Below, one piece after another: positions 1 through 64,000 of a stretch of DNA of 64,000 nt. The stretch lies in the NCBI RefSeq assembly GCF_004323635.1, contig NZ_CP036515.1, forward strand, positions 1,440,501 to 1,504,500, read 5' to 3'. Within the stretch, counting starts at the first letter, position 1, and the number at the start of each line of letters is the position of its first letter. The notes under the pieces are model-generated. The model was given only the letters and a program-made list of their open reading frames with translations, made no database searches and was not told where the DNA came from. The position numbers were made by a program, and so were the translations under genes. Source of the DNA: Lichenihabitans psoromatis. GTDB lineage: Bacteria; Pseudomonadota; Alphaproteobacteria; Rhizobiales; Beijerinckiaceae.

Positions 1-423
1 AAGGTCGCCGGACAGGCGATCGCGGCGCTGATGCCCAACGTCACGGGAAAGAGCCGGACCTTCGGTCTGCCGGGCGCTGTCGGTATTCCCAAAGCCTCGA
101 CCCACAAACAAGCGGCCGCCGCCTTCATCAATTGGCTGCTGCAACCCGAGAACCAAGCCGAATGCTACACGGCTCTCGGCAATTTGCCGACCCGCACCAG
201 CGTGCTGACCTCGCTCAACCAGGAGGGGAAGCTTGCCGGGGGTTCCGTATTGATCGAGGAAGCCGCTCTCGTCGAGCCCCTGTTCGCGCAGGGCACGCCG
301 GGCTGGTATCCGCAATTCTCGAGTGCGGCCGCGACCGCTATCAATCAGGTCGCAAAGGGTCAGCTGACGGTCGATCAAGCCGTCAAGCAGATCGCGGCCG
401 GCGCTGAAGACGCGATGAAGTGA
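1..423 (+). CDS. Sugar ABC transporter substrate-binding protein, C-terminal part
   Basis: The reading frame is open from base 1, so the gene begins before the window; about 140 C-terminal residues are present. The sequence resembles the last lobe of family 1 (maltose/glycerol-3-phosphate type) periplasmic binding proteins: a stretch reading GLPGAVGIPKAS, then an FINWLLQPENQ segment typical of the helix that follows the hinge, and a helical tail. It would deliver a sugar to the two permeases encoded immediately downstream (26 bases to the next start). The ligand cannot be read from this fragment; the operon's SIS and GatZ-like genes hint at an amino sugar or a galactose-type sugar. Confidence 0.85.
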   Translation, partial: KVAGQAIAALMPNVTGKSRTFGLPGAVGIPKASTHKQAAAAFINWLLQPENQAECYTALGNLPTRTSVLTSLNQEGKLAGGSVLIEEAALVEPLFAQGTPGWYPQFSSAAATAINQVAKGQLTVDQAVKQIAAGAEDAMK

Positions 424-448
424 CGATGACGCGCGCGGGTCGACGATC

Positions 449-1372
449 ATGAGCGCCATTCCGGCCTCGGCCGACACGCCGGTCACGACCCGCGCGCGCT
501 GGTTCGGCGCGGAGGCATGGCTCGGCCTTGCCTTCGCGGCGCCCATCGCGGTGCTGATGGGCGGACTGGTGCTCGGCCCGGTTCTGTTCACTCTCTGGGA
601 CAGCCTGCATCGGGTCGATCCGATGCGACCCGGTACGCCGTTCATCGGCTTGCGGCATTACATCGACCTGTTCGCCGACCCGAACGTCCAGGCGGCCTGG
701 CTCAACACCTTCGCCTATGTGGCGATTGCGGTCGTGGCCGAAACGCTGGGTGGTCTCGGGGTGGCGCTGCTGCTCCATCAGGTCCGAACGGGGCGGCGCT
801 GGTTGCTGGCCGCGATGGTTCTGCCCTGGGCGCTGCCGCCGGTCGTCAATGCGATCGTCTGGCTGTGGATCTACAATCCGAGCTACGGCCTTCTCAACAG
901 CCTGTTGAAGAGCGCGGGCCTGATCACGACCAACCATGTCTGGTTCAACGATCATACGACCGCGCTGCTGCTGATCGGGCTCGTCCACGTCTGGCGCATG
1001 CTGCCCTTGACGGCCATCATCCTGCTGGCCGCGCTGCAGAGCGTCCCCGGCGAGCTCTACGAGGCGGCGCGTCTCGATGGCGCCGGCCCGATCAAGTGCT
1101 TTCGCATGATCACGCTGCCGCTGATCTCGGGGGGCCTTGCGATCGCGCTCAGCCAGTCGACCGTCTTCGCTTTCAACCTGTTCGACGAAGCGTGGATCCT
1201 GGCGGGGTCGAGCCTCGATACGCGAACCATCGTGGCGCAGGTCTATATGTCGGCGTTCCAGAACCTGCATTTTTCCTACGGCATGGCGCTGTCGGTGCTG
1301 ATCATGATCGCCTCGCTCCTGGTGTCGCTGATCTACGTGCTGCGCGTCTATCGCGAAACGAGGTTCGACTGA
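449..1372 (+). CDS. Sugar ABC transporter permease, MalF/UgpA type
   Basis: A 307-residue integral membrane protein of the MalF/UgpA/LacF class of binding-protein-dependent permeases. It has a short cytoplasmic N-terminus, a first membrane helix near residues 28-52, and the coupling (EAA) loop in the form ELYEAARLDGAGPIKCFRMITLP around residues 205-225, which contacts the ATPase. It would pair with the next gene to form the channel. Its TGA stop overlaps the ATG of the following permease (ATGA), so the two are probably translationally coupled. Substrate is inferred from context only. Confidence 0.9.
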   Translation: MSAIPASADTPVTTRARWFGAEAWLGLAFAAPIAVLMGGLVLGPVLFTLWDSLHRVDPMRPGTPFIGLRHYIDLFADPNVQAAWLNTFAYVAIAVVAETLGGLGVALLLHQVRTGRRWLLAAMVLPWALPPVVNAIVWLWIYNPSYGLLNSLLKSAGLITTNHVWFNDHTTALLLIGLVHVWRMLPLTAIILLAALQSVPGELYEAARLDGAGPIKCFRMITLPLISGGLAIALSQSTVFAFNLFDEAWILAGSSLDTRTIVAQVYMSAFQNLHFSYGMALSVLIMIASLLVSLIYVLRVYRETRFD

Positions 1373-2238
1373 TGACCCGTTCGCTGTCCGGCCGCCTCGG
1401 CATCGGGGTCGGCGTCGTCTGTCTGCTGCTCTGGTCGCTCGGGCCGATCTATTGGTCGATTGCGACCAGCTTCACGCGCCCGGCCGATCTCGTGTCGCAG
1501 ACGCCGCATTTCTTCCCGCCGAGCATCACGTTCGAGCATTATGCCAACCTGCTTGGGGGCACGAGCTCCTATCAGGGAACCGCGACCCAATCGGTGTGGC
1601 CGCAGTTCAGCCGGGCGCTGATCAATTCGCTGGTCACGACGCTCGCGGCCACCGCCATCACGGTGTTGCTGGCCGCCTTTGGGGGCTATGCCTTTGTGCG
1701 CCTGAGGTTTCCAGGGCGCGACGTGATCTTCGTGCTGGTGGTCGCGACCTTGGCGATCCCAGCCTATACGGTGATGATCCCGCTCTATCGTCTGATGATC
1801 GCGCTACGGCTCGTCGACACCTATCTTGGCGTCACGCTGATCTATGTGTCGGCCTTCCTGCCGCTCGCGCTCTGGCTCATGCGAAGCGTGTATCAATCGC
1901 TGCCGGTGTCGCTCGAAGAAGCGGCTTGGCTCGATGGCGCGGGTCGCGTCTACACGCTCGTCCGCATCGTGCTGCCGCTCGCCGCGCCGGGCTTGATCGC
2001 CAGCGCGATCCTCACATTTCTCAGCGCCTGGGGCCAGTTCATGATCCCGCTGGTGTTCTCGCCAACGCTGCAAACCAAGCCGCTTACCGTGCTGATCCCC
2101 GAATTCGTCACCAAAAACTACGTCGACTACGGGCTGATGAATGCGGCCGGCATGCTGGCGATCGTGCCGCCGTTACTGGTGGTGCTCTTTCTCAACCGAT
2201 ATCTGGTCCAGGGCCTCATGGCCGGATCGGGCAAGTAA
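1372..2238 (+). CDS. Sugar ABC transporter permease, MalG/UgpE type
   Basis: A 288-residue second permease subunit (MalG class). The start chosen is the ATG overlapping the preceding stop; a longer open frame upstream is a shadow of the previous gene. It has an N-terminal helix (GIGVGVVCLLLWSLGPIYWS), a large periplasmic loop, and the EAA coupling loop SLEEAAWLDGAGRVYTLVRI near residues 180-200. A run of small-residue-rich helices follows. It forms a heterodimer with the upstream permease and is energised by the ATPase encoded at 3276. Confidence 0.9.
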   Translation: MTRSLSGRLGIGVGVVCLLLWSLGPIYWSIATSFTRPADLVSQTPHFFPPSITFEHYANLLGGTSSYQGTATQSVWPQFSRALINSLVTTLAATAITVLLAAFGGYAFVRLRFPGRDVIFVLVVATLAIPAYTVMIPLYRLMIALRLVDTYLGVTLIYVSAFLPLALWLMRSVYQSLPVSLEEAAWLDGAGRVYTLVRIVLPLAAPGLIASAILTFLSAWGQFMIPLVFSPTLQTKPLTVLIPEFVTKNYVDYGLMNAAGMLAIVPPLLVVLFLNRYLVQGLMAGSGK

Positions 2239-2261
2239 TCATAACGCCAGAAGGACACGTC

Positions 2262-3215
2262 ATGAACATCACGGAGCAGGTCATCCGCGAGCAATTCCCG
2301 TTCTGGGCCAAGGCTCCGGCCGTCGCGGCCCTGCCGGCCGACGGCACCGATTATGTGATCGTCGGTTGCGGTACATCCTATTATCTCGCCCAGATCGTCG
2401 CGGCCTCCTTCAACCTCAAGGGCCTGTCGGCCAAGGCCGTGCCGGGTGCCGAATGGGCGCGCCGCCGCAAGGCTTATGTGGTGGACGACAGCCGCACTCA
2501 TGTGATCGCTCTATCACGCAGCGGTGAATCGACCGAGACCGTCCAGGCCGTCGAGGTCAGCCGGGCGGCCGGCCTCACCACCACGGCCATCACCTGCGCA
2601 GAGGGCAGCAGCATCGTTCGCGCGGCCGCAACCACGATCTATGCCGAAACCCATCCGGGCGAGGGGATCGTTATGACCTCTTCGGCCAGCCTCATGCTGC
2701 TCGAAGGCTTGCGCCTCGCCGGCATCGCGATGTCGCCCAGCCTCGCCGCCGAGGCGCTCGCGATCCTCGATAAGACCGATGCGACACTGAAAGCCGCTCT
2801 GCAGGGCCGGTCGCATTTCGTCTATCTCGGCGCTGGCGCGCTTTACGGGCTCGCCGAGGAAGGCGCGCTCAAGCTGCAGGAAATGAGCATCAGCTATTCG
2901 CAGGCTTATCATCCGATGGAATATCGCCACGGCCCGATCAGCCTCGTCGACGACAAGACCTTCGTGGTGATGCTCTACAGCCCCGAGACGCGGGACGAGG
3001 AAGCCAAGGTCGCGGCGGAACTCACAGCCAAAGGCGCACGCGTGCTCGGCTTCGGCGGACCCGGCGACATCGAGATCGCGGTGCCGGACGAAACCTTGAC
3101 CCGCGCTCTCGCAATTTTGCCAGCCTTGCAGATCCTCGGCGAACGGGTCGCCGAGCAACGTAACGTCGACACGGTCGCGCCGCGTCATCTCAGCAAAGTC
3201 GTGGTTCTGGTCTGA
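2262..3215 (+). CDS. SIS-domain sugar-phosphate isomerase/deaminase
   Basis: A 317-residue protein with two SIS (sugar isomerase) domains, resembling the isomerase half of GlmS and the AgaS/FrlB group. The first domain shows VGCGTSYYLAQ (residues ~37-47) and the phosphosugar-binding loop ALSRSGESTET (~80-90); the second shows GAGALYGLAEEGALKLQE, and the tail HPMEYRHGPISLVD carries the conserved Glu/His region seen in amino-sugar deaminating members. There is no glutaminase domain, so a deaminase/isomerase role on a 6-phospho amino sugar is more likely than GlmS synthesis. It sits inside the ABC sugar operon, before the ATPase gene. The exact substrate is inferred. Confidence 0.8.
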   Translation: MNITEQVIREQFPFWAKAPAVAALPADGTDYVIVGCGTSYYLAQIVAASFNLKGLSAKAVPGAEWARRRKAYVVDDSRTHVIALSRSGESTETVQAVEVSRAAGLTTTAITCAEGSSIVRAAATTIYAETHPGEGIVMTSSASLMLLEGLRLAGIAMSPSLAAEALAILDKTDATLKAALQGRSHFVYLGAGALYGLAEEGALKLQEMSISYSQAYHPMEYRHGPISLVDDKTFVVMLYSPETRDEEAKVAAELTAKGARVLGFGGPGDIEIAVPDETLTRALAILPALQILGERVAEQRNVDTVAPRHLSKVVVLV

Positions 3216-3275
3216 CGCCCCAGCGGCTCTGACCGCTCTCAACCGGACCTTCAACCGAGATCGAGGAGAACCCCA

Positions 3276-4370
3276 TTGGCGGATGTCGAGATCGCCCATA
3301 TCAGCAAGTCTTATGCGGCCCATCCCGTCATCCGCGATGTCAGCCTCAAGGTCGCGGACGGCGAGTTCATCGCGCTCGTCGGCGCCTCGGGTTGCGGCAA
3401 GTCGACCCTGTTGCGGATGATAGCGGGCCTCGAAACCATCACGGCCGGGACGTTGTCGATCGGGGGTCGCGTCGTCAACGACGTCCCCTCGAAAGACCGG
3501 GACATCGCCATGGTGTTCCAAAACTACGCGCTCTACCCGCACCTGACCGTGGCCGAGAACATGGGTTTCAGCCTCAAGCTGCGGGGCGCCTCCAAAGAGC
3601 AAATGACCCGGGAGATCGGACAGGCCGCGCAAGTGCTTGGACTGTCGGATTATCTCGACCGCTATCCGCGGCAACTCTCCGGTGGTCAACGCCAGCGGGT
3701 CGCGATGGGACGCGCCATCGTCCGCAAGCCGCAGGTGTTTCTGTTCGACGAGCCGCTGTCGAACCTTGACGCCCAACTCAGGGTGCAAATGCGGGTCGAG
3801 GTCAAAACGCTGCAGCAGCGGCTCGGCACGACCTCGATTTACGTCACCCACGATCAGATGGAAGCGATGACGATGTCGGACCGCATCGTCATTCTCAATG
3901 CGGGCCGCGTGGAACAGATCGGGGCACCGCTCGAGGTCTATGACCGACCCGCCAACCTGTTCGTGGCAGCCTTCATCGGCTCGCCCGCCATGAACCTGCT
4001 GCGGGGCCGTCTCGTCGATGGTCCGCAGGGGCATGGCGTCGATCTAGGCGGCCTGATCTTGCCGCTCCCCGGGCGCGTGTCGGCCGAAGCGGGTCGCGCG
4101 GTCGTGTTCGGCATCCGCCCCGAGCGTCTCGTGGTCTCCATGGCGGAGGATGCCCTTTCCATGACGGTCGATCTTGTCGAGGCAACGGGTGCCGAGTTGC
4201 ACGTCCACGGCCATCTCGGCGATCATAAGCTGATCCTGGCTATGCCGGGCCGACGGCTGGTGCGTTCGGGCGATCTCTTGCCGATCGCGGCCGAACCGGC
4301 CGATATCCATCTCTTCGACGCCGCCAGCGGGCAGCGGCTCGATCTTCAGCGGGAGAGCGTTCGCGCATGA
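3276..4370 (+). CDS. Sugar ABC transporter ATP-binding protein, UgpC/MalK type
   Basis: A 364-residue ATPase with all nucleotide-binding motifs: Walker A GASGCGKST (~residues 36-44), Q-loop VFQNYALYPHL, signature LSGGQRQRV (~134-142), Walker B VFLFDEPLSNLD, H-loop YVTHDQ, then a C-terminal TOBE/OB regulatory region from about residue 240. The start is TTG preceded by a GAGGAG ribosome site (3262-3267). The last bases overlap the ATG of the next gene. It should power the two permeases encoded at 449 and 1372. Confidence 0.92.
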   Translation: MADVEIAHISKSYAAHPVIRDVSLKVADGEFIALVGASGCGKSTLLRMIAGLETITAGTLSIGGRVVNDVPSKDRDIAMVFQNYALYPHLTVAENMGFSLKLRGASKEQMTREIGQAAQVLGLSDYLDRYPRQLSGGQRQRVAMGRAIVRKPQVFLFDEPLSNLDAQLRVQMRVEVKTLQQRLGTTSIYVTHDQMEAMTMSDRIVILNAGRVEQIGAPLEVYDRPANLFVAAFIGSPAMNLLRGRLVDGPQGHGVDLGGLILPLPGRVSAEAGRAVVFGIRPERLVVSMAEDALSMTVDLVEATGAELHVHGHLGDHKLILAMPGRRLVRSGDLLPIAAEPADIHLFDAASGQRLDLQRESVRA

Positions 4371-5650
4371 ACCACAATCGGATCGCCGACCTCCCGGCCC
4401 AGCGGCGCGCCGGCAGTCGCGCAGGAATCACCTCGGTCTGCACCGCGCATCCGACCGTGATCGAAGCCGCCTTGCGGTTCGGCCAGGCGCAGGGGGCGCC
4501 CGTGCTGATCGAGGCCACCTGTAACCAGGTGAACCAGCATGGTGGCTATACCGGCATGACGCCGGACGCGTTCAGGCGTTTCGTCGAGACGATTGCCGCA
4601 AGGGTCGGCTTTTCGGGCGAGTTGATCCTCGGTGGCGACCATCTCGGCCCCAATCCGTGGAAACATCGACCGGCCGACGAGGCCATGCGCGAGGCGAGCG
4701 TGATGGTGCAGGATTTTGCCCGCGCTGGTTTCACCAAGCTCCATCTCGACACTAGCATGGGCTGCGCCGGCGAAACGGTTGCCTTGTCGGACGAGACGAC
4801 CGCAGCCCGAGCCGCTAGCGTCGCGGCCATCGCCGAGGAGGCCGCCCCGGCGCGCGAGACCTTGTCCTACGTGATCGGCACCGAGGTGCCGGTGCCGGGT
4901 GGAGCGCTGGAAGCACTCGATCATCTCGCGATCACCTCCCCGGACGCCGCGCGGCACACCGTTGCGGTGCACGAGCGGGCCTTTGCCAAGCTCGACCTGC
5001 AGGAGGCCTTCGGCCGCACCGTCGGCATCGTGGTGCAGCCGGGCGTCGAATTCGGCAACGCGGACGTCGTCCCTTACGATCGCGCCAAGGCGAAGGCGCT
5101 CAGCGATACGCTCGACGGTCTGCCGCACGTCGTGTTCGAGGCTCATTCGACCGATTATCAATCCGAAGCCGCCCTCGCGGCCCTGGTGGACGATGGCTTC
5201 GCGATCCTCAAGGTCGGCCCCGGCCTGACGTTCGCGCTGCGCGAGGCGCTTTACGGGCTCGATGCCATCGCGACGGTGCTGGGTCTGCAGCAAGCGGACG
5301 ACAGCCTGTCGGCCGCGATGGAACGCGTGATGCTGCGCGAGCCGGGCTCCTGGCAACCCTATTACCATGGCGATGCGGCCGAGCTGCGGTTGCAGCGGCA
5401 CTTTAGTTACAGCGATCGCATCCGCTATTACTGGCCCCATGCCGAGGCGCAGGCGGCCCTGTCGCGCCTGCTTGGCTTGTTCGGCGATCGCGCGATCCCC
5501 GCGACCTTGATCAGCCAGTATTTCGGCTTACTCGACCCAGAACTCCTAGCGCGGAGCGGCGGCGCGACCGCGACCGTGCTGCAGGAGGCCGCCGTCACGC
5601 GGGTTCTCGCGATCTATGCCCGCGCCTGCGGCGTGACCGTCACGACCTGA
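4367..5650 (+). CDS. GatZ/KbaZ-like protein (tagatose-bisphosphate aldolase non-catalytic subunit family)
   Basis: A 427-residue protein that matches the GatZ/KbaZ family over its length: near the N-terminus GITSVCTAHPTVIEAAL, then EATCNQVNQHGGYTGMTP, LGGDHLGPNPWK, and LHLDTSMGCAGE, with VEFEAHSTDYQ-like and KVGPGLTFALREALY segments later. In enterobacteria this family stabilises the class II aldolase GatY/KbaY. No GatY-like gene occurs here, and some family members in Agrobacterium have been described as acting alone on 6-phospho-ketohexoses (4-epimerisation); that role is inferred for this gene. The ATG overlaps the upstream ATPase stop. The operon appears to end here. Confidence 0.85.
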   Translation: MNHNRIADLPAQRRAGSRAGITSVCTAHPTVIEAALRFGQAQGAPVLIEATCNQVNQHGGYTGMTPDAFRRFVETIAARVGFSGELILGGDHLGPNPWKHRPADEAMREASVMVQDFARAGFTKLHLDTSMGCAGETVALSDETTAARAASVAAIAEEAAPARETLSYVIGTEVPVPGGALEALDHLAITSPDAARHTVAVHERAFAKLDLQEAFGRTVGIVVQPGVEFGNADVVPYDRAKAKALSDTLDGLPHVVFEAHSTDYQSEAALAALVDDGFAILKVGPGLTFALREALYGLDAIATVLGLQQADDSLSAAMERVMLREPGSWQPYYHGDAAELRLQRHFSYSDRIRYYWPHAEAQAALSRLLGLFGDRAIPATLISQYFGLLDPELLARSGGATATVLQEAAVTRVLAIYARACGVTVTT

Positions 5651-5752
5651 CCGCGCGGCCGTACGGTGGCGAACCGAACGACGCTGAAGGGTCATATCCG
5701 ATCGACCCGCCTCGCGGTCGGCGACGCGAGCCGACAACCCGCCTGCTTCGGC

Positions 5753-6055
5753 CTACGGCTGAGGGCGGCGCTGCAAGCGGCATCTGCGCACTTGCCCATG
5801 ACGTCCGTCCCGATGCCACGCGCAGCCCTCCCGTCGGATCGGCCGATCATAGAGGTCGATCACGGCATGGTGCCGCCTGTCGTAGCGCTGATGCGAGAAG
5901 TCGTGGCCGCCGATGAACACCCCCCGCCCAAATCGCACGTCTGCGAGAGCCGGGGCGAAGATCGCCGCCGCGGCCAGGATGGTCACCGTCCATAACGACC
6001 GATGGATCGCGGCGGCTACGGTGTGACGAGCGTAGCGTGGCGCTGCAAAGTGCAT
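5753..6055 (-). CDS. Small secreted His/Arg-rich protein of unknown function
   Basis: A minus-strand frame of about 100 residues. It starts at ATG 6055 (a GTG two codons earlier is also possible). It has a basic N-terminus, a hydrophobic stretch TVTILAAAAIFAPALA that reads as a signal peptide with an AxA cleavage site near residue 37, then a mature region rich in His, Arg, Gly and Asp ending in GRHGQVRRCRL. The composition after the signal is like many small exported proteins of Hyphomicrobiales. No ribosome site of note is visible. The opposite strand also has an open frame (5666-5995), so the call is moderate. Confidence 0.5.
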   Translation of the reverse strand: MHFAAPRYARHTVAAAIHRSLWTVTILAAAAIFAPALADVRFGRGVFIGGHDFSHQRYDRRHHAVIDLYDRPIRREGCAWHRDGRHGQVRRCRLQRRPQP

Positions 6056-6101
6056 TTCCACAAATACCCACCGTTACGAGGTTGCGCCACAAGGGAGTTT
6101 C

Positions 6102-6935
6102 TTAGACCAATGACATATCAATGCCGAGGTGCCTTACCATCCTGAGAACTTGCGCGGCCTTCTCGCTCGGGCAGAGAAGGTGGTTCCAGGCGTCGAAATG
6201 ATGAGCGACCGAAGCGCAATGACGCAAGCCCGATGGTGCAATCGCGAAGTCGATGTAGTCCGCTTCGATCAGAAAGCGATTGATGCTTTCGAGGCCAGCA
6301 TTTCCTAAGACTTCAATTGTCAAATAGGGTCTGTTCTTCGCGATCGTCTTTTGCCCGCCTTCGAGAACCGCATATTCGTGGCCTTCGACGTCGATTTTGA
6401 TCAATCGAATGGGTAACGAACTCAGTCTCTCGCTCCACCGATCAAGCGTTTCGGTTTCGATCGTTTGCTCGTGATAAACTCCAATCGACTCGGCATGAGA
6501 GAGCTCGAGACTCGAACTGGTCGTCACCAAACCGACGTCGTTGATCGTTTCATAGAAGCATGACGTTCCTGCCTTATTGGATAAGCCAATAGATTCGATC
6601 GTGATTCTTGGTGCCAAAGTGGGATTGGCTGCGACATTGGCACCTAGCAATAATCGGACGCTTTCGAGCGGTTCGAAGGCGACAACGCGTATGAGCGGGT
6701 TAGCGGCGGCCGCGACAAGGCTTAACAGACCGGTATTGGCCCCCACATCGAGGAATAACCCACCCGCTTCGCGGGCTAAATAGATGATGATGGCTGGGGT
6801 CGGGAACTCATAGCTACCAAGTCCGTCTCTCGATATCTGGGTCGCGATCGTGTCGAGCTGATCGGCATTGCGGAAGAAAAAGCTCACGCCACTTTCCTCG
6901 TCGAGAATTAAAAACGGCTCATCCAAATTGATCAT
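6102..6935 (-). CDS. FkbM family SAM-dependent methyltransferase
   Basis: A 277-residue protein with the FkbM methyltransferase layout: SAM-binding motif I LFLDVGANTGLLSLVAA (~residues 84-100), the acidic loop VVAFEPLESVRLLL, and the later LIKIDVEGHEYAVLEGG motif (~residues 172-190) that is the signature of the family. FkbM enzymes commonly O-methylate sugars or polyketides. It precedes nothing downstream on this strand but lies just after the large glycosyltransferase gene at 7057-9891, in the same direction, so methylation of a glycan made by that enzyme is a reasonable inference. Codon use is less GC-rich than in neighbours. Confidence 0.85.
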   Translation of the reverse strand: MINLDEPFLILDEESGVSFFFRNADQLDTIATQISRDGLGSYEFPTPAIIIYLAREAGGLFLDVGANTGLLSLVAAAANPLIRVVAFEPLESVRLLLGANVAANPTLAPRITIESIGLSNKAGTSCFYETINDVGLVTTSSSLELSHAESIGVYHEQTIETETLDRWSERLSSLPIRLIKIDVEGHEYAVLEGGQKTIAKNRPYLTIEVLGNAGLESINRFLIEADYIDFAIAPSGLRHCASVAHHFDAWNHLLCPSEKAAQVLRMVRHLGIDMSLV

Positions 6936-7056
6936 TTTTTGACCTGCTTAATTATGGAGAGCGATGCGAACACTTAAGAGTACGCCCCGTCTCCGGTTAA
7001 TCCGCACGTAAAATGACGGCTCTGTTCTGGATGCAATTTCCAAATATTGTTTTTAG

Positions 7057-9891
7057 CTAGATTTCTTGATCTGGATTTTCCATGAGGTAATAGGCAATGA
7101 TGCGTCGCATCGCGGTAGGACCGACCAACGCTTCAGCGCTGTTGCGGGCGTTCAAACCGATTTCTTTCCGCAAGTCAGGATCGTCCATCAGCCGCTTGAC
7201 CTGCTGAACCGCCTCTTCAGTATCGTCGAAGAGAAATCCGTTGACCCCAGACTCGATCGCTTGTGCGTACCCTCCAAGCCGATGCGCCACAACGGGTACA
7301 CCGCAGGCCATTGCCTCGATCACGACGCGTCCCCAAGGCTCGACCCAGGTGCCTGTCCGGTAAAAGTAACAATCGAGGCTACGAATAAAGTCTGGAATGC
7401 CTGAGCTGATTGTCGGTCTAAGATCGAGGCCGGTGATCGGACCGAACGTTTCTTGCATGCAGACGCCGCCGAGGACGATCGACCGCCCGCGTCCCGCTGA
7501 AACGGCGCGATATATTGCTGCGTCTTCAGGATGGTGTTTTTCCACAACATCGCGACTGTGACGTCCCAGCGTGAAAGGTCGCGTTGTGACCGTTGTGTCT
7601 GGAAAAAAGAGGTCCAGATCTGTCGGAGATGGTTCAAACACCCTAGGCAGCCCAAGTTCGGTCCGCATCATGTCCGAACAATAGATCAACTCCGTTCTCA
7701 AGCTGGTCCATTCAAAGATCGTCTCAATACGATCCATTGCGGTGGGAGCCTCGAAGGTATTGTAGAGACCGAGGACCCGGTGCGGCGCGATGAGCCGCAT
7801 CCAGGGCCCGAGATCGAAATAGAGGCCGACGAGGACCACGATCCCGCCTGGCGATGGAAGCTGGCCAATCCAGGGATCGACGACCCGCACGGTCCCACTT
7901 TCGATGAAGGCCGTATGGCACATATCCGGAGCCCAAAGCTCGACAGTTGCATAGGCTCGGAGCCGTTCCGCCAAGTCGAGCGCATGCAACTCGCTCCCGC
8001 CTCGCGTCTGCTCGAATTTTGAGAAGATGTGAATTGTACGGCGTGGACCGGACTTTTCCGTCAGGAGGTCAGCGATTGCCGGATCCGATAGTGCCTCGAA
8101 CCTTCTGATCGGTCGGTGAGCGACCATAGCCTCAAACCGGGACCCCTGATAAAGTGACTGAATTAATGCGGTTCCGAGGGCTAAAGGCGTCGCTGGTTCT
8201 TGGGGCTCGTGACTATCTCGTTGCTCCTCGACTGCAAAGCGGGCGAGCCAGCGATGATCATGTCGTACTCGCGTTCCGAGGTGGAAACGCCCGATCAGTA
8301 ATCTGGCGTGATCCGAAAGGGCAGCCACCCGCATAACAGTGTAGAGCCGAAGCACGTCGCCGCGCGTGGCGACGACAAAGGGAACCTCGAAGGCGATGGT
8401 CGCGAATTCGGCTGTTGTGCTGAGATAGCCGGCGCTGATGAAGCCGCTTTCCAGCAACTGCCAGGAGTTTGGGAAACCGGGCAGTCTATCGATACAAAGA
8501 GCCAAGGTCGCTTTGAACCGGCCGGCTGCGGCACTAAGCCAGGCGTAGAACTCAACGAACGCCTTATCCTTCACGAAGCCAAACGATCGTTGCTCGCAGA
8601 GCGCCATCGCTCGACGACCTCTTCCGCTTTCGAAGAGGGAGCGACAATATTCCCGTAAAGCATAGGCGTCATCCGGATGGACATCCGACGCGCGCTGCCA
8701 CGCTGCGAGGGTCGCCACAGCATCGCGCTGCCGCACGGCCATATGGGCTATTGCATGCAGTGCACGCGCATCGAAGCGCGTAAGCACGGAGAGCCGATCG
8801 AAAATAAGCGCCGCTTGGGCAGGTCCGCGAACATCTGCAACGGCATAACCGTGATCAAGTTCAATCTCGATGTCGAACGGGATCCCTGATTTACCGACTT
8901 CGATACGCTTCAGAGCTTCTTGGCGTGCATGGGCAAGTGTTGCGACCTTGTACAAAGCCCGTAACGCATCCGAGGCATTCCAATCATCCGAAAAGGTCGC
9001 CAGAGCGCCATCGGCCCTGTTCAGATCGCCGTCAATTGCCAAGTATTCGGCATATCGCTTTCGGTGCCAAATCGAATGCGGCCAGCGCCGGAGGAGAAAG
9101 CGACAAAGAAGCCGCGCCTTTCGAAGGTTGCCGCCCTTGGTATAAAGTTCGGAAAGCCAGTGGACTAAAATGAGATCGTTGTGGATGCGATACGCCGTAC
9201 GCGCCACAAGTCGCGCCTCATCGATGGCGCCGATCGAAGCCAAAACGGACATTAGCCTCCGATGTAGCTCCAACTCCTCAGGACTGAGAGCCACGAGGGC
9301 TCTGAGATGAGCGATCGCGGCAACTAAATAGCCACTTCGCTCCGCGAGATCGGCGGCAAGAAGTACGAACGATCGATTGGTCGGCTCGATCTCTAAAAGC
9401 CGTGACGCGTAGGGAATGCCCAAAGAAGGATGCGTGCCGTCGAGACAGACAGAGCCCATTTCGTAAAGGAGTGCAGTGTCGTGTGGCGCGTCGCTTAACC
9501 CGGTATAAAGCAAGCGTAGCGTTTCTTGATGGTCGTTTTTCCGAGTGACCCTCGCCAGCGCAAGGATGCCGCTCGGCTGCTGCGCAACGGTCTTGGACAA
9601 AAGATGCGCGGCGCGAAGATTTGAGGCGGCTTCGACAAACCCACCCAGGAAACATTCGCACGTTGCTAAATTGATGTGGAAACGCGCCAGAGCCTCAGGG
9701 TCTGCAACGGCGCTAGCCCGATCGAAGCCGATCGTCACCTTCCAAGCTGTCCGCGCCTCGCTCCAACGCGAGCGTCGCTGCAGTGAAAACGCGATCGCCG
9801 CAAGACCAAAAAGATGGATGCGGCCGGCATTTCGAAGAAACTTAACGTTGAAGACAGATTGGTTGATCATCAATAAAATTGCAATCTGCAA
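7057..9891 (-). CDS. TPR-repeat protein with C-terminal GT4-type glycosyltransferase domain
   Basis: A 944-residue two-part protein. Residues ~30-560 are a helical tetratricopeptide-like array (repeated A-x3-Y/L-x3-L patterns, e.g. ARFHINLATCECFLGGFVEAA and ALREYCRSLFESGRGRRAM). Residues ~610-940 look like a GT4 glycosyltransferase: GGSELHALDLAERL near the start of the fold and the donor-binding segment EPWGRVVIEAMACGVPVV followed by GYAQAIESGVNGFLF. It probably transfers a sugar to a surface polymer or protein, with the TPR part as a partner-binding platform. The first ATG is used; an ATG seven codons later is an alternative. Lower GC than the flanks suggests horizontal origin. Confidence 0.82.
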   Translation of the reverse strand: MQIAILLMINQSVFNVKFLRNAGRIHLFGLAAIAFSLQRRSRWSEARTAWKVTIGFDRASAVADPEALARFHINLATCECFLGGFVEAASNLRAAHLLSKTVAQQPSGILALARVTRKNDHQETLRLLYTGLSDAPHDTALLYEMGSVCLDGTHPSLGIPYASRLLEIEPTNRSFVLLAADLAERSGYLVAAIAHLRALVALSPEELELHRRLMSVLASIGAIDEARLVARTAYRIHNDLILVHWLSELYTKGGNLRKARLLCRFLLRRWPHSIWHRKRYAEYLAIDGDLNRADGALATFSDDWNASDALRALYKVATLAHARQEALKRIEVGKSGIPFDIEIELDHGYAVADVRGPAQAALIFDRLSVLTRFDARALHAIAHMAVRQRDAVATLAAWQRASDVHPDDAYALREYCRSLFESGRGRRAMALCEQRSFGFVKDKAFVEFYAWLSAAAGRFKATLALCIDRLPGFPNSWQLLESGFISAGYLSTTAEFATIAFEVPFVVATRGDVLRLYTVMRVAALSDHARLLIGRFHLGTRVRHDHRWLARFAVEEQRDSHEPQEPATPLALGTALIQSLYQGSRFEAMVAHRPIRRFEALSDPAIADLLTEKSGPRRTIHIFSKFEQTRGGSELHALDLAERLRAYATVELWAPDMCHTAFIESGTVRVVDPWIGQLPSPGGIVVLVGLYFDLGPWMRLIAPHRVLGLYNTFEAPTAMDRIETIFEWTSLRTELIYCSDMMRTELGLPRVFEPSPTDLDLFFPDTTVTTRPFTLGRHSRDVVEKHHPEDAAIYRAVSAGRGRSIVLGGVCMQETFGPITGLDLRPTISSGIPDFIRSLDCYFYRTGTWVEPWGRVVIEAMACGVPVVAHRLGGYAQAIESGVNGFLFDDTEEAVQQVKRLMDDPDLRKEIGLNARNSAEALVGPTAMRRIIAYYLMENPDQEI

Positions 9892-11316
<1,425 letters not shown>

Positions 11317-11348
11317 GCGCGTTTCCCCGGCCTTCGTCGTCAAACTCA

Positions 11349-11381
11349 AGCCCGCTCGGCATCACGCCGAGCGGGCTTTTT
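11349..11381 (+). terminator. Rho-independent terminator after ilvC
   Basis: Stem AGCCCGCTCGGC (11349-11360), loop ATCAC, complementary arm GCCGAGCGGGCT (11366-11377), then a T-run to 11381. It lies 33 bases after the ilvC stop and just before the end of the converging dehydrogenase gene, so it may act on both strands. Confidence 0.9.
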
Positions 11382-11384
11382 GAT

Positions 11385-12341
11385 TCAATCCTCGAAGGGC
11401 TCGGTCACGACCCGTTTGCCGATCATGAACGCATCGGCCGCCAGCTGGAACGGCGCGACATCGACGGCGCTGCTGCCGCTGTCGAGCAGCGTCGCGAACC
11501 GCTTGTAGATCCCGTCATATTCTCCGTGTTGCGGCGTCGGCGCGTCGAGCAACGGCGTACCGTCGATCGCAAGCTTCGAGCCGCCGCCCGTGAGGCTGAA
11601 GCGCTGGCCGGCCTCTGTCTCGATGTCGATGGTCCAGCTCTGCTCGCCGGTCTGCCGCCAGTCGAACGCGGCCGTGAGCGCGCCTGGCTGGGCCTCGCTC
11701 GCAACCGGGCTGCTGAAGACGAGGTCGGCCGCGATCGGCATGTCCCGGTTCGACGGATAGACGAGGCTCGCGTCGTGCACGAAGATCGGGCCAGGCATGA
11801 TGCGGGTCAGGATCGAGAGCGCGTTGATGCCGGGGTCGAACACGCCGAAGCCGCCGACCTCCCAAATCCAATCCTGGCCCGGATGCCAGCGCCGGACATC
11901 CTCCTTCCAGGTGATCGTCAGCCGCTTGATGCGTTCGCCAATGAGCCGCGACCGAACCTCCTCGACCGCCGCATTATATTGCGAATGCCAGGTCGTGAAG
12001 ATCACGCGATCCAGCGTCGCCGCGTAGCCGGCGAGATCGGTCAGTTCGGTGACGGTCGGGGCAGGGGGCTTTTCGAGCAGGACGTGTTTGCCGGCGTCGA
12101 GCGCCTCGCGCGCGATGGTATAGCGGGCACTGGGCGGCGTGCAGATCGCTACCGCGTCAAGATCCGGCATGGCGGCATAGAGCTCCGCCGGGGTCTTGAA
12201 TGTCGGCACATCGGGATGCGCGAGGCCCCGTTGGCTGACCAGCGCCGCGAGACGGAAGTTTGGGTTATTGGCAATGACCGGCAAGTGCTGGTCTTGCGAG
12301 ATCTTACCGACCCCGATGATCGCGATACTATAGACCGCCAA
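11385..12341 (-). CDS. Gfo/Idh/MocA family sugar 1-dehydrogenase (D-galactose/L-arabinose type)
   Basis: A 318-residue NAD(P)-dependent dehydrogenase. The Rossmann motif IAIIGVGKISQDQHLP is at the N-terminus, EKPP follows CTPPSARY.. (~residue 98), and the segment KEDVRRWHPGQDWIWE..GFGVFDPGINALSI is a hallmark of the D-galactose and L-arabinose 1-dehydrogenases that oxidise aldoses to lactones. The start chosen is TTG at 12341, which has an AGGAGG site eight or so bases upstream; an ATG 28 codons earlier yields an unrelated basic extension. It stands alone and converges on ilvC. The preferred sugar is not determined by sequence. Confidence 0.82.
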   Translation of the reverse strand: MAVYSIAIIGVGKISQDQHLPVIANNPNFRLAALVSQRGLAHPDVPTFKTPAELYAAMPDLDAVAICTPPSARYTIAREALDAGKHVLLEKPPAPTVTELTDLAGYAATLDRVIFTTWHSQYNAAVEEVRSRLIGERIKRLTITWKEDVRRWHPGQDWIWEVGGFGVFDPGINALSILTRIMPGPIFVHDASLVYPSNRDMPIAADLVFSSPVASEAQPGALTAAFDWRQTGEQSWTIDIETEAGQRFSLTGGGSKLAIDGTPLLDAPTPQHGEYDGIYKRFATLLDSGSSAVDVAPFQLAADAFMIGKRVVTEPFED

Positions 12342-12520
12342 AGGCGTTCTCCTCCTGATCGGCGAGCATGTCCGATGGCTCGCATGTCTCTGCGCGACAA
12401 ACCACAGGCGCGGGGCTGTGTTCAACTCCCGTATTCGGGCATCGACGTAAATCCAAGCGCTGCGGGATGAAACGCGATCCCCTATGCTACCCGTTCAACC
12501 AGAACCTCGAGCGTCATCCC

Positions 12521-13369
12521 ATGAACATCCTGTCGATCCAATCGCATGTCGCCTATGGGCATGTCGGCAACGCGGCGGCGGTGTTTCCCATGCAACGCCT
12601 CGGCCATGAGGTTTGGCCGATCCACACCGTGCAGTTTTCCAACCATACGGGCTATGGGGCGTGGCGCGGGGAGGTGCTGCCCGCGAGCCTGATCGTTGAT
12701 TGCGTCCAGGGCATCGCTGATCGCGGCGTGTTGAGCCGCTGCGACGGCGTGTTATCGGGCTATATGGGGTCGGCCGAGACCGGTCTTGCGATCCTCGATG
12801 CGGTCGACAAGGTGAAGGCCGCCAACCCATCGGCGCGCTATTGCTGCGATCCGGTGATCGGTGATGTCGGTCGGGGCGTTTTCGTCCGGCCGGGCATCGC
12901 CGAATTCATGCGCGACCGCGCCGTGCCGATGGCCGATCTCATCACGCCCAACCAATTCGAACTCGATATTCTGTCGGGAGGCTCGTCGGCCACCTTGGAG
13001 GAGGTGCGGCCCGCGCTCCGCGCTGTCCATGCCCGCGGCCCCGGCACGATCCTGGTCACCTCCTATCTCGGCCACGATACGCCTGCCGACAGCCTCGATC
13101 TGCTCGCCTCGGACGGCGGGGATCTGTGGCGGGTGCGAACCCCGAAGCTCGGCCTGTCGATCAACGGGGCCGGGGATGCGATCGCGGCTCTGTTCTTCGT
13201 GCATCACCTGGAAAGCGGATCCTTGCCCGAGGCGTTATCGCGGGCGGCGTCGTCGGTCTATGGCCTGTTGCGGATGACTCAAGATGCCGGCGCTGGCGAG
13301 ATTCTGCTGATTGCCGCGCAGAACGAGATCGTCGAGCCGACGGCGCGCTTTCGGCCGGAGAAAATCTGA
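12521..13369 (+). CDS. pdxY: Pyridoxal kinase
   Basis: A 282-residue ribokinase-superfamily kinase of the PdxY/PdxK group, which phosphorylates pyridoxal in the vitamin B6 salvage pathway. Seen: N-terminal ILSIQSHVAYGHVGNAAAVFPMQRLG, then PIHTVQFSNHTGY, CDPVIGDVGRG (~residue 110), LITPNQFELDIL, and the anion-hole/catalytic region LSINGAGDAIAALFF (~residue 210-224, catalytic Asp in GAGD). The ATG at 12521 was chosen because it gives the usual N-terminus; the frame is open further upstream. No partner genes are adjacent. Confidence 0.93.
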   Translation: MNILSIQSHVAYGHVGNAAAVFPMQRLGHEVWPIHTVQFSNHTGYGAWRGEVLPASLIVDCVQGIADRGVLSRCDGVLSGYMGSAETGLAILDAVDKVKAANPSARYCCDPVIGDVGRGVFVRPGIAEFMRDRAVPMADLITPNQFELDILSGGSSATLEEVRPALRAVHARGPGTILVTSYLGHDTPADSLDLLASDGGDLWRVRTPKLGLSINGAGDAIAALFFVHHLESGSLPEALSRAASSVYGLLRMTQDAGAGEILLIAAQNEIVEPTARFRPEKI

Positions 13370-13475
13370 CGGTCCGCGACCATCTCAGCTTCCGCTTAAG
13401 CTCGCCGCGATGGAACGCAACGGGCCGCAAAAGGGTTCTGAGTAACACGGCTGACGTGCCGTGAAGGGGATAGAC

Positions 13476-14015
13476 ATGGCCAAAGACACCACGAAACATA
13501 ATGCGGACACCGATGCTTCGGCGCTGAAGACTCCCAGCGACCTTGGCGATAACGGCACCGCGCAGATCGCCGCCGAGATCAACAAGCTAGTGGCCGACGC
13601 TTTCGCGCTTTATCTCAAGACCAAGAATTTTCACTGGCACATGAGCGGCCCGCATTTCCGCGACTATCACCTGTTGCTGGACGACCATGCCGATCAGATC
13701 TTCGCCACGACCGATCCGCTGGCCGAGCGGGTTCGCAAGCTCGGTCGTCGAACGATCCATTCGATCGGTGAAATTAACGCGATGTCGCGCGTGAAGAACA
13801 ACGATGCCGAGTTTGTCTCAGCCGCCGACATGCTCCGCGAGCTCCTGCAGGACAATCGCGACATGGTAACCAACATGCGGAAGGCGCATGAAGTGTGCGA
13901 CGAACACAAGGACGTCGCGACCGCGAGCTTGCTCGAAAACTATATCGACGAGACCGAACGCAGGGCCTGGTTCCTGTTTGAGGCGACCCGCGACGCCGAC
14001 GCGACTGGCCACTAA
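13476..14015 (+). CDS. dps: Dps-type DNA protection / ferritin-like protein
   Basis: A 179-residue ferritin-like protein of the Dps family, which forms a dodecamer that oxidises and stores iron and shields DNA in stress and stationary phase. The ferroxidase signature is clear: KNFHWHMSGPHFRDYHLLLDDHADQIF (conserved His and Asp residues, ~residues 48-75), followed by AERVRKLG. The N-terminal ~20 residues are polar and basic/acidic, as in Dps proteins that bind DNA through their tails. Start is ATG 13476 with an AAGGGGA site; a GTG at 13461 overlaps that site. A good terminator follows. Confidence 0.94.
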   Translation: MAKDTTKHNADTDASALKTPSDLGDNGTAQIAAEINKLVADAFALYLKTKNFHWHMSGPHFRDYHLLLDDHADQIFATTDPLAERVRKLGRRTIHSIGEINAMSRVKNNDAEFVSAADMLRELLQDNRDMVTNMRKAHEVCDEHKDVATASLLENYIDETERRAWFLFEATRDADATGH

Positions 14016-14038
14016 GCTACCGCTACGACACTCGAAAC

Positions 14039-14064
14039 GCCGCCGGTTCGCCGGCGGCTTTTTT
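14039..14064 (+). terminator. Rho-independent terminator after dps
   Basis: Stem GCCGCCGG (14039-14046), loop TTCG, arm CCGGCGGC (14051-14058), then six T. It is 23 bases beyond the dps stop and ahead of the end of the converging thiolase gene. Confidence 0.9.
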
Positions 14065-14097
14065 GTCTCGAGGTTGTTACGCGGATCAGCGTATGCG

Positions 14098-15276
14098 TCA
14101 GCGTCCGACCGTCATGGCGACGCCCATGCCGCCCCCGATACACAGGGTCGCGAGGCCCTTGCGAGCATCGCGTCGGGCCATCTCGTAAAGGAGTGTGGTG
14201 AGGACGCGCGCACCGGACGCCCCGATCGGGTGACCGATCGCGATCGCGCCTCCGTTGACGTTTACGATCGCCGGATCCCAACCCATGTCTTTATTGACCG
14301 CCAGCGCTTGCGCCGCAAACGCCTCGTTGGCCTCGACGAGATCGAGATCGGCGACCTTCCATCCCGCCTTCTCCAGCGCCTTGCGCGAGGCAGGGATTGG
14401 GCCGGACCCCATCACGGCGGGGTCGACCCCAGCGGTCGCCCAGGAGGTGATGCGTGCGAGTGGCGTCAGGCCGCGCTTCTTGGCCTCTGCGGCCGTCATC
14501 AGCACCAGAGCGGCGGCGCCGTCGTTGATGCCGGACGCGGAACCCGCCGTCACGGTCCCCTCCTTTGAGAAGGCGGGCTTCAGCTTCGTCAAGGCCTCGA
14601 GGGTCGTGCCGGGCCGGATATGTTCGTCCTGATCGATCACGACGTCCCCCTTGCGACCCTTGATCGTGAACGGCACGATCTCGTCTTTGAACCGCCCTGA
14701 GGCTTGAGCCTTCTCGGCTTTGTTCTGGGACGCCACGGCGAACTTGTCCTGATCCTCGCGGGTCAACTGCCATTGCGTCGCGACGTTTTCGGCTGTGACG
14801 CCCATGTGATAGCCATGGAACGCATCCATCAGGCCATCCTTCAGCATGGTATCGACGAGCTTCAACTCACCCATCTTCACGCCCGAACGGAGATAGGCCG
14901 CATGCTGCGCTTGCGTCATGCACTCCTGGCCACCTGCGACGATGATCGAGGCGTCGCCGCTGCTGATCTGCTGCAGCCCGAGCGCGACGGCCCGTAAGCC
15001 GCTACCGCAAAGTTGATTAAGGCCCCAGGCCGTCCGTTCCTGCGGCACGCCTGCCAACATGGCGGCCTGTCGCGCGGGATTCTGGCCCTGACCCGCCGTC
15101 AGGACCTGGCCCAAGATGACTTCATCGACCTCGTCGGCCGACAGTCCCGCGCGCGCCAGCGCCGCCGTGATGGCGGTCGCACCGAGTTCATGGGCTGCAG
15201 TATTGGCGAAGACGCCGTTGAAGGTTCCGACGGCTGTGCGGGCTGCACTGACGATCACGATATCGGCGGTCGACAT
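14098..15276 (-). CDS. phaA: Acetyl-CoA acetyltransferase (beta-ketothiolase)
   Basis: A 392-residue thiolase that condenses two acetyl-CoA to acetoacetyl-CoA, the first step of polyhydroxybutyrate synthesis. The acyl-accepting Cys is C90 in [11 protein letters not shown]; the general base pair is H349 ([10 protein letters not shown]) and C379 (LCIGGGMG). Length is standard. The ATG at 15276 was chosen over an upstream in-frame ATG because it has a GAGGAG site and the family N-terminus [16 protein letters not shown]. It is divergent from phaR; no phaB reductase gene lies next to it, unlike many phaAB operons. Confidence 0.94.
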
Positions 15277-15622
15277 GGACGCTCCTCGAGTGGGGTTCTC
15301 CGCCAATGTCTGAGGCGGTTGACGGTGATGGCGCGCAATGTTCGATGATGCGCTCGGGCAAGGCAAGCCCAAGAAGACGCCGCCGTTTCCCATATATGGT
15401 GATGACCGGCGGTGTTCGGAAGACTGGCGATTTCGCCATCATGGCTATTTCGCAACAGCAACAAACCGCCTATCCTCGACCGGGAGAGCGTCACGCGATC
15501 AGGCGAAGAACAAGCTTCGAACTTAAAATCTCAGGGTGGAACCGCTTAACGCGAGTGTCGAACGGCTCGAGACCCGTCCGTCATCTCGAAGGAGGCTGTT
15601 CCCCGGCTATGGCGGACCCAGC
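15277..15622. promoter_or_regulatory. Divergent phaA-phaR intergenic region
   Basis: 346 bases with no supported gene. It must contain the promoters for phaA (minus) and phaR (plus). A short dyad, TGGCGA-TT-TCGCCA (15425-15438), lies centrally and could be an operator. An AAGGAGG sequence at 15589-15595 precedes a five-codon frame ATG-GCG-GAC-CCA-GCA-TGA (15609-15626) whose stop overlaps the phaR start. Confidence 0.5.
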
Positions 15623-16246
15623 ATGACCGCGACTGATAAACCGATCACGATCAAGAAATACGCCAACCGACGATTATACAATACGGGAACCAGCACCTAC
15701 GTGACGCTCGAAGACTTGGCCGGTATGGTCAAGCGTGGCGAGGATTTTGCGGTCTTTGATGCCAAGACCGGAGAGGAAATCACCCGCAGCGTTCTGGCGC
15801 AGATCATTTTTGAGCAGGAGGGCAAGAACGGCCAAAGTCTCTTGCCGACCGCTTTTCTCCGCCAATTGATCCGTTTTTACGGCGACAGCATGCAGATGCT
15901 GGTCCCGAGCTATCTCGAATTTACCATCGATAAGCTGACCACCGACCAGCACAAGATGCGCGAGCAGGTCGAGACCGCCATCGGTGGCAGCATGTTGCCG
16001 GGTACGGCGTTTCGCAGTCAGATGTTCGATCAGCTCGAGGAGCAGACCCGCAAGAACATGCTGATGTTCTCGCAGGCTTTGACGATGTTCAGCCCGTTCA
16101 CGCCCAAGATCCCGGTTGGCGCGGTCGCTGAACCGAGCCCGACATCGTCGGCCCCGACCGCCGACGATCTCGAAGCGCTGCGGACGGAATTGAGCGACAT
16201 GCAGAAACGCCTGGACCGCTTGGCGCCGAAGCCTGCGAGCGAGTGA
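15623..16246 (+). CDS. phaR: Polyhydroxybutyrate synthesis repressor PhaR
   Basis: A 207-residue regulator. The N-terminal DNA/polymer-binding domain is highly typical: IKKYANRRLYNTGTSTYVTL then EDLAGMVKRGEDFAVFDAKTGEEITRSVLAQIIFEQE (residues ~8-65), followed by the PHB-accumulation-associated segment with FLRQLIRFYGDSMQMLVPSYLE and a C-terminal coiled region ending LEALRTELSDMQKRLDRL. PhaR binds PHB granules and represses phasin and its own gene. It is divergent from the thiolase gene, its likely pathway partner. The ATG overlaps the stop of a tiny upstream frame. A modest hairpin follows the gene. Confidence 0.93.
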   Translation: MTATDKPITIKKYANRRLYNTGTSTYVTLEDLAGMVKRGEDFAVFDAKTGEEITRSVLAQIIFEQEGKNGQSLLPTAFLRQLIRFYGDSMQMLVPSYLEFTIDKLTTDQHKMREQVETAIGGSMLPGTAFRSQMFDQLEEQTRKNMLMFSQALTMFSPFTPKIPVGAVAEPSPTSSAPTADDLEALRTELSDMQKRLDRLAPKPASE

Positions 16247-16250
16247 CGAT

Positions 16251-16276
16251 GCGACCAGCTTCGGCTGGGTCGCTTT
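16251..16276 (+). terminator. Hairpin after phaR, possible terminator
   Basis: GCGACCAGC (16251-16259), TTCG loop, GCTGGGTCGC (16264-16273) with one bulged G, then TTT. The T-run is short, so termination strength is uncertain. Confidence 0.5.
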
Positions 16277-16351
16277 GGATTCGAGGGTCGTTGGAGAGCG
16301 GGCGGCTTGATGCTTGCAGGTGATCGCGCCAACTCACCCCCCGCAAGCAGA

Positions 16352-16380
16352 AAGGGCGCCGACTTTCGCCGCGCGCCCTT
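16352..16380 (-). terminator. Hairpin downstream of infC, possible terminator
   Basis: On the minus strand AAGGGCGC and GCGCCCTT (plus-strand 16373-16380 and 16352-16359) can pair, followed by TTCTGC. It lies about 30 bases after the infC stop. The T-run is weak. Confidence 0.5.
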
Positions 16381-16408
16381 CATTCAACCTATAAACCGGA
16401 GACGCGTC

Positions 16409-16948
16409 TTAGCGGGGCGCCAGGATCATGACCATCTGACGGCCTTCCATCGATGGCTCGGTCTCGACTTTGGCGATCGCGAGCGTCTCTGTTTTCACCC
16501 GATCAAGGAGGCGATACCCAATATCCTGGTGGGCCATTTCACGCCCGCGGAACCGAAGCGTAACCTTGACCTTGTCGCCTTCCTCGAAGAAGCGGTGCAC
16601 CGCTTTCATCTTGGTATCGTAATCGTGTTCGTCGATGCCGGGCCGAAGCTTGATTTCCTTCACTTCGACGACCTTTTGACGCTTGCGCGCCTCGGCGGCC
16701 TTTTTCTGTTCGAGGAAGCGGAATTTTCCGTAATCCAAGATCTTGCAGACTGGAGGATTGGCATTTGGAACGATCTCGACAAGATCGAGTCCAGCCTCTG
16801 TCGCGATCTGCAGCGCCTCCTGCGTGTCGGTATTGCCACGATTGCGCCCCTCGGCGTCAATCAGCTGGACCTCCTTGACACGGATATCGAGGTTTATACG
16901 TGGCCCGTCTTTCTGCGGGACCGGTGCTGCTTTCATTGGACGACGAAT
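16409..16948 (-). CDS. infC: Translation initiation factor IF-3, ATT start codon
   Basis: A 179-residue IF-3. It prevents subunit joining and checks the initiator tRNA on the 30S subunit. N-domain: [21 protein letters not shown]; linker [22 protein letters not shown]-domain: [33 protein letters not shown]. The start is taken as ATT at 16948, giving [16 protein letters not shown]; an AGAGGAG site sits six bases upstream of the ATT, while the first ATG (16936) has no site at proper distance. ATT starts in infC are known to give autoregulation by IF-3. It is not followed by rpmI-rplT here. Confidence 0.92.
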
Positions 16949-17223
16949 GGTTTTCTCCTCTGCGACGATAGTCTGAGTGGTCGGCCGATGCGCTGCGACC
17001 CGTCATGACCTGATGGCTGGCGATAACATGATGCGGCATCCGCCCATGTCAACAATAAAGCCCAGGGCGACGCGAAAAACCACGGTCTTGTCACGTTGGA
17101 ACACGCTATCACGCGGCAAGAAATGGCGCAATTGCATGCCGATGGACTTGAGTTTAGGCATCGGACATTGAAGATAGCGCGTAGCGCTCGTCCTGGTGGT
17201 GGCGAAGCAGGAAGGGAGCAGTG

Positions 17224-17619
17224 GTGTCGGAACCCGAACGCGCAGCCAATCGTGATTTGCGAGGGCTGAAGGTTTTCATCGTCGAGGATGAATCGCTCAT
17301 TGCGATGCTGCTCGAGGACCTCCTTGGCGAGATCGAGTGCGACATCGTCGGCTCTGCTTTGACGTTCCGTCAGGCGATGGAACAGGCCCCAACGATTGCG
17401 GCCGATGTCGCGATTCTCGACATCAATCTCGGCGGCGACGCCATCTTCCCGGTCGCGGAGATCCTTGCGGCGCGCGGCATGTCAATCATCTTTGCGAGCG
17501 GTTATGGCGCAACGACGTTGCCGGAGGCGTGGCGCAACCGCCCGACGCTGCCGAAGCCGTTTTCGGCCGATCAAGTCGCTGATGTTCTGCAAAAAGCGAT
17601 CGGAGCCTCGGCAGGATGA
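17224..17619 (+). CDS. Single-domain response regulator
   Basis: A 131-residue stand-alone receiver domain. Seen: acidic pocket IVEDESLIAMLLEDLL (residues ~18-33), phospho-acceptor Asp in VAILDINLGGD (~residue 63), the Thr/Ser position in IIFASGYG and the Lys in TLPKPF (~residue 112). There is no output domain, so it probably relays phosphate or controls a partner by binding. A second GTG (17224) is preferred over the first (17221) because AAGGGAG then lies at better spacing. The stop overlaps the PhzF ATG (ATGA), making a three-gene operon with PhzF and a Nudix-like gene. No histidine kinase is nearby. Confidence 0.88.
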   Translation: MSEPERAANRDLRGLKVFIVEDESLIAMLLEDLLGEIECDIVGSALTFRQAMEQAPTIAADVAILDINLGGDAIFPVAEILAARGMSIIFASGYGATTLPEAWRNRPTLPKPFSADQVADVLQKAIGASAG

Positions 17620-18521
17620 GCCGCCCCTTCGCCACGTTGGACGTGTTTACCGATGTGGCTCTCGCGGGTAATCCTCTGGCGATCGTCCTCGATGCGGACG
17701 CTCTCGATCCAGCGCGGATGCAAGCTATCGCTCGCGAATTCAATCTGTCCGAAACCGTTTTCGTTCAAACGCCGCGCGATCCCGCGCATGAAGCTCGTCT
17801 GCGGATCTTCACACCTGCGGCCGAGCTTCCGTTTGCCGGTCATCCGACCGTCGGAACGGCAGTGTTTTTAGCGCTGCGGTATCACCGCGACCGCCTCGCG
17901 ACCGGCGACGTAACGGTGGTGCTCGACGAGACGATCGGGCCAGTGACCTGCCGGGTTCGGATGCGGGCGGGCGTGGCGCATGCCCGCTTCGATCTGCCTC
18001 GACTTCCGGCTTCGAGCGGCACGACCGCATCGAACACTTTGGTTGCGGCGGCCCTCGATCTGACCGTCGACGACATCGGCTTCGGCCGTCATGTTTCCAG
18101 CGTCTTTTCTGCGGGCGTGGCTTTTACTTTCATACCGTTGCGCGACCGCGAGGCCCTCGCACGGGCAAGGCCCGACCTCACGCGCTGGCGCGACGCGTTC
18201 GGGGAGTTCGGTGCCGTCTACCTCTACACCGACAACACCGCGAGCCCGGACCACCAGATCCGCGCCCGCATGTTCGCGCCAAACATGGGCATTGCGGAAG
18301 ATCCGGCCACCGGTGGTGCGGTCGCGGCTTTCGCGGGCGTTCTCCTGCACTATGGCGACCTTGCCGACGGTGACCATGCATTCATCATCGAGCAGGGGTT
18401 CGAGTTGGGACGTCCGAGCCTCATCGAACTCGGCCTCACTCTGCGCGACGGGCGGTTGGTGTCCGCTTCGATCGGCGGCACCGCCATCGTGGTGTCGCAC
18501 GGAACGCTGGAGCTTGAGTGA
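17616..18521 (+). CDS. PhzF family isomerase/epimerase-like protein
   Basis: A 301-residue protein of the PhzF family (diaminopimelate-epimerase fold). Typical motifs are present: the N-terminal LDVFTDVALAGNPLAIVLDA, the catalytic-Glu region EFNLSETVFVQ (~residue 45), ELPFAGHPTVGTA (~residue 70), and the C-terminal PATGGAVAAFAG. PhzF in Pseudomonas isomerises a phenazine precursor; most chromosomal homologues have no known substrate and no phenazine genes occur here. It overlaps both neighbours (ATGA before, GTGA after). Confidence 0.88.
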   Translation: MSRPFATLDVFTDVALAGNPLAIVLDADALDPARMQAIAREFNLSETVFVQTPRDPAHEARLRIFTPAAELPFAGHPTVGTAVFLALRYHRDRLATGDVTVVLDETIGPVTCRVRMRAGVAHARFDLPRLPASSGTTASNTLVAAALDLTVDDIGFGRHVSSVFSAGVAFTFIPLRDREALARARPDLTRWRDAFGEFGAVYLYTDNTASPDHQIRARMFAPNMGIAEDPATGGAVAAFAGVLLHYGDLADGDHAFIIEQGFELGRPSLIELGLTLRDGRLVSASIGGTAIVVSHGTLELE

Positions 18522-19261
18522 CCGAGCGCGTCACTCCCGAAGGGCCGTTCACGCTCGATCATGTCGATGCCATCGACTGTTGTCTCGAGACGGTGCCGTG
18601 GCTTTTCGCCAGCGACCACGCCGATGCGATCGACGCGCATTGGGCGACGCTCCTGGCGGCCTTACCGAAGATGTTCAACGGCCGCGTCCTGCTACAGCAT
18701 CGCGGCGCTGTGGAGCAGGACGACACGGGCCGGAGGGTCTATCGCGGCGCGTATTTCGAGGCCGAGTTCAAGGCCTTTCTCGCGTGGCGCGATTTCGGTT
18801 ACCCGATGCTCGGCGTTCGCAACGGCTTCGCGATGGCGGCCTTGCGCGGGTCCGACGGGGGATTCGTGCTCGGCGAGATGGGTCCCCACACCGCCAATGC
18901 GGGGCGCATCTACTTTCCCTCCGGGACGCCGGATCTCAGTGATCTCGTGGGCGATCGCGTCGATCTCGACGGTAGCGCCCGGCGCGAACTCGTCGAGGAG
19001 ACCGGGCTCGATCCCGACGACCTCGATTTTGCGCCCGGCTTCACTCTCCTGCACGATCCGGTGCGGGTGTGCTGCATGAAACTGGTCCGATCGCGCGAGC
19101 CTGCCGATGCGCTGGCGGCCCGGATCGAGGCGGCCCTCGCGCGGGACGCCGATCCGGAATTGGTCCGCATCCATGTGGTCCGGGGCGAGGCCGACATGCG
19201 CCCCGAAATGCCGGTCTTCGTGACCGTCTATATGCGGCATATGTTCGCGCGGGATCTGTAG
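18518..19261 (+). CDS. Nudix-hydrolase-like protein
   Basis: A 247-residue protein. The central segment GRIYFPSGTPD..., then SARRELVEETGLD, corresponds to a Nudix box (GX5EX7REUXEEXGU) in which the second half REL-VEETGL is intact but the first part is lengthened by an inserted DLVGDRVDLD stretch, with no obvious Glu at the usual position. Residues 1-95 are an N-terminal domain ending in YPMLGVRNGFAMAALRG. It may hydrolyse a nucleotide-sugar or other nucleoside diphosphate. GTG start overlaps the PhzF stop. Substrate unknown. Confidence 0.75.
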   Translation: MTERVTPEGPFTLDHVDAIDCCLETVPWLFASDHADAIDAHWATLLAALPKMFNGRVLLQHRGAVEQDDTGRRVYRGAYFEAEFKAFLAWRDFGYPMLGVRNGFAMAALRGSDGGFVLGEMGPHTANAGRIYFPSGTPDLSDLVGDRVDLDGSARRELVEETGLDPDDLDFAPGFTLLHDPVRVCCMKLVRSREPADALAARIEAALARDADPELVRIHVVRGEADMRPEMPVFVTVYMRHMFARDL

Positions 19262-19274
19262 TCCGGAGCGCTGA

Positions 19275-19670
19275 TCAGCCCGGATAGCCATGCCGGCGCT
19301 TGGACGCCGCAACCATGCCGCTGGCTTGGCCATCATGCCCGGCCGAACAGGCGCTCTCGGCTTTGGCGATCTCACCCTTGATCTGGTTGTAGACCTTCGG
19401 TTCGATGTTGCCGCTGGCGTAATCGTTATCCTGCACGGCACGCCAACGGGCGATGTCGCCTGCGCAACCGGCTCCCTCCGGCATCTTGAAGTTCGGCGGC
19501 GTGAACGGCCGGGTTGCATAGCCTGCGTCGGGATCGTTGGCCTGTTGCGCGAGCGCCGCCGGTACGGTCCACCCGACGAGCACCAGCGTCGCCACGCTGA
19601 TCACGGCCGACCGCTTGACCGGCCGCGAGCCCTGGTGACGCAGCATCGGATTTGCGTGCAATTTGGCCAT
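19275..19670 (-). CDS. Exported protein of unknown function
   Basis: A 131-residue protein. The start at ATG 19670 has a GGAGAG site and gives a signal peptide: basic N-terminus (RHQGSRPVKR), hydrophobic AVISVATLVLVGWTVPAALA, cleavage near AQQ. The mature ~90 residues contain two Cys (GAGCAGDIARW and ESACSAGHDG) that may form a disulphide, and the pattern IARWRAVQDNDYASGNI that recurs in small periplasmic proteins of Hyphomicrobiales. It converges on the Nudix gene (14-base gap) and diverges from the vWA-like gene. Confidence 0.75.
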   Translation of the reverse strand: MAKLHANPMLRHQGSRPVKRSAVISVATLVLVGWTVPAALAQQANDPDAGYATRPFTPPNFKMPEGAGCAGDIARWRAVQDNDYASGNIEPKVYNQIKGEIAKAESACSAGHDGQASGMVAASKRRHGYPG

Positions 19671-19753
19671 GATGTTCTCTCCTGATTCGGCACGAAACCG
19701 TAGTCGGATCGCCGCGATGCGGAAAGATGCGGCTCGCCTCACGGAGATCGCCG

Positions 19754-20494
19754 ATGGAACGCCGCTCTGGGCTCCGCTTCGCCGTCTTTCTGGCGCTTCT
19801 GATCGAAGCCTCACCGAGCTTCGCGCAGGAGCCTCCTCTCGCTTCGGGCAAACCGCATGTCGATGTGCTGCTGGTGCTCGCAGCCGACGTGTCCCGCAGC
19901 ATCGACGAGCAAAAGTTCGAGCTGCAGCGGAAGGGATATGCGGCCGCTTTGGCCGATCCGCGCGTGCTCGAGGCGATCGCGTCCAACCCGGACAAAACCA
20001 TCGCGGTCGCGTTCATGGAATGGGCTGGATCGGAGTCGCAGAAACTCGTGATCGATTGGACGCCGATCCGCAACGAGGCCGACGCCAAAGCGTTCGCCCA
20101 ACTGGTGTTGGGGGCTCCGCGTTCCTTCTATGATCGAACCGCGATCGGCTCCGCGCTGGATTTTGCGACCGCGCAATTCGACCATGCGTCCTTCGTGGCA
20201 ACGCGGCGCATCATCGATGTGTCGGGCGATGGGGCCAGTAACGGCGGCACGGACATCAAGGCGGCGCGAGACGCGGCTCTTGCCCATGGGGTTACGACAA
20301 TCAACGGGCTGGTGATCCTGAGCAGCATGGACGGGCCGCGCTATCTCGTGGAACATACGCATCCACCAGGTGGACTTGCGGCCTATTACAAAACCAACGT
20401 GATCGGCGGCGTCGCCGCTTTCGTGTCGAGCGCCGAGAGCTTCGAGAGCTTCGATCGCTCGCTCATCGCCAAGATCGTCGAGGAAATTTCGTGA
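19754..20494 (+). CDS. Secreted DUF1194 protein with a von Willebrand A-like fold
   Basis: A 246-residue protein. N-terminal signal RFAVFLALLIEASPSFAQ. The mature part starts with VDVLLVLAADVSRSIDEQKFELQRKGYAAAL: D-x-S-x-S, the metal-ion-dependent adhesion site of vWA domains, and continues with RRIIDVSGDGASNGG (second metal loop) as in DUF1194 proteins. These act in the periplasm or outside, with unknown ligand. Start: ATG 19754 with a CGGAGA site; an ATG nine codons earlier is possible. Its stop overlaps the next GTG. Confidence 0.85.
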   Translation: MERRSGLRFAVFLALLIEASPSFAQEPPLASGKPHVDVLLVLAADVSRSIDEQKFELQRKGYAAALADPRVLEAIASNPDKTIAVAFMEWAGSESQKLVIDWTPIRNEADAKAFAQLVLGAPRSFYDRTAIGSALDFATAQFDHASFVATRRIIDVSGDGASNGGTDIKAARDAALAHGVTTINGLVILSSMDGPRYLVEHTHPPGGLAAYYKTNVIGGVAAFVSSAESFESFDRSLIAKIVEEIS

Positions 20495-20808
20495 GCGACA
20501 CCGACATCGGACCCGCGGCCGAGGCGCGACCCGAGGCCAAGCCGCGGATCGGTATCGTCTATTGCACGCAATGCCATTGGCTTCTTCGAGCCGCCTGGAT
20601 GGCCCAGGAACTTCTGTCGACCTTCGGAACCGAGCTAGCCGAGGTCGCGCTCGTGCCGTCGACGGGTGGCACGTTCCGGGTCGAATACGACGACATCGTC
20701 ATCTGGGAGCGCAAGCGCGACGGCGGCTTTCCGGAAGCCAAGGTGCTCAAGCAACGCGTCCGGGATCAACTCGACCCCGGTCGCGATCTCGGTCATTCGG
20801 ACCGCTGA
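20491..20808 (+). CDS. SelT/SelW/SelH (Rdx) family redox protein
   Basis: A 105-residue thioredoxin-like protein of the Rdx family. The motif YCTQCHWLLRAAWMAQELLSTF places a CxxC pair at residues ~26-29 at the start of a helix, and GGTFRVEYDDIVIWERKRDGGFPE is the second conserved part. In animals one Cys is selenocysteine; here both are Cys. It is coupled by GTGA overlap to the DUF1194 gene. Partner and substrate are unknown. Confidence 0.88.
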   Translation: MSDTDIGPAAEARPEAKPRIGIVYCTQCHWLLRAAWMAQELLSTFGTELAEVALVPSTGGTFRVEYDDIVIWERKRDGGFPEAKVLKQRVRDQLDPGRDLGHSDR

Positions 20809-20812
20809 AGCC

Positions 20813-21850
20813 TCACGCCTCGGCCGGAATGGCCGACTGGCTCCGCCACAGGTCGATGCCGCCCTCGGTCGCATGCGTATCGATGCGCGCGAGTTCGTCG
20901 GTGTCGAAGGCCAAATTGTTGAGGGCATCGAGCGAATTGTCGAGTTGCTCGACCGTCCGCGCCCCGATGAGGGCCGACGTGACACGCTTATCGCGTAGCA
21001 CCCAGGCGATCGCCATTTGAGCGAGTGACTGTCCGCGGGCTTGAGCGATGTCGTTCAGCGCCTTGATGCGGGCGAGATTGTCGTCCGAGACGTGATCGGG
21101 GGAGAACGACCCATTTTTGGCGGCGCGCGACGCCTCCGGCACGCCGTTCAGATATTTGTTCGACAGCAGGCCTTGGGCCAGCGGCGAAAAGGCAATGCAG
21201 CCGACGCCGATCTCCTCGAGTGTATCGAGCAGCCCATTCTCGACCCAACGGTTCAGCATCGAATAGGACGGCTGGTGGATCAGGAAGGGCGTGCCTTGCT
21301 GCTTCAGGATCGTGTAGGCCGCGCGAGTTCGCTCGGGAGAATAGGACGACACACCGACGTAGAGCGCCTTGCCGGAGCGCACGAGTTGATCCAGCGCGCC
21401 CATTGTCTCTTCGAGGGGTGTCTTAGGGTCCGGCCGGTGGTGATAGAAGATGTCGACATAGTCGAGGTTCATCCGCTTCAGACTATCGTCGCAGCTGGCG
21501 ACGAGATATTTGCGCGACCCGAAATTGCCGTAGGGCCCGGGCCACATATCCCAGCCGGCCTTGGACGAAATGATTAATTCATTGCGGTAGGGACGGAAGT
21601 CGAGATCCATCCAACGGCCGAAATGGTCCTCGGCCGACCCGTAGGGCGGACCGTAGTTGTTGGCGAGATCGAAATGGGTCACGCCGCGATCGAAGGCGCG
21701 GCGCAGGATCGCGCGGCCGGTCTCGAAGACGTCGGTCCCGCCGAAGTTCTGCCAGAGCCCAAGCGAAATGGCCGGAAGATCGATGCCCGATCGCCCGCAG
21801 CGACGGAAGGTGGCAGTCTCGTAGCGGTGTTCTGCGGCCACATAGGTCAT
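20813..21850 (-). CDS. Aldo-keto reductase, L-glyceraldehyde-3-phosphate reductase (YghZ) type
   Basis: A 345-residue NADPH-dependent aldo-keto reductase. The catalytic tetrad can be placed: Asp and Tyr in HFDLANNYGPPYGSAE (~residues 60-70), Lys in IISSKAGWDMWPGPYG (~residue 97), His in IFYHHRPD (~residue 137). The WPGPYG insertion and overall length match the AKR14 (YghZ/Gpr) group that detoxifies L-glyceraldehyde-3-phosphate and methylglyoxal. It stands between the Rdx gene (converging) and acnA (same strand, 109-base gap). Confidence 0.87.
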   Translation of the reverse strand: MTYVAAEHRYETATFRRCGRSGIDLPAISLGLWQNFGGTDVFETGRAILRRAFDRGVTHFDLANNYGPPYGSAEDHFGRWMDLDFRPYRNELIISSKAGWDMWPGPYGNFGSRKYLVASCDDSLKRMNLDYVDIFYHHRPDPKTPLEETMGALDQLVRSGKALYVGVSSYSPERTRAAYTILKQQGTPFLIHQPSYSMLNRWVENGLLDTLEEIGVGCIAFSPLAQGLLSNKYLNGVPEASRAAKNGSFSPDHVSDDNLARIKALNDIAQARGQSLAQMAIAWVLRDKRVTSALIGARTVEQLDNSLDALNNLAFDTDELARIDTHATEGGIDLWRSQSAIPAEA

Positions 21851-21959
21851 GATTGCTCCCTCGGAACGGGGGCGTGACCGCCTCGAAGACGCTCCGCCCG
21901 CTCGTCATTGTCCCCGATATCGACCCGCTTCCGCAGCGGGCCGATCGTTCAGGGGATAC

Positions 21960-24656
21960 TCAGGCGGCGGCCGCAAGGTTGCGAAGCACGTATTGAAGAA
22001 TGCCGCCGTGGCGGAAATATTCCAGTTCGTCGGCCGTATCGATGCGGCAAATCACCGGAACATGCGTCACGCGTCCCTTGTCGGACGTGATGACGGCTTC
22101 CATCGTCTGGCGCGGCTTTAGGCTTTCGCCCAAGCCGACGATCGACACCGTCTCGTCGCCCTTGAGGTTGAGGGTCTGCCACGACATGCCCTCTTCGAAC
22201 GTCAGGGGCAGAATGCCCATGCCGACGAGGTTCGAGCGATGAATGCGCTCGAAGCTCTGCGCGATGACGGCGCGGATGCCGAGCAGTTTGGTGCCCTTTG
22301 CGGCCCAATCGCGCGACGAGCCGGTGCCATATTCCTTGCCGGCGAACACGACCAGCGGCACGCCCTCCTGCTTATACAGCATGGCCGCGTCGTAGATCGG
22401 CAGTTCCTCGCCTGACGGGTAGTGACGGGTCACGCCGCCTTCGACGCCGGGCACCATCTGGTTCTTGATGCGGATATTGGCAAAGGTGCCGCGCATCATC
22501 ACTTCGTGGTTGCCGCGGCGGGTGCCGTATTGATTGAAATCCTGCGGGCGGACCTGATGCTCCATCAGGTAGCGGCCCGCTGGGGACGCGGCTTTGATCG
22601 AGCCGGCGGGCGAGATGTGGTCGGTCGTGATCGAGTCGAGGAACAGGCCGAGCACCCGCGCGTCCTTGATGTCCGCGATGGCAGCGGGCGTCTTGGTTAA
22701 GCCGTCGAAATAGGGCGGGTTTCTCACATAGGTCGAGGCCATGCTCCAATGGTAGGTCTCGCTGACCGCGATCTCGATGCCCTTCCAGTGATCGTCGCCC
22801 TCGAAGACGTTGCCGTATCGATCCGCGAAGGTCGCCTTGGTGACCGACGCCTTCCGCATATCGGAGACTTCTTCCTGGGTCGGCCAGATGTCGCGCAGGT
22901 AGACGGGGCCGTTGTGGCCCATGCCGAGTGGCTCGTTGACGAGGTCGACGTGGAGCGACCCTGCAAGCGCATAGGCCACGACAAGCGGGGGTGACGCGAG
23001 ATAGTTGGCCTTCACGTCCGGATTGACGCGACCCTCGAAGTTTCGATTGCCCGAGATGACGGCCGACGCCACCACGTCATGGTCGTTGATGGTCTTCGAG
23101 ATATCCGTCGGCAGCGGGCCGGAATTGCCGATGCAGGTCATGCAGCCGTATCCGGTCACGTTGAAGCCGAGCGCATCGAGATCCTGCTGCAGGCCTGTCT
23201 TGGCGAGATATTCACCCACCACCTGCGAGCCGGGCGACAGCGAGGTCTTGACCCACGGCTTGGTTTTGAGACCGGCCGCAACCGCCTTGCGGGCCAGCAA
23301 TCCCGCCCCGATCATCACGTTCGGGTTGGAGGTGTTGGTGCAGGAGGTGATCGCGGCGATCACGACGTCGCCGTGGCCGAGATCGAAGGCGGCATTCTCG
23401 ACCGAGAACCGCACATCGGTGTCGTCGACCTTATATTCCTTCAGCAAGGAATTGTTGAAGCTCGCCTTTGCGGTTTCCAGCGTGACGCGATCCTGGGGGC
23501 GCTTCGGTCCTGCCAGCGAGGGCACGACGTCGCTGAGATCTAGCTCGATCGTCTCGGTGAACAGCGGGTCGGGCAGCGATGAATCGCGCACCATGCCCTG
23601 CGCTTCGGCATAGGCCTTGACGAGCGCGACGCGCGCATCGGTCCGGTTAGTGGCCTCGAGAAAGGTGATGGTTTCTGCATCGATCGGGAAGAAGCCGCAG
23701 GTCGCACCATATTCCGGCGCCATGTTGCCGATGGTGGCACGGTCGGCGAGCGACAGGCTGTCGAGACCGGAGCCGTAGAATTCAACGAATTTATTGACGA
23801 CCCCGAGCTTCCGAAGCATCTGCGTCACCGTCAGCACCAGATCGGTCGCGGTGCGGCCTTCCTTCAGACGATTGGTCAGTTTGAAACCGACGACCTGCGG
23901 CAGCAGCATCGATAGCGGCTGACCCAGCATAACGGCTTCGGCCTCGATGCCGCCGACGCCCCAGCCGAGCACCGCCAGTCCATTGACCATCGTCGTATGC
24001 GAGTCGGTGCCGACCAGCGTGTCCGGATAAGCGATCTGAACGGTTTCGCCGTCGATCGTCTCCGGGCGGCTCCACACCGTCTGCGACAGATATTCGAGAT
24101 TGACCTGGTGGCAGATGCCCGTGCCGGGCGGCACGACGCGGAAATTCGAGAAGGCTTGCTGCCCCCAGCGCAGGAAGCGATAGCGCTCGCCGTTACGCTC
24201 ATATTCGATATTGACGTTGTCGCTCAACGCCTGCGGCGTGCCGAACTCGTCGACGATAACCGAATGGTCGATGACGAGATCGACCGGGACCAGGGGGTTG
24301 ATCTTGTTGACGTCGCCGCCGAGCCCGAGCATCGCGTCGCGCATGGCCGCGAGATCGACCACAGCCGGAACGCCGGTGAAATCCTGCATCAGAACCCGGG
24401 CCGGACGGAACGCGATTTCGCGTTCCTCCTTGCCACGCTTGTCGAGCCATTGCGCTACTTGTTCGATGTCGGCCTTCGTGACCGATCGGCCATCCTCGAA
24501 GCGCAGCAGGTTCTCGAGCAGCACCTTCATCGAGAAGGGAAGTTGCGACACGCCGGCGAGGCCGTTCTTCTCCGCCTCGGGAATGGAGAAATAAACGTAT
24601 CTCTCGCCGCCGACGTCGAGCGTCCTGCGGCATTTAAAGCTGTCGAGCGAGGCCAT
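21960..24656 (-). CDS. acnA: Aconitate hydratase A
   Basis: An 898-residue aconitase of the AcnA/IRP1 type that interconverts citrate and isocitrate in the TCA cycle. The [4Fe-4S] ligands are in AAITSCTNTSNPNVMIGAG and GYGCMTCIGNSGPL. The swivel domain shows YGTGSSRDWAAKGTKLLG near the C-terminus. The start ATG 24656 yields MASLDSFKCRRTLDVGG, the family N-terminus; an open extension upstream is antisense to ccmA. It is divergent from ccmA (94-base gap). Confidence 0.97.
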   Translation of the reverse strand: MASLDSFKCRRTLDVGGERYVYFSIPEAEKNGLAGVSQLPFSMKVLLENLLRFEDGRSVTKADIEQVAQWLDKRGKEEREIAFRPARVLMQDFTGVPAVVDLAAMRDAMLGLGGDVNKINPLVPVDLVIDHSVIVDEFGTPQALSDNVNIEYERNGERYRFLRWGQQAFSNFRVVPPGTGICHQVNLEYLSQTVWSRPETIDGETVQIAYPDTLVGTDSHTTMVNGLAVLGWGVGGIEAEAVMLGQPLSMLLPQVVGFKLTNRLKEGRTATDLVLTVTQMLRKLGVVNKFVEFYGSGLDSLSLADRATIGNMAPEYGATCGFFPIDAETITFLEATNRTDARVALVKAYAEAQGMVRDSSLPDPLFTETIELDLSDVVPSLAGPKRPQDRVTLETAKASFNNSLLKEYKVDDTDVRFSVENAAFDLGHGDVVIAAITSCTNTSNPNVMIGAGLLARKAVAAGLKTKPWVKTSLSPGSQVVGEYLAKTGLQQDLDALGFNVTGYGCMTCIGNSGPLPTDISKTINDHDVVASAVISGNRNFEGRVNPDVKANYLASPPLVVAYALAGSLHVDLVNEPLGMGHNGPVYLRDIWPTQEEVSDMRKASVTKATFADRYGNVFEGDDHWKGIEIAVSETYHWSMASTYVRNPPYFDGLTKTPAAIADIKDARVLGLFLDSITTDHISPAGSIKAASPAGRYLMEHQVRPQDFNQYGTRRGNHEVMMRGTFANIRIKNQMVPGVEGGVTRHYPSGEELPIYDAAMLYKQEGVPLVVFAGKEYGTGSSRDWAAKGTKLLGIRAVIAQSFERIHRSNLVGMGILPLTFEEGMSWQTLNLKGDETVSIVGLGESLKPRQTMEAVITSDKGRVTHVPVICRIDTADELEYFRHGGILQYVLRNLAAAA

Positions 24657-24750
24657 AGCTTTTCCCTGATCGTGATGGGACGGGGGCGTGTTGTTGTAGA
24701 TAGTTCTAAAGTTGCGGGGTACACGGAGCAAGGCTGCCTGCCAAGCATCA

Positions 24751-25401
24751 ATGAGGTCTCGCCTGGATACGACCCGCTCTTCGCTGGCCCATCTTCTGGT
24801 CGACGACCTGACGATTGCCCGGGGCAGCCGCACTGTGTTGCAGGGCGTGTCGTTCAGCATCGCTCCGGGCGAGGCCGTGCAGGTGACCGGCCCGAACGGG
24901 GCCGGCAAATCCACGCTGCTGCGCGCGATCTGCGGGTTTCTGCCTTGGGTTTCGGGCACGGTCCTATGGACAGGAGCCGAGGGCGCCAACCGGGCCGATG
25001 CGCCGATGCTCGCCGAAAGCGTGCATTATGTCGGCCATGCCGATGGGCTGAAAACCGCACTGACGGCACGCGAAAATATCGAGATCGCGGCGGCCTTGAG
25101 CGGCGGCGTCACAACCTCGCCCGATCTCGCGCTGAAGCGCCTCGATCTGCTCCACGTTATCGACATCCCGGTCGGTTATTTATCCGCGGGACAGCGGCGG
25201 CGGGTGGCGCTCGCGCGGTTGCTGACGGCGCATCGTCCGCTATGGCTGCTCGATGAGCCAGCGACCGCGCTCGATCGCGCCGCGCAAGCCATGCTGGCCG
25301 AGATCATGACGGATCACCTGACCAGCGGTGGCTTGATCCTCGCGTCCACTCATGCGCCGCTCGACTTGCCGGGGCTGCGCGACCTGTGGCTCGAGCCGTG
25401 A
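24751..25401 (+). CDS. ccmA: Haem exporter ATP-binding protein CcmA
   Basis: A 216-residue ABC ATPase of the cytochrome c maturation system I. Seen: Walker A TGPNGAGKSTLLRAI (~residues 48-62), signature YLSAGQRRRVALARLL (~145-160), Walker B LWLLDEPATALD. With CcmB, CcmC and CcmD it releases holo-CcmE from the membrane complex. ATG 24751 is used; TTG 24712 is further upstream in the same frame. It heads the cluster ccmA-ccmB-ccmC-ccmD-ccmG; ccmE, ccmF and ccmH are not in this window. Confidence 0.93.
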   Translation: MRSRLDTTRSSLAHLLVDDLTIARGSRTVLQGVSFSIAPGEAVQVTGPNGAGKSTLLRAICGFLPWVSGTVLWTGAEGANRADAPMLAESVHYVGHADGLKTALTARENIEIAAALSGGVTTSPDLALKRLDLLHVIDIPVGYLSAGQRRRVALARLLTAHRPLWLLDEPATALDRAAQAMLAEIMTDHLTSGGLILASTHAPLDLPGLRDLWLEP

Positions 25402-25456
25402 TGCGGGTCGGTCATCAGAATAAAGGGATTTCGCAAGTGATCTCGGACGTGATCCG

Positions 25457-26128
25457 GTGATCCGCGCGCTTCTGGCGCTGTTCCGGCGCGATCTCACCTT
25501 GGCGCGTCGCATCGGCGGCGGCGGCCTGATGGGCGTCGTCTTCTTTCTCAGTCTCGTCACCATCGTGCCGTTCGCGATCGGCCCAGACCTGAACCTCTTG
25601 TCGCGCATCGGCCCCGCCGTGCTCTGGATCGCGGCGCTTTTGTCTGGGCTGCTCGGGCTCGACCGATTGTTCCAAGCCGACGACGAAGACGGCTCGCTCG
25701 ACCTGTTGCGGCTGAGCCCTGTTCCGCTCGAACTCGTGGTGCTGACCAAATGCCTCGCCCACTGGTGCGCCACCGGCCTGCCGATGGTGATCGTGGCACC
25801 TCTGTTCGGCCTGATGCTGGCCCTCGATGGTCCGGCGCTTTGGGGTGTCACGCTCAGTCTCTTGGTCGGTACCCCCGCGCTGACGTTCCTGGGTGCGATT
25901 GGCGCGGCCCTCACGGTCAGTCTCCGCCGCGGTGGGCTGCTGCTCTCGATCTTGGTGATCCCGCTTGCAGTGCCGGTGCTGATCTTCGGGGTATCGACCG
26001 CGCAGGCCGCGAGCGGCGGCACCGTCCCGTTCCTCACGCCGCTCCTGATCCTCTGCGGTCTCAGCCTCGGAGCTTTGGCGCTGGCGCCGTTTGCGGCCGC
26101 AGCGGCGCTTCGCGGCGCTGGGGAGTGA
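25457..26128 (+). CDS. ccmB: Haem exporter membrane protein CcmB
   Basis: A 223-residue, six-helix membrane protein. N-terminus MIRALLALFRRDLTLARRIGGGGLMGVVFFLSL and the DRLFQADDEDGSLDLLRLSP segment (~residues 75-95) are diagnostic of CcmB. It is the membrane partner of CcmA. GTG start; 55-base gap after ccmA. Confidence 0.94.
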   Translation: MIRALLALFRRDLTLARRIGGGGLMGVVFFLSLVTIVPFAIGPDLNLLSRIGPAVLWIAALLSGLLGLDRLFQADDEDGSLDLLRLSPVPLELVVLTKCLAHWCATGLPMVIVAPLFGLMLALDGPALWGVTLSLLVGTPALTFLGAIGAALTVSLRRGGLLLSILVIPLAVPVLIFGVSTAQAASGGTVPFLTPLLILCGLSLGALALAPFAAAAALRGAGE

Positions 26129-26217
26129 GGCACTGCGACGACCGGCGTCACCCAATCGGTTCATGCGACCGCAAGTCGTCGCTGGTAGGATGCGGCAGCT
26201 TGGCCTAAATTGAGGTC

Positions 26218-26991
26218 GTGTCGATCCTTACCACCTACGCCAACCCCACAAATTTTCTCCGGCTGACCGGCCGGCTGCTGCCGTGGCTCGCGAGCGTCGC
26301 GGCGCTCGCCCTGGCGGTCGGGCTGTATCTCGCGCTGTTCGTCGCACCCGCCGACTATCAGCAGGGCGAGACGGTGCGGATCATGTATATCCACGTGCCG
26401 GCCGCCTGGGTGTCGCTGTTGGCCTATCTGGTCATGACGGCCGCGGCGTTGGCGACGCTGGTCTGGCGGCATCCGCTGGCCGAAGCGGCCCAGAAGGCGG
26501 CCGCACCGCTTGGCGCAGCCTTTACGTTCATCTGCCTGGTCACCGGCTCGCTATGGGGCAAGCCGATGTGGGGCACCTATTGGGTGTGGGATGCGCGACT
26601 GACGTCGGAACTCGTGCTGTTGCTGATCTATCTCGGCCTCGTCGCCCTATGGCAGACGATCGAGGAGCCGGGCCGTGCGGCGCGCGCCGCTTCGATCATG
26701 ACATTGGTCGGCTTCATCAACATTCCAATCGTCAAATTCTCGGTCGACTGGTGGAACACCTTGCACCAGCCGGCCTCGGTGTTCCGCATGGGCGGTCCGA
26801 CGATCGCGGCCTCGATGCTGTGGCCGCTCCTCGTCATGGCGGTGGGCTATACGGCGCTGTTCGCGACCCTGCATCTGATGGCGACCCGCAACGAGGTGCT
26901 GCGACGCCGCGTGCGACGGCTCACCATGCTGGTCGCTGCGGGGGCGAAGCCGAGCGTCGCTCGTATGCGGCCCGCAAGGGTGTCGCCGTGA
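26218..26991 (+). CDS. ccmC: Haem handling protein CcmC
   Basis: A 257-residue membrane protein with the tryptophan-rich WWD-type motif WGKPMWGTYWVWDARLTSELVLL (~residues 115-137) that binds haem in the periplasmic face, and flanking His residues (YIHVPAAW; WWNTLHQPASV). It loads haem onto CcmE. Start GTG 26218 after GAGGT. The stop overlaps the ccmD ATG. Confidence 0.95.
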   Translation: MSILTTYANPTNFLRLTGRLLPWLASVAALALAVGLYLALFVAPADYQQGETVRIMYIHVPAAWVSLLAYLVMTAAALATLVWRHPLAEAAQKAAAPLGAAFTFICLVTGSLWGKPMWGTYWVWDARLTSELVLLLIYLGLVALWQTIEEPGRAARAASIMTLVGFINIPIVKFSVDWWNTLHQPASVFRMGGPTIAASMLWPLLVMAVGYTALFATLHLMATRNEVLRRRVRRLTMLVAAGAKPSVARMRPARVSP

Positions 26992-27155
26992 TGGATCAGC
27001 CGGTCGACATGCACGTCGGTTTCATCGTCGCGGCCTTCGTGATCACCGGCCTCGTGCTGAGCGGCACCCTCGCGGCCGTGCTGCTCGATTATCGCGCCCA
27101 GTTGCGCGCCCTGGCGCGGCTCGGCCGCCCCGCCGGCAAGGACCTCGACGCATGA
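26991..27155 (+). CDS. ccmD: Haem exporter protein CcmD
   Basis: A 54-residue single-helix membrane protein: short periplasmic N-terminus, helix FIVAAFVITGLVLSGTLAAVLL, and a basic cytoplasmic tail with LDYRAQLRALARL. Size, position between ccmC and ccmG, and the LDYR-x-QL motif identify CcmD, which stabilises the CcmABC complex and helps release CcmE. The ATG overlaps the ccmC stop; the stop overlaps the ccmG ATG. Confidence 0.9.
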   Translation: MDQPVDMHVGFIVAAFVITGLVLSGTLAAVLLDYRAQLRALARLGRPAGKDLDA

Positions 27156-27751
27156 CCGAGACGCCGCTTTCCGGGTCATCTGACATCGAGCGACCGCGGC
27201 GGCGCTTTCTCGTCATGCTTCCGCTGGTCGCCTTCGTGGCCCTGGCGGGCCTGTTCATGGTGCGGCTCGGCGCGGGCGATCCGTCCCGTATTCCCTCGGC
27301 CCTGATCGGGCGTCCCGCGCCCGTCTTCGCGCTGGCGCCGTTGCCAGGGCTCGAAACGCGCGGCCCCGGCGGCTTGACGGATGCCGATCTTCGTCAGGGT
27401 CATGTGACGCTCGTGAATGTCTTCGCCTCGTGGTGCGCCGAATGTCACGACGAGCACGACGCCCTGATGGCGCTGTCGCGCGACCCCGCGCTCGCCGGTG
27501 TCACCATGGCCGGCATTGTCTACAAGGAAGATCCTGAGAACGCCCGCCGCTACCTCGGCCAAAAGGGCAATCCGTTCGCACGCGTCGGGACCGACCCGTC
27601 CGGCCGAACCGGCATCGATTTCGGCGTCTATGGCGTGCCCGAGACATTCGTGATCAAGGGTGACGGTACGATCGCCTATAAGCTCGTCGGCGGCTTGACG
27701 GACGCGACACGCCCAGCCCTGCTCGAGGCGATCCGCAAGGCCGCGAGCTGA
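27152..27751 (+). CDS. ccmG: Thiol:disulfide interchange protein CcmG/DsbE
   Basis: A 199-residue membrane-anchored thioredoxin-like protein that reduces apocytochrome c haem-binding thiols. An N-terminal anchor (FLVMLPLVAFVALAGLFMV, residues ~18-36) is followed by the thioredoxin domain with FASWCAECHDEHDAL (CxxC at ~91-94) and the cis-Pro loop GVYGVPETFVI. The active-site pair is CAEC rather than the more common C(V/A)PC, a minor difference. Overlaps ccmD by four bases. Confidence 0.93.
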   Translation: MTETPLSGSSDIERPRRRFLVMLPLVAFVALAGLFMVRLGAGDPSRIPSALIGRPAPVFALAPLPGLETRGPGGLTDADLRQGHVTLVNVFASWCAECHDEHDALMALSRDPALAGVTMAGIVYKEDPENARRYLGQKGNPFARVGTDPSGRTGIDFGVYGVPETFVIKGDGTIAYKLVGGLTDATRPALLEAIRKAAS

Positions 27752-27790
27752 CCGTTCCCGGCGTTTCCCGATCAACAGGTATGGTGCGCT

Positions 27791-28288
27791 TTGTCCTCGA
27801 TTCCCTCACGATCCGGTCCCGGCACGATCTCGACGTCGCTCGCAGCCATCGCGCCCGTCGTCACCGCATTTCTGCTCGGTAATCTCGCGACCTTCCCGAA
27901 TTTGCCGTGGTACGAGACGCTGACCAAGCCCGCGTTCAACCCACCCAACTGGTTGTTCGGCCCGGCTTGGACGCTGCTCTACATTTTGATGGCGGTCGCG
28001 TTTTTCCGCATCCTGCGGTTGCCGCCCGCGACGCGGGGGCGCAGCGCGGCCGTGATCTCGTTCCTGGTTCAGATCACGCTCAACGCCGCCTGGTCCTGGG
28101 CTTTCTTCGCCGGCCACAACCCACGCGTCGGTCTGATCGTGGTGGTGGCCCTCGTGGTCGCGGTTGCGGTCACGATGGTGTTGTTCTTCAGGCTGGATCG
28201 GATCGCGGGGTTTTGCTTCGTGCCCTATCTCGCCTGGGTGTCGTTTGCGACGGCGCTGAACGGCGCGATCCTGACGCTGAACGGCTAA
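27791..28288 (+). CDS. TspO/MBR family membrane protein
   Basis: A 165-residue five-helix protein of the TspO (tryptophan-rich sensory protein) family: WYETLTKPAFNPPNWLFGPAWTLLYILMAVAFF, QITLNAAWSWAFFAGHNPRVG, PYLAWVSFATALNGAI. These outer-membrane or envelope proteins bind tetrapyrroles; placement beside the haem-export genes fits. TTG start at 27791. The stop codon overlaps, base for base, the end of the converging hpt gene. Confidence 0.9.
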   Translation: MSSIPSRSGPGTISTSLAAIAPVVTAFLLGNLATFPNLPWYETLTKPAFNPPNWLFGPAWTLLYILMAVAFFRILRLPPATRGRSAAVISFLVQITLNAAWSWAFFAGHNPRVGLIVVVALVVAVAVTMVLFFRLDRIAGFCFVPYLAWVSFATALNGAILTLNG

Positions 28289-28815
28289 TTGTCGACGACG
28301 CCGATGTAGGGAAGTTGCCGATATTGGTGCGCGACATCCATGCCGTAGCCGACCACGAAAATGTCGGGACATTGAAAGCCGACGAAATCGGCCTCGAACG
28401 GCACGGCGCGTTTGCCAGGTTTCTCCAGCATCACGCCGGTGAAGACGCGGGCGGCGCCGCGCTCGATCAGCAGGGCCTTGGCATGCGCCAACGTGCGGCC
28501 GGATTCGAGAATGTCGTCCACCAGCAGAATATCGCGACCGGACACAGGCGCATCGATGTCTTTCACCACTTTGACGAGGCCCGACGACACGGTCGCATCG
28601 GCGTAGCTCGACAGGTGGATGAACTCGACCTCCGGTGCCATCCCCTTGCGGTGCATGGCGCGGATCAGGTCGGCCGCGAACATGAACGAGCCCTTGAGCA
28701 CGGCGATGACCAGGAGATCATGCACGCCAACGGCCGCGATCTCGTCCGCCATCGCCTCGGTGCGATTCGCGATGGCGGTCTCGTCATACAAGACCGTGAT
28801 GGATCGTCGGTTCAT
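28285..28815 (-). CDS. hpt: Hypoxanthine phosphoribosyltransferase
   Basis: A 176-residue purine-salvage enzyme that makes IMP/GMP from hypoxanthine/guanine and PRPP. PRPP-binding motif DILLVDDILESGRTLAHA (~residues 95-112) and the flexible loop LSSYADATVSSG (~69-80) are clear; LKGSFMFAADLIRAM is at ~40-54. ATG start at 28815. Its stop overlaps the TspO-like stop, so the two genes converge with no spacer. Confidence 0.94.
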   Translation of the reverse strand: MNRRSITVLYDETAIANRTEAMADEIAAVGVHDLLVIAVLKGSFMFAADLIRAMHRKGMAPEVEFIHLSSYADATVSSGLVKVVKDIDAPVSGRDILLVDDILESGRTLAHAKALLIERGAARVFTGVMLEKPGKRAVPFEADFVGFQCPDIFVVGYGMDVAHQYRQLPYIGVVDN

Positions 28816-28913
28816 GGCGTGCCCCCGTCAATCCACCCTTAGAAGCCAACCCATCCGGCCTGGCAAGCCAAGGGGGACGAGCCAAGGGCGGGTCTAAGCC
28901 AGGCGAGAGTCGC

Positions 28914-29441
28914 TCAGGGGACGAGGCCCTCGGCGAAGCTGACACGGAAACCCTTGTCGGCGCCAAGCCGGGGGATGAGCGTGTGTGGGGTCGGTGCGGC
29001 CGTGCCGAACGAGATCCGGATGGCACCTTTGTGGATCAGCGGCACACCGATGGCCGCCACCACAGAGCCGATGCCGAACAGGCCGATCGCGATGGCGCCC
29101 AACGTGGTCCGGACTGTGGCGCCCGTCGACATTTGGCCAGGCTGTGGCCGGAGCCGCGCCCGCGCCGCGTTGAAGTCGATCGGCCGATCAGCCCTTTCGT
29201 TGCCCTGTGTGGCCGGTTGCGGCGTCGCGGGAATCCAGCCGCATTGAACGAACGGATCGGAACTCGTCGGCTCACCGACGGCACTCTGCGGTTCCGGCCG
29301 CGCCGGCCGAGCGGGCTCGTCGCCAGGCCGCACCAGCCACACGTCACGGCAATCGCCGCACCGCACGAGTTGTCCCGCTGCCGTCATATTGTCTGCATCG
29401 ATATCGTAATGGATGGCGCAGGTTGGGCAGATGATCCGCAT
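28914..29441 (-). CDS. MJ0042-type zinc-ribbon protein with one membrane helix
   Basis: A 175-residue protein. The N-terminus is a zinc ribbon: CPTCAIHYDIDADNMTAAGQLVRCGDCRDVW (two CxxC pairs, residues ~5-31). A Pro/Glu-rich linker follows, then a membrane helix (TLGAIAIGLFGIGSVVAAIGVPLI, ~113-136) and a short outside tail. This family is often encoded beside ftsE in Hyphomicrobiales, which suggests a cell-envelope or division role, but no function is established. Divergent from ftsE with a CtrA-type site between. Confidence 0.85.
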   Translation of the reverse strand: MRIICPTCAIHYDIDADNMTAAGQLVRCGDCRDVWLVRPGDEPARPARPEPQSAVGEPTSSDPFVQCGWIPATPQPATQGNERADRPIDFNAARARLRPQPGQMSTGATVRTTLGAIAIGLFGIGSVVAAIGVPLIHKGAIRISFGTAAPTPHTLIPRLGADKGFRVSFAEGLVP

Positions 29442-29527
29442 GGGGCGTCCGAATGCTGAAAGTTGGCTGCGGCCTTGAAAAGAATCGATGCGCCGCGCGC
29501 CGATGTCGCCATTGAGGCCGCTTATGG

Positions 29528-29542
29528 TTAAGGCGGATTTAA
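29528..29542. promoter_or_regulatory. CtrA-type site upstream of ftsE
   Basis: TTAA-GGCGGAT-TTAA is a perfect match to the CtrA consensus TTAA-N7-TTAA. It lies 126 bases before the ftsE start and 87 bases before the divergent zinc-ribbon gene start. Function is inferred from the match and the cell-division neighbour. Confidence 0.6.
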
Positions 29543-29667
29543 TCCGTGGCGGGCTAATGAGAGATGTCCGGGCCGAATGCGACGACGCCCGAGCGGTCGT
29601 CCAAAATTGGGATGCGGGCTAGGGTTCATGGGGCGACTGATCGTTTCCGGGTGTTCAAGGATCGAGC

Positions 29668-30330
29668 ATGGTGCGTTTTGAAAATGTCGGTTTGCGGTAC
29701 GGAATGGGCTCAGAGATCCTCAAAGATCTCACCTTTTCGATCGAGCCGCATTCCTTCCAATTTCTCACCGGCCCATCGGGAGCCGGCAAGACGACCCTGC
29801 TGCGCCTGATCCTGCTCTCGCTCAAACCGACGCGCGGCCTCATCACGGTCTTCGGGCGCGACGCCGCCTCGCTGGCCAAAGATGAAATCACCGGGTTGCG
29901 CCGCAAGATCGGTGTGGTGTTCCAGGACTTCAGGTTGCTGGAGCATCTCACGACCTACGAGAATGTCGCCTTGCCGCTTCGGGTCAAAGGACGCGAGGAA
30001 GCGACGTATCGGTCCGAAGTGGTCGAATTGCTGCGTTGGGTCGGTCTTGGCGAGCGCATGCACGTGCTGCCGCAGATCCTCTCGGGCGGCGAGAAGCAGC
30101 GTGCCGCCATCGCGCGCGCCCTCATCATGCGGCCGGAGCTGCTGCTTGCCGACGAACCGACCGGGAATGTGGATCCGTCTCTGGCGCGGCGGCTGCTGCG
30201 GCTGTTCATGGAGCTGCATAAGTCGGGCACTTCGGTTGTGATCGCGACGCATGATCTCGCCTTGATGGACCAGTTCGAGGCGGCGCGCCGACTGGTCCTC
30301 GGCGACCGTCGCCTGCATGTTTACGAATGA
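29668..30330 (+). CDS. ftsE: Cell division ATP-binding protein FtsE
   Basis: A 220-residue ABC ATPase with Walker A TGPSGAGKTTLLRLI (~residues 36-50), signature ILSGGEKQRAAIARAL (~134-149) and Walker B LLLADEPTGNVDP. FtsE and FtsX form a membrane complex at the division site that activates peptidoglycan hydrolases. The start ATG gives MVRFENVGLRYG, the family N-terminus. ftsX follows ten bases later. Confidence 0.95.
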   Translation: MVRFENVGLRYGMGSEILKDLTFSIEPHSFQFLTGPSGAGKTTLLRLILLSLKPTRGLITVFGRDAASLAKDEITGLRRKIGVVFQDFRLLEHLTTYENVALPLRVKGREEATYRSEVVELLRWVGLGERMHVLPQILSGGEKQRAAIARALIMRPELLLADEPTGNVDPSLARRLLRLFMELHKSGTSVVIATHDLALMDQFEAARRLVLGDRRLHVYE

Positions 30331-30340
30331 GGAAGCCAGC

Positions 30341-31324
30341 ATGGCTTTGGTGAAACGACCCTCTCGCGACGATGCTCCGGGTGCCGCGCAAACACCGGGT
30401 CGCTCGACGCCGGGCGAACTCGCGCTTCGCAAGGACATGCCGCTGGTGCCGATCAGCTCGATCGCGGGTCGGGCGCTCGTCACCGTCATCGCCATCATGA
30501 CATTCCTCGGTTCGCTGACGGCCGGCAGCGCCATTCTGATCGCCGGGGCGTCGCGGGACTGGAGCCAGTCGGTCTCGCGAGAGATGACGATCCAGGTCCG
30601 CCCGATGGCGGGGCATGACATCGATGCCGAAGTCGCCAAGGCGGCCGCGATCGCGCGTGCGACGCCGGGCGTCGCGGATGCGACCGTCTTCGACAAGACG
30701 GAAGCGGAGCGTCTGCTCGAACCCTGGCTCGGGCAAGGCCTCGACATGGCGGAGTTGCCGATTCCGCGCCTCATCGTCATCCGGTTGCGTGACGAGGGTG
30801 GCGCCGATCTCGCGGCCTTCCGCAAGGCCTTGACCGATGCCGTGTCGGGCGTGAGCCTCGACGATCATCACCTCTGGCTGGCGCGTCTCGCCACCATGGC
30901 CAACACGGTCGTGGTCGTGGCGGTCTTGATCTTTTTGTTGGTGCTGGCCGCCATGGGTCTGGCGGTCGCCTTCGCGACGCGCGGCGCCATGTCGGGCAAT
31001 CAGGAGATTGTCGGCGTGCTGCATTTCGTCGGCGCCGAGGATCGCTTCATTGCGCGCGAGTTTCAGAAGCATTTTCTCCGGCTGGGCCTCAAGGGCGGCC
31101 TTATCGGTGGCGGCCTCGCCTGCCTGATGTTCGTGGCGGCGGGTCTCGTTCAGAGCTGGATGGTGGCGACGCCCGGCGGTGACCAGCTCGAAGCCCTGTT
31201 CGGCTCCTTCACGCTCGGGCTGAAGGGCTATCTCGCGATCCTGGCGATCGCGGTCGGCATTGCATTCGCGACCGGAATCACGTCCCGCACCATCGTGTTC
31301 CGCCACTTGCAGGCACTTGAGTGA
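30341..31324 (+). CDS. ftsX: Cell division protein FtsX
   Basis: A 327-residue membrane protein with a cytoplasmic N-terminus, first helix (ALVTVIAIMTFLGSLTAGSAIL, ~residues 45-66), a large periplasmic loop (~70-180) and three C-terminal helices including VVVVAVLIFLLVLAAMGLAVAFATRGAM. It is the transmembrane partner of FtsE. ATG 30341 with GAGGA upstream is preferred to an earlier ATG at 30317 that lies inside ftsE. Confidence 0.92.
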   Translation: MALVKRPSRDDAPGAAQTPGRSTPGELALRKDMPLVPISSIAGRALVTVIAIMTFLGSLTAGSAILIAGASRDWSQSVSREMTIQVRPMAGHDIDAEVAKAAAIARATPGVADATVFDKTEAERLLEPWLGQGLDMAELPIPRLIVIRLRDEGGADLAAFRKALTDAVSGVSLDDHHLWLARLATMANTVVVVAVLIFLLVLAAMGLAVAFATRGAMSGNQEIVGVLHFVGAEDRFIAREFQKHFLRLGLKGGLIGGGLACLMFVAAGLVQSWMVATPGGDQLEALFGSFTLGLKGYLAILAIAVGIAFATGITSRTIVFRHLQALE

Positions 31325-31388
31325 ACCCGGCATCCGACGTCACCATGTCGCCTCTTCGACGGAGCGCAACCCAGAGGACGATGCGACC

Positions 31389-32111
31389 GTGACGGCCGAA
31401 CGCGACAGTCCCGCTCGCGTGAGCCGACGCCACTCGCGACCCTCGCTGCTGCGCATGCTGAGCCGGCTGATCCTGTTGCTTTGCCTTTGTGCGACAGGCG
31501 GTCTCGTAGCCGGCTTTTTCTTGTTCGTGCAGACGCTCGACCGCAGTGAGCCCGAGCCAATCCACCACGCCGAGGGCGTCGTGGCGCTGACGGGCGGGGC
31601 CGATCGTATCACCGAGGCACTGGAATTACTGGCGAACGGCAATGCCGATCGCCTCCTGATCAGCGGCGTCAACCCAAATACATCCGGCCCCGCCATCGCG
31701 CGGCTGGCCCCTGAAACGCGTCGGCTCTTCGATTGCTGCGTCGAACTCGGTTATGCGGCGGAGAACACGGTCGGCAATGCGCTCGAGACCCGGCGCTGGG
31801 TGCGAACCCACAACATTCGATCCTTGATCGTTGTGACGTCCAACTATCACATGCCGCGTGCCCTAGCCGAAATCGGTCATGTCGTGCCGGGCGTCGAGCT
31901 TCTTGCCTTTCCGGTCGTGACCGAACGCGCCAAGGCCGGGGATTGGTGGGTGAACGGCCAACGGTTCAGGCTCGTTCTGGCCGAATACCTCAAATATGTC
32001 TTGGCTCTAGCGAGGCTCCATTTTGCTGATGCAGGGGAGGCCGGCCCTCGCGCGACCTCGCCGTCCCGGACGCTGGTCGGCGCGGAAACCAGAAAGGCGA
32101 ACGCGCTCTAG
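31389..32111 (+). CDS. YdcF family (DUF218) protein
   Basis: A 240-residue protein of the DUF218/YdcF (SanA-like) family: a membrane helix near residues 22-46 (LSRLILLLCLCATGGLVAGFFLF), then the domain motifs GVVALTGGADRITEALELL, RLLISGVNP, VELGYAAENTVGNALETRRWV and VVTSNYHMPRAL. Members are envelope proteins linked to cell-wall or glycan functions. GTG start at 31389. Co-directional with ftsEX, 64 bases after ftsX, probably one operon. Confidence 0.85.
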   Translation: MTAERDSPARVSRRHSRPSLLRMLSRLILLLCLCATGGLVAGFFLFVQTLDRSEPEPIHHAEGVVALTGGADRITEALELLANGNADRLLISGVNPNTSGPAIARLAPETRRLFDCCVELGYAAENTVGNALETRRWVRTHNIRSLIVVTSNYHMPRALAEIGHVVPGVELLAFPVVTERAKAGDWWVNGQRFRLVLAEYLKYVLALARLHFADAGEAGPRATSPSRTLVGAETRKANAL

Positions 32112-32142
32112 CCTTTTGGCCGTCGATTTGGGACAAGCCATC

Positions 32143-32919
32143 ATGCTGATCCTGCGCTCTCTCGTCTTCAACGTCGCGTTTTACATCGCGCTCGTGCTCA
32201 TCATGCTGGTGCTGCTCCCCACCATCCTGTTCGGTCCGGATAAAGTGAAGGCGGCGGCCCGCATCTGGGGTCATGCCTCCTTGTGGCTGCTGCGCGTCAT
32301 CTGCGGCACTAAGGTCGAATTCCGGGGACTGGAGCATATCCCGGAAGGGGGGTGCATCATCGCCCCGAAACATCAGTCTGTCTGGGAGGTCTTCGCGCTC
32401 ATCACGGTGTTCAAGGACTTCACCTATGTGTTGAAGCGCGAACTCACGTGGTTGCCGCTGTTCGGCTGGTACATCGCCTGCGGGCGCCAGATCGCCATCG
32501 ATCGATCGAAGGGGAGGGCCGCACTGTCCCAGGTGGCCCGCAAAGCGCGTGACATCATCGGCGAAAATCGGCAGTTGTTCATCTTTCCGGAGGGAACGCG
32601 GAAAGCGCCCGGTGCGCCGCCGGACTATAAATTCGGTGCCGCTTACGTCTACAACGACCTCAAAGTGCCATGTCTCCCGGTGGCACTCGACTCCGGCTTG
32701 TTCTGGCCGCGTCGCAGCTTCTTGCGACGACCCGGCACGATCGTGGTGGAGATTCTGCCGGTCATCGAGCCGGGTCTATCCGTCTCGGCTTTTCTTCGCA
32801 CGCTGGAGGATCGCATCGAGACCGCGACCAACCGTCTGATGGCTGAGGCAATCGAGAAGGATCCAGGCTTAGCCGAGGGGCTCTATCGTGCGCCGGTCCG
32901 GGCTGTCGATCCGGCTTGA
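32143..32919 (+). CDS. plsC: 1-acyl-sn-glycerol-3-phosphate acyltransferase (PlsC family)
   Basis: A 258-residue membrane acyltransferase that makes phosphatidic acid. An N-terminal helix (VAFYIALVLIMLVLLPTILF) is followed by the acyltransferase core. Motif I reads IIAPKHQSVWEV: the usual H-x4-D has Glu in place of Asp, a variant seen in alphaproteobacterial PlsC proteins. Motif III is IFPEGTRKAPG (~residues 145-155). ATG at 32143 was chosen for the membrane N-terminus; upstream extension overlaps the YdcF-like gene. Confidence 0.87.
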   Translation: MLILRSLVFNVAFYIALVLIMLVLLPTILFGPDKVKAAARIWGHASLWLLRVICGTKVEFRGLEHIPEGGCIIAPKHQSVWEVFALITVFKDFTYVLKRELTWLPLFGWYIACGRQIAIDRSKGRAALSQVARKARDIIGENRQLFIFPEGTRKAPGAPPDYKFGAAYVYNDLKVPCLPVALDSGLFWPRRSFLRRPGTIVVEILPVIEPGLSVSAFLRTLEDRIETATNRLMAEAIEKDPGLAEGLYRAPVRAVDPA

Positions 32920-32952
32920 GGCGAGAGGCGGCGGGTCTGAAACCCTTTGGCC

Positions 32953-32980
32953 GGCACGGCCATCCTTGGACGGCCGTGCC
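32953..32980. terminator. Hairpin between plsC and a converging secreted-protein gene
   Basis: Perfect nine-base stem GGCACGGCC (32953-32961) / GGCCGTGCC (32972-32980) with a ten-base loop. It has no real T-run on either side, but lies between two convergent genes and may act as a bidirectional stop. Confidence 0.45.
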
Positions 32981-32995
32981 TATTATCCGTGTCGC

Positions 32996-33322
32996 TTACC
33001 AGCGATGCCAGCGCCGATGCCAGCCATAGTGATGGTAGCCGCCATAACCCCAGGGCCGATGCCATCCATAAGGATGGCCGTAAAACGGGCGCGGACCATA
33101 AACCGGGCGCGGGCCATAATAGCCGTAGTTGGGCCGCCAGAAGCAGCGGTAGGGTCCGCACACCCAACGGGTCTCCTGCACGCCGGACACCTCGCCGGAA
33201 TGCGCGACCGCGGCAGGATTGAGATCCACCATCGGCATCGCAGATGCGCCGATGGTCTGGGCCGCCAGACCGCCAAGCGCAAGCGTCGCTAAAACAGCAC
33301 CTTTCGATAATTTGAACATCAT
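32996..33322 (-). CDS. Small exported Gly/Tyr/His/Trp-rich protein
   Basis: A 108-residue protein with a GAGGAG site before the ATG (33322). Signal peptide: MMFKLSKGAVLATLALGGLAAQTIGASA. The mature part starts MPMVDLNPAAVAHSG, holds a CGPYRCFW pair, and ends in about 50 residues of Tyr/Gly/Pro/His/Trp/Arg repeats (YGPRPVYGPRPFYGHPYGW). Such proteins are common in the Hyphomicrobiales envelope and have no known function. Confidence 0.8.
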   Translation of the reverse strand: MMFKLSKGAVLATLALGGLAAQTIGASAMPMVDLNPAAVAHSGEVSGVQETRWVCGPYRCFWRPNYGYYGPRPVYGPRPFYGHPYGWHRPWGYGGYHHYGWHRRWHRW

Positions 33323-33604
33323 CGTCTCCTCGAAGCGCCCCATAATCGCAGGCTACGGGACGCGCCATGAATTGCGGCTGAACGCCTTCAAATGAGGCCT
33401 TTCGCACGGCCCATGAATAACGCTTTGGGGCGCGATTGGTTGTCGTCGCGCGGGATTGCGGCCCGGCCCATCCGGCCCGATAGTGGCGTCAACACGACAA
33501 AGTAACGAGGGAGTAGGTCGATCACCCAGGACGCGGCGTCCGCCTTTTCGGACCGGTTGGGCCACGAGACGCCCCAGACGTCGTCGCCATATCGTTTCAG
33601 CCTG

Positions 33605-34612
33605 ATGCCGACGCCCTGGCGGCGGAAGCGCCATGGGACACCCCTCGACGGAAAACCGTTGCCCAAGGCGCTGTTCGGCCTCGCCTGGCGATTGAGCGCC
33701 GGCGATCAGGTTTGGCTCTGCCTGCTGTCGATCAGCGTGGCGCTTCTCGACACCGCACCGATCGAGGTGCAGCGCCGAATGATCAACCACGCCATCAAAG
33801 AGAGCGGCATGCGCTCGATCATCATGCTGGCTCTGACCTATGCGGGACTTGTCCTGGCCCAGGGTCTGACCAAGCTGCTGTCGAACATCTACCGCAGCTG
33901 GGTGTCCGAACATGGCGTGCGGGTGCTGCGCTCCTACATCAACGATGGCGTCGACCCCGCTGCAGGCAACGAGACCGATGCGTCGACCCGAGAGGGAACG
34001 CAGATCTCGATGATCGTGGCCGAGAGCGAGCCGATCGGCGCCTTCGTCGGCGAGAGCCTGTCGGAGCCTTTGCTGCAGGCCGGCATCATGGTCAGCGTCG
34101 TCAGTTACCTCGTCTACCTGCAACCCGTGATCGCCCTGGTGCTTTTGGGCGTCTACGGTCCGCAGGTGGTGTTCGTTCCGCTCATTCAGCGTGCCATCAA
34201 CCGGCGGGCACAAGCCCGAATCGCGACCTTGCGTGAGGCCAGTGCGGGCGTGCTCAGCGAGAACGGGACGGCAGGAAGCACCGACAAGCAGGAGGGCCGG
34301 TTCGAGCGCGTTTTCGAGCTCAACATGGGTGTTTATAAGCTGAAGTATTCGATGAATTTCCTCATGAATCTATGCCATCAGCTCGGCATAGCCGTGATAC
34401 TCGGTGTTGGCGGTTGGTTCGTCGTGATCGGCAAGACTGAGGTTGGGACCGTGGTGGCGTTCATCTCCGGGCTCCATACCGTCAAGGATCCTTGGGACGA
34501 TCTGGCGACCTGGTTCCAGACCATGATGGTGACGCGTGCGCGGTATGACCTGATGGTCAAAACCGTCGAGGGTCGCGTCAGCGGATCGGGCGCCGTCGCG
34601 GCTGAGGATTGA
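33605..34612 (+). CDS. ABC exporter-type transmembrane domain without an ATPase domain
   Basis: A ~335-residue membrane protein matching the type 1 exporter membrane domain (six helices) with no nucleotide-binding domain after it and none in the next genes. Helices are at roughly 35-55 (LCLLSISVALLDTAPIEV), 70-90, 155-190 (GIMVSVVSYLVYLQPVIALVLLGVY) and 265-300 (LGIAVILGVGGWFVVIG). The end GRFERVFELNMGVYKLKY.. is like the intracellular loop before the last helices. The start is uncertain: ATG 33605 or TTG 33557, neither with a ribosome site. The role is unknown; it might pair with an ATPase elsewhere. Confidence 0.7.
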   Translation: MPTPWRRKRHGTPLDGKPLPKALFGLAWRLSAGDQVWLCLLSISVALLDTAPIEVQRRMINHAIKESGMRSIIMLALTYAGLVLAQGLTKLLSNIYRSWVSEHGVRVLRSYINDGVDPAAGNETDASTREGTQISMIVAESEPIGAFVGESLSEPLLQAGIMVSVVSYLVYLQPVIALVLLGVYGPQVVFVPLIQRAINRRAQARIATLREASAGVLSENGTAGSTDKQEGRFERVFELNMGVYKLKYSMNFLMNLCHQLGIAVILGVGGWFVVIGKTEVGTVVAFISGLHTVKDPWDDLATWFQTMMVTRARYDLMVKTVEGRVSGSGAVAAED

Positions 34613-34867
34613 GCTCGAAAAGGGTCGCCGGGCGGGTGAGTCGCGACGGTTCCGTCGCAAGGTGAACACGTCGTGGAGGATCGCGGGAAGAGGGCTGTTT
34701 CATGAATATCGTCGGAACATGTCCATGAGTCCCTTTGATCTGCCCGCCTGGATCGCTGATCCGGTCATCAACACGATCGAGCCGTCTTTGCAGCGGCGTG
34801 AAATTTGCATATTTCTAATCACCTCGCGCGGATGCGGCACGGCGCAGGCCGGGGTGGAGACACGCCG

Positions 34868-35716
34868 ATGATCGACGCGTGGGGGGGCGCCAACCGCGAC
34901 AAATCCGTCGTGATGGGGATCGTCAACGTGACGCCGGATAGTTTTTCCGACGGCGGTCGCTTCGTGCCGGTCGAGGACGCCGTCGAGCATGCTCAAAAGC
35001 TTGTGGCCGATGGCGCCGGGATCATCGATATCGGTGGCGAATCCACCCGTCCGGGGTTCATTCCGGTGTCGTCCGAGGAGGAAACGTCGCGGGTTGTGCC
35101 GGTTCTCGACGCCTTGGCCGGGTTGATCGACATCCCGATCTCGATCGACACCAGCAAGGCGGTTGTGGCCCGTCAAGCTCTGGTGCGCGGCGCAAGCATC
35201 GTCAACGATATTTGGGGGTTGCAGGGCGACCCGGCGATGGCCGGCACGGTCGCGGAATTTGGCGCAACCGTCGTGATCATGCACAATCGTGCCAGCAAGG
35301 ATGGCGCGATTGACATCGTCGATGACATGCGCCGCTTCTTTGAGACCTCGCTCGCGGTTGCTGCCTGGGCCGGAATCTCGCCCGCCAAGACGATCCTCGA
35401 TCCCGGCATCGGTTTCGGCAAGACGCCTGCCCAGCAACTGCAAGCGCTCGCCGCTATCCCGCAATTGCGAGCCCTCGGCTATCCGATCCTGGTTGGCTTG
35501 TCGCGCAAGAGCTTTCTCGGGCGCCTGACCAAGGCCCCGGTCGCTGGGCGGCTCACCGAGACGATTGCGGCCAATTTGGCGGCCTGCAGCCTTGGCGCCT
35601 CCATCTTTCGGGTCCATGACGTTGCCGAACATGTGGCCGCGCTCGCGGTCTTCGCCGCTATCTGTCCGCCAAGCGAGGCCGCCGCTTGGCCGCCCGCTCG
35701 ATCGGACCCGTCATGA
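34868..35716 (+). CDS. folP: Dihydropteroate synthase
   Basis: A 282-residue TIM-barrel enzyme of folate synthesis that joins p-aminobenzoate to a pterin diphosphate; target of sulfonamides. Signatures: MGIVNVTPDSFSDGG (residues ~17-31), IIDIGGESTRPG (~55-66), ISIDTSKA, and ILDPGIGFGKT (~178-188) with PILVGLSRKSF. ATG 34868 has a GTGGAG site. The stop overlaps the folK ATG. Confidence 0.95.
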   Translation: MIDAWGGANRDKSVVMGIVNVTPDSFSDGGRFVPVEDAVEHAQKLVADGAGIIDIGGESTRPGFIPVSSEEETSRVVPVLDALAGLIDIPISIDTSKAVVARQALVRGASIVNDIWGLQGDPAMAGTVAEFGATVVIMHNRASKDGAIDIVDDMRRFFETSLAVAAWAGISPAKTILDPGIGFGKTPAQQLQALAAIPQLRALGYPILVGLSRKSFLGRLTKAPVAGRLTETIAANLAACSLGASIFRVHDVAEHVAALAVFAAICPPSEAAAWPPARSDPS

Positions 35717-36228
35717 TCGACACCGCAGTCGAGGTCGCCTTGGGATTTGGCAGCAACGTCGGCGACAAGGCTGGCTTCATCGCCGAGGCTGCGGCCCGCC
35801 TGATGTCAAGCGGCTTGATTCACGATCTCGAGCTGTCGCCGCTCTATCGGACGGCACCCTGGGGCTATGTCGATCAAGACTGGTTCGTGAATGCCTGTGC
35901 GGTTGGCACGACGACCCTTACGCCGGCAAAGCTGCTCCAGCGCGTCAAGGCTCTCGAAGTTGACATCGGCCGCACCTCGACCCTGCGGTGGGGACCGCGT
36001 GTCATCGATATCGATATCCTCTATTATGGAGAGGTCGAGATCGCGACACCCGAGCTGATTGTCCCGCATCGGGAGCTTCTCAATCGCGCATTCGTCCTCG
36101 TGCCGCTGGCCGCGATCCGCCCCGACAGACGGATCGGCGGCGTCGCGCTGGTTGATGCCATTGCGCGTTTGGGGGACCAGGGGGTCGTTACGCTCGCGCC
36201 GGACGGACCATATCGCGATCCGGCTTGA
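35713..36228 (+). CDS. folK: 2-amino-4-hydroxy-6-hydroxymethyldihydropteridine pyrophosphokinase
   Basis: A 171-residue HPPK that transfers pyrophosphate from ATP to the pterin before folP. Motifs: GFGSNVGDK near the N-terminus, LSPLYRTAPWGY (~residues 40-51), and RWGPRVIDIDILYYG (~93-107) followed by VPHRELLNRAFVLVPL. The ATG overlaps folP. Many related genomes have folB between folP and folK; it is absent here. Confidence 0.94.
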   Translation: MIDTAVEVALGFGSNVGDKAGFIAEAAARLMSSGLIHDLELSPLYRTAPWGYVDQDWFVNACAVGTTTLTPAKLLQRVKALEVDIGRTSTLRWGPRVIDIDILYYGEVEIATPELIVPHRELLNRAFVLVPLAAIRPDRRIGGVALVDAIARLGDQGVVTLAPDGPYRDPA

Positions 36229-36297
36229 CGACACATTGCCTCATTCCTACCTCAAACTCACGCGGCCGGCAGTTCCGGTCCACCTGAAAGGTTTATT

Positions 36298-36627
36298 ATG
36301 GCCGACTCCGTCACCACCAAAACCACCGATGCAAGCTTCGAACATGATGTGCTGCAATCCTCCGAGCCGGTCGTTGTCGATTTCTGGGCGGAATGGTGCG
36401 GTCCGTGCCGGATGATCGGTCCCTCGCTCGAGGAGATCGCCAAGGAGATGCAGGGCAAGGTCAAGGTCGTCAAGTTCAACATCGACGAGAACCCTGACGT
36501 GACCGTGCAGCTCGGCGTCCAGTCGATTCCGACCCTGATGTTGTTCAAGGACGGAAAGCTGGCGTCGAAGAAGATCGGCGCAGCGCCGAAGGGCGAACTC
36601 GTCCGCTGGATCAATTCGGCAATCTAA
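36298..36627 (+). CDS. trxA: Thioredoxin
   Basis: A 109-residue thioredoxin: [23 protein letters not shown] (active site WCGPC at residues ~35-39), [23 protein letters not shown] with the cis-Pro after QSI, and a C-terminal helix. Cytoplasmic disulfide reductant. The ATG has an AAGG site. A hairpin follows the gene. Confidence 0.96.
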
Positions 36628-36665
36628 CGCCGAACCACCCGGTTCCGACCTGAAGATCGACCAGA

Positions 36666-36689
36666 AGCCCGGCGACCACGCCGGGCTTT
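36666..36689 (+). terminator. Hairpin after trxA, probable terminator
   Basis: AGCCCGGC (36666-36673), six-base loop, GCCGGGCT (36680-36687) and TT. The stem is strong and the T-run short. Confidence 0.6.
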
Positions 36690-36785
36690 GATCTTATGGA
36701 CCGTTGTCGGTGGAGGTCTTTGAATTTCGAAGCCGATCCACCCTGGCTGGTTTGGCAACATGAACCGGCGTGCTACCATAGCCAT

Positions 36786-37397
36786 ATGAGAGATGCCGGC
36801 ATCATGGACGGGGTGAAGCTTGCTTGCGAGCCGCTGACACGCGGGCGTCGTGAGGCCGCCATCGTCGATGCCCTTGGCTCGAAATCGATCGTCCTGGTCG
36901 GCATGATGGGCGCGGGCAAGACTGTGGTGGGCCGCCGTCTCGCCGCTCGGCTTGGCCTCGACTTCGTCGATTCTGATCACGAGATCGAAGCTGCCGCCCG
37001 GATGAACATTCCTGAAATCTTCGAGCGTCACGGCGAGCCGTATTTTCGTGACCGGGAATGCAAAATCGTCGGGCGATTGGTGTCGGAGGGGCAGCGCGTC
37101 GTCGCGACCGGCGGCGGGGCATTTATCCATCCGCCGACCCGATCGGCGCTGATGAGCGGCACCGTATCGATCTGGTTGAAGGCCGAGTTTGATATTTTGA
37201 TGCGGCGGGTTCGGAAGCGGCAAAATCGGCCCCTCCTGCAGACGGCCGATCCCGAAGGGACGATGCGCCGCCTGATCGACGAGCGCTACCCCATCTATGC
37301 CCAAGCCGATATGACCGTCATTTCCCGGGATGGGCCACACGATGCCGTCGTCGAAGACATCTTCGCGGCCATCGAGCGGCGCTCGTCCGCCCTCTGA
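36786..37397 (+). CDS. aroK: Shikimate kinase
   Basis: A 203-residue shikimate kinase, step five of the aromatic amino acid pathway. Walker A is VGMMGAGKTVVGRRLA (~residues 38-53); shikimate-binding residues sit in FVDSDHEIE and FRDRE; VVATGGGAFI holds the GGG loop; RPLLQ is in the lid region. About 30 residues precede the core. ATG 36786 is used; the frame is open further upstream but without homology-like sequence. aroB follows after 21 bases. Confidence 0.93.
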   Translation: MRDAGIMDGVKLACEPLTRGRREAAIVDALGSKSIVLVGMMGAGKTVVGRRLAARLGLDFVDSDHEIEAAARMNIPEIFERHGEPYFRDRECKIVGRLVSEGQRVVATGGGAFIHPPTRSALMSGTVSIWLKAEFDILMRRVRKRQNRPLLQTADPEGTMRRLIDERYPIYAQADMTVISRDGPHDAVVEDIFAAIERRSSAL

Positions 37398-37418
37398 AAG
37401 CGACCCTCGCGTCACACA

Positions 37419-38588
37419 ATGCCTTTTGCATCATCATCGACGTCAAACGACCCAACCTCTCCCACCTCGGAGGGGTTGGGCGTCACGATCCGGGTCGACC
37501 TCGGACCCCGCTCCTACGATATCGTCATCGGGCCCGGCCTGATTGCGCAGGCGGGTGCTCACATCCGCCGCCTCGATCCCAAGTCCGCATGCGCGATCGT
37601 GACCGACACGAATGTGGCACGGCACCATCTTGGCCCACTGACCGCAAGCCTTGATGCCGCCCGCATCCGACATGCTTCGATCATGATCGAACCGGGCGAG
37701 AGCTCGAAATCCTACGCAGGCTTTGCCACCGTCTGTGACGCAATCCTCTCAGGTCGCTTTGAACGTGGCGACTTCGTCGTGGCGCTGGGCGGCGGGGTCG
37801 TCGGCGATCTCGCAGGCTTTGCGGCCGCGAGCCTGAAGCGCGGGATGCGGGTCGTGCAGATCCCGACCAGCTTGCTGGCGCAGGTGGATTCATCCGTTGG
37901 TGGCAAGACCGCCATCAACTCTCCGGTCGGCAAGAATCTCGTCGGTGCCTTCCATCAGCCAACTCTCGTTTTGGCCGATGTTGGGGCGCTCGACACGCTG
38001 CCGCGCCGCGAGTTGACGGCCGGCTATGCCGAACTTGCCAAATATGGCCTGATCGACGACGCGGCTTTCTTCGAATGGCTGGAGCGCAACCGAGCTGCGA
38101 TCGTGGCCGGCGGCCCCGAGCGGATCGAGGCGATCGCACAAGCCTGCCGGTCGAAGGCCGCCATCGTGGCGCGCGACGAAACCGAGCAGGGCGATCGGGC
38201 TCTCCTCAATCTCGGCCACACATTCGGCCATGCGTTTGAGCGACTGACAGGGTATGACGGCGCGCGGCTGGTGCATGGCGAAGGCGTGGCTCTCGGCATT
38301 TGCCTCGCATTCCGCTTCTCGACCCGGCTCGGCGTCGGGACGGGCCAGGATGCCGACCGCGTGGCGCGGCACTTCCAAGCCGCCGGCCTGCCGACTGAAA
38401 TCAGGGACGTGCCCGGTTTCAACGCATCGCCGGATGCGATGCTGGATGCGATCGGGCAGGACAAGAAAGTCCAACGGGGCAGCCTGACGTTTATTCTCGC
38501 CCATGGGATCGGGCGCAGCTACATCGCCAAAGGGGTCGATGCCGCCGATGTGCGATCCTTCTTGACCGATGAAATGGGGAGAAACTGA
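37419..38588 (+). CDS. aroB: 3-dehydroquinate synthase
   Basis: A 389-residue NAD-dependent synthase of the shikimate pathway. Seen: ALGGGVVGDLAGFAAASLKRGM, IPTSLLAQVDSSVGGKTAINSPVGKNLVGAFHQP (~residues 150-180), and the metal-binding LNLGHTFGHAFE with HGEGVALGI. The first ~20 residues are extra and polar. The aroK-aroB order is the usual bacterial operon; the next gene starts two bases after the stop. Confidence 0.96.
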   Translation: MPFASSSTSNDPTSPTSEGLGVTIRVDLGPRSYDIVIGPGLIAQAGAHIRRLDPKSACAIVTDTNVARHHLGPLTASLDAARIRHASIMIEPGESSKSYAGFATVCDAILSGRFERGDFVVALGGGVVGDLAGFAAASLKRGMRVVQIPTSLLAQVDSSVGGKTAINSPVGKNLVGAFHQPTLVLADVGALDTLPRRELTAGYAELAKYGLIDDAAFFEWLERNRAAIVAGGPERIEAIAQACRSKAAIVARDETEQGDRALLNLGHTFGHAFERLTGYDGARLVHGEGVALGICLAFRFSTRLGVGTGQDADRVARHFQAAGLPTEIRDVPGFNASPDAMLDAIGQDKKVQRGSLTFILAHGIGRSYIAKGVDAADVRSFLTDEMGRN

Positions 38589-38590
38589 CC

Positions 38591-39898
38591 GTGGATCCGT
38601 TGCCAGCCGTCGGCGTCAGCGATTTTTGGCTCGACATCGGTATCGTGGTCATCTGCATCGTGCTGTCGGCTTGCTTTTCGAGCGCCGAGACAGCCCTGAC
38701 CGCGACATCCCGCGCCCGGATCCATGCCATGGAAAAGGTGATGGGTGCGAAACGCGTCGCCACGGTGACGCGCCTCTTGGAAAGCCGCGCCCGTCTGATC
38801 GGCGCCATGCTGCTGGGCAACAATATCGCCAACATCGGCTCATCCGCGCTGATGACCAGTGTTCTGGTGGGCGTGTTCGGCGATCGGGGCGTGCTCTACG
38901 CGACCGGCATCATGACGTTCCTGCTGTTGGTCTTCGCCGAAGTCATGCCGAAGACGATCGCGATCAATCATCCCGAGCGCGTCTCCTTTTTCTTCGGGCC
39001 GGCCGCATCGGTGATCGTGGCGGTCTTCGGGCCGTTGCTGAAGGGCGTCGAGGTAATCGTCCAAGGCATCCTCATGGTATTCGGCGTCTCGCTTAGCGAG
39101 GGGCGCTCTATTCTGTCGGGCCATGACGAATTGAAGAGCACCGTCGATCTCCTGCACCGGGAGGGCGGTGTCGAGCGCGGCGACCGCGACATGTTCGGCG
39201 GTTTGCTCGATCTCGGCAATCTGACGGTCGAAGACGTGATGATCCACCGGACCAAGATGCGGACCATCAACGCGGATCTGCCGCCGCAGGAGATCGTGCG
39301 TGAGGCGCTGGCGTCTCCCCATACGCGCCTGCCGCTGTGGCGCGGCCAACCCGACGATATCGTTGGGGTGTTGCACGCCAAGGAGTTGTTGCGGGCCCTG
39401 AACGAGGCGCATGGCGATGCCGCCAGCTTGACCATCGAGGACCTCGCTTTCGAGACTTGGTTCGTGCCGGCGACGACAACCTTGCGCGACCAATTGCAGG
39501 CGTTCCTGAAGCGCAAGCTGCATTTTGCGCTGGTGGTCGACGAATACGGAGAAGTCATGGGTCTCGTGACGCTCGAAGATATTCTCGAGGAGATTGTCGG
39601 CGATATCATCGACGAGCACGACGTTGCGGCCCAGGGCGTGCGTCTGCAGCCTGACGGCGGCGTGATCGTGGAAGGGTCCGTGCCAATCCGCGACCTGAAC
39701 CGCGTCATGAATTGGAGCCTGCCCGACGACGAGGCCACCACCATCGCGGGCCTTGTGATCCACGAGGCTCAAGCCATTCCCGAAACCGGGCAGATCTTTA
39801 AATTCCACGGTTTTCGGTTTGAAGTGCTGCGGAAGACCCGCAATCTTCTCGCGCAGTTGCGCGTTTCGCCCATGATTCCCGAGGACGATGCCGGCTGA
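38591..39898 (+). CDS. HlyC/CorC family transporter (DUF21-CBS-CorC domains)
   Basis: A 435-residue membrane protein. A DUF21 membrane domain (residues ~1-190: ACFSSAETALTATSRARIHAME, NNIANIGSSALMTS, FAEVMPKTIAINHPERVSFFF) is followed by a CBS pair (~210-330: VMIHRTKMRTINADLPPQE, LHFALVVDEYGEVMGLVTLEDILEEIVGDI) and a C-terminal CorC/HlyC domain. Family members export Mg2+ or other cations. GTG start two bases after aroB. Confidence 0.88.
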   Translation: MDPLPAVGVSDFWLDIGIVVICIVLSACFSSAETALTATSRARIHAMEKVMGAKRVATVTRLLESRARLIGAMLLGNNIANIGSSALMTSVLVGVFGDRGVLYATGIMTFLLLVFAEVMPKTIAINHPERVSFFFGPAASVIVAVFGPLLKGVEVIVQGILMVFGVSLSEGRSILSGHDELKSTVDLLHREGGVERGDRDMFGGLLDLGNLTVEDVMIHRTKMRTINADLPPQEIVREALASPHTRLPLWRGQPDDIVGVLHAKELLRALNEAHGDAASLTIEDLAFETWFVPATTTLRDQLQAFLKRKLHFALVVDEYGEVMGLVTLEDILEEIVGDIIDEHDVAAQGVRLQPDGGVIVEGSVPIRDLNRVMNWSLPDDEATTIAGLVIHEAQAIPETGQIFKFHGFRFEVLRKTRNLLAQLRVSPMIPEDDAG

Positions 39899-39938
39899 AC
39901 GGCACGTCTCGCCATAGACGCCACTCTTGAGGCCGCCC

Positions 39939-40709
39939 ATGACCGCTCATTTTGTCCAATTCCCCTGCCTCGTCGACAATTATGGGGTGCTGGTTCATGA
40001 CTCCGCGACCGGCGCGACGGCGAGTATCGATGCCCCCGACGCCGAGGCGGTCCTTGCGGCCCTCGATGCCCAGGGCTGGACCCTCACCGATATCTTGGTG
40101 ACCCATCACCACGCCGACCACGTGCAAGGCATTCGGGGCCTTAAGGCACGGTTTCCCGACGTCCGCGTCGTCGCGCCCGCCAAGGAAGCAGCCAAGATCG
40201 GCGGCGTCGACCTGACCGTGAACGAACTCGATACCGTCAGAGTCGGCGAACTAGCCGCGAAGGTGATCGAAACGCCCGGCCACACGGCGGGCCACATCGT
40301 TTATTGGTTCGAGGCGCAGGACACATTATTTGCCGGCGACACACTGTTCGCGCTCGGTTGCGGCCGGGTGCTCGAGACCCCGCTCGACACGATGTATGAT
40401 TCGCTGATGAAGCTGACGCATCTGCCGCTCGAAACCAACATTTATGCCGGCCACGAATATACGGTCTCGAATGCGCGGTTCGCTCTCACGGTCGATCCGA
40501 CCAACGTCGTTCTGAAAGAGCGTGCCGCCCAAGTCGAGGCTCTTCGGGCGGAGGGCAAGCCGACGTTGCCGACCACCCTCGCGATCGAACTCGCCACCAA
40601 CCCGTTCCTGCGCGCCGACAATCCCGACGTGCAGACAGCGGTTGGCATGGCCGGTGCCGACCCGGCCGCCGTCTTCGCGGACTTGCGGGAACGCAAGAAC
40701 AAGGCCTGA
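39939..40709 (+). CDS. gloB: Hydroxyacylglutathione hydrolase (glyoxalase II)
   Basis: A 256-residue metallo-beta-lactamase-fold hydrolase that splits S-lactoylglutathione in methylglyoxal detoxification. Metal motif THHHADHVQG at residues ~52-61, TPGHTAGHIVYWF (~110), FAGDTLFALGCGRVLETP, and GHEYTVSNARFAL. The ATG gives MTAHFVQFPCLVDNYG, the typical start. Follows the CorC-like gene in the same direction; DUF985 follows six bases later. Confidence 0.94.
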   Translation: MTAHFVQFPCLVDNYGVLVHDSATGATASIDAPDAEAVLAALDAQGWTLTDILVTHHHADHVQGIRGLKARFPDVRVVAPAKEAAKIGGVDLTVNELDTVRVGELAAKVIETPGHTAGHIVYWFEAQDTLFAGDTLFALGCGRVLETPLDTMYDSLMKLTHLPLETNIYAGHEYTVSNARFALTVDPTNVVLKERAAQVEALRAEGKPTLPTTLAIELATNPFLRADNPDVQTAVGMAGADPAAVFADLRERKNKA

Positions 40710-40714
40710 TCGCG

Positions 40715-41197
40715 ATGAGCGCCTTCTCGTCCGGCGGCGGCCCAACCGGGGCCATGAAGGCCCGCGAGGTCATCCGTCTGCTCGGCTTGCTGCCCCATCC
40801 CGAAGGTGGCCATTATCGCGAGACCTTTCGCGATCCGCGTGTCGATCAGAACAGGCGGTCGATCTCGACCGCTATTCTGTTTCTCCTCGACATTGGGGAG
40901 GTTTCGGCCTGGCACCGCATCGACTCCACTGAAATCTGGCATTATCACGCCGGAGCACCGCTGGTTCTGACCCTGTCGCACAATGGTCACGACGCGGCGG
41001 CCCAGCATCTTGGCCCCGCTCTCGATCTCGGGCACACGCCCCAGATCGTGGTGCCAGCCGGAACCTGGCAGACCGCCGTCAGCCTCGGATCGTGGACGCT
41101 GGTCGGCTGCACGGTCGCGCCCGGCTTTCGCTTCGAGGCCTTCGAACTCGCCCCCGACGATTGGCGCCCGACACCGCGCCCCTACTCCCGGCCCTAG
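40715..41197 (+). CDS. Cupin-fold DUF985 protein
   Basis: A 160-residue protein with the DUF985 pattern: LLGLLPHPEGGHYRETFRD, AILFLLDIGEVSAWHRID, EIWHYHAGAPL, and LVGCTVAPGFRFEAFELA. The His-rich strand WHYH is the likely metal or ligand site. Function unknown; encoded six bases after gloB, so probably co-transcribed. Confidence 0.9.
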   Translation: MSAFSSGGGPTGAMKAREVIRLLGLLPHPEGGHYRETFRDPRVDQNRRSISTAILFLLDIGEVSAWHRIDSTEIWHYHAGAPLVLTLSHNGHDAAAQHLGPALDLGHTPQIVVPAGTWQTAVSLGSWTLVGCTVAPGFRFEAFELAPDDWRPTPRPYSRP

Positions 41198-41373
41198 TCT
41201 GTCTGACGGCGCAAGACGCGCGTTAACCAAGACTTTCAATCTTAACGTTTTATTTACCTTAACGCTCGTCTCTCGAGCGCCTTCGTGTTTGGATGCTTCG
41301 TCTACCAAGCGTTCTTCTGCACTTACGTTCGAGATAATTAACGGGCGCAGTGCTGTCGAGATGGAGTTAATCC
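41198..41373 (+). promoter_or_regulatory. AT-rich promoter region with a CtrA-like sequence
   Basis: This 176-base gap is clearly less GC-rich than its surroundings. It contains TTAA-CGTTTTA-TTTA at 41242-41256, one base off the CtrA consensus, in a stretch rich in TTAA words. It probably drives the exported-protein gene at 41374. Confidence 0.35.
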
Positions 41374-41961
41374 GTGCGTATCACTGTACAACTACTTGAT
41401 CGTCGATGCCTCTTTCCCGTTTTGGCTGCCGTTTCGCTCGCCATCATGCCCAGCCTCGCATGGGCCGAGGTGGCCGGCACACCTGCGGCGACACCGCCAG
41501 CGTCGGTCGCGACCCCCGCGCCTGCCTCGCCTGCCCTTGCCTCGCCTGCCCCTGCCGCAACCGCAAATGCGTTCGATCAAGCACGCATCATCGTGGTGGA
41601 ATGGAAAATCAAGAAAGGCCACGAGCAGGAGTTTCTAGACTATTGGGCGAAAAAATCCGTCGTGTCCGATCGGACGGGCCTCGTCGCCGAATTCATGACC
41701 ACGCCTGAAAGCAAAGACAAATATCCGTGGATCAGCTGGGCCTCGATCGACGCTAACTCGCCCGATTACTCGGCGTTTTACAATATCGGCATTTGGAAGC
41801 AGGCCGGAGATTACGTGGGGCAGATCGGAAAATATATCGATCTCAACCGTCCCTCTTTGCCGTTCGAGGCCGACAAGCGCCATCGCGTGCTTTTGGCGCC
41901 GGCGGAATGGCGGATCGGCATGAGCAGCCTGCCGACGAAGGATGCCGAAGGCGTCAAATAG
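41374..41961 (+). CDS. Exported protein with Ala/Pro-rich linker and a possible dimeric alpha-beta barrel domain
   Basis: A 195-residue protein. Signal peptide at residues 1-32 (CLFPVLAAVSLAIMPSLAWA), then a low-complexity Ala/Pro/Ser linker (about 30 residues with repeated PAPASPA units), then a globular part starting ARIIVVEWKIKKGHEQEFLDYW, a pattern seen in monooxygenase-like (ABM) ferredoxin-fold domains. No catalytic residues can be assigned. GTG start. Function unknown. Confidence 0.7.
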   Translation: MRITVQLLDRRCLFPVLAAVSLAIMPSLAWAEVAGTPAATPPASVATPAPASPALASPAPAATANAFDQARIIVVEWKIKKGHEQEFLDYWAKKSVVSDRTGLVAEFMTTPESKDKYPWISWASIDANSPDYSAFYNIGIWKQAGDYVGQIGKYIDLNRPSLPFEADKRHRVLLAPAEWRIGMSSLPTKDAEGVK

Positions 41962-42060
41962 GACGATTCTTCCGAACACGCATGGGACGGTTAATATCTT
42001 ATTGATTAATTCTCGCTAACGTGTCCGATGGTGCTCAGCGCCTTTGGAGACTTGGCCCCC

Positions 42061-42567
42061 ATGCAGTTCATTCCGGTTTTCGCCGCATCGCTCATCCTGT
42101 CTGGGTGGAGCGGAGCCTCCTCCGTCGTGCCGGTCGCAGAACCGTCGGATGGAACCGAGGTCTATGTCGCCCAGATGGATCAAGACTGGAATGTGACGCG
42201 CGAGACGCGCGTCCCTTGCCCGATCGATAGCGGATGCGTCGTCACGTTCGGGCTCAGCCGACCGGATGGCGCTCGGGTCAAGCTGCTCCTCACCGGCATC
42301 GCGTCGGGACGGATTGCCGTCAAAACCCTCGTCGAGGATCGTGACGGCCGTTCCGTGCCGCAGGCCGATCGCTCGATCACGCTCGATCGTACGGGGTTCG
42401 GAGCCGACCATTTCCAGCCTGGCTTGACCGGATTGGCCGACGCACCCGCCGCACCCGCCGCAGTCGCACCCGTCGCGGACCAGCCGTTGATCCTCCTAGC
42501 CGTGAAGGTTCCGGGCTGGACCGCACCTCTCACCGCAGCCATGTCTGGCCTCGGCGATCGGACCTGA
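42061..42567 (+). CDS. Exported protein of unknown function
   Basis: A 168-residue protein. ATG 42061 follows a TGGAGA site; an ATG 11 codons earlier lacks one. The N-terminus (FIPVFAASLILSGWSGASSVV) may be a signal peptide. The mature part has two Cys close together (VPCPIDSGCVVTF), a D-rich middle, and an Ala/Pro-rich segment (APAAPAAVAPVA). I do not recognise the family. Confidence 0.65.
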   Translation: MQFIPVFAASLILSGWSGASSVVPVAEPSDGTEVYVAQMDQDWNVTRETRVPCPIDSGCVVTFGLSRPDGARVKLLLTGIASGRIAVKTLVEDRDGRSVPQADRSITLDRTGFGADHFQPGLTGLADAPAAPAAVAPVADQPLILLAVKVPGWTAPLTAAMSGLGDRT

Positions 42568-42654
42568 ACCGCGCGTCAAGCCGAGTTGCACAAACCGCCT
42601 GATCGTTCGGAATCAAACATTTCGCATGGGGTCGTTGCCGTCATTGTCGCCCAA

Positions 42655-42672
42655 CTGTCATATCTCCGTCGT
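42655..42672 (+). promoter_or_regulatory. Pho box (PhoB site) upstream of pstS
   Basis: CTGTCAT-ATCT-CCGTCGT: two seven-base repeats 11 bases apart, the first a perfect and the second a two-mismatch copy of the PhoB half-site CTGTCAT. It is 113 bases before pstS. PhoB-dependent induction in phosphate starvation is the inference. Confidence 0.75.
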
Positions 42673-42784
42673 AAACCCATCTCAGAGACCGACTAGAAGC
42701 CGTCGTGACCGCGTGTCCGGCGTGTGTGCCTGCCTTTTGGCATCGCCGTGGCGCTTAGCGGTCTGACGACATGAGAGGCGACGA

Positions 42785-43831
42785 ATGAAACTCGATAAAT
42801 TGCTCTGTGCGGCCGTGATTACCGCAGCAGTCTCGATGGGCAGCGCGAACGCGGCCAGCATCACGGGCGCGGGCTCCACGTTCGCTTACCCGATCCTTGC
42901 CAAGTGGGCCGACGCCTACCGCAAGGAAACCGGCAACAGCCTGAACTATCAGTCGATCGGTTCCGGCGGCGGCATCAAGCAGATCGAGGCCAACACGGTC
43001 ACGTTCGGCGCCACCGACGCTCCGCTGACCGTCAAGGATCTCGATGCTAACGGTCTGGCTCAGTGGCCGCAGATCATGGGCGGCATCGTTCCCGTCGTGA
43101 ATCTCGACGGCGTCAAGCCGGGCGAACTGGTTCTCGATGGCCCGGTGCTCGCACAGATCTACCTCGGCAAAATCACCAAGTGGGACGATGCCGCCATCGT
43201 CAAGCTGAACCCCAAGGTCAAGCTGCCCAGCCAAGCGATCGCCGTCGTGCATCGTTCGGACGGGTCGGGCACGACCTTCAACTACACCAACTATCTTTCC
43301 AAGGTTTCGCCTGACTGGAAGTCGACCGTCGGCGAGAACGCTTCGGTTCAGTGGCCGGTCGGTCTCGGTTCGAAGGGTAACGAGGGCGTCGCAGCTGGCG
43401 TCGGCCAGACCAAGGGCGCAATCGGCTACGTCGAATACGCCTATTCCAAGCAGAACAAGATGACCTACGCGAACATGATCAATGCCGATGGCAAGACCGT
43501 GTCGCCGACCTCGGAAAGCTTCCAGGCCGCTGCTGCCAATGCCGACTGGGCTCATGCTCCCGGTTTCTACCAGATCCTGACGAACGAGCCCGGCGCGACG
43601 TCTTGGCCGATCACGGCGTCGACCTTCATGCTGATCCACAAGAAGCCCTCCGACACGGCTGCTGTCGGCGAAGCTCTGAAGTTCTTCGATTGGTCCTTCG
43701 AGAAGGGCACCAAGATGGCCGAAGAGCTGGACTACATCCCGATGCCGGCTTCGGTCGTCACGCTCATCAAGAAGACCTGGACTGCCGACATCGTCGACGC
43801 TCAAGGCAAGCCGATCTACGCCGCCAAGTAA
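42785..43831 (+). CDS. pstS: Phosphate ABC transporter substrate-binding protein PstS
   Basis: A 348-residue periplasmic phosphate-binding protein. Signal peptide [19 protein letters not shown], then the mature start [26 protein letters not shown]. Phosphate-binding segments are seen: [15 protein letters not shown] (~residues 80), and [16 protein letters not shown] (~160). First gene of a pst operon; terminator-like hairpin at its end may lower expression of pstC. Confidence 0.96.
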
Positions 43832-43846
43832 GGCGCCGTTCGGACG

Positions 43847-43875
43847 GAGGGAGGCTGAACGCCTCCCTCTTTTTT
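43847..43875 (+). terminator. Terminator/attenuator between pstS and pstC
   Basis: GAGGGAGGC (43847-43855), loop TGAAC, GCCTCCCTC (43861-43869), then six T. Partial termination after pstS is common, giving more binding protein than permease. Confidence 0.9.
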
Positions 43876-43942
43876 AAGACGTGGCATCGACGCCGGGCCA
43901 AAGAGCCGTGTGCTCGGGCCGAGGCTGTCGCGGAGAAGATCA

Positions 43943-44938
43943 GTGGCCGATGTGACAATGGATCGGGCAAGTCCCGCTCAATCGAGCGTAGGACGACGGG
44001 CCCAGGCTCTGGCCTCGCTCAAGACCGGCGACGTCGTTTTCAAATATATGACTCAAATCGCCGCGATCGCGGTGCTGATCATCCTCGGTGGCGTCATCGC
44101 CTCGCTGGTCAGCGGCTCGATCCCCGCCTTCAAGGCGTTCGGCTTCGACTTCATCACGACCGAGACCTGGAACCCGGTCACTGACAAATTCGGCGCCCTC
44201 GCCTCGATCTCCGGCACCATCACGACCTCGATCATCGCCATGGTGATCGCCGTGCCGATCGGCATCGGCGTCGCGATCTTCCTGACTGAGCTTTGCCCGC
44301 CCGTGCTGCGTCGCCCTCTCGGCATCGCGATCGAGCTTCTGGCCGGCATTCCGTCGATCATCTACGGCATCTGGGGCCTGTTTGTTCTGGCGCCCTTCCT
44401 GCAGCAATATATCGAGCCGGCTTTGATCGGCACCTTTGCAAATATCCCGGGCCTGTCATCGGTCTTCGCCGGCCCGCCCTACGGCATCGGCACGTTTACG
44501 GCCGGCTTCGTGCTCGCCATCATGGTGCTGCCCTTCATCACCTCGATCTCGCGCGACGTGTTCGAAACCGTTCCGCCCGTCTTGAAAGAGGCGGCCTACG
44601 GCGTCGGCAGTACGACCTGGGAGGTCGTCTGGAACGTTGTGATCCCCTATACACGGGTCGGCGTCATCGGCGGCGTTATGCTGGGGCTCGGCCGCGCCTT
44701 GGGCGAAACCATGGCGGTCACCTTCGTGATCGGCAACGCGCACCGCATCTCCGCATCGATCCTGGCGCCCGGCACCACCATCTCGGCCACGATCGCCAAT
44801 GAATTCACGGAAGCGGTCGGCGACCTCTACACCTCGTCGCTCATCGCCCTCGGTCTCATCCTGTTCGTCATCACCTTCGTGGTGCTCGCCTTCGCGCGCC
44901 TGATGCTGATGCGGATCGAAAGCAAGAAGGGGGTCTGA
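43943..44938 (+). CDS. pstC: Phosphate ABC transporter permease PstC
   Basis: A 331-residue permease. A cytoplasmic N-terminus of ~30 residues is followed by the first helix [17 protein letters not shown]; the EAA loop is near [28 protein letters not shown] (~residues 205-232) and [15 protein letters not shown] is a conserved channel stretch. GTG start at 43943 with GGAGA upstream. Confidence 0.95.
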
Positions 44939-44940
44939 CC

Positions 44941-45777
44941 ATGAGCCTTTACGCAGGACGTCGTCGCTCCAACTCCATCGCTATGACGCTGTGTTTCGCG
45001 GCCGCGATCTTCGGTCTGGGCTTCCTGGCCCTGATCCTCGGCACGCTCGTTTGGCGCGGTGTCGCAGGCCTCAACCTGGCGGTCTTCACCGAAATGACGC
45101 CGCCGCCCGGCAACGAGGGTGGCTTGCTCAACGCCATCGCAGGTTCGCTGGTCATGACCATCATCGGCGTCGCCATCGGAACACCGCTCGGCATGCTGGC
45201 CGGCACCTATATGGCCGAATATGGCCGCTTCTCGAAGCTCGCCATGGTGATCCGCTTCATCAACGACATCCTGCTGAGCGCGCCCTCGATCGTCATCGGC
45301 CTGTTCATCTACGAATTGTTGGTCGTCCGCATGGGACATTTCTCGGCCATCGCCGGCATCGTGGCGCTCGCCGTCATCGTGGTGCCGGTCGTGGTCCGCA
45401 CCACCGAGGACATGCTGAATCTGGTGCCGACGCCGCTGCGGGAGGCGGCCTCCGCGCTCGGCATGCCGCGCTCGCACGTCATTCGGCGGGTGTGCTACAA
45501 AGCCGCTCGCGCCGGCTTGATCACCGGCGTGCTGCTCGCCATCGCCCGCGTCAGCGGCGAAACGGCCCCGCTGCTGTTCACCTCGCTCAACAATCAGTTC
45601 TGGAGCAGCGACCTCAACGCCCCGATGGCCAGCCTTCCGGTCGTCATCTTCCAGTTCGCGCTCAGCCCCTATCAGGATTGGCAGCAACTGGCCTGGACCG
45701 GCGCTTTGCTGATCACCTTTGCGGTGCTGACCCTGTCGATCGGCGCGCGCTGGCTGGCCGGCAAGACCGTCCGATAA
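44941..45777 (+). CDS. pstA: Phosphate ABC transporter permease PstA
   Basis: A 278-residue second phosphate permease. Typical segments: [35 protein letters not shown] (~residues 83-117) and the EAA loop [30 protein letters not shown] (~residues 161-190). It starts two bases after pstC. pstB and phoU, which normally follow, are absent here; ispG starts 204 bases later. Confidence 0.95.
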
Positions 45778-45981
45778 GCATTATCCCGCCTCTATCCCGC
45801 GTCAGGCCCGATGTCCCACACGGACGTCCGGCATGGCGCGGTTTTGCGTTTTGGGCGCGCCTCGCGCCCGTCGGCCGAGGCCGTGGCAGCCTCATTTCCT
45901 TGACCCCGCCGCTTTTCTCCAACAAGACATGGGTCAAAGTCTAGGACATGGGTCAACGTTGAAACCGGAGCAGGCAAAGCC

Positions 45982-47253
45982 ATGATCGACGCAGGCGTAA
46001 TCGCCGACGATAGGGTGGGGCCCTTGGCCCGCAAGCAAACCGTTGCGGTGCGGGTCGGCAATGTGACGGTCGGCGGCGGTGCGCCTGTCGTGGTCCAATC
46101 GATGACCAATACGGATACGGCCGACATCGAGGGCACGGTGCGGCAGGTCGCGGCACTGGCGCGCGCCGGGTCGGAACTCGTTCGCATCACGGTCGATCGG
46201 GACGAGGCCGCCGCCGCTGTGCCGCATATCCGCGACAAGCTCGCGGCCATGAATGTCAGCGTCCCGCTGGTGGGGGACTTCCACTATATCGGCCATAAGC
46301 TGCTGGCCGATCATCCGGCCTGCGCCGAGGCGCTCGACAAATATCGCATCAATCCGGGCAATGTCGGCTTCAAGGACAAGAAGGACCGGCAGTTCTCGGC
46401 CATTGTCGAAATGGCGATCAAATACGGCAAGGCGGTCCGCATCGGCGCCAACTGGGGTTCGCTCGATCAGGATCTGCTGACCACGCTGATGGACGAGAAT
46501 GCCCGCTCGTCGGCGCCCGTCGATGCCCGCGCGGTCACGCGTGAGGCGCTGGTCCGCTCGGCCCTCTATTCGGCCGAACGCGCCGAGGAGATCGGCCTCC
46601 CGCGCGACAAGATCATCCTGTCGGCCAAAGTGTCGGCCGTGCAGGATCTCATCGCGGTCTATCGCACCCTGGCGTCGCGCTGCAACTACGCCATCCATCT
46701 CGGCCTGACCGAGGCCGGCATGGGCTCGAAAGGCATCGTCTGCTCCTCGGCCGCCCTCGGCGTGCTGCTGCAGGACGGCATCGGCGACACCATCCGCGTG
46801 TCGCTGACGCCGGAGCCGAACGGCGACCGCACCATCGAGGTCAAGGTCGCGCAGGAAATCCTGCAGACCATGGGGTTCCGCACCTTCGTGCCGCTCGTCG
46901 CCGCTTGCCCCGGCTGCGGCCGCACCACCTCCACGGTGTTCCAGGAGCTGGCGCGCGACATCCAGAATTACATCCATACCGAGATGCCGAACTGGAAAAC
47001 CAAGTTCCCCGGCGTCGAAACCCTCAACGTCGCGGTCATGGGCTGCATCGTCAACGGACCCGGCGAGTCGAAACATGCCGATATCGGCATTTCGCTCCCC
47101 GGCACCGGCGAAACCCCGACCGCGCCTGTCTTCATCGACGGCCAAAAGGCCATGACGTTGCGCGGCCCGAATATCGCGGGCGAGTTCAAGCAGCTCGTCG
47201 ACGACTATATCGTGCGCCGCTTCGGCGTGCAGACGCAGAACGCCGCCGAATAA
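45982..47253 (+). CDS. ispG: 4-hydroxy-3-methylbut-2-enyl-diphosphate synthase
   Basis: A 423-residue [4Fe-4S] enzyme of the MEP isoprenoid pathway. Substrate-binding start: [29 protein letters not shown]; the cluster ligands are in [17 protein letters not shown] (CxxC) and [19 protein letters not shown]. Length fits alphaproteobacterial IspG. ATG 45982 has a GGAGC site. Confidence 0.96.
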
Positions 47254-47454
47254 GGCCCTGCCGCGCCGGGACGACGCCGGGAACGTCTTCGCGCCCCAGT
47301 GATTTGCGTCTAGGGTAGCGGCGTGAGGTCCGTCGGCCGCGCGTTGCCGCGCGCCTGCGGGCTCTCCGACGGCAGGGAGATGGCGCGCGATGGTGGATTT
47401 CGGCAAGGTGGCGCGACCCCGTCGCTCAAGCCTCGTGTGTGATCGGCCGCAGCG

Positions 47455-48987
47455 TTGAGAACCGTCGTCGAACAACTCGAAAGCCGCCGCGCCTCCGCTC
47501 ATGCGGGGGGCGGGGAGAAGCGCGTCGCGGCCCAGCATGCGCGCGGCAAGTTGACGGCGCGCGAGCGGATCGACCTGCTGCTCGATCGCGGCTCGTTCGA
47601 GGAATTCGGCATGTTTGTCGAACATCGCTCGACCGATTTCGGCATGGCCGACACGAAGTTTCCCGGCGATGGCGTCGTGACCGGCTGGGGTACGATCAAC
47701 GGCCGCACCGTCTTCGTCTTCTCGAAGGATTTCACCGTCTTCGGCGGCTCGCTTAGCGAGACCCATGCGGCGAAAATCAACAAGGTGCAGGATATGGCGC
47801 TGCGGATGCGCGCCCCCATCATCGGCCTGTTCGATGCGGGCGGCGCGCGCATCCAGGAGGGCGTCGCGGCGCTCGGCGGCTATGGCGAGGTGTTCCGCCG
47901 CAACGTCGTCGCGTCCGGCGTCATCCCACAAATCTCGGTCATCATGGGCCCTTGCGCGGGTGGCGACGTCTATTCTCCGGCCATGACCGACTTTATCTTC
48001 ATGGTGCGCGACACGAGCTACATGTTCGTGACCGGGCCGGACGTGGTCAAAACCGTCACCAACGAAACCGTCACGGCCGAACAGCTCGGCGGCGCCTCGA
48101 TCCACACGACCCGCTCGTCGGTGTCGGACGGCGCGTGGGACAATGATGTCGAGGCGCTGCTGCAGGTGCGCCGGTTTCTCGATTTCCTGCCCGCCAACAA
48201 CCGCGACGGCGTGCCCGAGGTGGCGACCTTCGACGATCCCGAGCGGGAGGATGCCTCGCTCGAAACCCTGGTGCCGGAAAACCCCAACAAGCCCTATGAC
48301 GTCCACGAACTCATCGCCAAGACGGTGGACGAGGGCGACTTCTTCGAGATCCAGGCCAAATTCGCCGCCAATGTGGTGATCGGCTTCGCCCGCGTCGAAG
48401 GCCGCACGGTCGGCATCGTGGCGAACCAGCCGCTGGTGCTGGCCGGGGTGCTGGATAGCGACGCCTCGCGCAAGGCGGCCCGCTTCGTGCGCTTCTGCGA
48501 CGCCTTCGAGATCCCGATCGTCACGTTCGTGGACGTGCCCGGCTTCCTGCCCGGCACCGCGCAGGAATATGGCGGCCTCATCAAACATGGGGCCAAGCTG
48601 CTGTTCGCCTATGCGCAGGCGACCGTGCCGCTCGTCACCATCATCACGCGCAAAGCCTTCGGCGGCGCCTATGATGTGATGGCGTCCAAACACATCGGCG
48701 GCGATGTGAACTATGCCTGGCCGACGGCGCAGATCGCCGTGATGGGCGCCAAGGGCGCGGTCGAGATCATCTTCCGGGCCGATCTCGGCGATGCCGACAA
48801 GATCGCGGCCCGCACGGCCGAATATGAGGAGCGGTTTCTGTCACCCTTCGTGGCGGCCGAGCGCGGCTATATCGACGAGGTCATCAGCCCCCGTTCGACC
48901 CGCCCCCGTATCGCCCGCGCGCTGGCCATGCTGCGGCACAAGAAGGCCGAGATCCCGGCCAAGAAGCACGACAATATCCCGTTGTGA
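47455..48987 (+). CDS. pccB: Propionyl-CoA carboxylase beta subunit (carboxyltransferase)
   Basis: A 510-residue carboxyltransferase that moves CO2 from carboxybiotin to propionyl-CoA (acyl-CoA) in propionate, odd-chain fatty acid and branched-chain amino acid metabolism. Acyl-CoA and biotin pockets: [24 protein letters not shown] (~residues 122-145) and [30 protein letters not shown] (~360-390). TTG start. Its biotin-carrier partner pccA is 3.8 kb away, separated by an AT-rich insert and the NnrU-like gene. Confidence 0.93.
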
Positions 48988-49247
48988 GGGTAGGTGATAG
49001 ACTGCGCTTCAGGCGCAGACAGGAACGCCGCCTGGTTGACCGCGAACTTCGAGCCTTTAGCCGCTTCGTGCAGTATTGTTAGACCACGCGCAAACTGCCG
49101 CCGGATGTCATTTTTACTAGTTTAAAATTTACTAGCGATCTAATTAACGATTTAAGTAAAATAATAAAACTTATTTATACTGCGTAGCACTGAAGGCGAA
49201 TTTGGAAATCACAATAAACGCCAATTTGATTTACTAACTAAGGTCAA
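48988..49247. other. Intergenic junction: high-GC remnant passing into very AT-rich DNA
   Basis: The first ~110 bases look like native GC-rich DNA with a CTGCGC/GCGCAG hairpin (49002-49018). From about 49095 the sequence turns strongly AT-rich with runs such as TTTAAAATTTAC and AAAATAATAAAAC until the end of the next gene. It marks the downstream edge of the inserted two-gene module. No gene is seen. Confidence 0.6.
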
Positions 49248-49958
49248 TCACTGCGAAATTGTGTCATCAGATATCACTCGTATGACCTCTCGCAGATAAT
49301 CATAGCTTGATTGACCTGCTACTTCTCCAGCAAATTCGCCAATCGGCATATCTATGCTTACGCCTCTTCGGGAATTGATAACAGATATAGAGGGAGGCAT
49401 ACGTCCGGTTTTATTCAAGTGAAGCGCACTATAAATCGTAATTTGACGAAATTCATGAGACCGGAATGGTCGATCCCCGTCCTTCAATTCAATTACGTGC
49501 TCAAGATCACTTATCGCATCGCCGAAGCAGGTGTTAATAATTCCACAGCCGTCGTATCGAGGTGCGAGGATGACGCGATCCTGCCTCTTATAGAACAGGT
49601 GTGAGCACATACGTGTCGCAAGCGCAGATGCCTCGTCCAAGTCTGCGATAGATAAAAAACGTAACCCCGTCAAATTGGCCTCTGCTGCTGCAACGTTGTC
49701 CCTATCTGCGACAAACGAGGCTCTTGAAGCGTAGGATTGGAAGACTTCGACTGCGTCGACAAGCGAGCGATAGGCAACACGATTGATCAATGACCTTGCC
49801 CCTGGCTCGGAATCTGATCTGAGATGAGTCCAATTCCTAGTATAAAGATCTAGATTTACCTTCTTGACAAAAAGTTCCATTGTAGGGGCAAGGCTACGCC
49901 ACATTGAATTATACGATTTCACGAATCTAAGTTCTGAAATCATAGAGGAATGTTCCAT
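49248..49958 (-). CDS. RT-associated protein with a PD-(D/E)xK-like motif
   Basis: A 236-residue protein I cannot assign to a named family. The ATG lies 16 bases before the end of the reverse transcriptase gene (19-base overlap), so the two are probably translated together. The second half contains PRYDGCGIINTCFGDAISDLEHVIELKDGDRPF: Asp136 and Asp147, then Glu157-x-Lys159, followed by Arg171-Gln172. That spacing resembles the catalytic D...ExK core and trailing Q/R of PD-(D/E)xK nucleases. The N-terminal 120 residues are helical. A nuclease or DNA/RNA-processing partner of the reverse transcriptase is an inference. Codon use is AT-rich, unlike neighbours. Confidence 0.6.
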   Translation of the reverse strand: MEHSSMISELRFVKSYNSMWRSLAPTMELFVKKVNLDLYTRNWTHLRSDSEPGARSLINRVAYRSLVDAVEVFQSYASRASFVADRDNVAAAEANLTGLRFLSIADLDEASALATRMCSHLFYKRQDRVILAPRYDGCGIINTCFGDAISDLEHVIELKDGDRPFRSHEFRQITIYSALHLNKTGRMPPSISVINSRRGVSIDMPIGEFAGEVAGQSSYDYLREVIRVISDDTISQ

Positions 49959-51550
49959 GTTTTTGATTGATGCTTATCGTTAGCCCAATGGCGCGTAAGT
50001 TCTTCCATCGGTGAGAGCTCTCGGCGTACGTGCTTTCGCCAGTGGTCTCCTTCATCACCAAGTTCAAAACTGGCGATCATAAACCCTCGCCTTTCGACGG
50101 CACTTAACTGCCTAAAGCGAGTCTTTAAGTCAGAGAGCCAGTGCCAATCGCTCCATCTTGCAAGGGCCAGAATTATGTCTCGTTTGATGCCTACGTTACG
50201 GTCTAAGCGAAACAATTTTCCTAGAAGTAGTCGGCTATCCTCTTCATTTCTCAAAGCGAGAACGCGAACTGCATATTGCAGATTTAGTTCGACGACCATG
50301 ACGCGTGATTGATCATCGATTAGTTTTCTGATGTATGCGGTAATTTCGACTTGGACTTGATCGCTCAGTCTGTCGAAAACCTCTTTCGCCGTGATAAGTA
50401 CGTTATGGTAAACCGGATATAAAATATCGTGGTTCATCACTAAAGTTAGAATCGCATCTTCTAGTATCGCTCCCTCTAAATGTTTTGATAAAGACACCAG
50501 CCTGCGGGACAGTGCGACATCAACTCGTGATTTCTTTATCTCAGCCCGAATTAGCTCGATAACAGGATAGCGATGAATTTCCTGGCGGAGCTCCTCGTAG
50601 TCTTCAGAGGCATTTGGTGAATATGGATCATAATGCAGATTAATTGCCATAATCGCTTGGCGAGAGATGCCGAGGGGGGTGCCAACACCCCCCACTGCTT
50701 CTTCATCATGCACGAGTGGATTACTCGCGATAAATTCGGTCGATGACATGATTCTGGTTTTAGATTTTTGCAGCTGAAGACCTTGATTGTCAAACAATAG
50801 CCTTGTTAAAGTCACTAGCGACTTAAAGCACTCATCAGGGCTATTTGCGAAAATATAATAGTCATCCGCGTATCGTAGAAAATCTACGTTATTTGTAAGG
50901 AGTAAACTATCGATCTGAGATAAAACAAGTTCAGCTATTAAGCGAGACGCAGGTCCACCGACGGGTATACCAAACGAATATGTCCCTGAAAGGTTGGATA
51001 GGAATGCCTTTATTCGTTTGCCGGCGTAAGCGGCGTCCGGAAGGTGTTGAATTGCATTCTCGATCCTATGGTGATTTATTCTAGGATAGAACTCGGAAAT
51101 ATCGCAGCTTACGACAAAGTTGCTAGAAGCTGCTTTTTGGACGGCGCAATCAATAAAAGATCGCCATGTGATGTCCCTATTGAAACACGTTGCTTGCTCT
51201 TCATTCCAGCTATATCGATATGAAAATATCTTTTGGCGATCCAGTGCGAGCCGAGCGGCTTCAATCTGATCAGCGATCGACAAAACCCAACTCAGATAAG
51301 CGATGTTCCAAATCGGGTCGATTTGGAGCGCCCATCTAAAGCCGGTGTAACCCACAGGCGCTAGCGCGCTTACGTTTGTTGGCGGAAATTCGCCGAGGCT
51401 CACGACAACATCTGCATCGAGTTTTGTGAGTATTTCGACCGTTTTTTCAGGGAGGTCGTGGAACACGTGATTTTCAATTGGAAATGGGAAGATATCCGTA
51501 TCACCGTGTCGCACGATGTTTTTGATTGCCCTACGGTAAAATTGCTCCAC
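49940..51550 (-). CDS. Reverse transcriptase with helical C-terminal extension (UG/Abi-like)
   Basis: A 536-residue RNA-directed DNA polymerase. Catalytic motif A is SCDISEFYPRI (Asp150), motif B GIPVGGPASRLIAE (194-207), motif C RYADDYYIF (YADD, Asp229-Asp230), motif D NQGLQLQKSKTRI. Residues ~1-140 lack group II intron or retron-type N-terminal features, and there is no thumb/maturase or endonuclease domain; residues ~310-520 are a helical repeat-like region (e.g. RLVSLSKHLEGAILEDAILTLVM). This architecture matches defence-type (Abi/UG) reverse transcriptases rather than mobile introns. GTG start at 51550 with a GGAGGAAGG site. Low GC. The exact subgroup cannot be set by eye. Confidence 0.85.
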   Translation of the reverse strand: MEQFYRRAIKNIVRHGDTDIFPFPIENHVFHDLPEKTVEILTKLDADVVVSLGEFPPTNVSALAPVGYTGFRWALQIDPIWNIAYLSWVLSIADQIEAARLALDRQKIFSYRYSWNEEQATCFNRDITWRSFIDCAVQKAASSNFVVSCDISEFYPRINHHRIENAIQHLPDAAYAGKRIKAFLSNLSGTYSFGIPVGGPASRLIAELVLSQIDSLLLTNNVDFLRYADDYYIFANSPDECFKSLVTLTRLLFDNQGLQLQKSKTRIMSSTEFIASNPLVHDEEAVGGVGTPLGISRQAIMAINLHYDPYSPNASEDYEELRQEIHRYPVIELIRAEIKKSRVDVALSRRLVSLSKHLEGAILEDAILTLVMNHDILYPVYHNVLITAKEVFDRLSDQVQVEITAYIRKLIDDQSRVMVVELNLQYAVRVLALRNEEDSRLLLGKLFRLDRNVGIKRDIILALARWSDWHWLSDLKTRFRQLSAVERRGFMIASFELGDEGDHWRKHVRRELSPMEELTRHWANDKHQSKTWNIPL

Positions 51551-51740
51551 CAGCCTTCCTCCCAGGCCGGTATCGCTAGCAGGAGCAGGTTTCCATTTCT
51601 AGTGGATGTACTCGGCAGACTGTGGTCCTCGTGTCGATCAATGGACGAGTTGCGCTCTCCGTAATTAATCTGCGCTGAGATGCGGCGCCCCTTGCGGCAC
51701 CCCATCCCGCGCCATACAGCCCGAATGACGTTCGGCACCC
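51551..51740 (-). other. Leader region of the reverse transcriptase gene
   Basis: About 190 bases upstream of the RT start, non-coding on both strands as far as can be seen. On the RT strand it contains an AT-rich patch GATTAATTAC that could be a -10 element, and a small CTCGT/ACGAG hairpin. Defence reverse transcriptases often use a structured non-coding RNA encoded beside the gene; this and the AT-rich 49100-49247 stretch are the two candidate places. No known RNA motif is recognised. Confidence 0.35.
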
Positions 51741-51864
51741 CGAGACCGCCCTGTTCGCCGAAATCCTGATTGCTGATCGCGGAGCAATCGCCCGCCGCAT
51801 CATCAAAGGCCCTTCGCTTGGGGATCGCCACCGTAGCGGTCTAGTCGGAGGCCAACCGGGAAAA
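51741..51864 (+). pseudogene. Decayed copy of the 5' end of pccA (biotin carboxylase)
   Basis: Bases from CTGTTCGCC (51751) to CCAACCGGGA align with the start of pccA at 52786-52897: shared words include ATCCTGATTG, CGCATCATCAAA, GGGGATCGCCACCGT and GCGGTCTA. A two-base deletion shifts the frame after the RIIK codons and TAT is changed to TAG in the AVY region, so it cannot encode the protein. Similarity fades beyond about 51864. It is a fragment left by a duplication or by an insertion event at this locus. Confidence 0.85.
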
Positions 51865-51998
51865 CGGCGGATCGAGCTGGATAGGACGTGTCCGTCGAGC
51901 TTTGCGGCTTTCTCACATCAACTGAGTCGTGGCTCTGATCCTGCGGACATCCGCCAAGCGAAACGCGCTCGCGTTATCCTCTCAGGATCACAACCCCC

Positions 51999-52691
51999 TC
52001 ACCCCACCCAGCGCCAGATCCCGGCCGCCCATCCGGCCAGCGGGATATGGGCCCAGGTGGCGGCGAGCCACACGACGACCCCGCCGGCCAGTGCATGCAG
52101 GCCGAAACCGCTGATCCGGGCGCGGCCGCGCGCGAGGGCCGCGAAGGGGAGATAGCTCGTCTTGGCTTCCCAGGCCCGCCAGGTGTCGGGCTGCAGGCGT
52201 TGCTTCTTGCGGTCCTGCAAGGCGGCGCCGACCAGCGCCAACACCAGAACGGCGAGCGACAGCACGATATTGGCGGCGAGCGGATAAACCAAAATGTGGC
52301 AGGCGGCCCAGAGCGCGAAGGCCCACATCATCGGATGCCGCGTGACGGCATAGACGCCGCGCGCCTCGCCCACCACGGGTGCGCCGCCCGGATTAGGCAG
52401 GGCCGGGTTCTTGACCAGCGAGCCCATGAGCAGGATCGCGGCCACCAGCATCACCAGCGTGGCGACGGCCCAAAGGCCATTGCCGACATCCCAGAGTGGC
52501 GCGCTCGCGGGCGCGGCGCGGTAGGCGAAGGCCAGCCAGCCGAGCGTGAGGGCGGCAATGACCGAATAGAGGCCGATGAAGCCGGCTTCACCGAGCCGCG
52601 CGACGAGGGGCTGGCGTAGCGGATGCGACAGCAGAAAATGCGTGCCCACGAAGGCGATCGCCGCGACCGCAACCCATTCGGCGCCGTCCAT
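51999..52691 (-). CDS. NnrU family membrane protein
   Basis: A 230-residue multi-helix protein. Motifs AIAFVGTHFLLSHPLRQPLVARLGEAGFIGLYSV at the start, LVKNPALPNPGG, and YAVTRHPMMWAFALWAACHI (His-Pro motif in a helix) belong to the NnrU family, named from nitric-oxide-respiring bacteria but found widely. It may act on a membrane isoprenoid or other lipid (methyltransferase-related fold); function here unknown. ATG 52691 with GGGAGA upstream. Its start faces the pccA promoter. Confidence 0.85.
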   Translation of the reverse strand: MDGAEWVAVAAIAFVGTHFLLSHPLRQPLVARLGEAGFIGLYSVIAALTLGWLAFAYRAAPASAPLWDVGNGLWAVATLVMLVAAILLMGSLVKNPALPNPGGAPVVGEARGVYAVTRHPMMWAFALWAACHILVYPLAANIVLSLAVLVLALVGAALQDRKKQRLQPDTWRAWEAKTSYLPFAALARGRARISGFGLHALAGGVVVWLAATWAHIPLAGWAAGIWRWVG

Positions 52692-52785
52692 GTCCGTCTC
52701 CCGCTGGTTCGCACACGCCGACTTTGTCGATCTCATCCTCTGCTATAGAAAGTGGAGCAGGTCCACCGGTCCGACGAGGCTCCCC

Positions 52786-54789
52786 CTGTTCGCCAAGATC
52801 CTGATTGCCAATCGCGGCGAGATCGCCTGCCGCATCATCAAAACGGCTCGCCGCCTGGGGATCGCCACCGTGGCGGTCTATTCGGAGGCGGACCGGGATG
52901 CGCTGCATGTCGAGATGGCCGACGAGGCTGTGGCGATCGGCCCTGCGGCGGCGGCGCAATCCTATCTGCTGATCGACAACATCGTGGAGGCCTGCCGGCA
53001 GACCGGGGCCGAGGCGGTGCATCCGGGCTATGGGTTCCTGTCGGAACGCGCGGCCTTTCCCGAGGCTTTGGCGGCGGCCGGCCTTACCTTCATCGGGCCG
53101 AACCCCGGCGCCATCCGGGCCATGGGCGACAAGATCGAGTCGAAAAAATTCGCCAATGCGGCGAATGTCACGACCGTGCCGGGCCATCTCGGCATCATCG
53201 AGGATGCCGAAAGCGCCGTGATGATCGCGGCCGATATCGGCTATCCGGTGATGATCAAGGCCTCGGCGGGCGGCGGCGGCAAGGGCATGCGGATCGCCTT
53301 CGATGCGGCGCAGGTGCGCGAGGGTTTTGCGCGCGCTCGCTCGGAAGCCGCGACTGCGTTCGGCGACGACCGGGTGTTCGTCGAAAAATTCATCACCGAT
53401 CCGCGCCACATCGAAATCCAGGTGCTGGGCGATAAACACGGCAACGTGGTCTATCTCGGCGAGCGGGAATGCTCGATCCAGCGCCGCAACCAAAAGGTGC
53501 TGGAGGAAGCGCCCTCGCCGTTGCTCGACGAGGCGACGCGGCGCCTGATGGGCGAGCAGGCGGTGGCGCTGGCCAAGGCCGTGCATTACGATTCGGCCGG
53601 TACGGTCGAATTCGTGGCCGGGCAGGACAAATCCTTCTTCTTCCTCGAGATGAACACGCGGCTGCAGGTCGAGCATCCGGTGACCGAACTCGTGACCGGG
53701 CTCGATCTCGTCGAGGAGATGATCCGCATCGCGGCCGGGGAGCCGCTTCGCATCCGGCAGGAGGATGTGGTGATGCGCGGCTGGGCGGTCGAAAGCCGCA
53801 TCTATGCCGAGGATCCGACGCGCGGCTTCATGCCCTCGACCGGGCGGGTCCGCACCTATCGGCCGCCGCAGGAGGGCACCGACGCCGGCATTACGGTGCG
53901 GGTGGATTCGGGCCTCGTCGAAGGCGGCGAGGTGTCGATCTATTATGATCCGATGATCGCCAAGCTGATCACGCATGCGCCGACCCGATCCTTGGCCGTG
54001 GCGGCGCAGGCACGGGCGCTGGATGCCTTTGCGATCGACGGCATCCGCCACAACATCCCGTTTCTGTCGACACTGATGACCCATCCGCGCTGGAAAGAGG
54101 CGCGGCTGTCGACGGCCTTCATCGCGGACGAGTTTCCGGACGGCTTCGCCAACCATGTGCCGACGGGCGTTGCGGCGCGGCGGTTCGCGGCGGTGGCGGG
54201 CGCGATCGACCATCTGCTTAACCAGCGCAAGCGCGGCATTTCGGGGCAGCTGCATGCGGCCCGGCCGGTGGCGTTCGATACGGCGCGCGTCGCTCGCGTG
54301 GGGGAGCAGCATTTCCGCTTCACCATCGTGACGACGGGCGGCGGGGCGCTGCTGCGCTTCGAGGATGGCGGCCTCAGCGAGGTGCGCTCGACCTGGCGGC
54401 CGGGCGCGCCGGTGTGGACCGGCACGATCGATGGGGCTTCGGTGGCGTTCCAGGTGCGGCCGCATCTCAACGGCGTGCTGCTGATGCATGGTGGCGCGGT
54501 GGCCGAGGTGCAGGTGTTGACGACGCGCGAGGCGGAGTTGGCGGCGCTGATGCCCGTGAAGGTGCTGGGCGACAGCGGCAAGGTCGTGCTCTGCCCGATG
54601 CCGGGTCTGGTGACCGCGATCCGGGTCACGATCGGGCAGGATGTAAAGGCCGGTGAGCCGCTGGCGGTGGTCGAGGCCATGAAGATGGAGAATGTGCTGC
54701 TGGCCGAGCGGGACGGCACCATCGCGTCGATCGCGGCCAAGCCGGGCGACAGCATCGCGGTGGATGCGGTGCTGATGGAATTCGCCTGA
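52786..54789 (+). CDS. pccA: Propionyl/acetyl-CoA carboxylase alpha subunit (biotin carboxylase plus biotin carrier), probable CTG start
   Basis: About 667 residues. Biotin carboxylase: (L)FAKILIANRGEIACRII, HPGYGFLSE, ASAGGGGKGMRI (ATP-grasp glycine loop, ~residues 160-172), EMNTRLQVEHPVTE (~285-298). A middle BT domain follows and the carrier ends in VVEAMKMENVLL with the biotinyl Lys in AMKM. It carboxylates biotin for PccB. No ATG/GTG/TTG occurs at the family's expected start; CTG at 52786, six to seven bases after GACGAGG, gives the usual FxKILIANRG. ATG 52690 would add 32 unlikely residues and would lie before a likely -10 (TATAGA, ~52744). Confidence 0.9.
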   Translation: MFAKILIANRGEIACRIIKTARRLGIATVAVYSEADRDALHVEMADEAVAIGPAAAAQSYLLIDNIVEACRQTGAEAVHPGYGFLSERAAFPEALAAAGLTFIGPNPGAIRAMGDKIESKKFANAANVTTVPGHLGIIEDAESAVMIAADIGYPVMIKASAGGGGKGMRIAFDAAQVREGFARARSEAATAFGDDRVFVEKFITDPRHIEIQVLGDKHGNVVYLGERECSIQRRNQKVLEEAPSPLLDEATRRLMGEQAVALAKAVHYDSAGTVEFVAGQDKSFFFLEMNTRLQVEHPVTELVTGLDLVEEMIRIAAGEPLRIRQEDVVMRGWAVESRIYAEDPTRGFMPSTGRVRTYRPPQEGTDAGITVRVDSGLVEGGEVSIYYDPMIAKLITHAPTRSLAVAAQARALDAFAIDGIRHNIPFLSTLMTHPRWKEARLSTAFIADEFPDGFANHVPTGVAARRFAAVAGAIDHLLNQRKRGISGQLHAARPVAFDTARVARVGEQHFRFTIVTTGGGALLRFEDGGLSEVRSTWRPGAPVWTGTIDGASVAFQVRPHLNGVLLMHGGAVAEVQVLTTREAELAALMPVKVLGDSGKVVLCPMPGLVTAIRVTIGQDVKAGEPLAVVEAMKMENVLLAERDGTIASIAAKPGDSIAVDAVLMEFA

Positions 54790-54902
54790 CGCTCGCGGTT
54801 TCGGGCCGGATCGAGCGTCGGCAAGCCTGTCATCGGCCATCCGTCGATAAAGCTTTGGAATGTGTCTTTTTTGCAGAGTCGTTGTTTTCGGCAAGATGCT
54901 GG

Positions 54903-54917
54903 TTAATCAAGCCTAAA
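54903..54917 (+). promoter_or_regulatory. Imperfect CtrA-like site upstream of sciP
   Basis: TTAA-TCAAGCC-TAAA, one mismatch to TTAA-N7-TTAA. It is 70 bases upstream of a better site and may act with it. Confidence 0.35.
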
Positions 54918-54973
54918 ACTGTGTATCGAAGAGAAGCAACTTTGCTGCTGAAACCATGTCGGCGTGGGTAATC

Positions 54974-54989
54974 TTAACGAAATGGTAAC
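54974..54989 (+). promoter_or_regulatory. CtrA-type site upstream of sciP
   Basis: TTAA-CGAAATG-GTAAC matches TTAA-N7-TTAAC with one mismatch. It sits 99 bases before sciP. In Caulobacter sciP is activated by CtrA and SciP then inhibits CtrA, so the site fits a conserved loop. Confidence 0.6.
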
Positions 54990-55087
54990 AACTTGGCTCC
55001 ATCGCGTGATTTGGGCTTATCCAAACTTTAAGTCGCTGGTCCTACATTGTGATCGAGCGCGTAGAGTTTGTGTTTGCGAGTTGACCA

Positions 55088-55363
55088 ATGGTGGAAATGC
55101 TTCGGCCCCGAGTCAAATATGTCATCGGGCCAGATGGAAGTCCTTTGACGATCGCGGATTTGCCACCGCCCTCCACCAAGCGCTGGGTCATCCGGCGCAA
55201 GGCCGAGGTTGTGGCGGCGGTTCGCGGCGGCCTTCTGTCGCTCGAGGAAGCCTGCAGTCGCTATACGCTGACCGTCGACGAATTCCTGAGCTGGCAAATG
55301 TCGATCGACCAGCATGGCCTCGCCGGCCTGCGGACCACACGGATTCAGCACTACCGTCAGTGA
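55088..55363 (+). CDS. sciP: CtrA inhibitor SciP (DUF1153)
   Basis: A 91-residue helix-turn-helix protein, very close to the SciP/DUF1153 pattern: RPRVKYVIGPDGSPLTIADLPPPSTKRWVIRRKAEVVAAVRGGLLSLEEACSRY and TLTVDEFLSWQ, ending GLRTTRIQ. SciP binds CtrA and blocks its activation of target promoters in the alphaproteobacterial cell cycle. ATG 55088 (another ATG three codons later). Its stop overlaps the GTG of the next gene. Two CtrA-like sites lie upstream. Confidence 0.95.
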   Translation: MVEMLRPRVKYVIGPDGSPLTIADLPPPSTKRWVIRRKAEVVAAVRGGLLSLEEACSRYTLTVDEFLSWQMSIDQHGLAGLRTTRIQHYRQ

Positions 55364-56577
55364 CGGCGTCGTCATGGGCGTCGCGCCAGGGCGTCCTGCC
55401 GCTCGGGGCGGCGCGTCGCGCAGTGTTGGCGGTCGTGGTGCTGCTGCTGCCGGTTCTGGCCAATATGGCTCTGGCGCAGCCCGGCAACCCTCCTGCTCCC
55501 CCCGTCGTTCATCTCACCGGTTCTCCCGAGATCGTTTTTGCGGCTCCGCGTGATGCCTGCGATGGCGATGACGTTCCCGATGCCCCGGCCCGCGCATTTC
55601 GCGAGGCCCATGGCGGTGTAAGGCTGTTCGGGCTGCATACGAAGAACCGCAACCTCACCGGCCCCGATCTTGGCACCCTCACGATCGATTGCCGGCCCAC
55701 ACTCGTCTCGCATGGCAATGCGGACCCGGCGGCTTACGACGACCAGAGTTGGATCACCGCGACCTGGACGCGCGACGGCACGATCGTCGATGCCCTGATC
55801 CACCACGAATATCAGGCCAACCAACACCCCGGCCGATGCCGCTTCGCGGATTATATGCAATGTTGGTTCAATACCGTGCTGGCCGCACGCTCGACCGATG
55901 GTGGCGCGACCTTCGTCAAGGAGCAGCACCCCGTCGTCGCCTCGGCCCCCTTCGGCCAGGAGGTCGGGCAGGGGAGGCATCGTGGCTTCTTCAATCCCTC
56001 GAACATCGTCTCGGACGGGCCTTGGCTTTATGTCATGGCCTCGACGACGGGGTGGGACGGGCAGCCGAACGGCGTTTGCCTGTTCCGCACCGCGACGCCC
56101 GGCGATCCGCAATCCTGGCGCGCCTTCGATGGTCACGGCTTTTCGGTCGCCTTTGCGGATCCGTATAAGCGCCGCATGGAGCGTCAACCGGCTTGTGCTC
56201 CGATCGGTCCGTTCCCGGCCCCGGTCGGGTCACTGGTGCGGCGGCGGTCCGGCGGTGACTGGCTCGCCGTATTCCAAGCCAAGGCGGACCAGACGCTGTT
56301 TCCGGTGTCTGGCTTTTATGTCGCCAGCTCGCGTGATCTGTTGACCTGGAGCGACCCGCGTCTGCTGCTGCCGGGGCCGACGCTCTATGACGATCCGTGC
56401 CGATCGGGCGGTCAATTGCTCGCCTATCCTGCGATCCTCGACCGTCATGACGCCTCGCGCAACTTCGATCAAAGCGGCGATGATCCGGACCTTTACTATG
56501 TGACGCTCGCGGTGGAGGGATGCACGGTCACGAGCCGCAGAACCCTCCTGCGCCGGACGCTTGCGCTCGGTCGTTAG
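55360..56577 (+). CDS. Secreted sialidase/BNR-like beta-propeller protein
   Basis: A 405-residue protein beginning at GTG 55360, coupled by GTGA overlap to sciP. N-terminal signal peptide AARRAVLAVVVLLLPVLANMALAQ. The mature part has an Asp-box (LAARSTDGGATFVKEQ) as in sialidase and related beta-propellers, and further segments such as SNIVSDGPWLYVMASTTGWDG, FAVFQAKADQTLFPVSGFYVASSRDLLTWS. Several Cys occur (~8). A glycan-binding or glycosidase role is possible but the catalytic set of sialidase cannot be seen. No link to cell cycle is known. Confidence 0.7.
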   Translation: MTASSWASRQGVLPLGAARRAVLAVVVLLLPVLANMALAQPGNPPAPPVVHLTGSPEIVFAAPRDACDGDDVPDAPARAFREAHGGVRLFGLHTKNRNLTGPDLGTLTIDCRPTLVSHGNADPAAYDDQSWITATWTRDGTIVDALIHHEYQANQHPGRCRFADYMQCWFNTVLAARSTDGGATFVKEQHPVVASAPFGQEVGQGRHRGFFNPSNIVSDGPWLYVMASTTGWDGQPNGVCLFRTATPGDPQSWRAFDGHGFSVAFADPYKRRMERQPACAPIGPFPAPVGSLVRRRSGGDWLAVFQAKADQTLFPVSGFYVASSRDLLTWSDPRLLLPGPTLYDDPCRSGGQLLAYPAILDRHDASRNFDQSGDDPDLYYVTLAVEGCTVTSRRTLLRRTLALGR

Positions 56578-56627
56578 TCACCACCTCCACGTGTACAAAC
56601 GACTTCTACAAAGGAGGACGACCGACT

Positions 56628-56690
56628 ATGGTCATAACGCGACGCGTCGACACCCTTGTGCCGGAAGCCGTCGCGTCAACATTCCCGTGA
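56628..56690 (+). CDS. Possible 20-codon leader ORF before the diguanylate cyclase
   Basis: ATG 56628 is preceded by AAAGGAGG (56610-56617, spacing ten), the strongest ribosome site nearby. The frame encodes 20 residues (MVITRRVDTLVPEAVASTFP) and ends in TGA, 12 bases before the GGDEF gene and in the same reading frame as it. It may be a regulatory leader, or the ancestral start interrupted by a stop. No conservation can be tested here. Confidence 0.3.
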   Translation: MVITRRVDTLVPEAVASTFP

Positions 56691-56702
56691 CCGACGCGCC
56701 CT

Positions 56703-57962
56703 ATGGTTCTGGATCTCCCGACACTCTTCGTCGCCTGTATGCTCGTGGCCGGTCTGTCGGTGGCGATCTGCGTGGCGACATGGCTGCAGGATCGACAGCA
56801 GGATGCCATGCTGTGGATGGCGGGATGCTGCTTCCTCGGCGGGGCCGGCACGCTGCTGCGCTTCGAATTGCCGGAGCGCTTGGGCATTTTATCGGGCAAC
56901 CTCGCGTTTTTCCTCGCCTTTGCATCGCTTTGGGCGGCCAGCAGAGTTGTCGATGGGCGGCGGCCGAGCGCTTTGCCCTTTCTCCTTCCTTGCGCGATTT
57001 GGATCCTGGCGTTCTGGATCCCCGGTTTCGCCGAGAGTTTGAGGGCGCGGATCGTGCTCGCCTCGATCCTCGATCTGATGCTGGTCGCGATGACGATGTT
57101 TCAGTTCTGGTCGAAGCGGCGGAGCGGGCCACCGGCCCGATGGATGATCGTCGGATTGCTGGCGTTTCAAAGCCTGTTGCTGGTGGGCCGGATCATCCGC
57201 ACCGGGATTGCCAGTGGCGCGGGTTTATCGACCCAGGCCCTGCACAGCCTTGGCCTCGTGGCTCTGACCACCATCGGATTCTCGCTGATGGTGACCTTTG
57301 CGATGATCCTTCTGGTGAAAGAGAGGGCGGAGCGCCAGCACCGGTCCGACGCCGAGACCGATGGGCTCACTGGTTTGCCGAACAGGCGGCTGTTCGATAA
57401 GGCGATGCCGCTCGCTTATGCCAAGGCGAGGCAAACCGGGAACTCCCTCGCGCTGCTGATGATCGACGTCGATGCGTTCAAGCGGTTCAACGATCATCAC
57501 GGGCATCCCGCCGGCGACGCATGCCTTCGCACGGTCGCGACCACCCTGGCGGCCGGCGTGCGACCGGGCGACATCACCTGTCGCTATGGTGGCGAGGAAT
57601 TTGCGGTCATCCTTCCGCAGACCGATCAGGTTGGCGCGGTGGCAATCGCCGAGCGGCTTCGGCTCGCGATCCGGGCTCTGGCCTTGCCGCATGGGGATGC
57701 GGATGACAAGTCGATCGTCACGATTAGCCTCGGCTGTGCCGCTGCCGCTCCATGCGACGCGCCCGATGTCGGCAGCGCCTCCCTGATCGCCGAATTGCTG
57801 CGTGCGGCGGATCAGGCTTTGTATATCGCCAAGACGAGCGGCCGCGATGCCACCCGCGCGATCGAGGTTGTGTTAGCGGAGCCGGTGATGCCTCAGCCGC
57901 TCACCTGTCTGTCAGCAGCGTCAGCGCCGCTTCATGCACCTGAGGGTCCCCGGCTGCAATAA
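56703..57962 (+). CDS. Membrane-bound diguanylate cyclase (GGDEF domain)
   Basis: A 419-residue protein. About six membrane helices (residues ~5-215) form a sensory part with no recognised ligand motif; a GGDEF domain follows (~235-390): DAETDGLTGLPNRRLF, LLMIDVDAFKRFNDHHGHPAGDACL, and the active site RYGGEEFAVI with an RPGD inhibitory site five residues upstream. It makes cyclic di-GMP. The ATG used has no clear ribosome site; a strong one lies further upstream before a short in-frame ORF. The end overlaps the hisN-like gene by 62 bases. Confidence 0.92.
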   Translation: MVLDLPTLFVACMLVAGLSVAICVATWLQDRQQDAMLWMAGCCFLGGAGTLLRFELPERLGILSGNLAFFLAFASLWAASRVVDGRRPSALPFLLPCAIWILAFWIPGFAESLRARIVLASILDLMLVAMTMFQFWSKRRSGPPARWMIVGLLAFQSLLLVGRIIRTGIASGAGLSTQALHSLGLVALTTIGFSLMVTFAMILLVKERAERQHRSDAETDGLTGLPNRRLFDKAMPLAYAKARQTGNSLALLMIDVDAFKRFNDHHGHPAGDACLRTVATTLAAGVRPGDITCRYGGEEFAVILPQTDQVGAVAIAERLRLAIRALALPHGDADDKSIVTISLGCAAAAPCDAPDVGSASLIAELLRAADQALYIAKTSGRDATRAIEVVLAEPVMPQPLTCLSAASAPLHAPEGPRLQ

Positions 57963-58701
57963 TCCGGCCGCCCTTGGCCGCATTCCCGCCGTCCCAAGTC
58001 GTCACGACGCCACCGGCGCCTTCGATGATCGGGATGAGTGGCGCAATATCATACGGCTTCAGCCCCGCCTCGATCACGAGATCGACATGCCCCGCCGCGA
58101 GCATGCAATAGGCGTAGCAGTCGCCGCCGAAGCGGGGGAGCCGCACCTCGCGCTCGACGCGTTGATAGAGGGCATGCTCCTCCTCGCTCATCAGCAACGG
58201 ACTGGTGGTCAAGAGAGTAGCGTCGCCCAGGCTCGCGCAAGTCCGCGTGGTAAGGTGCTGGGTGATCGGCGTGTCGTGGCTGTTGTGACCCGACCAGGTT
58301 GCGCGCCCGCCATCCCCGAAGAAGCGTTCGCGCGTGAACGGCTGGCTCATCATCCCGTAGGCAGGCTGGCCGTGGTGTTCGAGCCCGATGAGCGTGCCCC
58401 AGAGCGGAAGTCCGGAGATGAAGCTCTTGGTTCCGTCGATCGGATCCAGCACCCAAACGTAATCCGCATCGGATTGATGATCGGGGAATTCCTCACCGAC
58501 GATGCCATGGGCCGGGAACGTATCGAGGATCATCCGGCGCATGACCGTCTCGGCGGCGCGGTCCGCCTCCGTGACCGGATCGAAGGCCGCACCGATGGCT
58601 TTATCCTGCGTCGCAACCCGCGTGCGGAAGAACGGCAGGATTATGTCGCCGGCGGCTTTCGCCAGATCGGACACGAAGGCTTCGAAGTCGACTGTGGTCA
58701 T
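57901..58701 (-). CDS. hisN: Inositol-monophosphatase family phosphatase, histidinol-phosphatase type
   Basis: A 266-residue Mg-dependent phosphatase. Motifs: IVGEEFPDHQ (~residues 64-73), DYVWVLDPIDGTKSFISGLPLWG (~80-101, metal-binding Asp in DPIDGT), and FGGDCYAYCMLAAGHVDLVIEAGLKPYDIAPLIPII (~190-226). The LDPIDGTKSF pattern matches HisN (histidinol-phosphate phosphatase) more than inositol phosphatase; the substrate is inferred. It converges on and overlaps the GGDEF gene. Confidence 0.85.
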   Translation of the reverse strand: MTTVDFEAFVSDLAKAAGDIILPFFRTRVATQDKAIGAAFDPVTEADRAAETVMRRMILDTFPAHGIVGEEFPDHQSDADYVWVLDPIDGTKSFISGLPLWGTLIGLEHHGQPAYGMMSQPFTRERFFGDGGRATWSGHNSHDTPITQHLTTRTCASLGDATLLTTSPLLMSEEEHALYQRVEREVRLPRFGGDCYAYCMLAAGHVDLVIEAGLKPYDIAPLIPIIEGAGGVVTTWDGGNAAKGGRIIAAGDPQVHEAALTLLTDR

Positions 58702-58809
58702 GCTGGCTCCGGGTCACCGTGAAAGCGTGAGAGTATTCGCTCGGTCGGCGGGAATTATTGCAAGGGGCTTGCATTTGTTGCAGTGCGATGGCATATTGCG
58801 GCGGTGCGG

Positions 58810-58896
58810 CAATGATCTTGCTGCATATGCCCTCCTTGGGCGTTTCCTCCCTAGACTTGGGCCGCTTGTGGTAACGCGAGCGGCCTCTTTCGTTTT
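58810..58896 (+). ncRNA. Probable small RNA of the mmgR/suhB (alpha-r8) family
   Basis: A plus-strand intergenic block between hisN and the amidohydrolase gene. It contains TTTCCTCCCT (58843-58852), the conserved unpaired decamer of the rhizobial MmgR/suhB RNAs, preceded by a CCC-TCCTT-GGG hairpin and followed by a GGCCGCT/AGCGGCC terminator-type stem (58860-58885) and CTCTTTCGTTTT. The suhB-motif RNA was named for its place near an inositol-phosphatase-type gene, as here. No protein frame fits the strand. End points are approximate. Confidence 0.65.
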
Positions 58897-58949
58897 GGTG
58901 GCAGGTTTTTCGGCCGAGGTCCATCCGAGCGCTGATGCCTCGGCACCGT

Positions 58950-59909
58950 TTACTCCGCTGCAGCGCGTTCGGTCGCGCTCATGCCGTCCATCAGTGCCGC
59001 CAGAGCCGCCATGACGTCCGAGAGATGAGACGCGACCGTCTCGAAAGCCGGACCATGCTGCATCAGCCTTTCGTTCATATAAAGGGCGCGATTGACCTCG
59101 ATTTGAAGGGCATGCCGCCCTCCAGCCGGATGGCCGTAATTTTCGGTGATGAAGCCGCCCGCGTAAGGTTTGTTGCGTTCGACCGCGTAGCCAAGACCGC
59201 TGAGGACGGCATCGGCGGTTTCGGTGATGGCCCGTCCGCAACTCGTGCCATAGCGGTCACCGATGACGAAATCGGCTTTAAGCCGATCATCCCGGTTCAT
59301 CGGTCCATGGGCCGAACCCAAGGCACACGAGGGCATCGAATGGCAATCGATCAGCAGCGTCTGACCGAACTGCATCATGGCCCTGTCGACGAGGCCCTGC
59401 AGGGTCGCATGATAGGGTTTGTAGAGATATTCGATCCGGCGGATCGCTTCGTCGACGCTCAGCCGCTTCAGGTAGATTTCCTGCGCCTCGCCGACGACGC
59501 GCGCGATCGTGCCGAGCCCGCCGGCAACGCGCATGGAGCGTGAGTTGACGAAAGGTGGCAAGCGCCCGTCGAACATGCGCGGATCGAGCTCATACGGTTC
59601 GCGGTTGACGTCGAGATAGGCGCGAGGAAATCGCGCGCGCAGCAGCGGTGCCCCGAACGCCCGGGCGCCCATGAACAATTGGTCGACGAATGCATCCTCC
59701 GATCGGCGCAGGCTGATCGGATCGAGACGGGCGCTAGCGAGGAAACGCGCCGGATAGGCACTGCCCGAATGCGGTGACGACAGAACGAGGCAGGAGCCGA
59801 GCACATCCGGCTCGAGCACGTCGAAAGGTGGATCGAGTTCGGGCTCGACGATATGCCCGGCCTCGAGGGCACGATCGATCCAGCTTCCCCCCTCGACACC
59901 TTTGCTCAT
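58950..59909 (-). CDS. hutG: N-formylglutamate amidohydrolase
   Basis: A 319-residue amidohydrolase. Motifs LVLSSPHSGSAYP (~residues 42-54), LLRARFPRAYLDVNREPYELDP (~90-111), and LLIDCHSMPS (~190-199) fit the FGase family, which splits N-formyl-L-glutamate to formate and glutamate in histidine use. ATG 59909; an ATG 21 codons upstream is not favoured. No other hut gene is adjacent, and the GNAT and mdoG genes are upstream on the same strand, so a histidine role is not certain. Confidence 0.87.
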   Translation of the reverse strand: MSKGVEGGSWIDRALEAGHIVEPELDPPFDVLEPDVLGSCLVLSSPHSGSAYPARFLASARLDPISLRRSEDAFVDQLFMGARAFGAPLLRARFPRAYLDVNREPYELDPRMFDGRLPPFVNSRSMRVAGGLGTIARVVGEAQEIYLKRLSVDEAIRRIEYLYKPYHATLQGLVDRAMMQFGQTLLIDCHSMPSCALGSAHGPMNRDDRLKADFVIGDRYGTSCGRAITETADAVLSGLGYAVERNKPYAGGFITENYGHPAGGRHALQIEVNRALYMNERLMQHGPAFETVASHLSDVMAALAALMDGMSATERAAAE

Positions 59910-60042
59910 GACAGTCCTTTTTGACGATCTGGTTTCGCCTTTGCCGTAACGAACCCGGATCGGCCGCCGCACCAGGGCGCCTGATCGACCGATTTGGCTC
60001 CCCCGACCGGCTCGGCGTCAAGGCCGCATCGGTCCGGTCTGG

Positions 60043-60543
60043 TCACGTCGCGAGCGACTTTTCGAAGCGTAGCGCCGTCGCCCCGTCCTCGTAATAGCCG
60101 GGCTCGCTGCCGAACCGTCGATAAGCCGAAGCCTCATAGAGCGCGATGGCGGCAGAATTGTCGGCACGAACCTCGAGACGGACCGCACGACTGCCCCGCT
60201 TGCGGGCGCGTTCCTCGCAGGCGATGAGAAGCGCGCGTCCGATGCCGAGCCGGCCAAAGCCGGGGTCGACCGCCAACGAAAAGATGCGTCCGAGCGCCGA
60301 GCCGGCCCGAAAGCCGATCATCGCATAGCCCGCCACCACGGCCTCGTGTTCCGCCACCGGAACGTAAGTGGTCGGCGCTGCGATGAAGTAGCGCAGACTG
60401 CGGCGCGAGAGCCGATCCGACTGGAAGGCCGCCAATTCCAAGCGTTCCAGCGCGTCGAGGTCGTCCGGTCGCGCCTCGCGCAGCAGCGGTTCGGTGCGGA
60501 ACGCGGGCCGCGCGCCTAAACGGCTTTCCACGGAAAGGTCCAT
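60043..60543 (-). CDS. GNAT family N-acetyltransferase (RimI-like)
   Basis: A 166-residue acetyltransferase. The CoA-binding motif is in FSLAVDPGFGRLGIGRALLIACEERARKRG (~residues 88-117), then ALYEASAYRRFGSEPGYYEDGATAL, close to RimI/SpeG-like proteins. The acceptor is unknown. ATG 60543 lies 28 bases inside the end of mdoG, so it is co-translated with it. Confidence 0.88.
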   Translation of the reverse strand: MDLSVESRLGARPAFRTEPLLREARPDDLDALERLELAAFQSDRLSRRSLRYFIAAPTTYVPVAEHEAVVAGYAMIGFRAGSALGRIFSLAVDPGFGRLGIGRALLIACEERARKRGSRAVRLEVRADNSAAIALYEASAYRRFGSEPGYYEDGATALRFEKSLAT

Positions 60544-62078
60544 GTCTCGGTGAGGGCGCGATCGCCCGCTTTAAGAAAAGCGCGCAGATCCGTGCTCTGG
60601 TTCGGGTCGAGCGCCACGTCGATCGCCGCGCGGAACCCGCCGATATGCGGGTTGGGGACCAGGAACGAGCGCGTGATCTTGCCGCTGGTGGAGGTCGGCA
60701 CGACACTGACGAGCGAGGGGTCTGCGCTGAAATAGGAAAGATCGCCGCCCGAGAAGTCGATCAGGAAGCGGCGTGATCCGGGTGCCACGACCTCGTTGGA
60801 CCCGAGCGAGCGCGCCTGGGTCTGGAAAGTCTTGCTAACCCGCCCACCCGGCGACAGGCGGGTGAGGTTGAGGCTCGACGTGATGCTGTAGGCGTAGGAA
60901 ACCGACTTGCCTTGCTCGATCGGGTCATGCGCCGTCCAGGCCGCGACGATATTGTCGTTGGTCTCGTCGGAGGTCGGTAGTTCCACCAGTTCGACACGGC
61001 CCTCGCCCCAGGTGCCCCGTGGCTCGACCCAGTAGCTCGGCCGCAATTCGTAATTCAGATCGAGGTCTTGATAGTCCTCGAAGCTGCGATCGCGTTGCAG
61101 CAGGCCGAAGCCGGCGGTGTTGCTGTCGAGGAAGGCCGAGACCTCCGTCATGGCGGGGTTCCGCAGCGGACGCCAAATCCATTCGCCGGTGCCGGAATGG
61201 AGCAGCAGACCGTCGGAATCGTGCAGTTCTGGGCGGAAGTCGCCTGAAAAGCGGCGGTCGTTCTGGCTCGTGAAAAACATCGACGTCAGCGCTGCGATGC
61301 CGATCTTGGCACCCGACCGGCGCGGAAAGAGCGTCATATCGACATCCACGACGGTTTCGTTGCCGGGATAAAGATCGAACCGGAACGCGCCAGTGACGGC
61401 GTCGCCGTCGAGCAGCGCATAAATCGTCACGCGCGTCGCCCCCGGTGCCGGCGCCTCGATCCAGAATTCGCGGAAGAACGGGAATGCCTCGTTGTCGGTG
61501 CCTGCATTCACGGTCAGGCCGCGGGCCGACATGCCGTAATGCTGATTGCGGCCGAGAAAGCGGAAGTAGCTCGCACCCAAAAACGCAATGACCTCGTCCA
61601 TGACGTCGGGACGGTTCAGCGGATAATGAAGCCTGAAGCCGGCGAAGCCGAGGTTGACCGGCAGCGGCTTGTCGATCTTGTTGCGGCCGTAGTCGAACAG
61701 CCCGGTCGAATAGGGGACGGGTGTCGCGATCCCTTCATGCACGATGTTGACCGTGACGGGGCGGGGATAGAGATGGCCGAGATGGAACATCTCCAACCGG
61801 AACGGACTGCCGTCCTGGCCGAGCAGCGCCCTGTCGGGCCTGAACCGGATGTCGCGCCAAGCATCGAAGTCGAGCCTGGCGATCGAATCCGGGAGGGCCG
61901 GGGGCGTCGCCTCGAACGGCGCGGTGCCGAGTTCACGGGCACGTTTCAGAACATCTTCAAAGCCAAATTTCGGCACGGGCTGCCCCGGAGCGGTTTGGGC
62001 GAAGGCGCGCGGCGCGAGGCCGAGGGCTGCTCCGGCCGCGAGGCCCGAAACGACACGACGACGGTTGAGGTCCTGCAT
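60516..62078 (-). CDS. opgG: Glucan biosynthesis protein MdoG/OpgG
   Basis: A 520-residue periplasmic protein needed for osmoregulated periplasmic glucan. A Tat signal is visible: NRRRVVSGLAAGAALGLAPRAFA (residues ~4-27, RR). Mature motifs: FGFEDVLKRARELGTAPF, DIRFRPDRALLG, HYGMSARGLTVNAG (~160), SSLNLTRLSP and the immunoglobulin-like end TETWTFPWKAV. ATG 62078 is preferred over an upstream in-frame ATG. The glucosyltransferase opgH is not seen in the window. Confidence 0.92.
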   Translation of the reverse strand: MQDLNRRRVVSGLAAGAALGLAPRAFAQTAPGQPVPKFGFEDVLKRARELGTAPFEATPPALPDSIARLDFDAWRDIRFRPDRALLGQDGSPFRLEMFHLGHLYPRPVTVNIVHEGIATPVPYSTGLFDYGRNKIDKPLPVNLGFAGFRLHYPLNRPDVMDEVIAFLGASYFRFLGRNQHYGMSARGLTVNAGTDNEAFPFFREFWIEAPAPGATRVTIYALLDGDAVTGAFRFDLYPGNETVVDVDMTLFPRRSGAKIGIAALTSMFFTSQNDRRFSGDFRPELHDSDGLLLHSGTGEWIWRPLRNPAMTEVSAFLDSNTAGFGLLQRDRSFEDYQDLDLNYELRPSYWVEPRGTWGEGRVELVELPTSDETNDNIVAAWTAHDPIEQGKSVSYAYSITSSLNLTRLSPGGRVSKTFQTQARSLGSNEVVAPGSRRFLIDFSGGDLSYFSADPSLVSVVPTSTSGKITRSFLVPNPHIGGFRAAIDVALDPNQSTDLRAFLKAGDRALTETWTFPWKAV

Positions 62079-62286
62079 GATCACACTTCGGCGCAAACGT
62101 AACACAAGGACGAGCATCGACCGAAGCCCACGCCCGCAGCGGAGGTAGCGGGCTTACGGGGCCGGGGCAACCCACCGGGCCGGGATCCGACGGCTTTTGC
62201 TGGCAGAACTTGCATTATGGGGACTGAGGCGCGATGGGTGCGTCCGTCGTCTTCCCGCGCCGCCGGCCGGTGCTTATGTTGTGCCG
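62079..62286. promoter_or_regulatory. Divergent opgG-uvrC intergenic region
   Basis: Both start codons lie outside this 208-base stretch, which should contain the promoters of the two genes. No consensus element or operator is obvious. Confidence 0.4.
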
Positions 62287-64000
62287 ATGAATCGGTCCGC
62301 CCCCCTTTCGACCCACGACGCCTCGGATACCGGGCAAGAGCAACCAGAGCTGCGGCAGCAGGAGATGATGAGCCAAGAGGTCAGCGACGATCGTCTGAGC
62401 GAGGACGACGCCGACGGGTTTGACGAGGCCGCCTCGGGGATCGATCTCGGGTTGGATGACGAGAGCGCCGCTCCGGCCTCGGTCCGCAGCGGCGCGGCCG
62501 TGATCCGCCGCTATTGGAGCGCGCTCCCGCTCGGGCCGGGTGTCTATCGCATGCTGAACGACGCCGGCGAGGTGCTCTACGTCGGCAAGGCCAAGAGCCT
62601 GAAGAAGCGGGTCGCGAGCTATACGCGGGCGACGGGCCATTCGCGTCGCATCGCGCAAATGATTGCCGCCACCGCCTCGATGATGTTCGTATCGACCGCG
62701 ACCGAAACCGAAGCGCTGCTCCTCGAAGCCAACTATATCAAGCAGATGCGGCCGCGGTTCAACGTGCTGCTCCGCGACGACAAGTCTTTCCCCTATATTC
62801 TGGTCACGGGGGACCATCGCGCGCCGCAACTCACCAAACATCGCGGCGCACGCAACCGGACAGGCGACTATTTCGGTCCGTTTGCGAGCGTCATGGCGGT
62901 GAACCGCACGCTGGCGGCGCTGCAGCGCGCTTTTCTGCTCCGCTCCTGCTCGGACAGCTATTTCGAGAACCGCACACGGCCGTGCCTGCTGCATCAGATC
63001 AAGCGCTGCGCCGGGCCGTGCACCGACGAGGTCAGTCGCGAGGATTATGCCGAACTGGTCGAGGAGACGCGCGGCTTTTTAACCGGCAAGAGCCGCGCTG
63101 TGCGGGAGCGTCTCGCGCTCGATATGGTGTCGGCCAGCGACGCGATGGAGTTCGAGCGGGCGGCGCGGTTGCGCGACCGCATCGCCGCCATGTCGGCCAT
63201 CCAGGGCACGCAGGGCATCAACCCGAAGAGCGTGGAGGAAGCGGATGTTTTCACAATCCTCGAAGAAGCCGGACAATATGCGGTGGAGGTCTTCTTCTTC
63301 CGCACGTATCAGAACTGGGGCAATCGCGCCTATTATCCGCGCGCCGATCGGAGCCTCGGGCCAGCCGAGGTGCTGGGTGCGTTTCTGGCGCAATTCTACC
63401 TCGACAAGCCGCCGGCGCGTCTCATTCTGCTGTCGCATTCTGTCGATGACCAGGGCCTGCTCGAGGCCGCCTTGTGCGAGCGCGCGGGCTATCGCGTCGA
63501 GATCGCCGTGCCGCAGAGGGGCGAGAAGAAAGATCTGGTCGATCATGCGGCCCAAAATGGGCGGGAGGCGCTGTCACGCAAATTATCCGACACCGCCAGC
63601 CAGGAAAAGCTTCTGACCGCGCTCGGGGCCGCCTTCGGTGTGACCCGGACACTCAATAGAGTCGAGGTCTACGACAACTCGCACATCATGGGCACCAACG
63701 CGGTGGGCGCCATGATCGTGGCCGGACCTTCGGGCTTCTTGAAGCCGCATTACCGAACCTTCAACATGAACGACAAGCTGTTCACGCCCGGCGATGATTT
63801 CGGCATGATGCGGGACATGCTGCGTCGCCGCTTTGCGAGGCTCATGAAGGATGCGCCGCCGGCCGCAACGGTCGGTCAGGCCGATGGTGCGCGCGGATCG
63901 GCGACGGATCTTCCGCCCGAGGCGGCCGACGTGCTGGCCCATCAGACCGGAATCGCCGAGGACCGATCAGAGGATCGGGAGGCGACCCCGCTGTCGGAAG
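62287..64000 (+). CDS. uvrC: Excinuclease ABC subunit C (UvrC), cut by the window edge
   Basis: The frame is open to base 64000, so only ~571 residues are seen. GIY-YIG domain: [33 protein letters not shown], then [20 protein letters not shown] domain follows with [21 protein letters not shown] helix. UvrC makes both incisions in nucleotide-excision repair. The first ~75 residues (from ATG 62287) are a polar, acidic extension before the GIY-YIG start; later residues ~520-571 are a low-complexity insertion rich in Ala/Asp/Glu. An ATG at 62365 is an alternative start. Confidence 0.95.

Follow-up and report, generated by a model that had tools for sequence, protein, structure and literature searches.

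A DRT8-type reverse transcriptase–nuclease pair in Lichenihabitans psoromatis and its relatives with and without the nuclease

Results

The window encodes a DRT8 pair

Two minus-strand genes in the window, the 64,000-nucleotide stretch of Lichenihabitans psoromatis DNA analysed here (contig NZ_CP036515.1, positions 1,440,501 to 1,504,500), encode a reverse transcriptase (RT) and a nuclease-like partner. Family models identify the pair as a member of defence-associated RT type 8 (DRT8), and hence as a presumed anti-phage operon. The assignment follows from matches over nearly the whole of both proteins: the RT scored 503.6 bits against the PADLOC model Drt8 (E 2.1e-151, residues 2–526) and the partner 163.1 bits against RTasPDDEXK (E 2e-48, residues 6–235). 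The second-best PADLOC family for the RT, RT_UG21, reached 106.1 bits, and Pfam RVT_1 matched with an E-value of 2.4e-15. Retron and group II intron identities were considered and rejected. The retron St85 RT model (cut-off 235) gave 54.7 bits and the group II intron model (cut-off 300) 64.4 bits, and an Rfam scan of the window returned neither retron nor intron RNA. A first-pass annotation of this DNA had proposed a UG/Abi-type defence RT with a PD-(D/E)xK-like partner, and both proposals hold. Its view that the partner is undescribed does not, because PADLOC-DB already contains a model for it, the DRT8 type is known, and DRT8 is described by a PD-(D/E)XK domain in the introduction of a 2025 paper (PMC12596737).

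According to the available text of two 2026 reviews (PMC13213688, PMC13314766), the definition of DRT8 goes back to the surveys by Gao and by Mestre, and the type has anti-phage activity of unresolved mechanism. In agreement with these reviews, no published DRT8 mechanism was found in the literature searched, in which subscription journals were thinly covered. The window pair resembles DRT8 in having the RT followed by the nuclease on one strand and in keeping the YxDD and PD-(D/E)xK residues. There is no difference in kind; the window copy stands alone between pccB and pccA. Its RT is 40–45% identical to the RTs of three relatives (L022, L023 and L002) and its nuclease 27–30% identical to those of the nearest relatives found.

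The RT gene (49940–51550, minus strand, 536 aa; called from the ORF list, PADLOC Drt8 and Pfam RVT_1) comes first and starts with GTG, 3 nt downstream of a ribosome-binding-like site, GGGAGGAAGG, at 51554–51563 (minus strand). The palm covers approximately residues 123–272, with a C-terminal extension beyond it, and the catalytic YADD motif (residues 227–230) is encoded at 50861–50872, as seen in the sequence and in an alignment of 19 RTs. In its longest ORF call, from an ATG, the downstream partner gene occupies 49248–49958 (minus strand, 236 aa) and shares 19 nt with the RT ORF. Both ORFs, their GTG and ATG starts with the ribosome site, the YADD motif and the overlap of the called ORFs had been noted at first pass and were recovered, but the 19 nt overlap is probably a start-codon miscall; the true overlap is likely to be a 4 nt ATGA (49940–49943) made of the RT stop and the nuclease start. 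Prophage and satellite relatives begin at the residue that corresponds to the inner ATG at 49943, and all five junctions examined from clade A (defined below; window, L002, L022, L070 and L078) have an ATGA or GTGA overlap. The nuclease therefore most likely starts at 49943, and the resulting gene (49248–49943, 231 aa) retains the RTasPDDEXK match. The ATGA overlap suggests that the two genes are translationally coupled. An unstranded spacer of 260 nt (48988–49247) separates the nuclease gene from the pccB stop at 48987; it is AT-rich on the nuclease side and without an Rfam match at gathering score.

Genomic setting

The pair is flanked by the carboxyl-transferase gene pccB on one side and, on the other, by an NnrU gene and pccA, which encodes a biotin carboxylase that also carries the BT domain of propionyl-CoA carboxylase. 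A whole-genome search with the RT found this single copy in the source genome. The G+C content is 0.447 at 49–51 kb compared with 0.652–0.684 in the flanking kilobases (46–49 and 52–55 kb), which bears out the earlier description of an AT-rich module. We compared the pccB–pccA junction in five congeners (loci L065–L069). In G492, pccA-like sequence starts at the pccB stop, and in G435 it starts 17 nt beyond; the remaining three (G395, G467 and G514) have other sequence at this place, 3 to 7 kb in length. Because the junction is thus empty or nearly so in two congeners and filled in three, the site appears to be a variable point of insertion within the genus, and the insertion of the RT–nuclease pair between pccB and pccA, also proposed at first pass, is supported by this comparison.

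Upstream of the RT gene, between it and the NnrU gene, lies what remains of a second, now diverged pccA 5′ end (51749–51861, plus strand, 113 bp). It is a copy of 52784–52898, 84–86% identical to the true pccA, and also aligns to the pccA of two congener loci (L067 and L069; 76–78%). The remnant suggests that the pccB–pccA junction once underwent a duplication or recombination, of which it would be the scar; the sequence of events is not settled. Integrase- or tRNA-linked insertion was ruled out in the window, which has no tRNA and carries the pccA remnant at this place instead. A PADLOC scan of five neighbouring genes (45982–56574) matched no model, so that the window copy lies outside any visible defence island. 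Elsewhere in the window, a second stretch of lower G+C content (0.52–0.57) at 6001–10000, beside ilvC, holds genes for an FkbM-family methyltransferase and a 944 aa glycosyltransferase/TPR protein. Neither matched a PADLOC model, and the stretch is possibly an acquired surface-polysaccharide locus.

Relatives fall into partnered and partnerless groups

With the source genome counted each time, the Drt8 model at E 1e-40 detected relatives in 6 of the 385 genomes drawn from the class and in 4 of the 398 drawn from the phylum (overlapping draws), the window RT at the same threshold in 3 of 249 genomes of the order, and the nuclease model at 1e-5 in 2 of 298 genomes of the family. Further relatives came from plasmids, one actinobacterial genome and viral contigs. 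In E. coli the pair is present in 105 of 5426 genomes, 104 at an identity of at least 99% and one at 84.5%. The proteins of one close E. coli relative are WP_000064054.1 and WP_000622599.1. Five of these 105 regions were opened, and all five contained a tRNA-Thr, an integrase gene and psu, which marks them as P4-like satellites; the DRT8 pairs sit between psu and int. This psu–int segment of P4 is, in the available text of PMC9122126, a reservoir of anti-phage systems. A prophage pair (L070, with the near-identical L071) has a DUF1367 gene on one side and a gene for a phage DnaB-family helicase on the other. Among phage records, four from Escherichia phages gave a match, which covered 26% of the RT. 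Phage records searched with the prophage RT gave no match, a viral scan with the window RT alone as query found nothing, and the clade B nuclease alignment as query yielded no locus that could be confirmed.

We scanned 34 loci with our own profiles and found the RT in all of them and the nuclease in 23, leaving 11 partnerless; these loci include near-copies and overlapping stretches of one contig, and the ratio should not be read as a frequency, since for some of them the nuclease itself served as the query. The pair accordingly co-occurs in further genomes, both among these loci and in E. coli, as the first-pass annotation had anticipated. The three outcomes that it had listed as speaking against its reading (a retron or intron RT, a non-nuclease partner without the D/E/K residues, and no co-occurrence) were not encountered. 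In a tree of 23 RTs, built without L031 (N-terminus cut) and L073, a branch supported at 100/98 separates the ten partnerless RTs from the partnered ones. The nuclease is present in clade A (window, L002, L022, L023, L070, L074 and L076) and in clade B (L016, L017, L020, L027, L032 and L077). Since support for clade A is weak (57/15), we rely only on the split between partnered and partnerless RTs. The partnerless loci (L018, L019, L021, L024–L026, L028–L030, L072 and L073) have no neighbour gene in common except in the close pair L018/L029, over flanks that differ in size and with L073 starting within the RT. Drt8 was the best PADLOC match in all ten relatives scanned from clade A, clade B and the partnerless group, and the eight of the 11 partnerless RTs that were found or scanned with the Drt8 model all match it. 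An annotation that equates Drt8 with the RT–nuclease pair would mislabel the partnerless RTs.

Two plasmid loci carry additional RT-like genes. In L018 (Aminobacter plasmid) a gene for a second reverse transcriptase family protein (6809–8653) follows the partnerless DRT8 RT. In L017 (Sphingobium plasmid) a large gene annotated as 'reverse transcriptase like protein' (7443–11135) is convergent to the DRT8 pair, and an integrase gene lies upstream of the pair.

Both genes of the pair are under purifying selection, with dN/dS values of 0.051 and 0.055 between the E. coli copies L078 and L085. Over five computable pairs, the ratio was 0.035–0.118 for the RT and 0.055–0.286 for the nuclease. RT and nuclease distances across 15 loci are correlated with r 0.98 (0 of 2000 permutations as high) and within clade A with r 0.96 (2 of 2000); because relatedness remains in the distances, the value of 0.98 reflects shared descent more than contact. 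Among the matches listed, one E. coli copy (L086) lacks 1 nt and has an RT that is annotated as shorter, while its nuclease shares a protein accession with the nuclease of intact copies.

The reverse transcriptase

D150, D229 and D230 are invariant in the 19 aligned RTs. Y310 is a tyrosine in 17 of the 19 and is, speculatively, a candidate priming residue. Two partnerless RTs (L021 and L030) have no tyrosine in this column and one three residues earlier, which may be a shifted equivalent of Y310. In a profile search of the PDB, the best matches were 9wy8 (uninformative name), UG15 (DRT4; E 1.9e-21) and 7r08 (2e-21), which we take to be Abi-P2; all three lie near E 1e-21. Next came the CRISPR-associated Cas6-RT-Cas1 and group II intron RTs (7e-18 to 5e-15), followed by AbiK (8e-15), whose match (153–358) runs past the palm; the other matches are mostly confined to the palm. 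Matches to DRT3a (4.6e-10) and to the chain of 9ioa/9nlx (6.8e-9), taken as DRT9 from the PDB code in the available text of PMC12483538, were weaker. This ranking is mostly a palm effect, given that the scores of CRISPR-associated and group II intron RTs fall between those of DRT4 and AbiK. Even so, the evidence leans towards class 1 of the UG/Abi RTs, a class characterised by an alpha-repeat C-terminus and the lack of a cis RNA. The likeness to DRT4/DRT6/Abi-type RTs consists in the best PDB profile matches (UG15, 7r08 and AbiK), which is mostly a comparison of palms. DRT4 works without a cis RNA, as stated in the available text of PMC13314766; it consists of one gene, and host exonucleases act on its product, whereas the window system encodes its own nuclease.

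The nuclease partner

Residues D147, E157, K159, R171, Q172 and Y176 of the partner (numbered on the 236 aa call; encoded at 49431–49520, minus strand) are invariant in 15 partnered loci. The core suggested at first pass stands with respect to D147, E157-x-K159 and R171-Q172, but Asp136, which it had included, is not conserved. We take D...ExK...QxxxY to be the motif set of RecB/Cas4-type PD-(D/E)XK exonucleases, and all of its positions are represented by invariant residues of the partner (D147, E157, K159, Q172 and Y176). A structure model of moderate confidence (pLDDT 71, pTM 0.73; a single-sequence fold gave pLDDT 37) places the core residues on two strands (147–150 and 155–159) and a helix (167–184), with N-terminal helices of moderate to low confidence. 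The first six PDB matches of the model were to ACE1 (Cas4-like) and Dna2, and in a second comparison the top twelve included AdnA, Dna2, Cas4, AddAB, ACE1 and MGME1; the resemblance was weak in both. The predicted fold thus weakly resembles that of the end-dependent exonucleases of the Cas4/Dna2/MGME1/RecB type. The likeness to the Cas4/Dna2/MGME1/AddAB/RecB group comprises the D, ExK and QxxxY residues and, weakly, the top structural matches; the partner differs in matching no PDB chain by sequence at E 10. Searches of Pfam, NCBIfam and PDB sequences gave nothing usable. Three Pfam models each hit one of six partner members (best a DnaA helix-turn-helix, E 0.0037) and were taken as chance, and a PADLOC DruK match (E 0.022) fits at the superfamily level only. 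There is no cysteine among the 12 invariant residues of the partner, so an iron-sulphur cluster is not indicated.

No conserved cis RNA in the DRT8 relatives

The E. coli copies L078 and L085 are 84% identical and lie at different integrase junctions; their flanks align separately. The conserved block begins 13 nt upstream of the RT start and reaches 40 nt past the nuclease stop, where there is a hairpin followed by T residues, resembling a terminator. In these satellites, the conserved unit is the ribosome site, the RT, the nuclease and the terminator-like hairpin only. The stretch 3′ of the block is found in 1069 of 5426 E. coli genomes, of which 143 have 80% or more of its length; because 1069 genomes carry it and 105 carry DRT8, it is mostly satellite core. 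The first 50 to 70 nt after the nuclease are rarer, yet are not conserved between L078 and L085. Space is also limited: int and the RT gene share 8 nt in L078, in L022 49 nt separate the RT from an upstream ogt-type gene, and in L070 47 nt remain downstream of the pair. L085 (316 nt on the upstream side of the pair, 834 nt on the downstream side) and L002 (several hundred nt upstream) would have room for an RNA. Codon identity in 30-codon bins showed no unusual stretch that would suggest an RNA within the coding sequences; the last bin of the nuclease, with a value of 1.00, consists of the final few codons only.

A cis non-coding RNA as in DRT2, DRT3 and DRT9 is rejected for the relatives on the module boundaries, the available space and the satellite-core control, which together support the view that no shared position holds such an RNA of useful length. 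In the window, the spacers that could hold an RNA are the 198 nt upstream to the pccA remnant and the 260 nt downstream to pccB, and the Rfam scan returned only the suhB/mmgR small RNA family (RF00519; 58822–58900, plus strand, 62.9 bits). By extension from the relatives, the window copy would also lack an RNA. DRT9, DRT3 and DRT10 combine an RT with a non-coding RNA; the DRT8 relatives differ in having no conserved cis RNA and show the weaker profile similarity to DRT3a and DRT9 described above.

Discussion

The best explanation we can offer for the whole, and one that we hold tentatively, is that the DRT8 partner is a built-in restraining exonuclease. The RT would make DNA without a cis-encoded RNA template, perhaps, and speculatively, primed on a tyrosine such as Y310, and the coupled RecB/Cas4/MGME1-type PD-(D/E)xK exonuclease would keep destroying this DNA in healthy cells. 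A phage that caps DNA ends or blocks nucleases would tip the balance; by analogy with DRT9, DRT4 and DRT3, DNA would then accumulate and growth and phage production would halt. Within the available text of the papers concerned, RecBCD restrains the DRT3 product (PMC13174585), ExoI restrains the DRT9 product (PMC12483538) and host exonucleases act on the DRT4 product until phage ORF55 protects its ends (PMC13314766). The proposed DRT8 brake resembles DRT9 and DRT3, in which RT-made DNA is checked by exonucleases, with the difference that DRT8 would bring its own enzyme where DRT9, DRT4 and DRT3 use those of the host. With somewhat greater reserve, we suggest that DRT8 is a self-contained balance in which an RNA-free RT is always making DNA and its own exonuclease is always removing it, so that a phage disabling nucleases or capping ends acts as the trigger. 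The nuclease would then be a captured host checkpoint, gained or lost once between the branches.

Nucleases are common effectors, and the partner could be one: infection would cause the RT to make DNA, and this DNA or an RT–DNA complex would activate the nuclease to degrade phage and host DNA in abortive infection. We think this rather unlikely. The invariant catalytic residues, the presence of the nuclease in every clade A and clade B locus scanned and the apparently coupled expression of the two genes fit an effector, which accounts equally well for the pairing, but it needs a reason for sister-group RTs that, by profile, have no nuclease at 11 of 11 loci and no common substitute. The partner fold, moreover, resembles end-dependent exonucleases, if weakly. 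We favour restraint over an effector because exonucleases restrain the DRT3, DRT4 and DRT9 products. The nuclease-free sister group also fits restraint, since its RTs could lean on host nucleases, as does L086 with its shortened RT and unchanged nuclease.

The likeness of the partner to end-processing nucleases of the Cas4, MGME1 and AddAB type, together with the RT/nuclease distance correlation (r 0.98), would agree with the nuclease trimming phage DNA or the RT product at its ends to give primers or mature ends, with the RT-made DNA doing the work; given that partnerless relatives do without the nuclease, we regard this as improbable. That the pair is not mainly defensive, being an RT–nuclease element with another role or passive cargo, is very improbable. 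Although the five neighbours of the window copy have no PADLOC match, the E. coli relatives occupy the anti-phage reservoir of P4-like satellites (PMC9122126, in its available text), a prophage relative lies between DUF1367 and DnaB-family helicase genes, and both genes are under purifying selection. Anti-phage activity of DRT8 is also stated in the available text of the two reviews (PMC13213688, PMC13314766).

Comparison of the relatives narrows DRT8 down to a pair of proteins that lacks a conserved cis RNA, puts a likely name to the type of nuclease and reveals a natural nuclease-free sister group of DRT8 RTs. The question of how DRT8 works can now be reduced to a choice between restraint and effector models, which make opposite predictions for two mutants. 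If the restraint model is true, exonuclease gating of RT-based immunity would be generalised, with the gate carried along as a gene.
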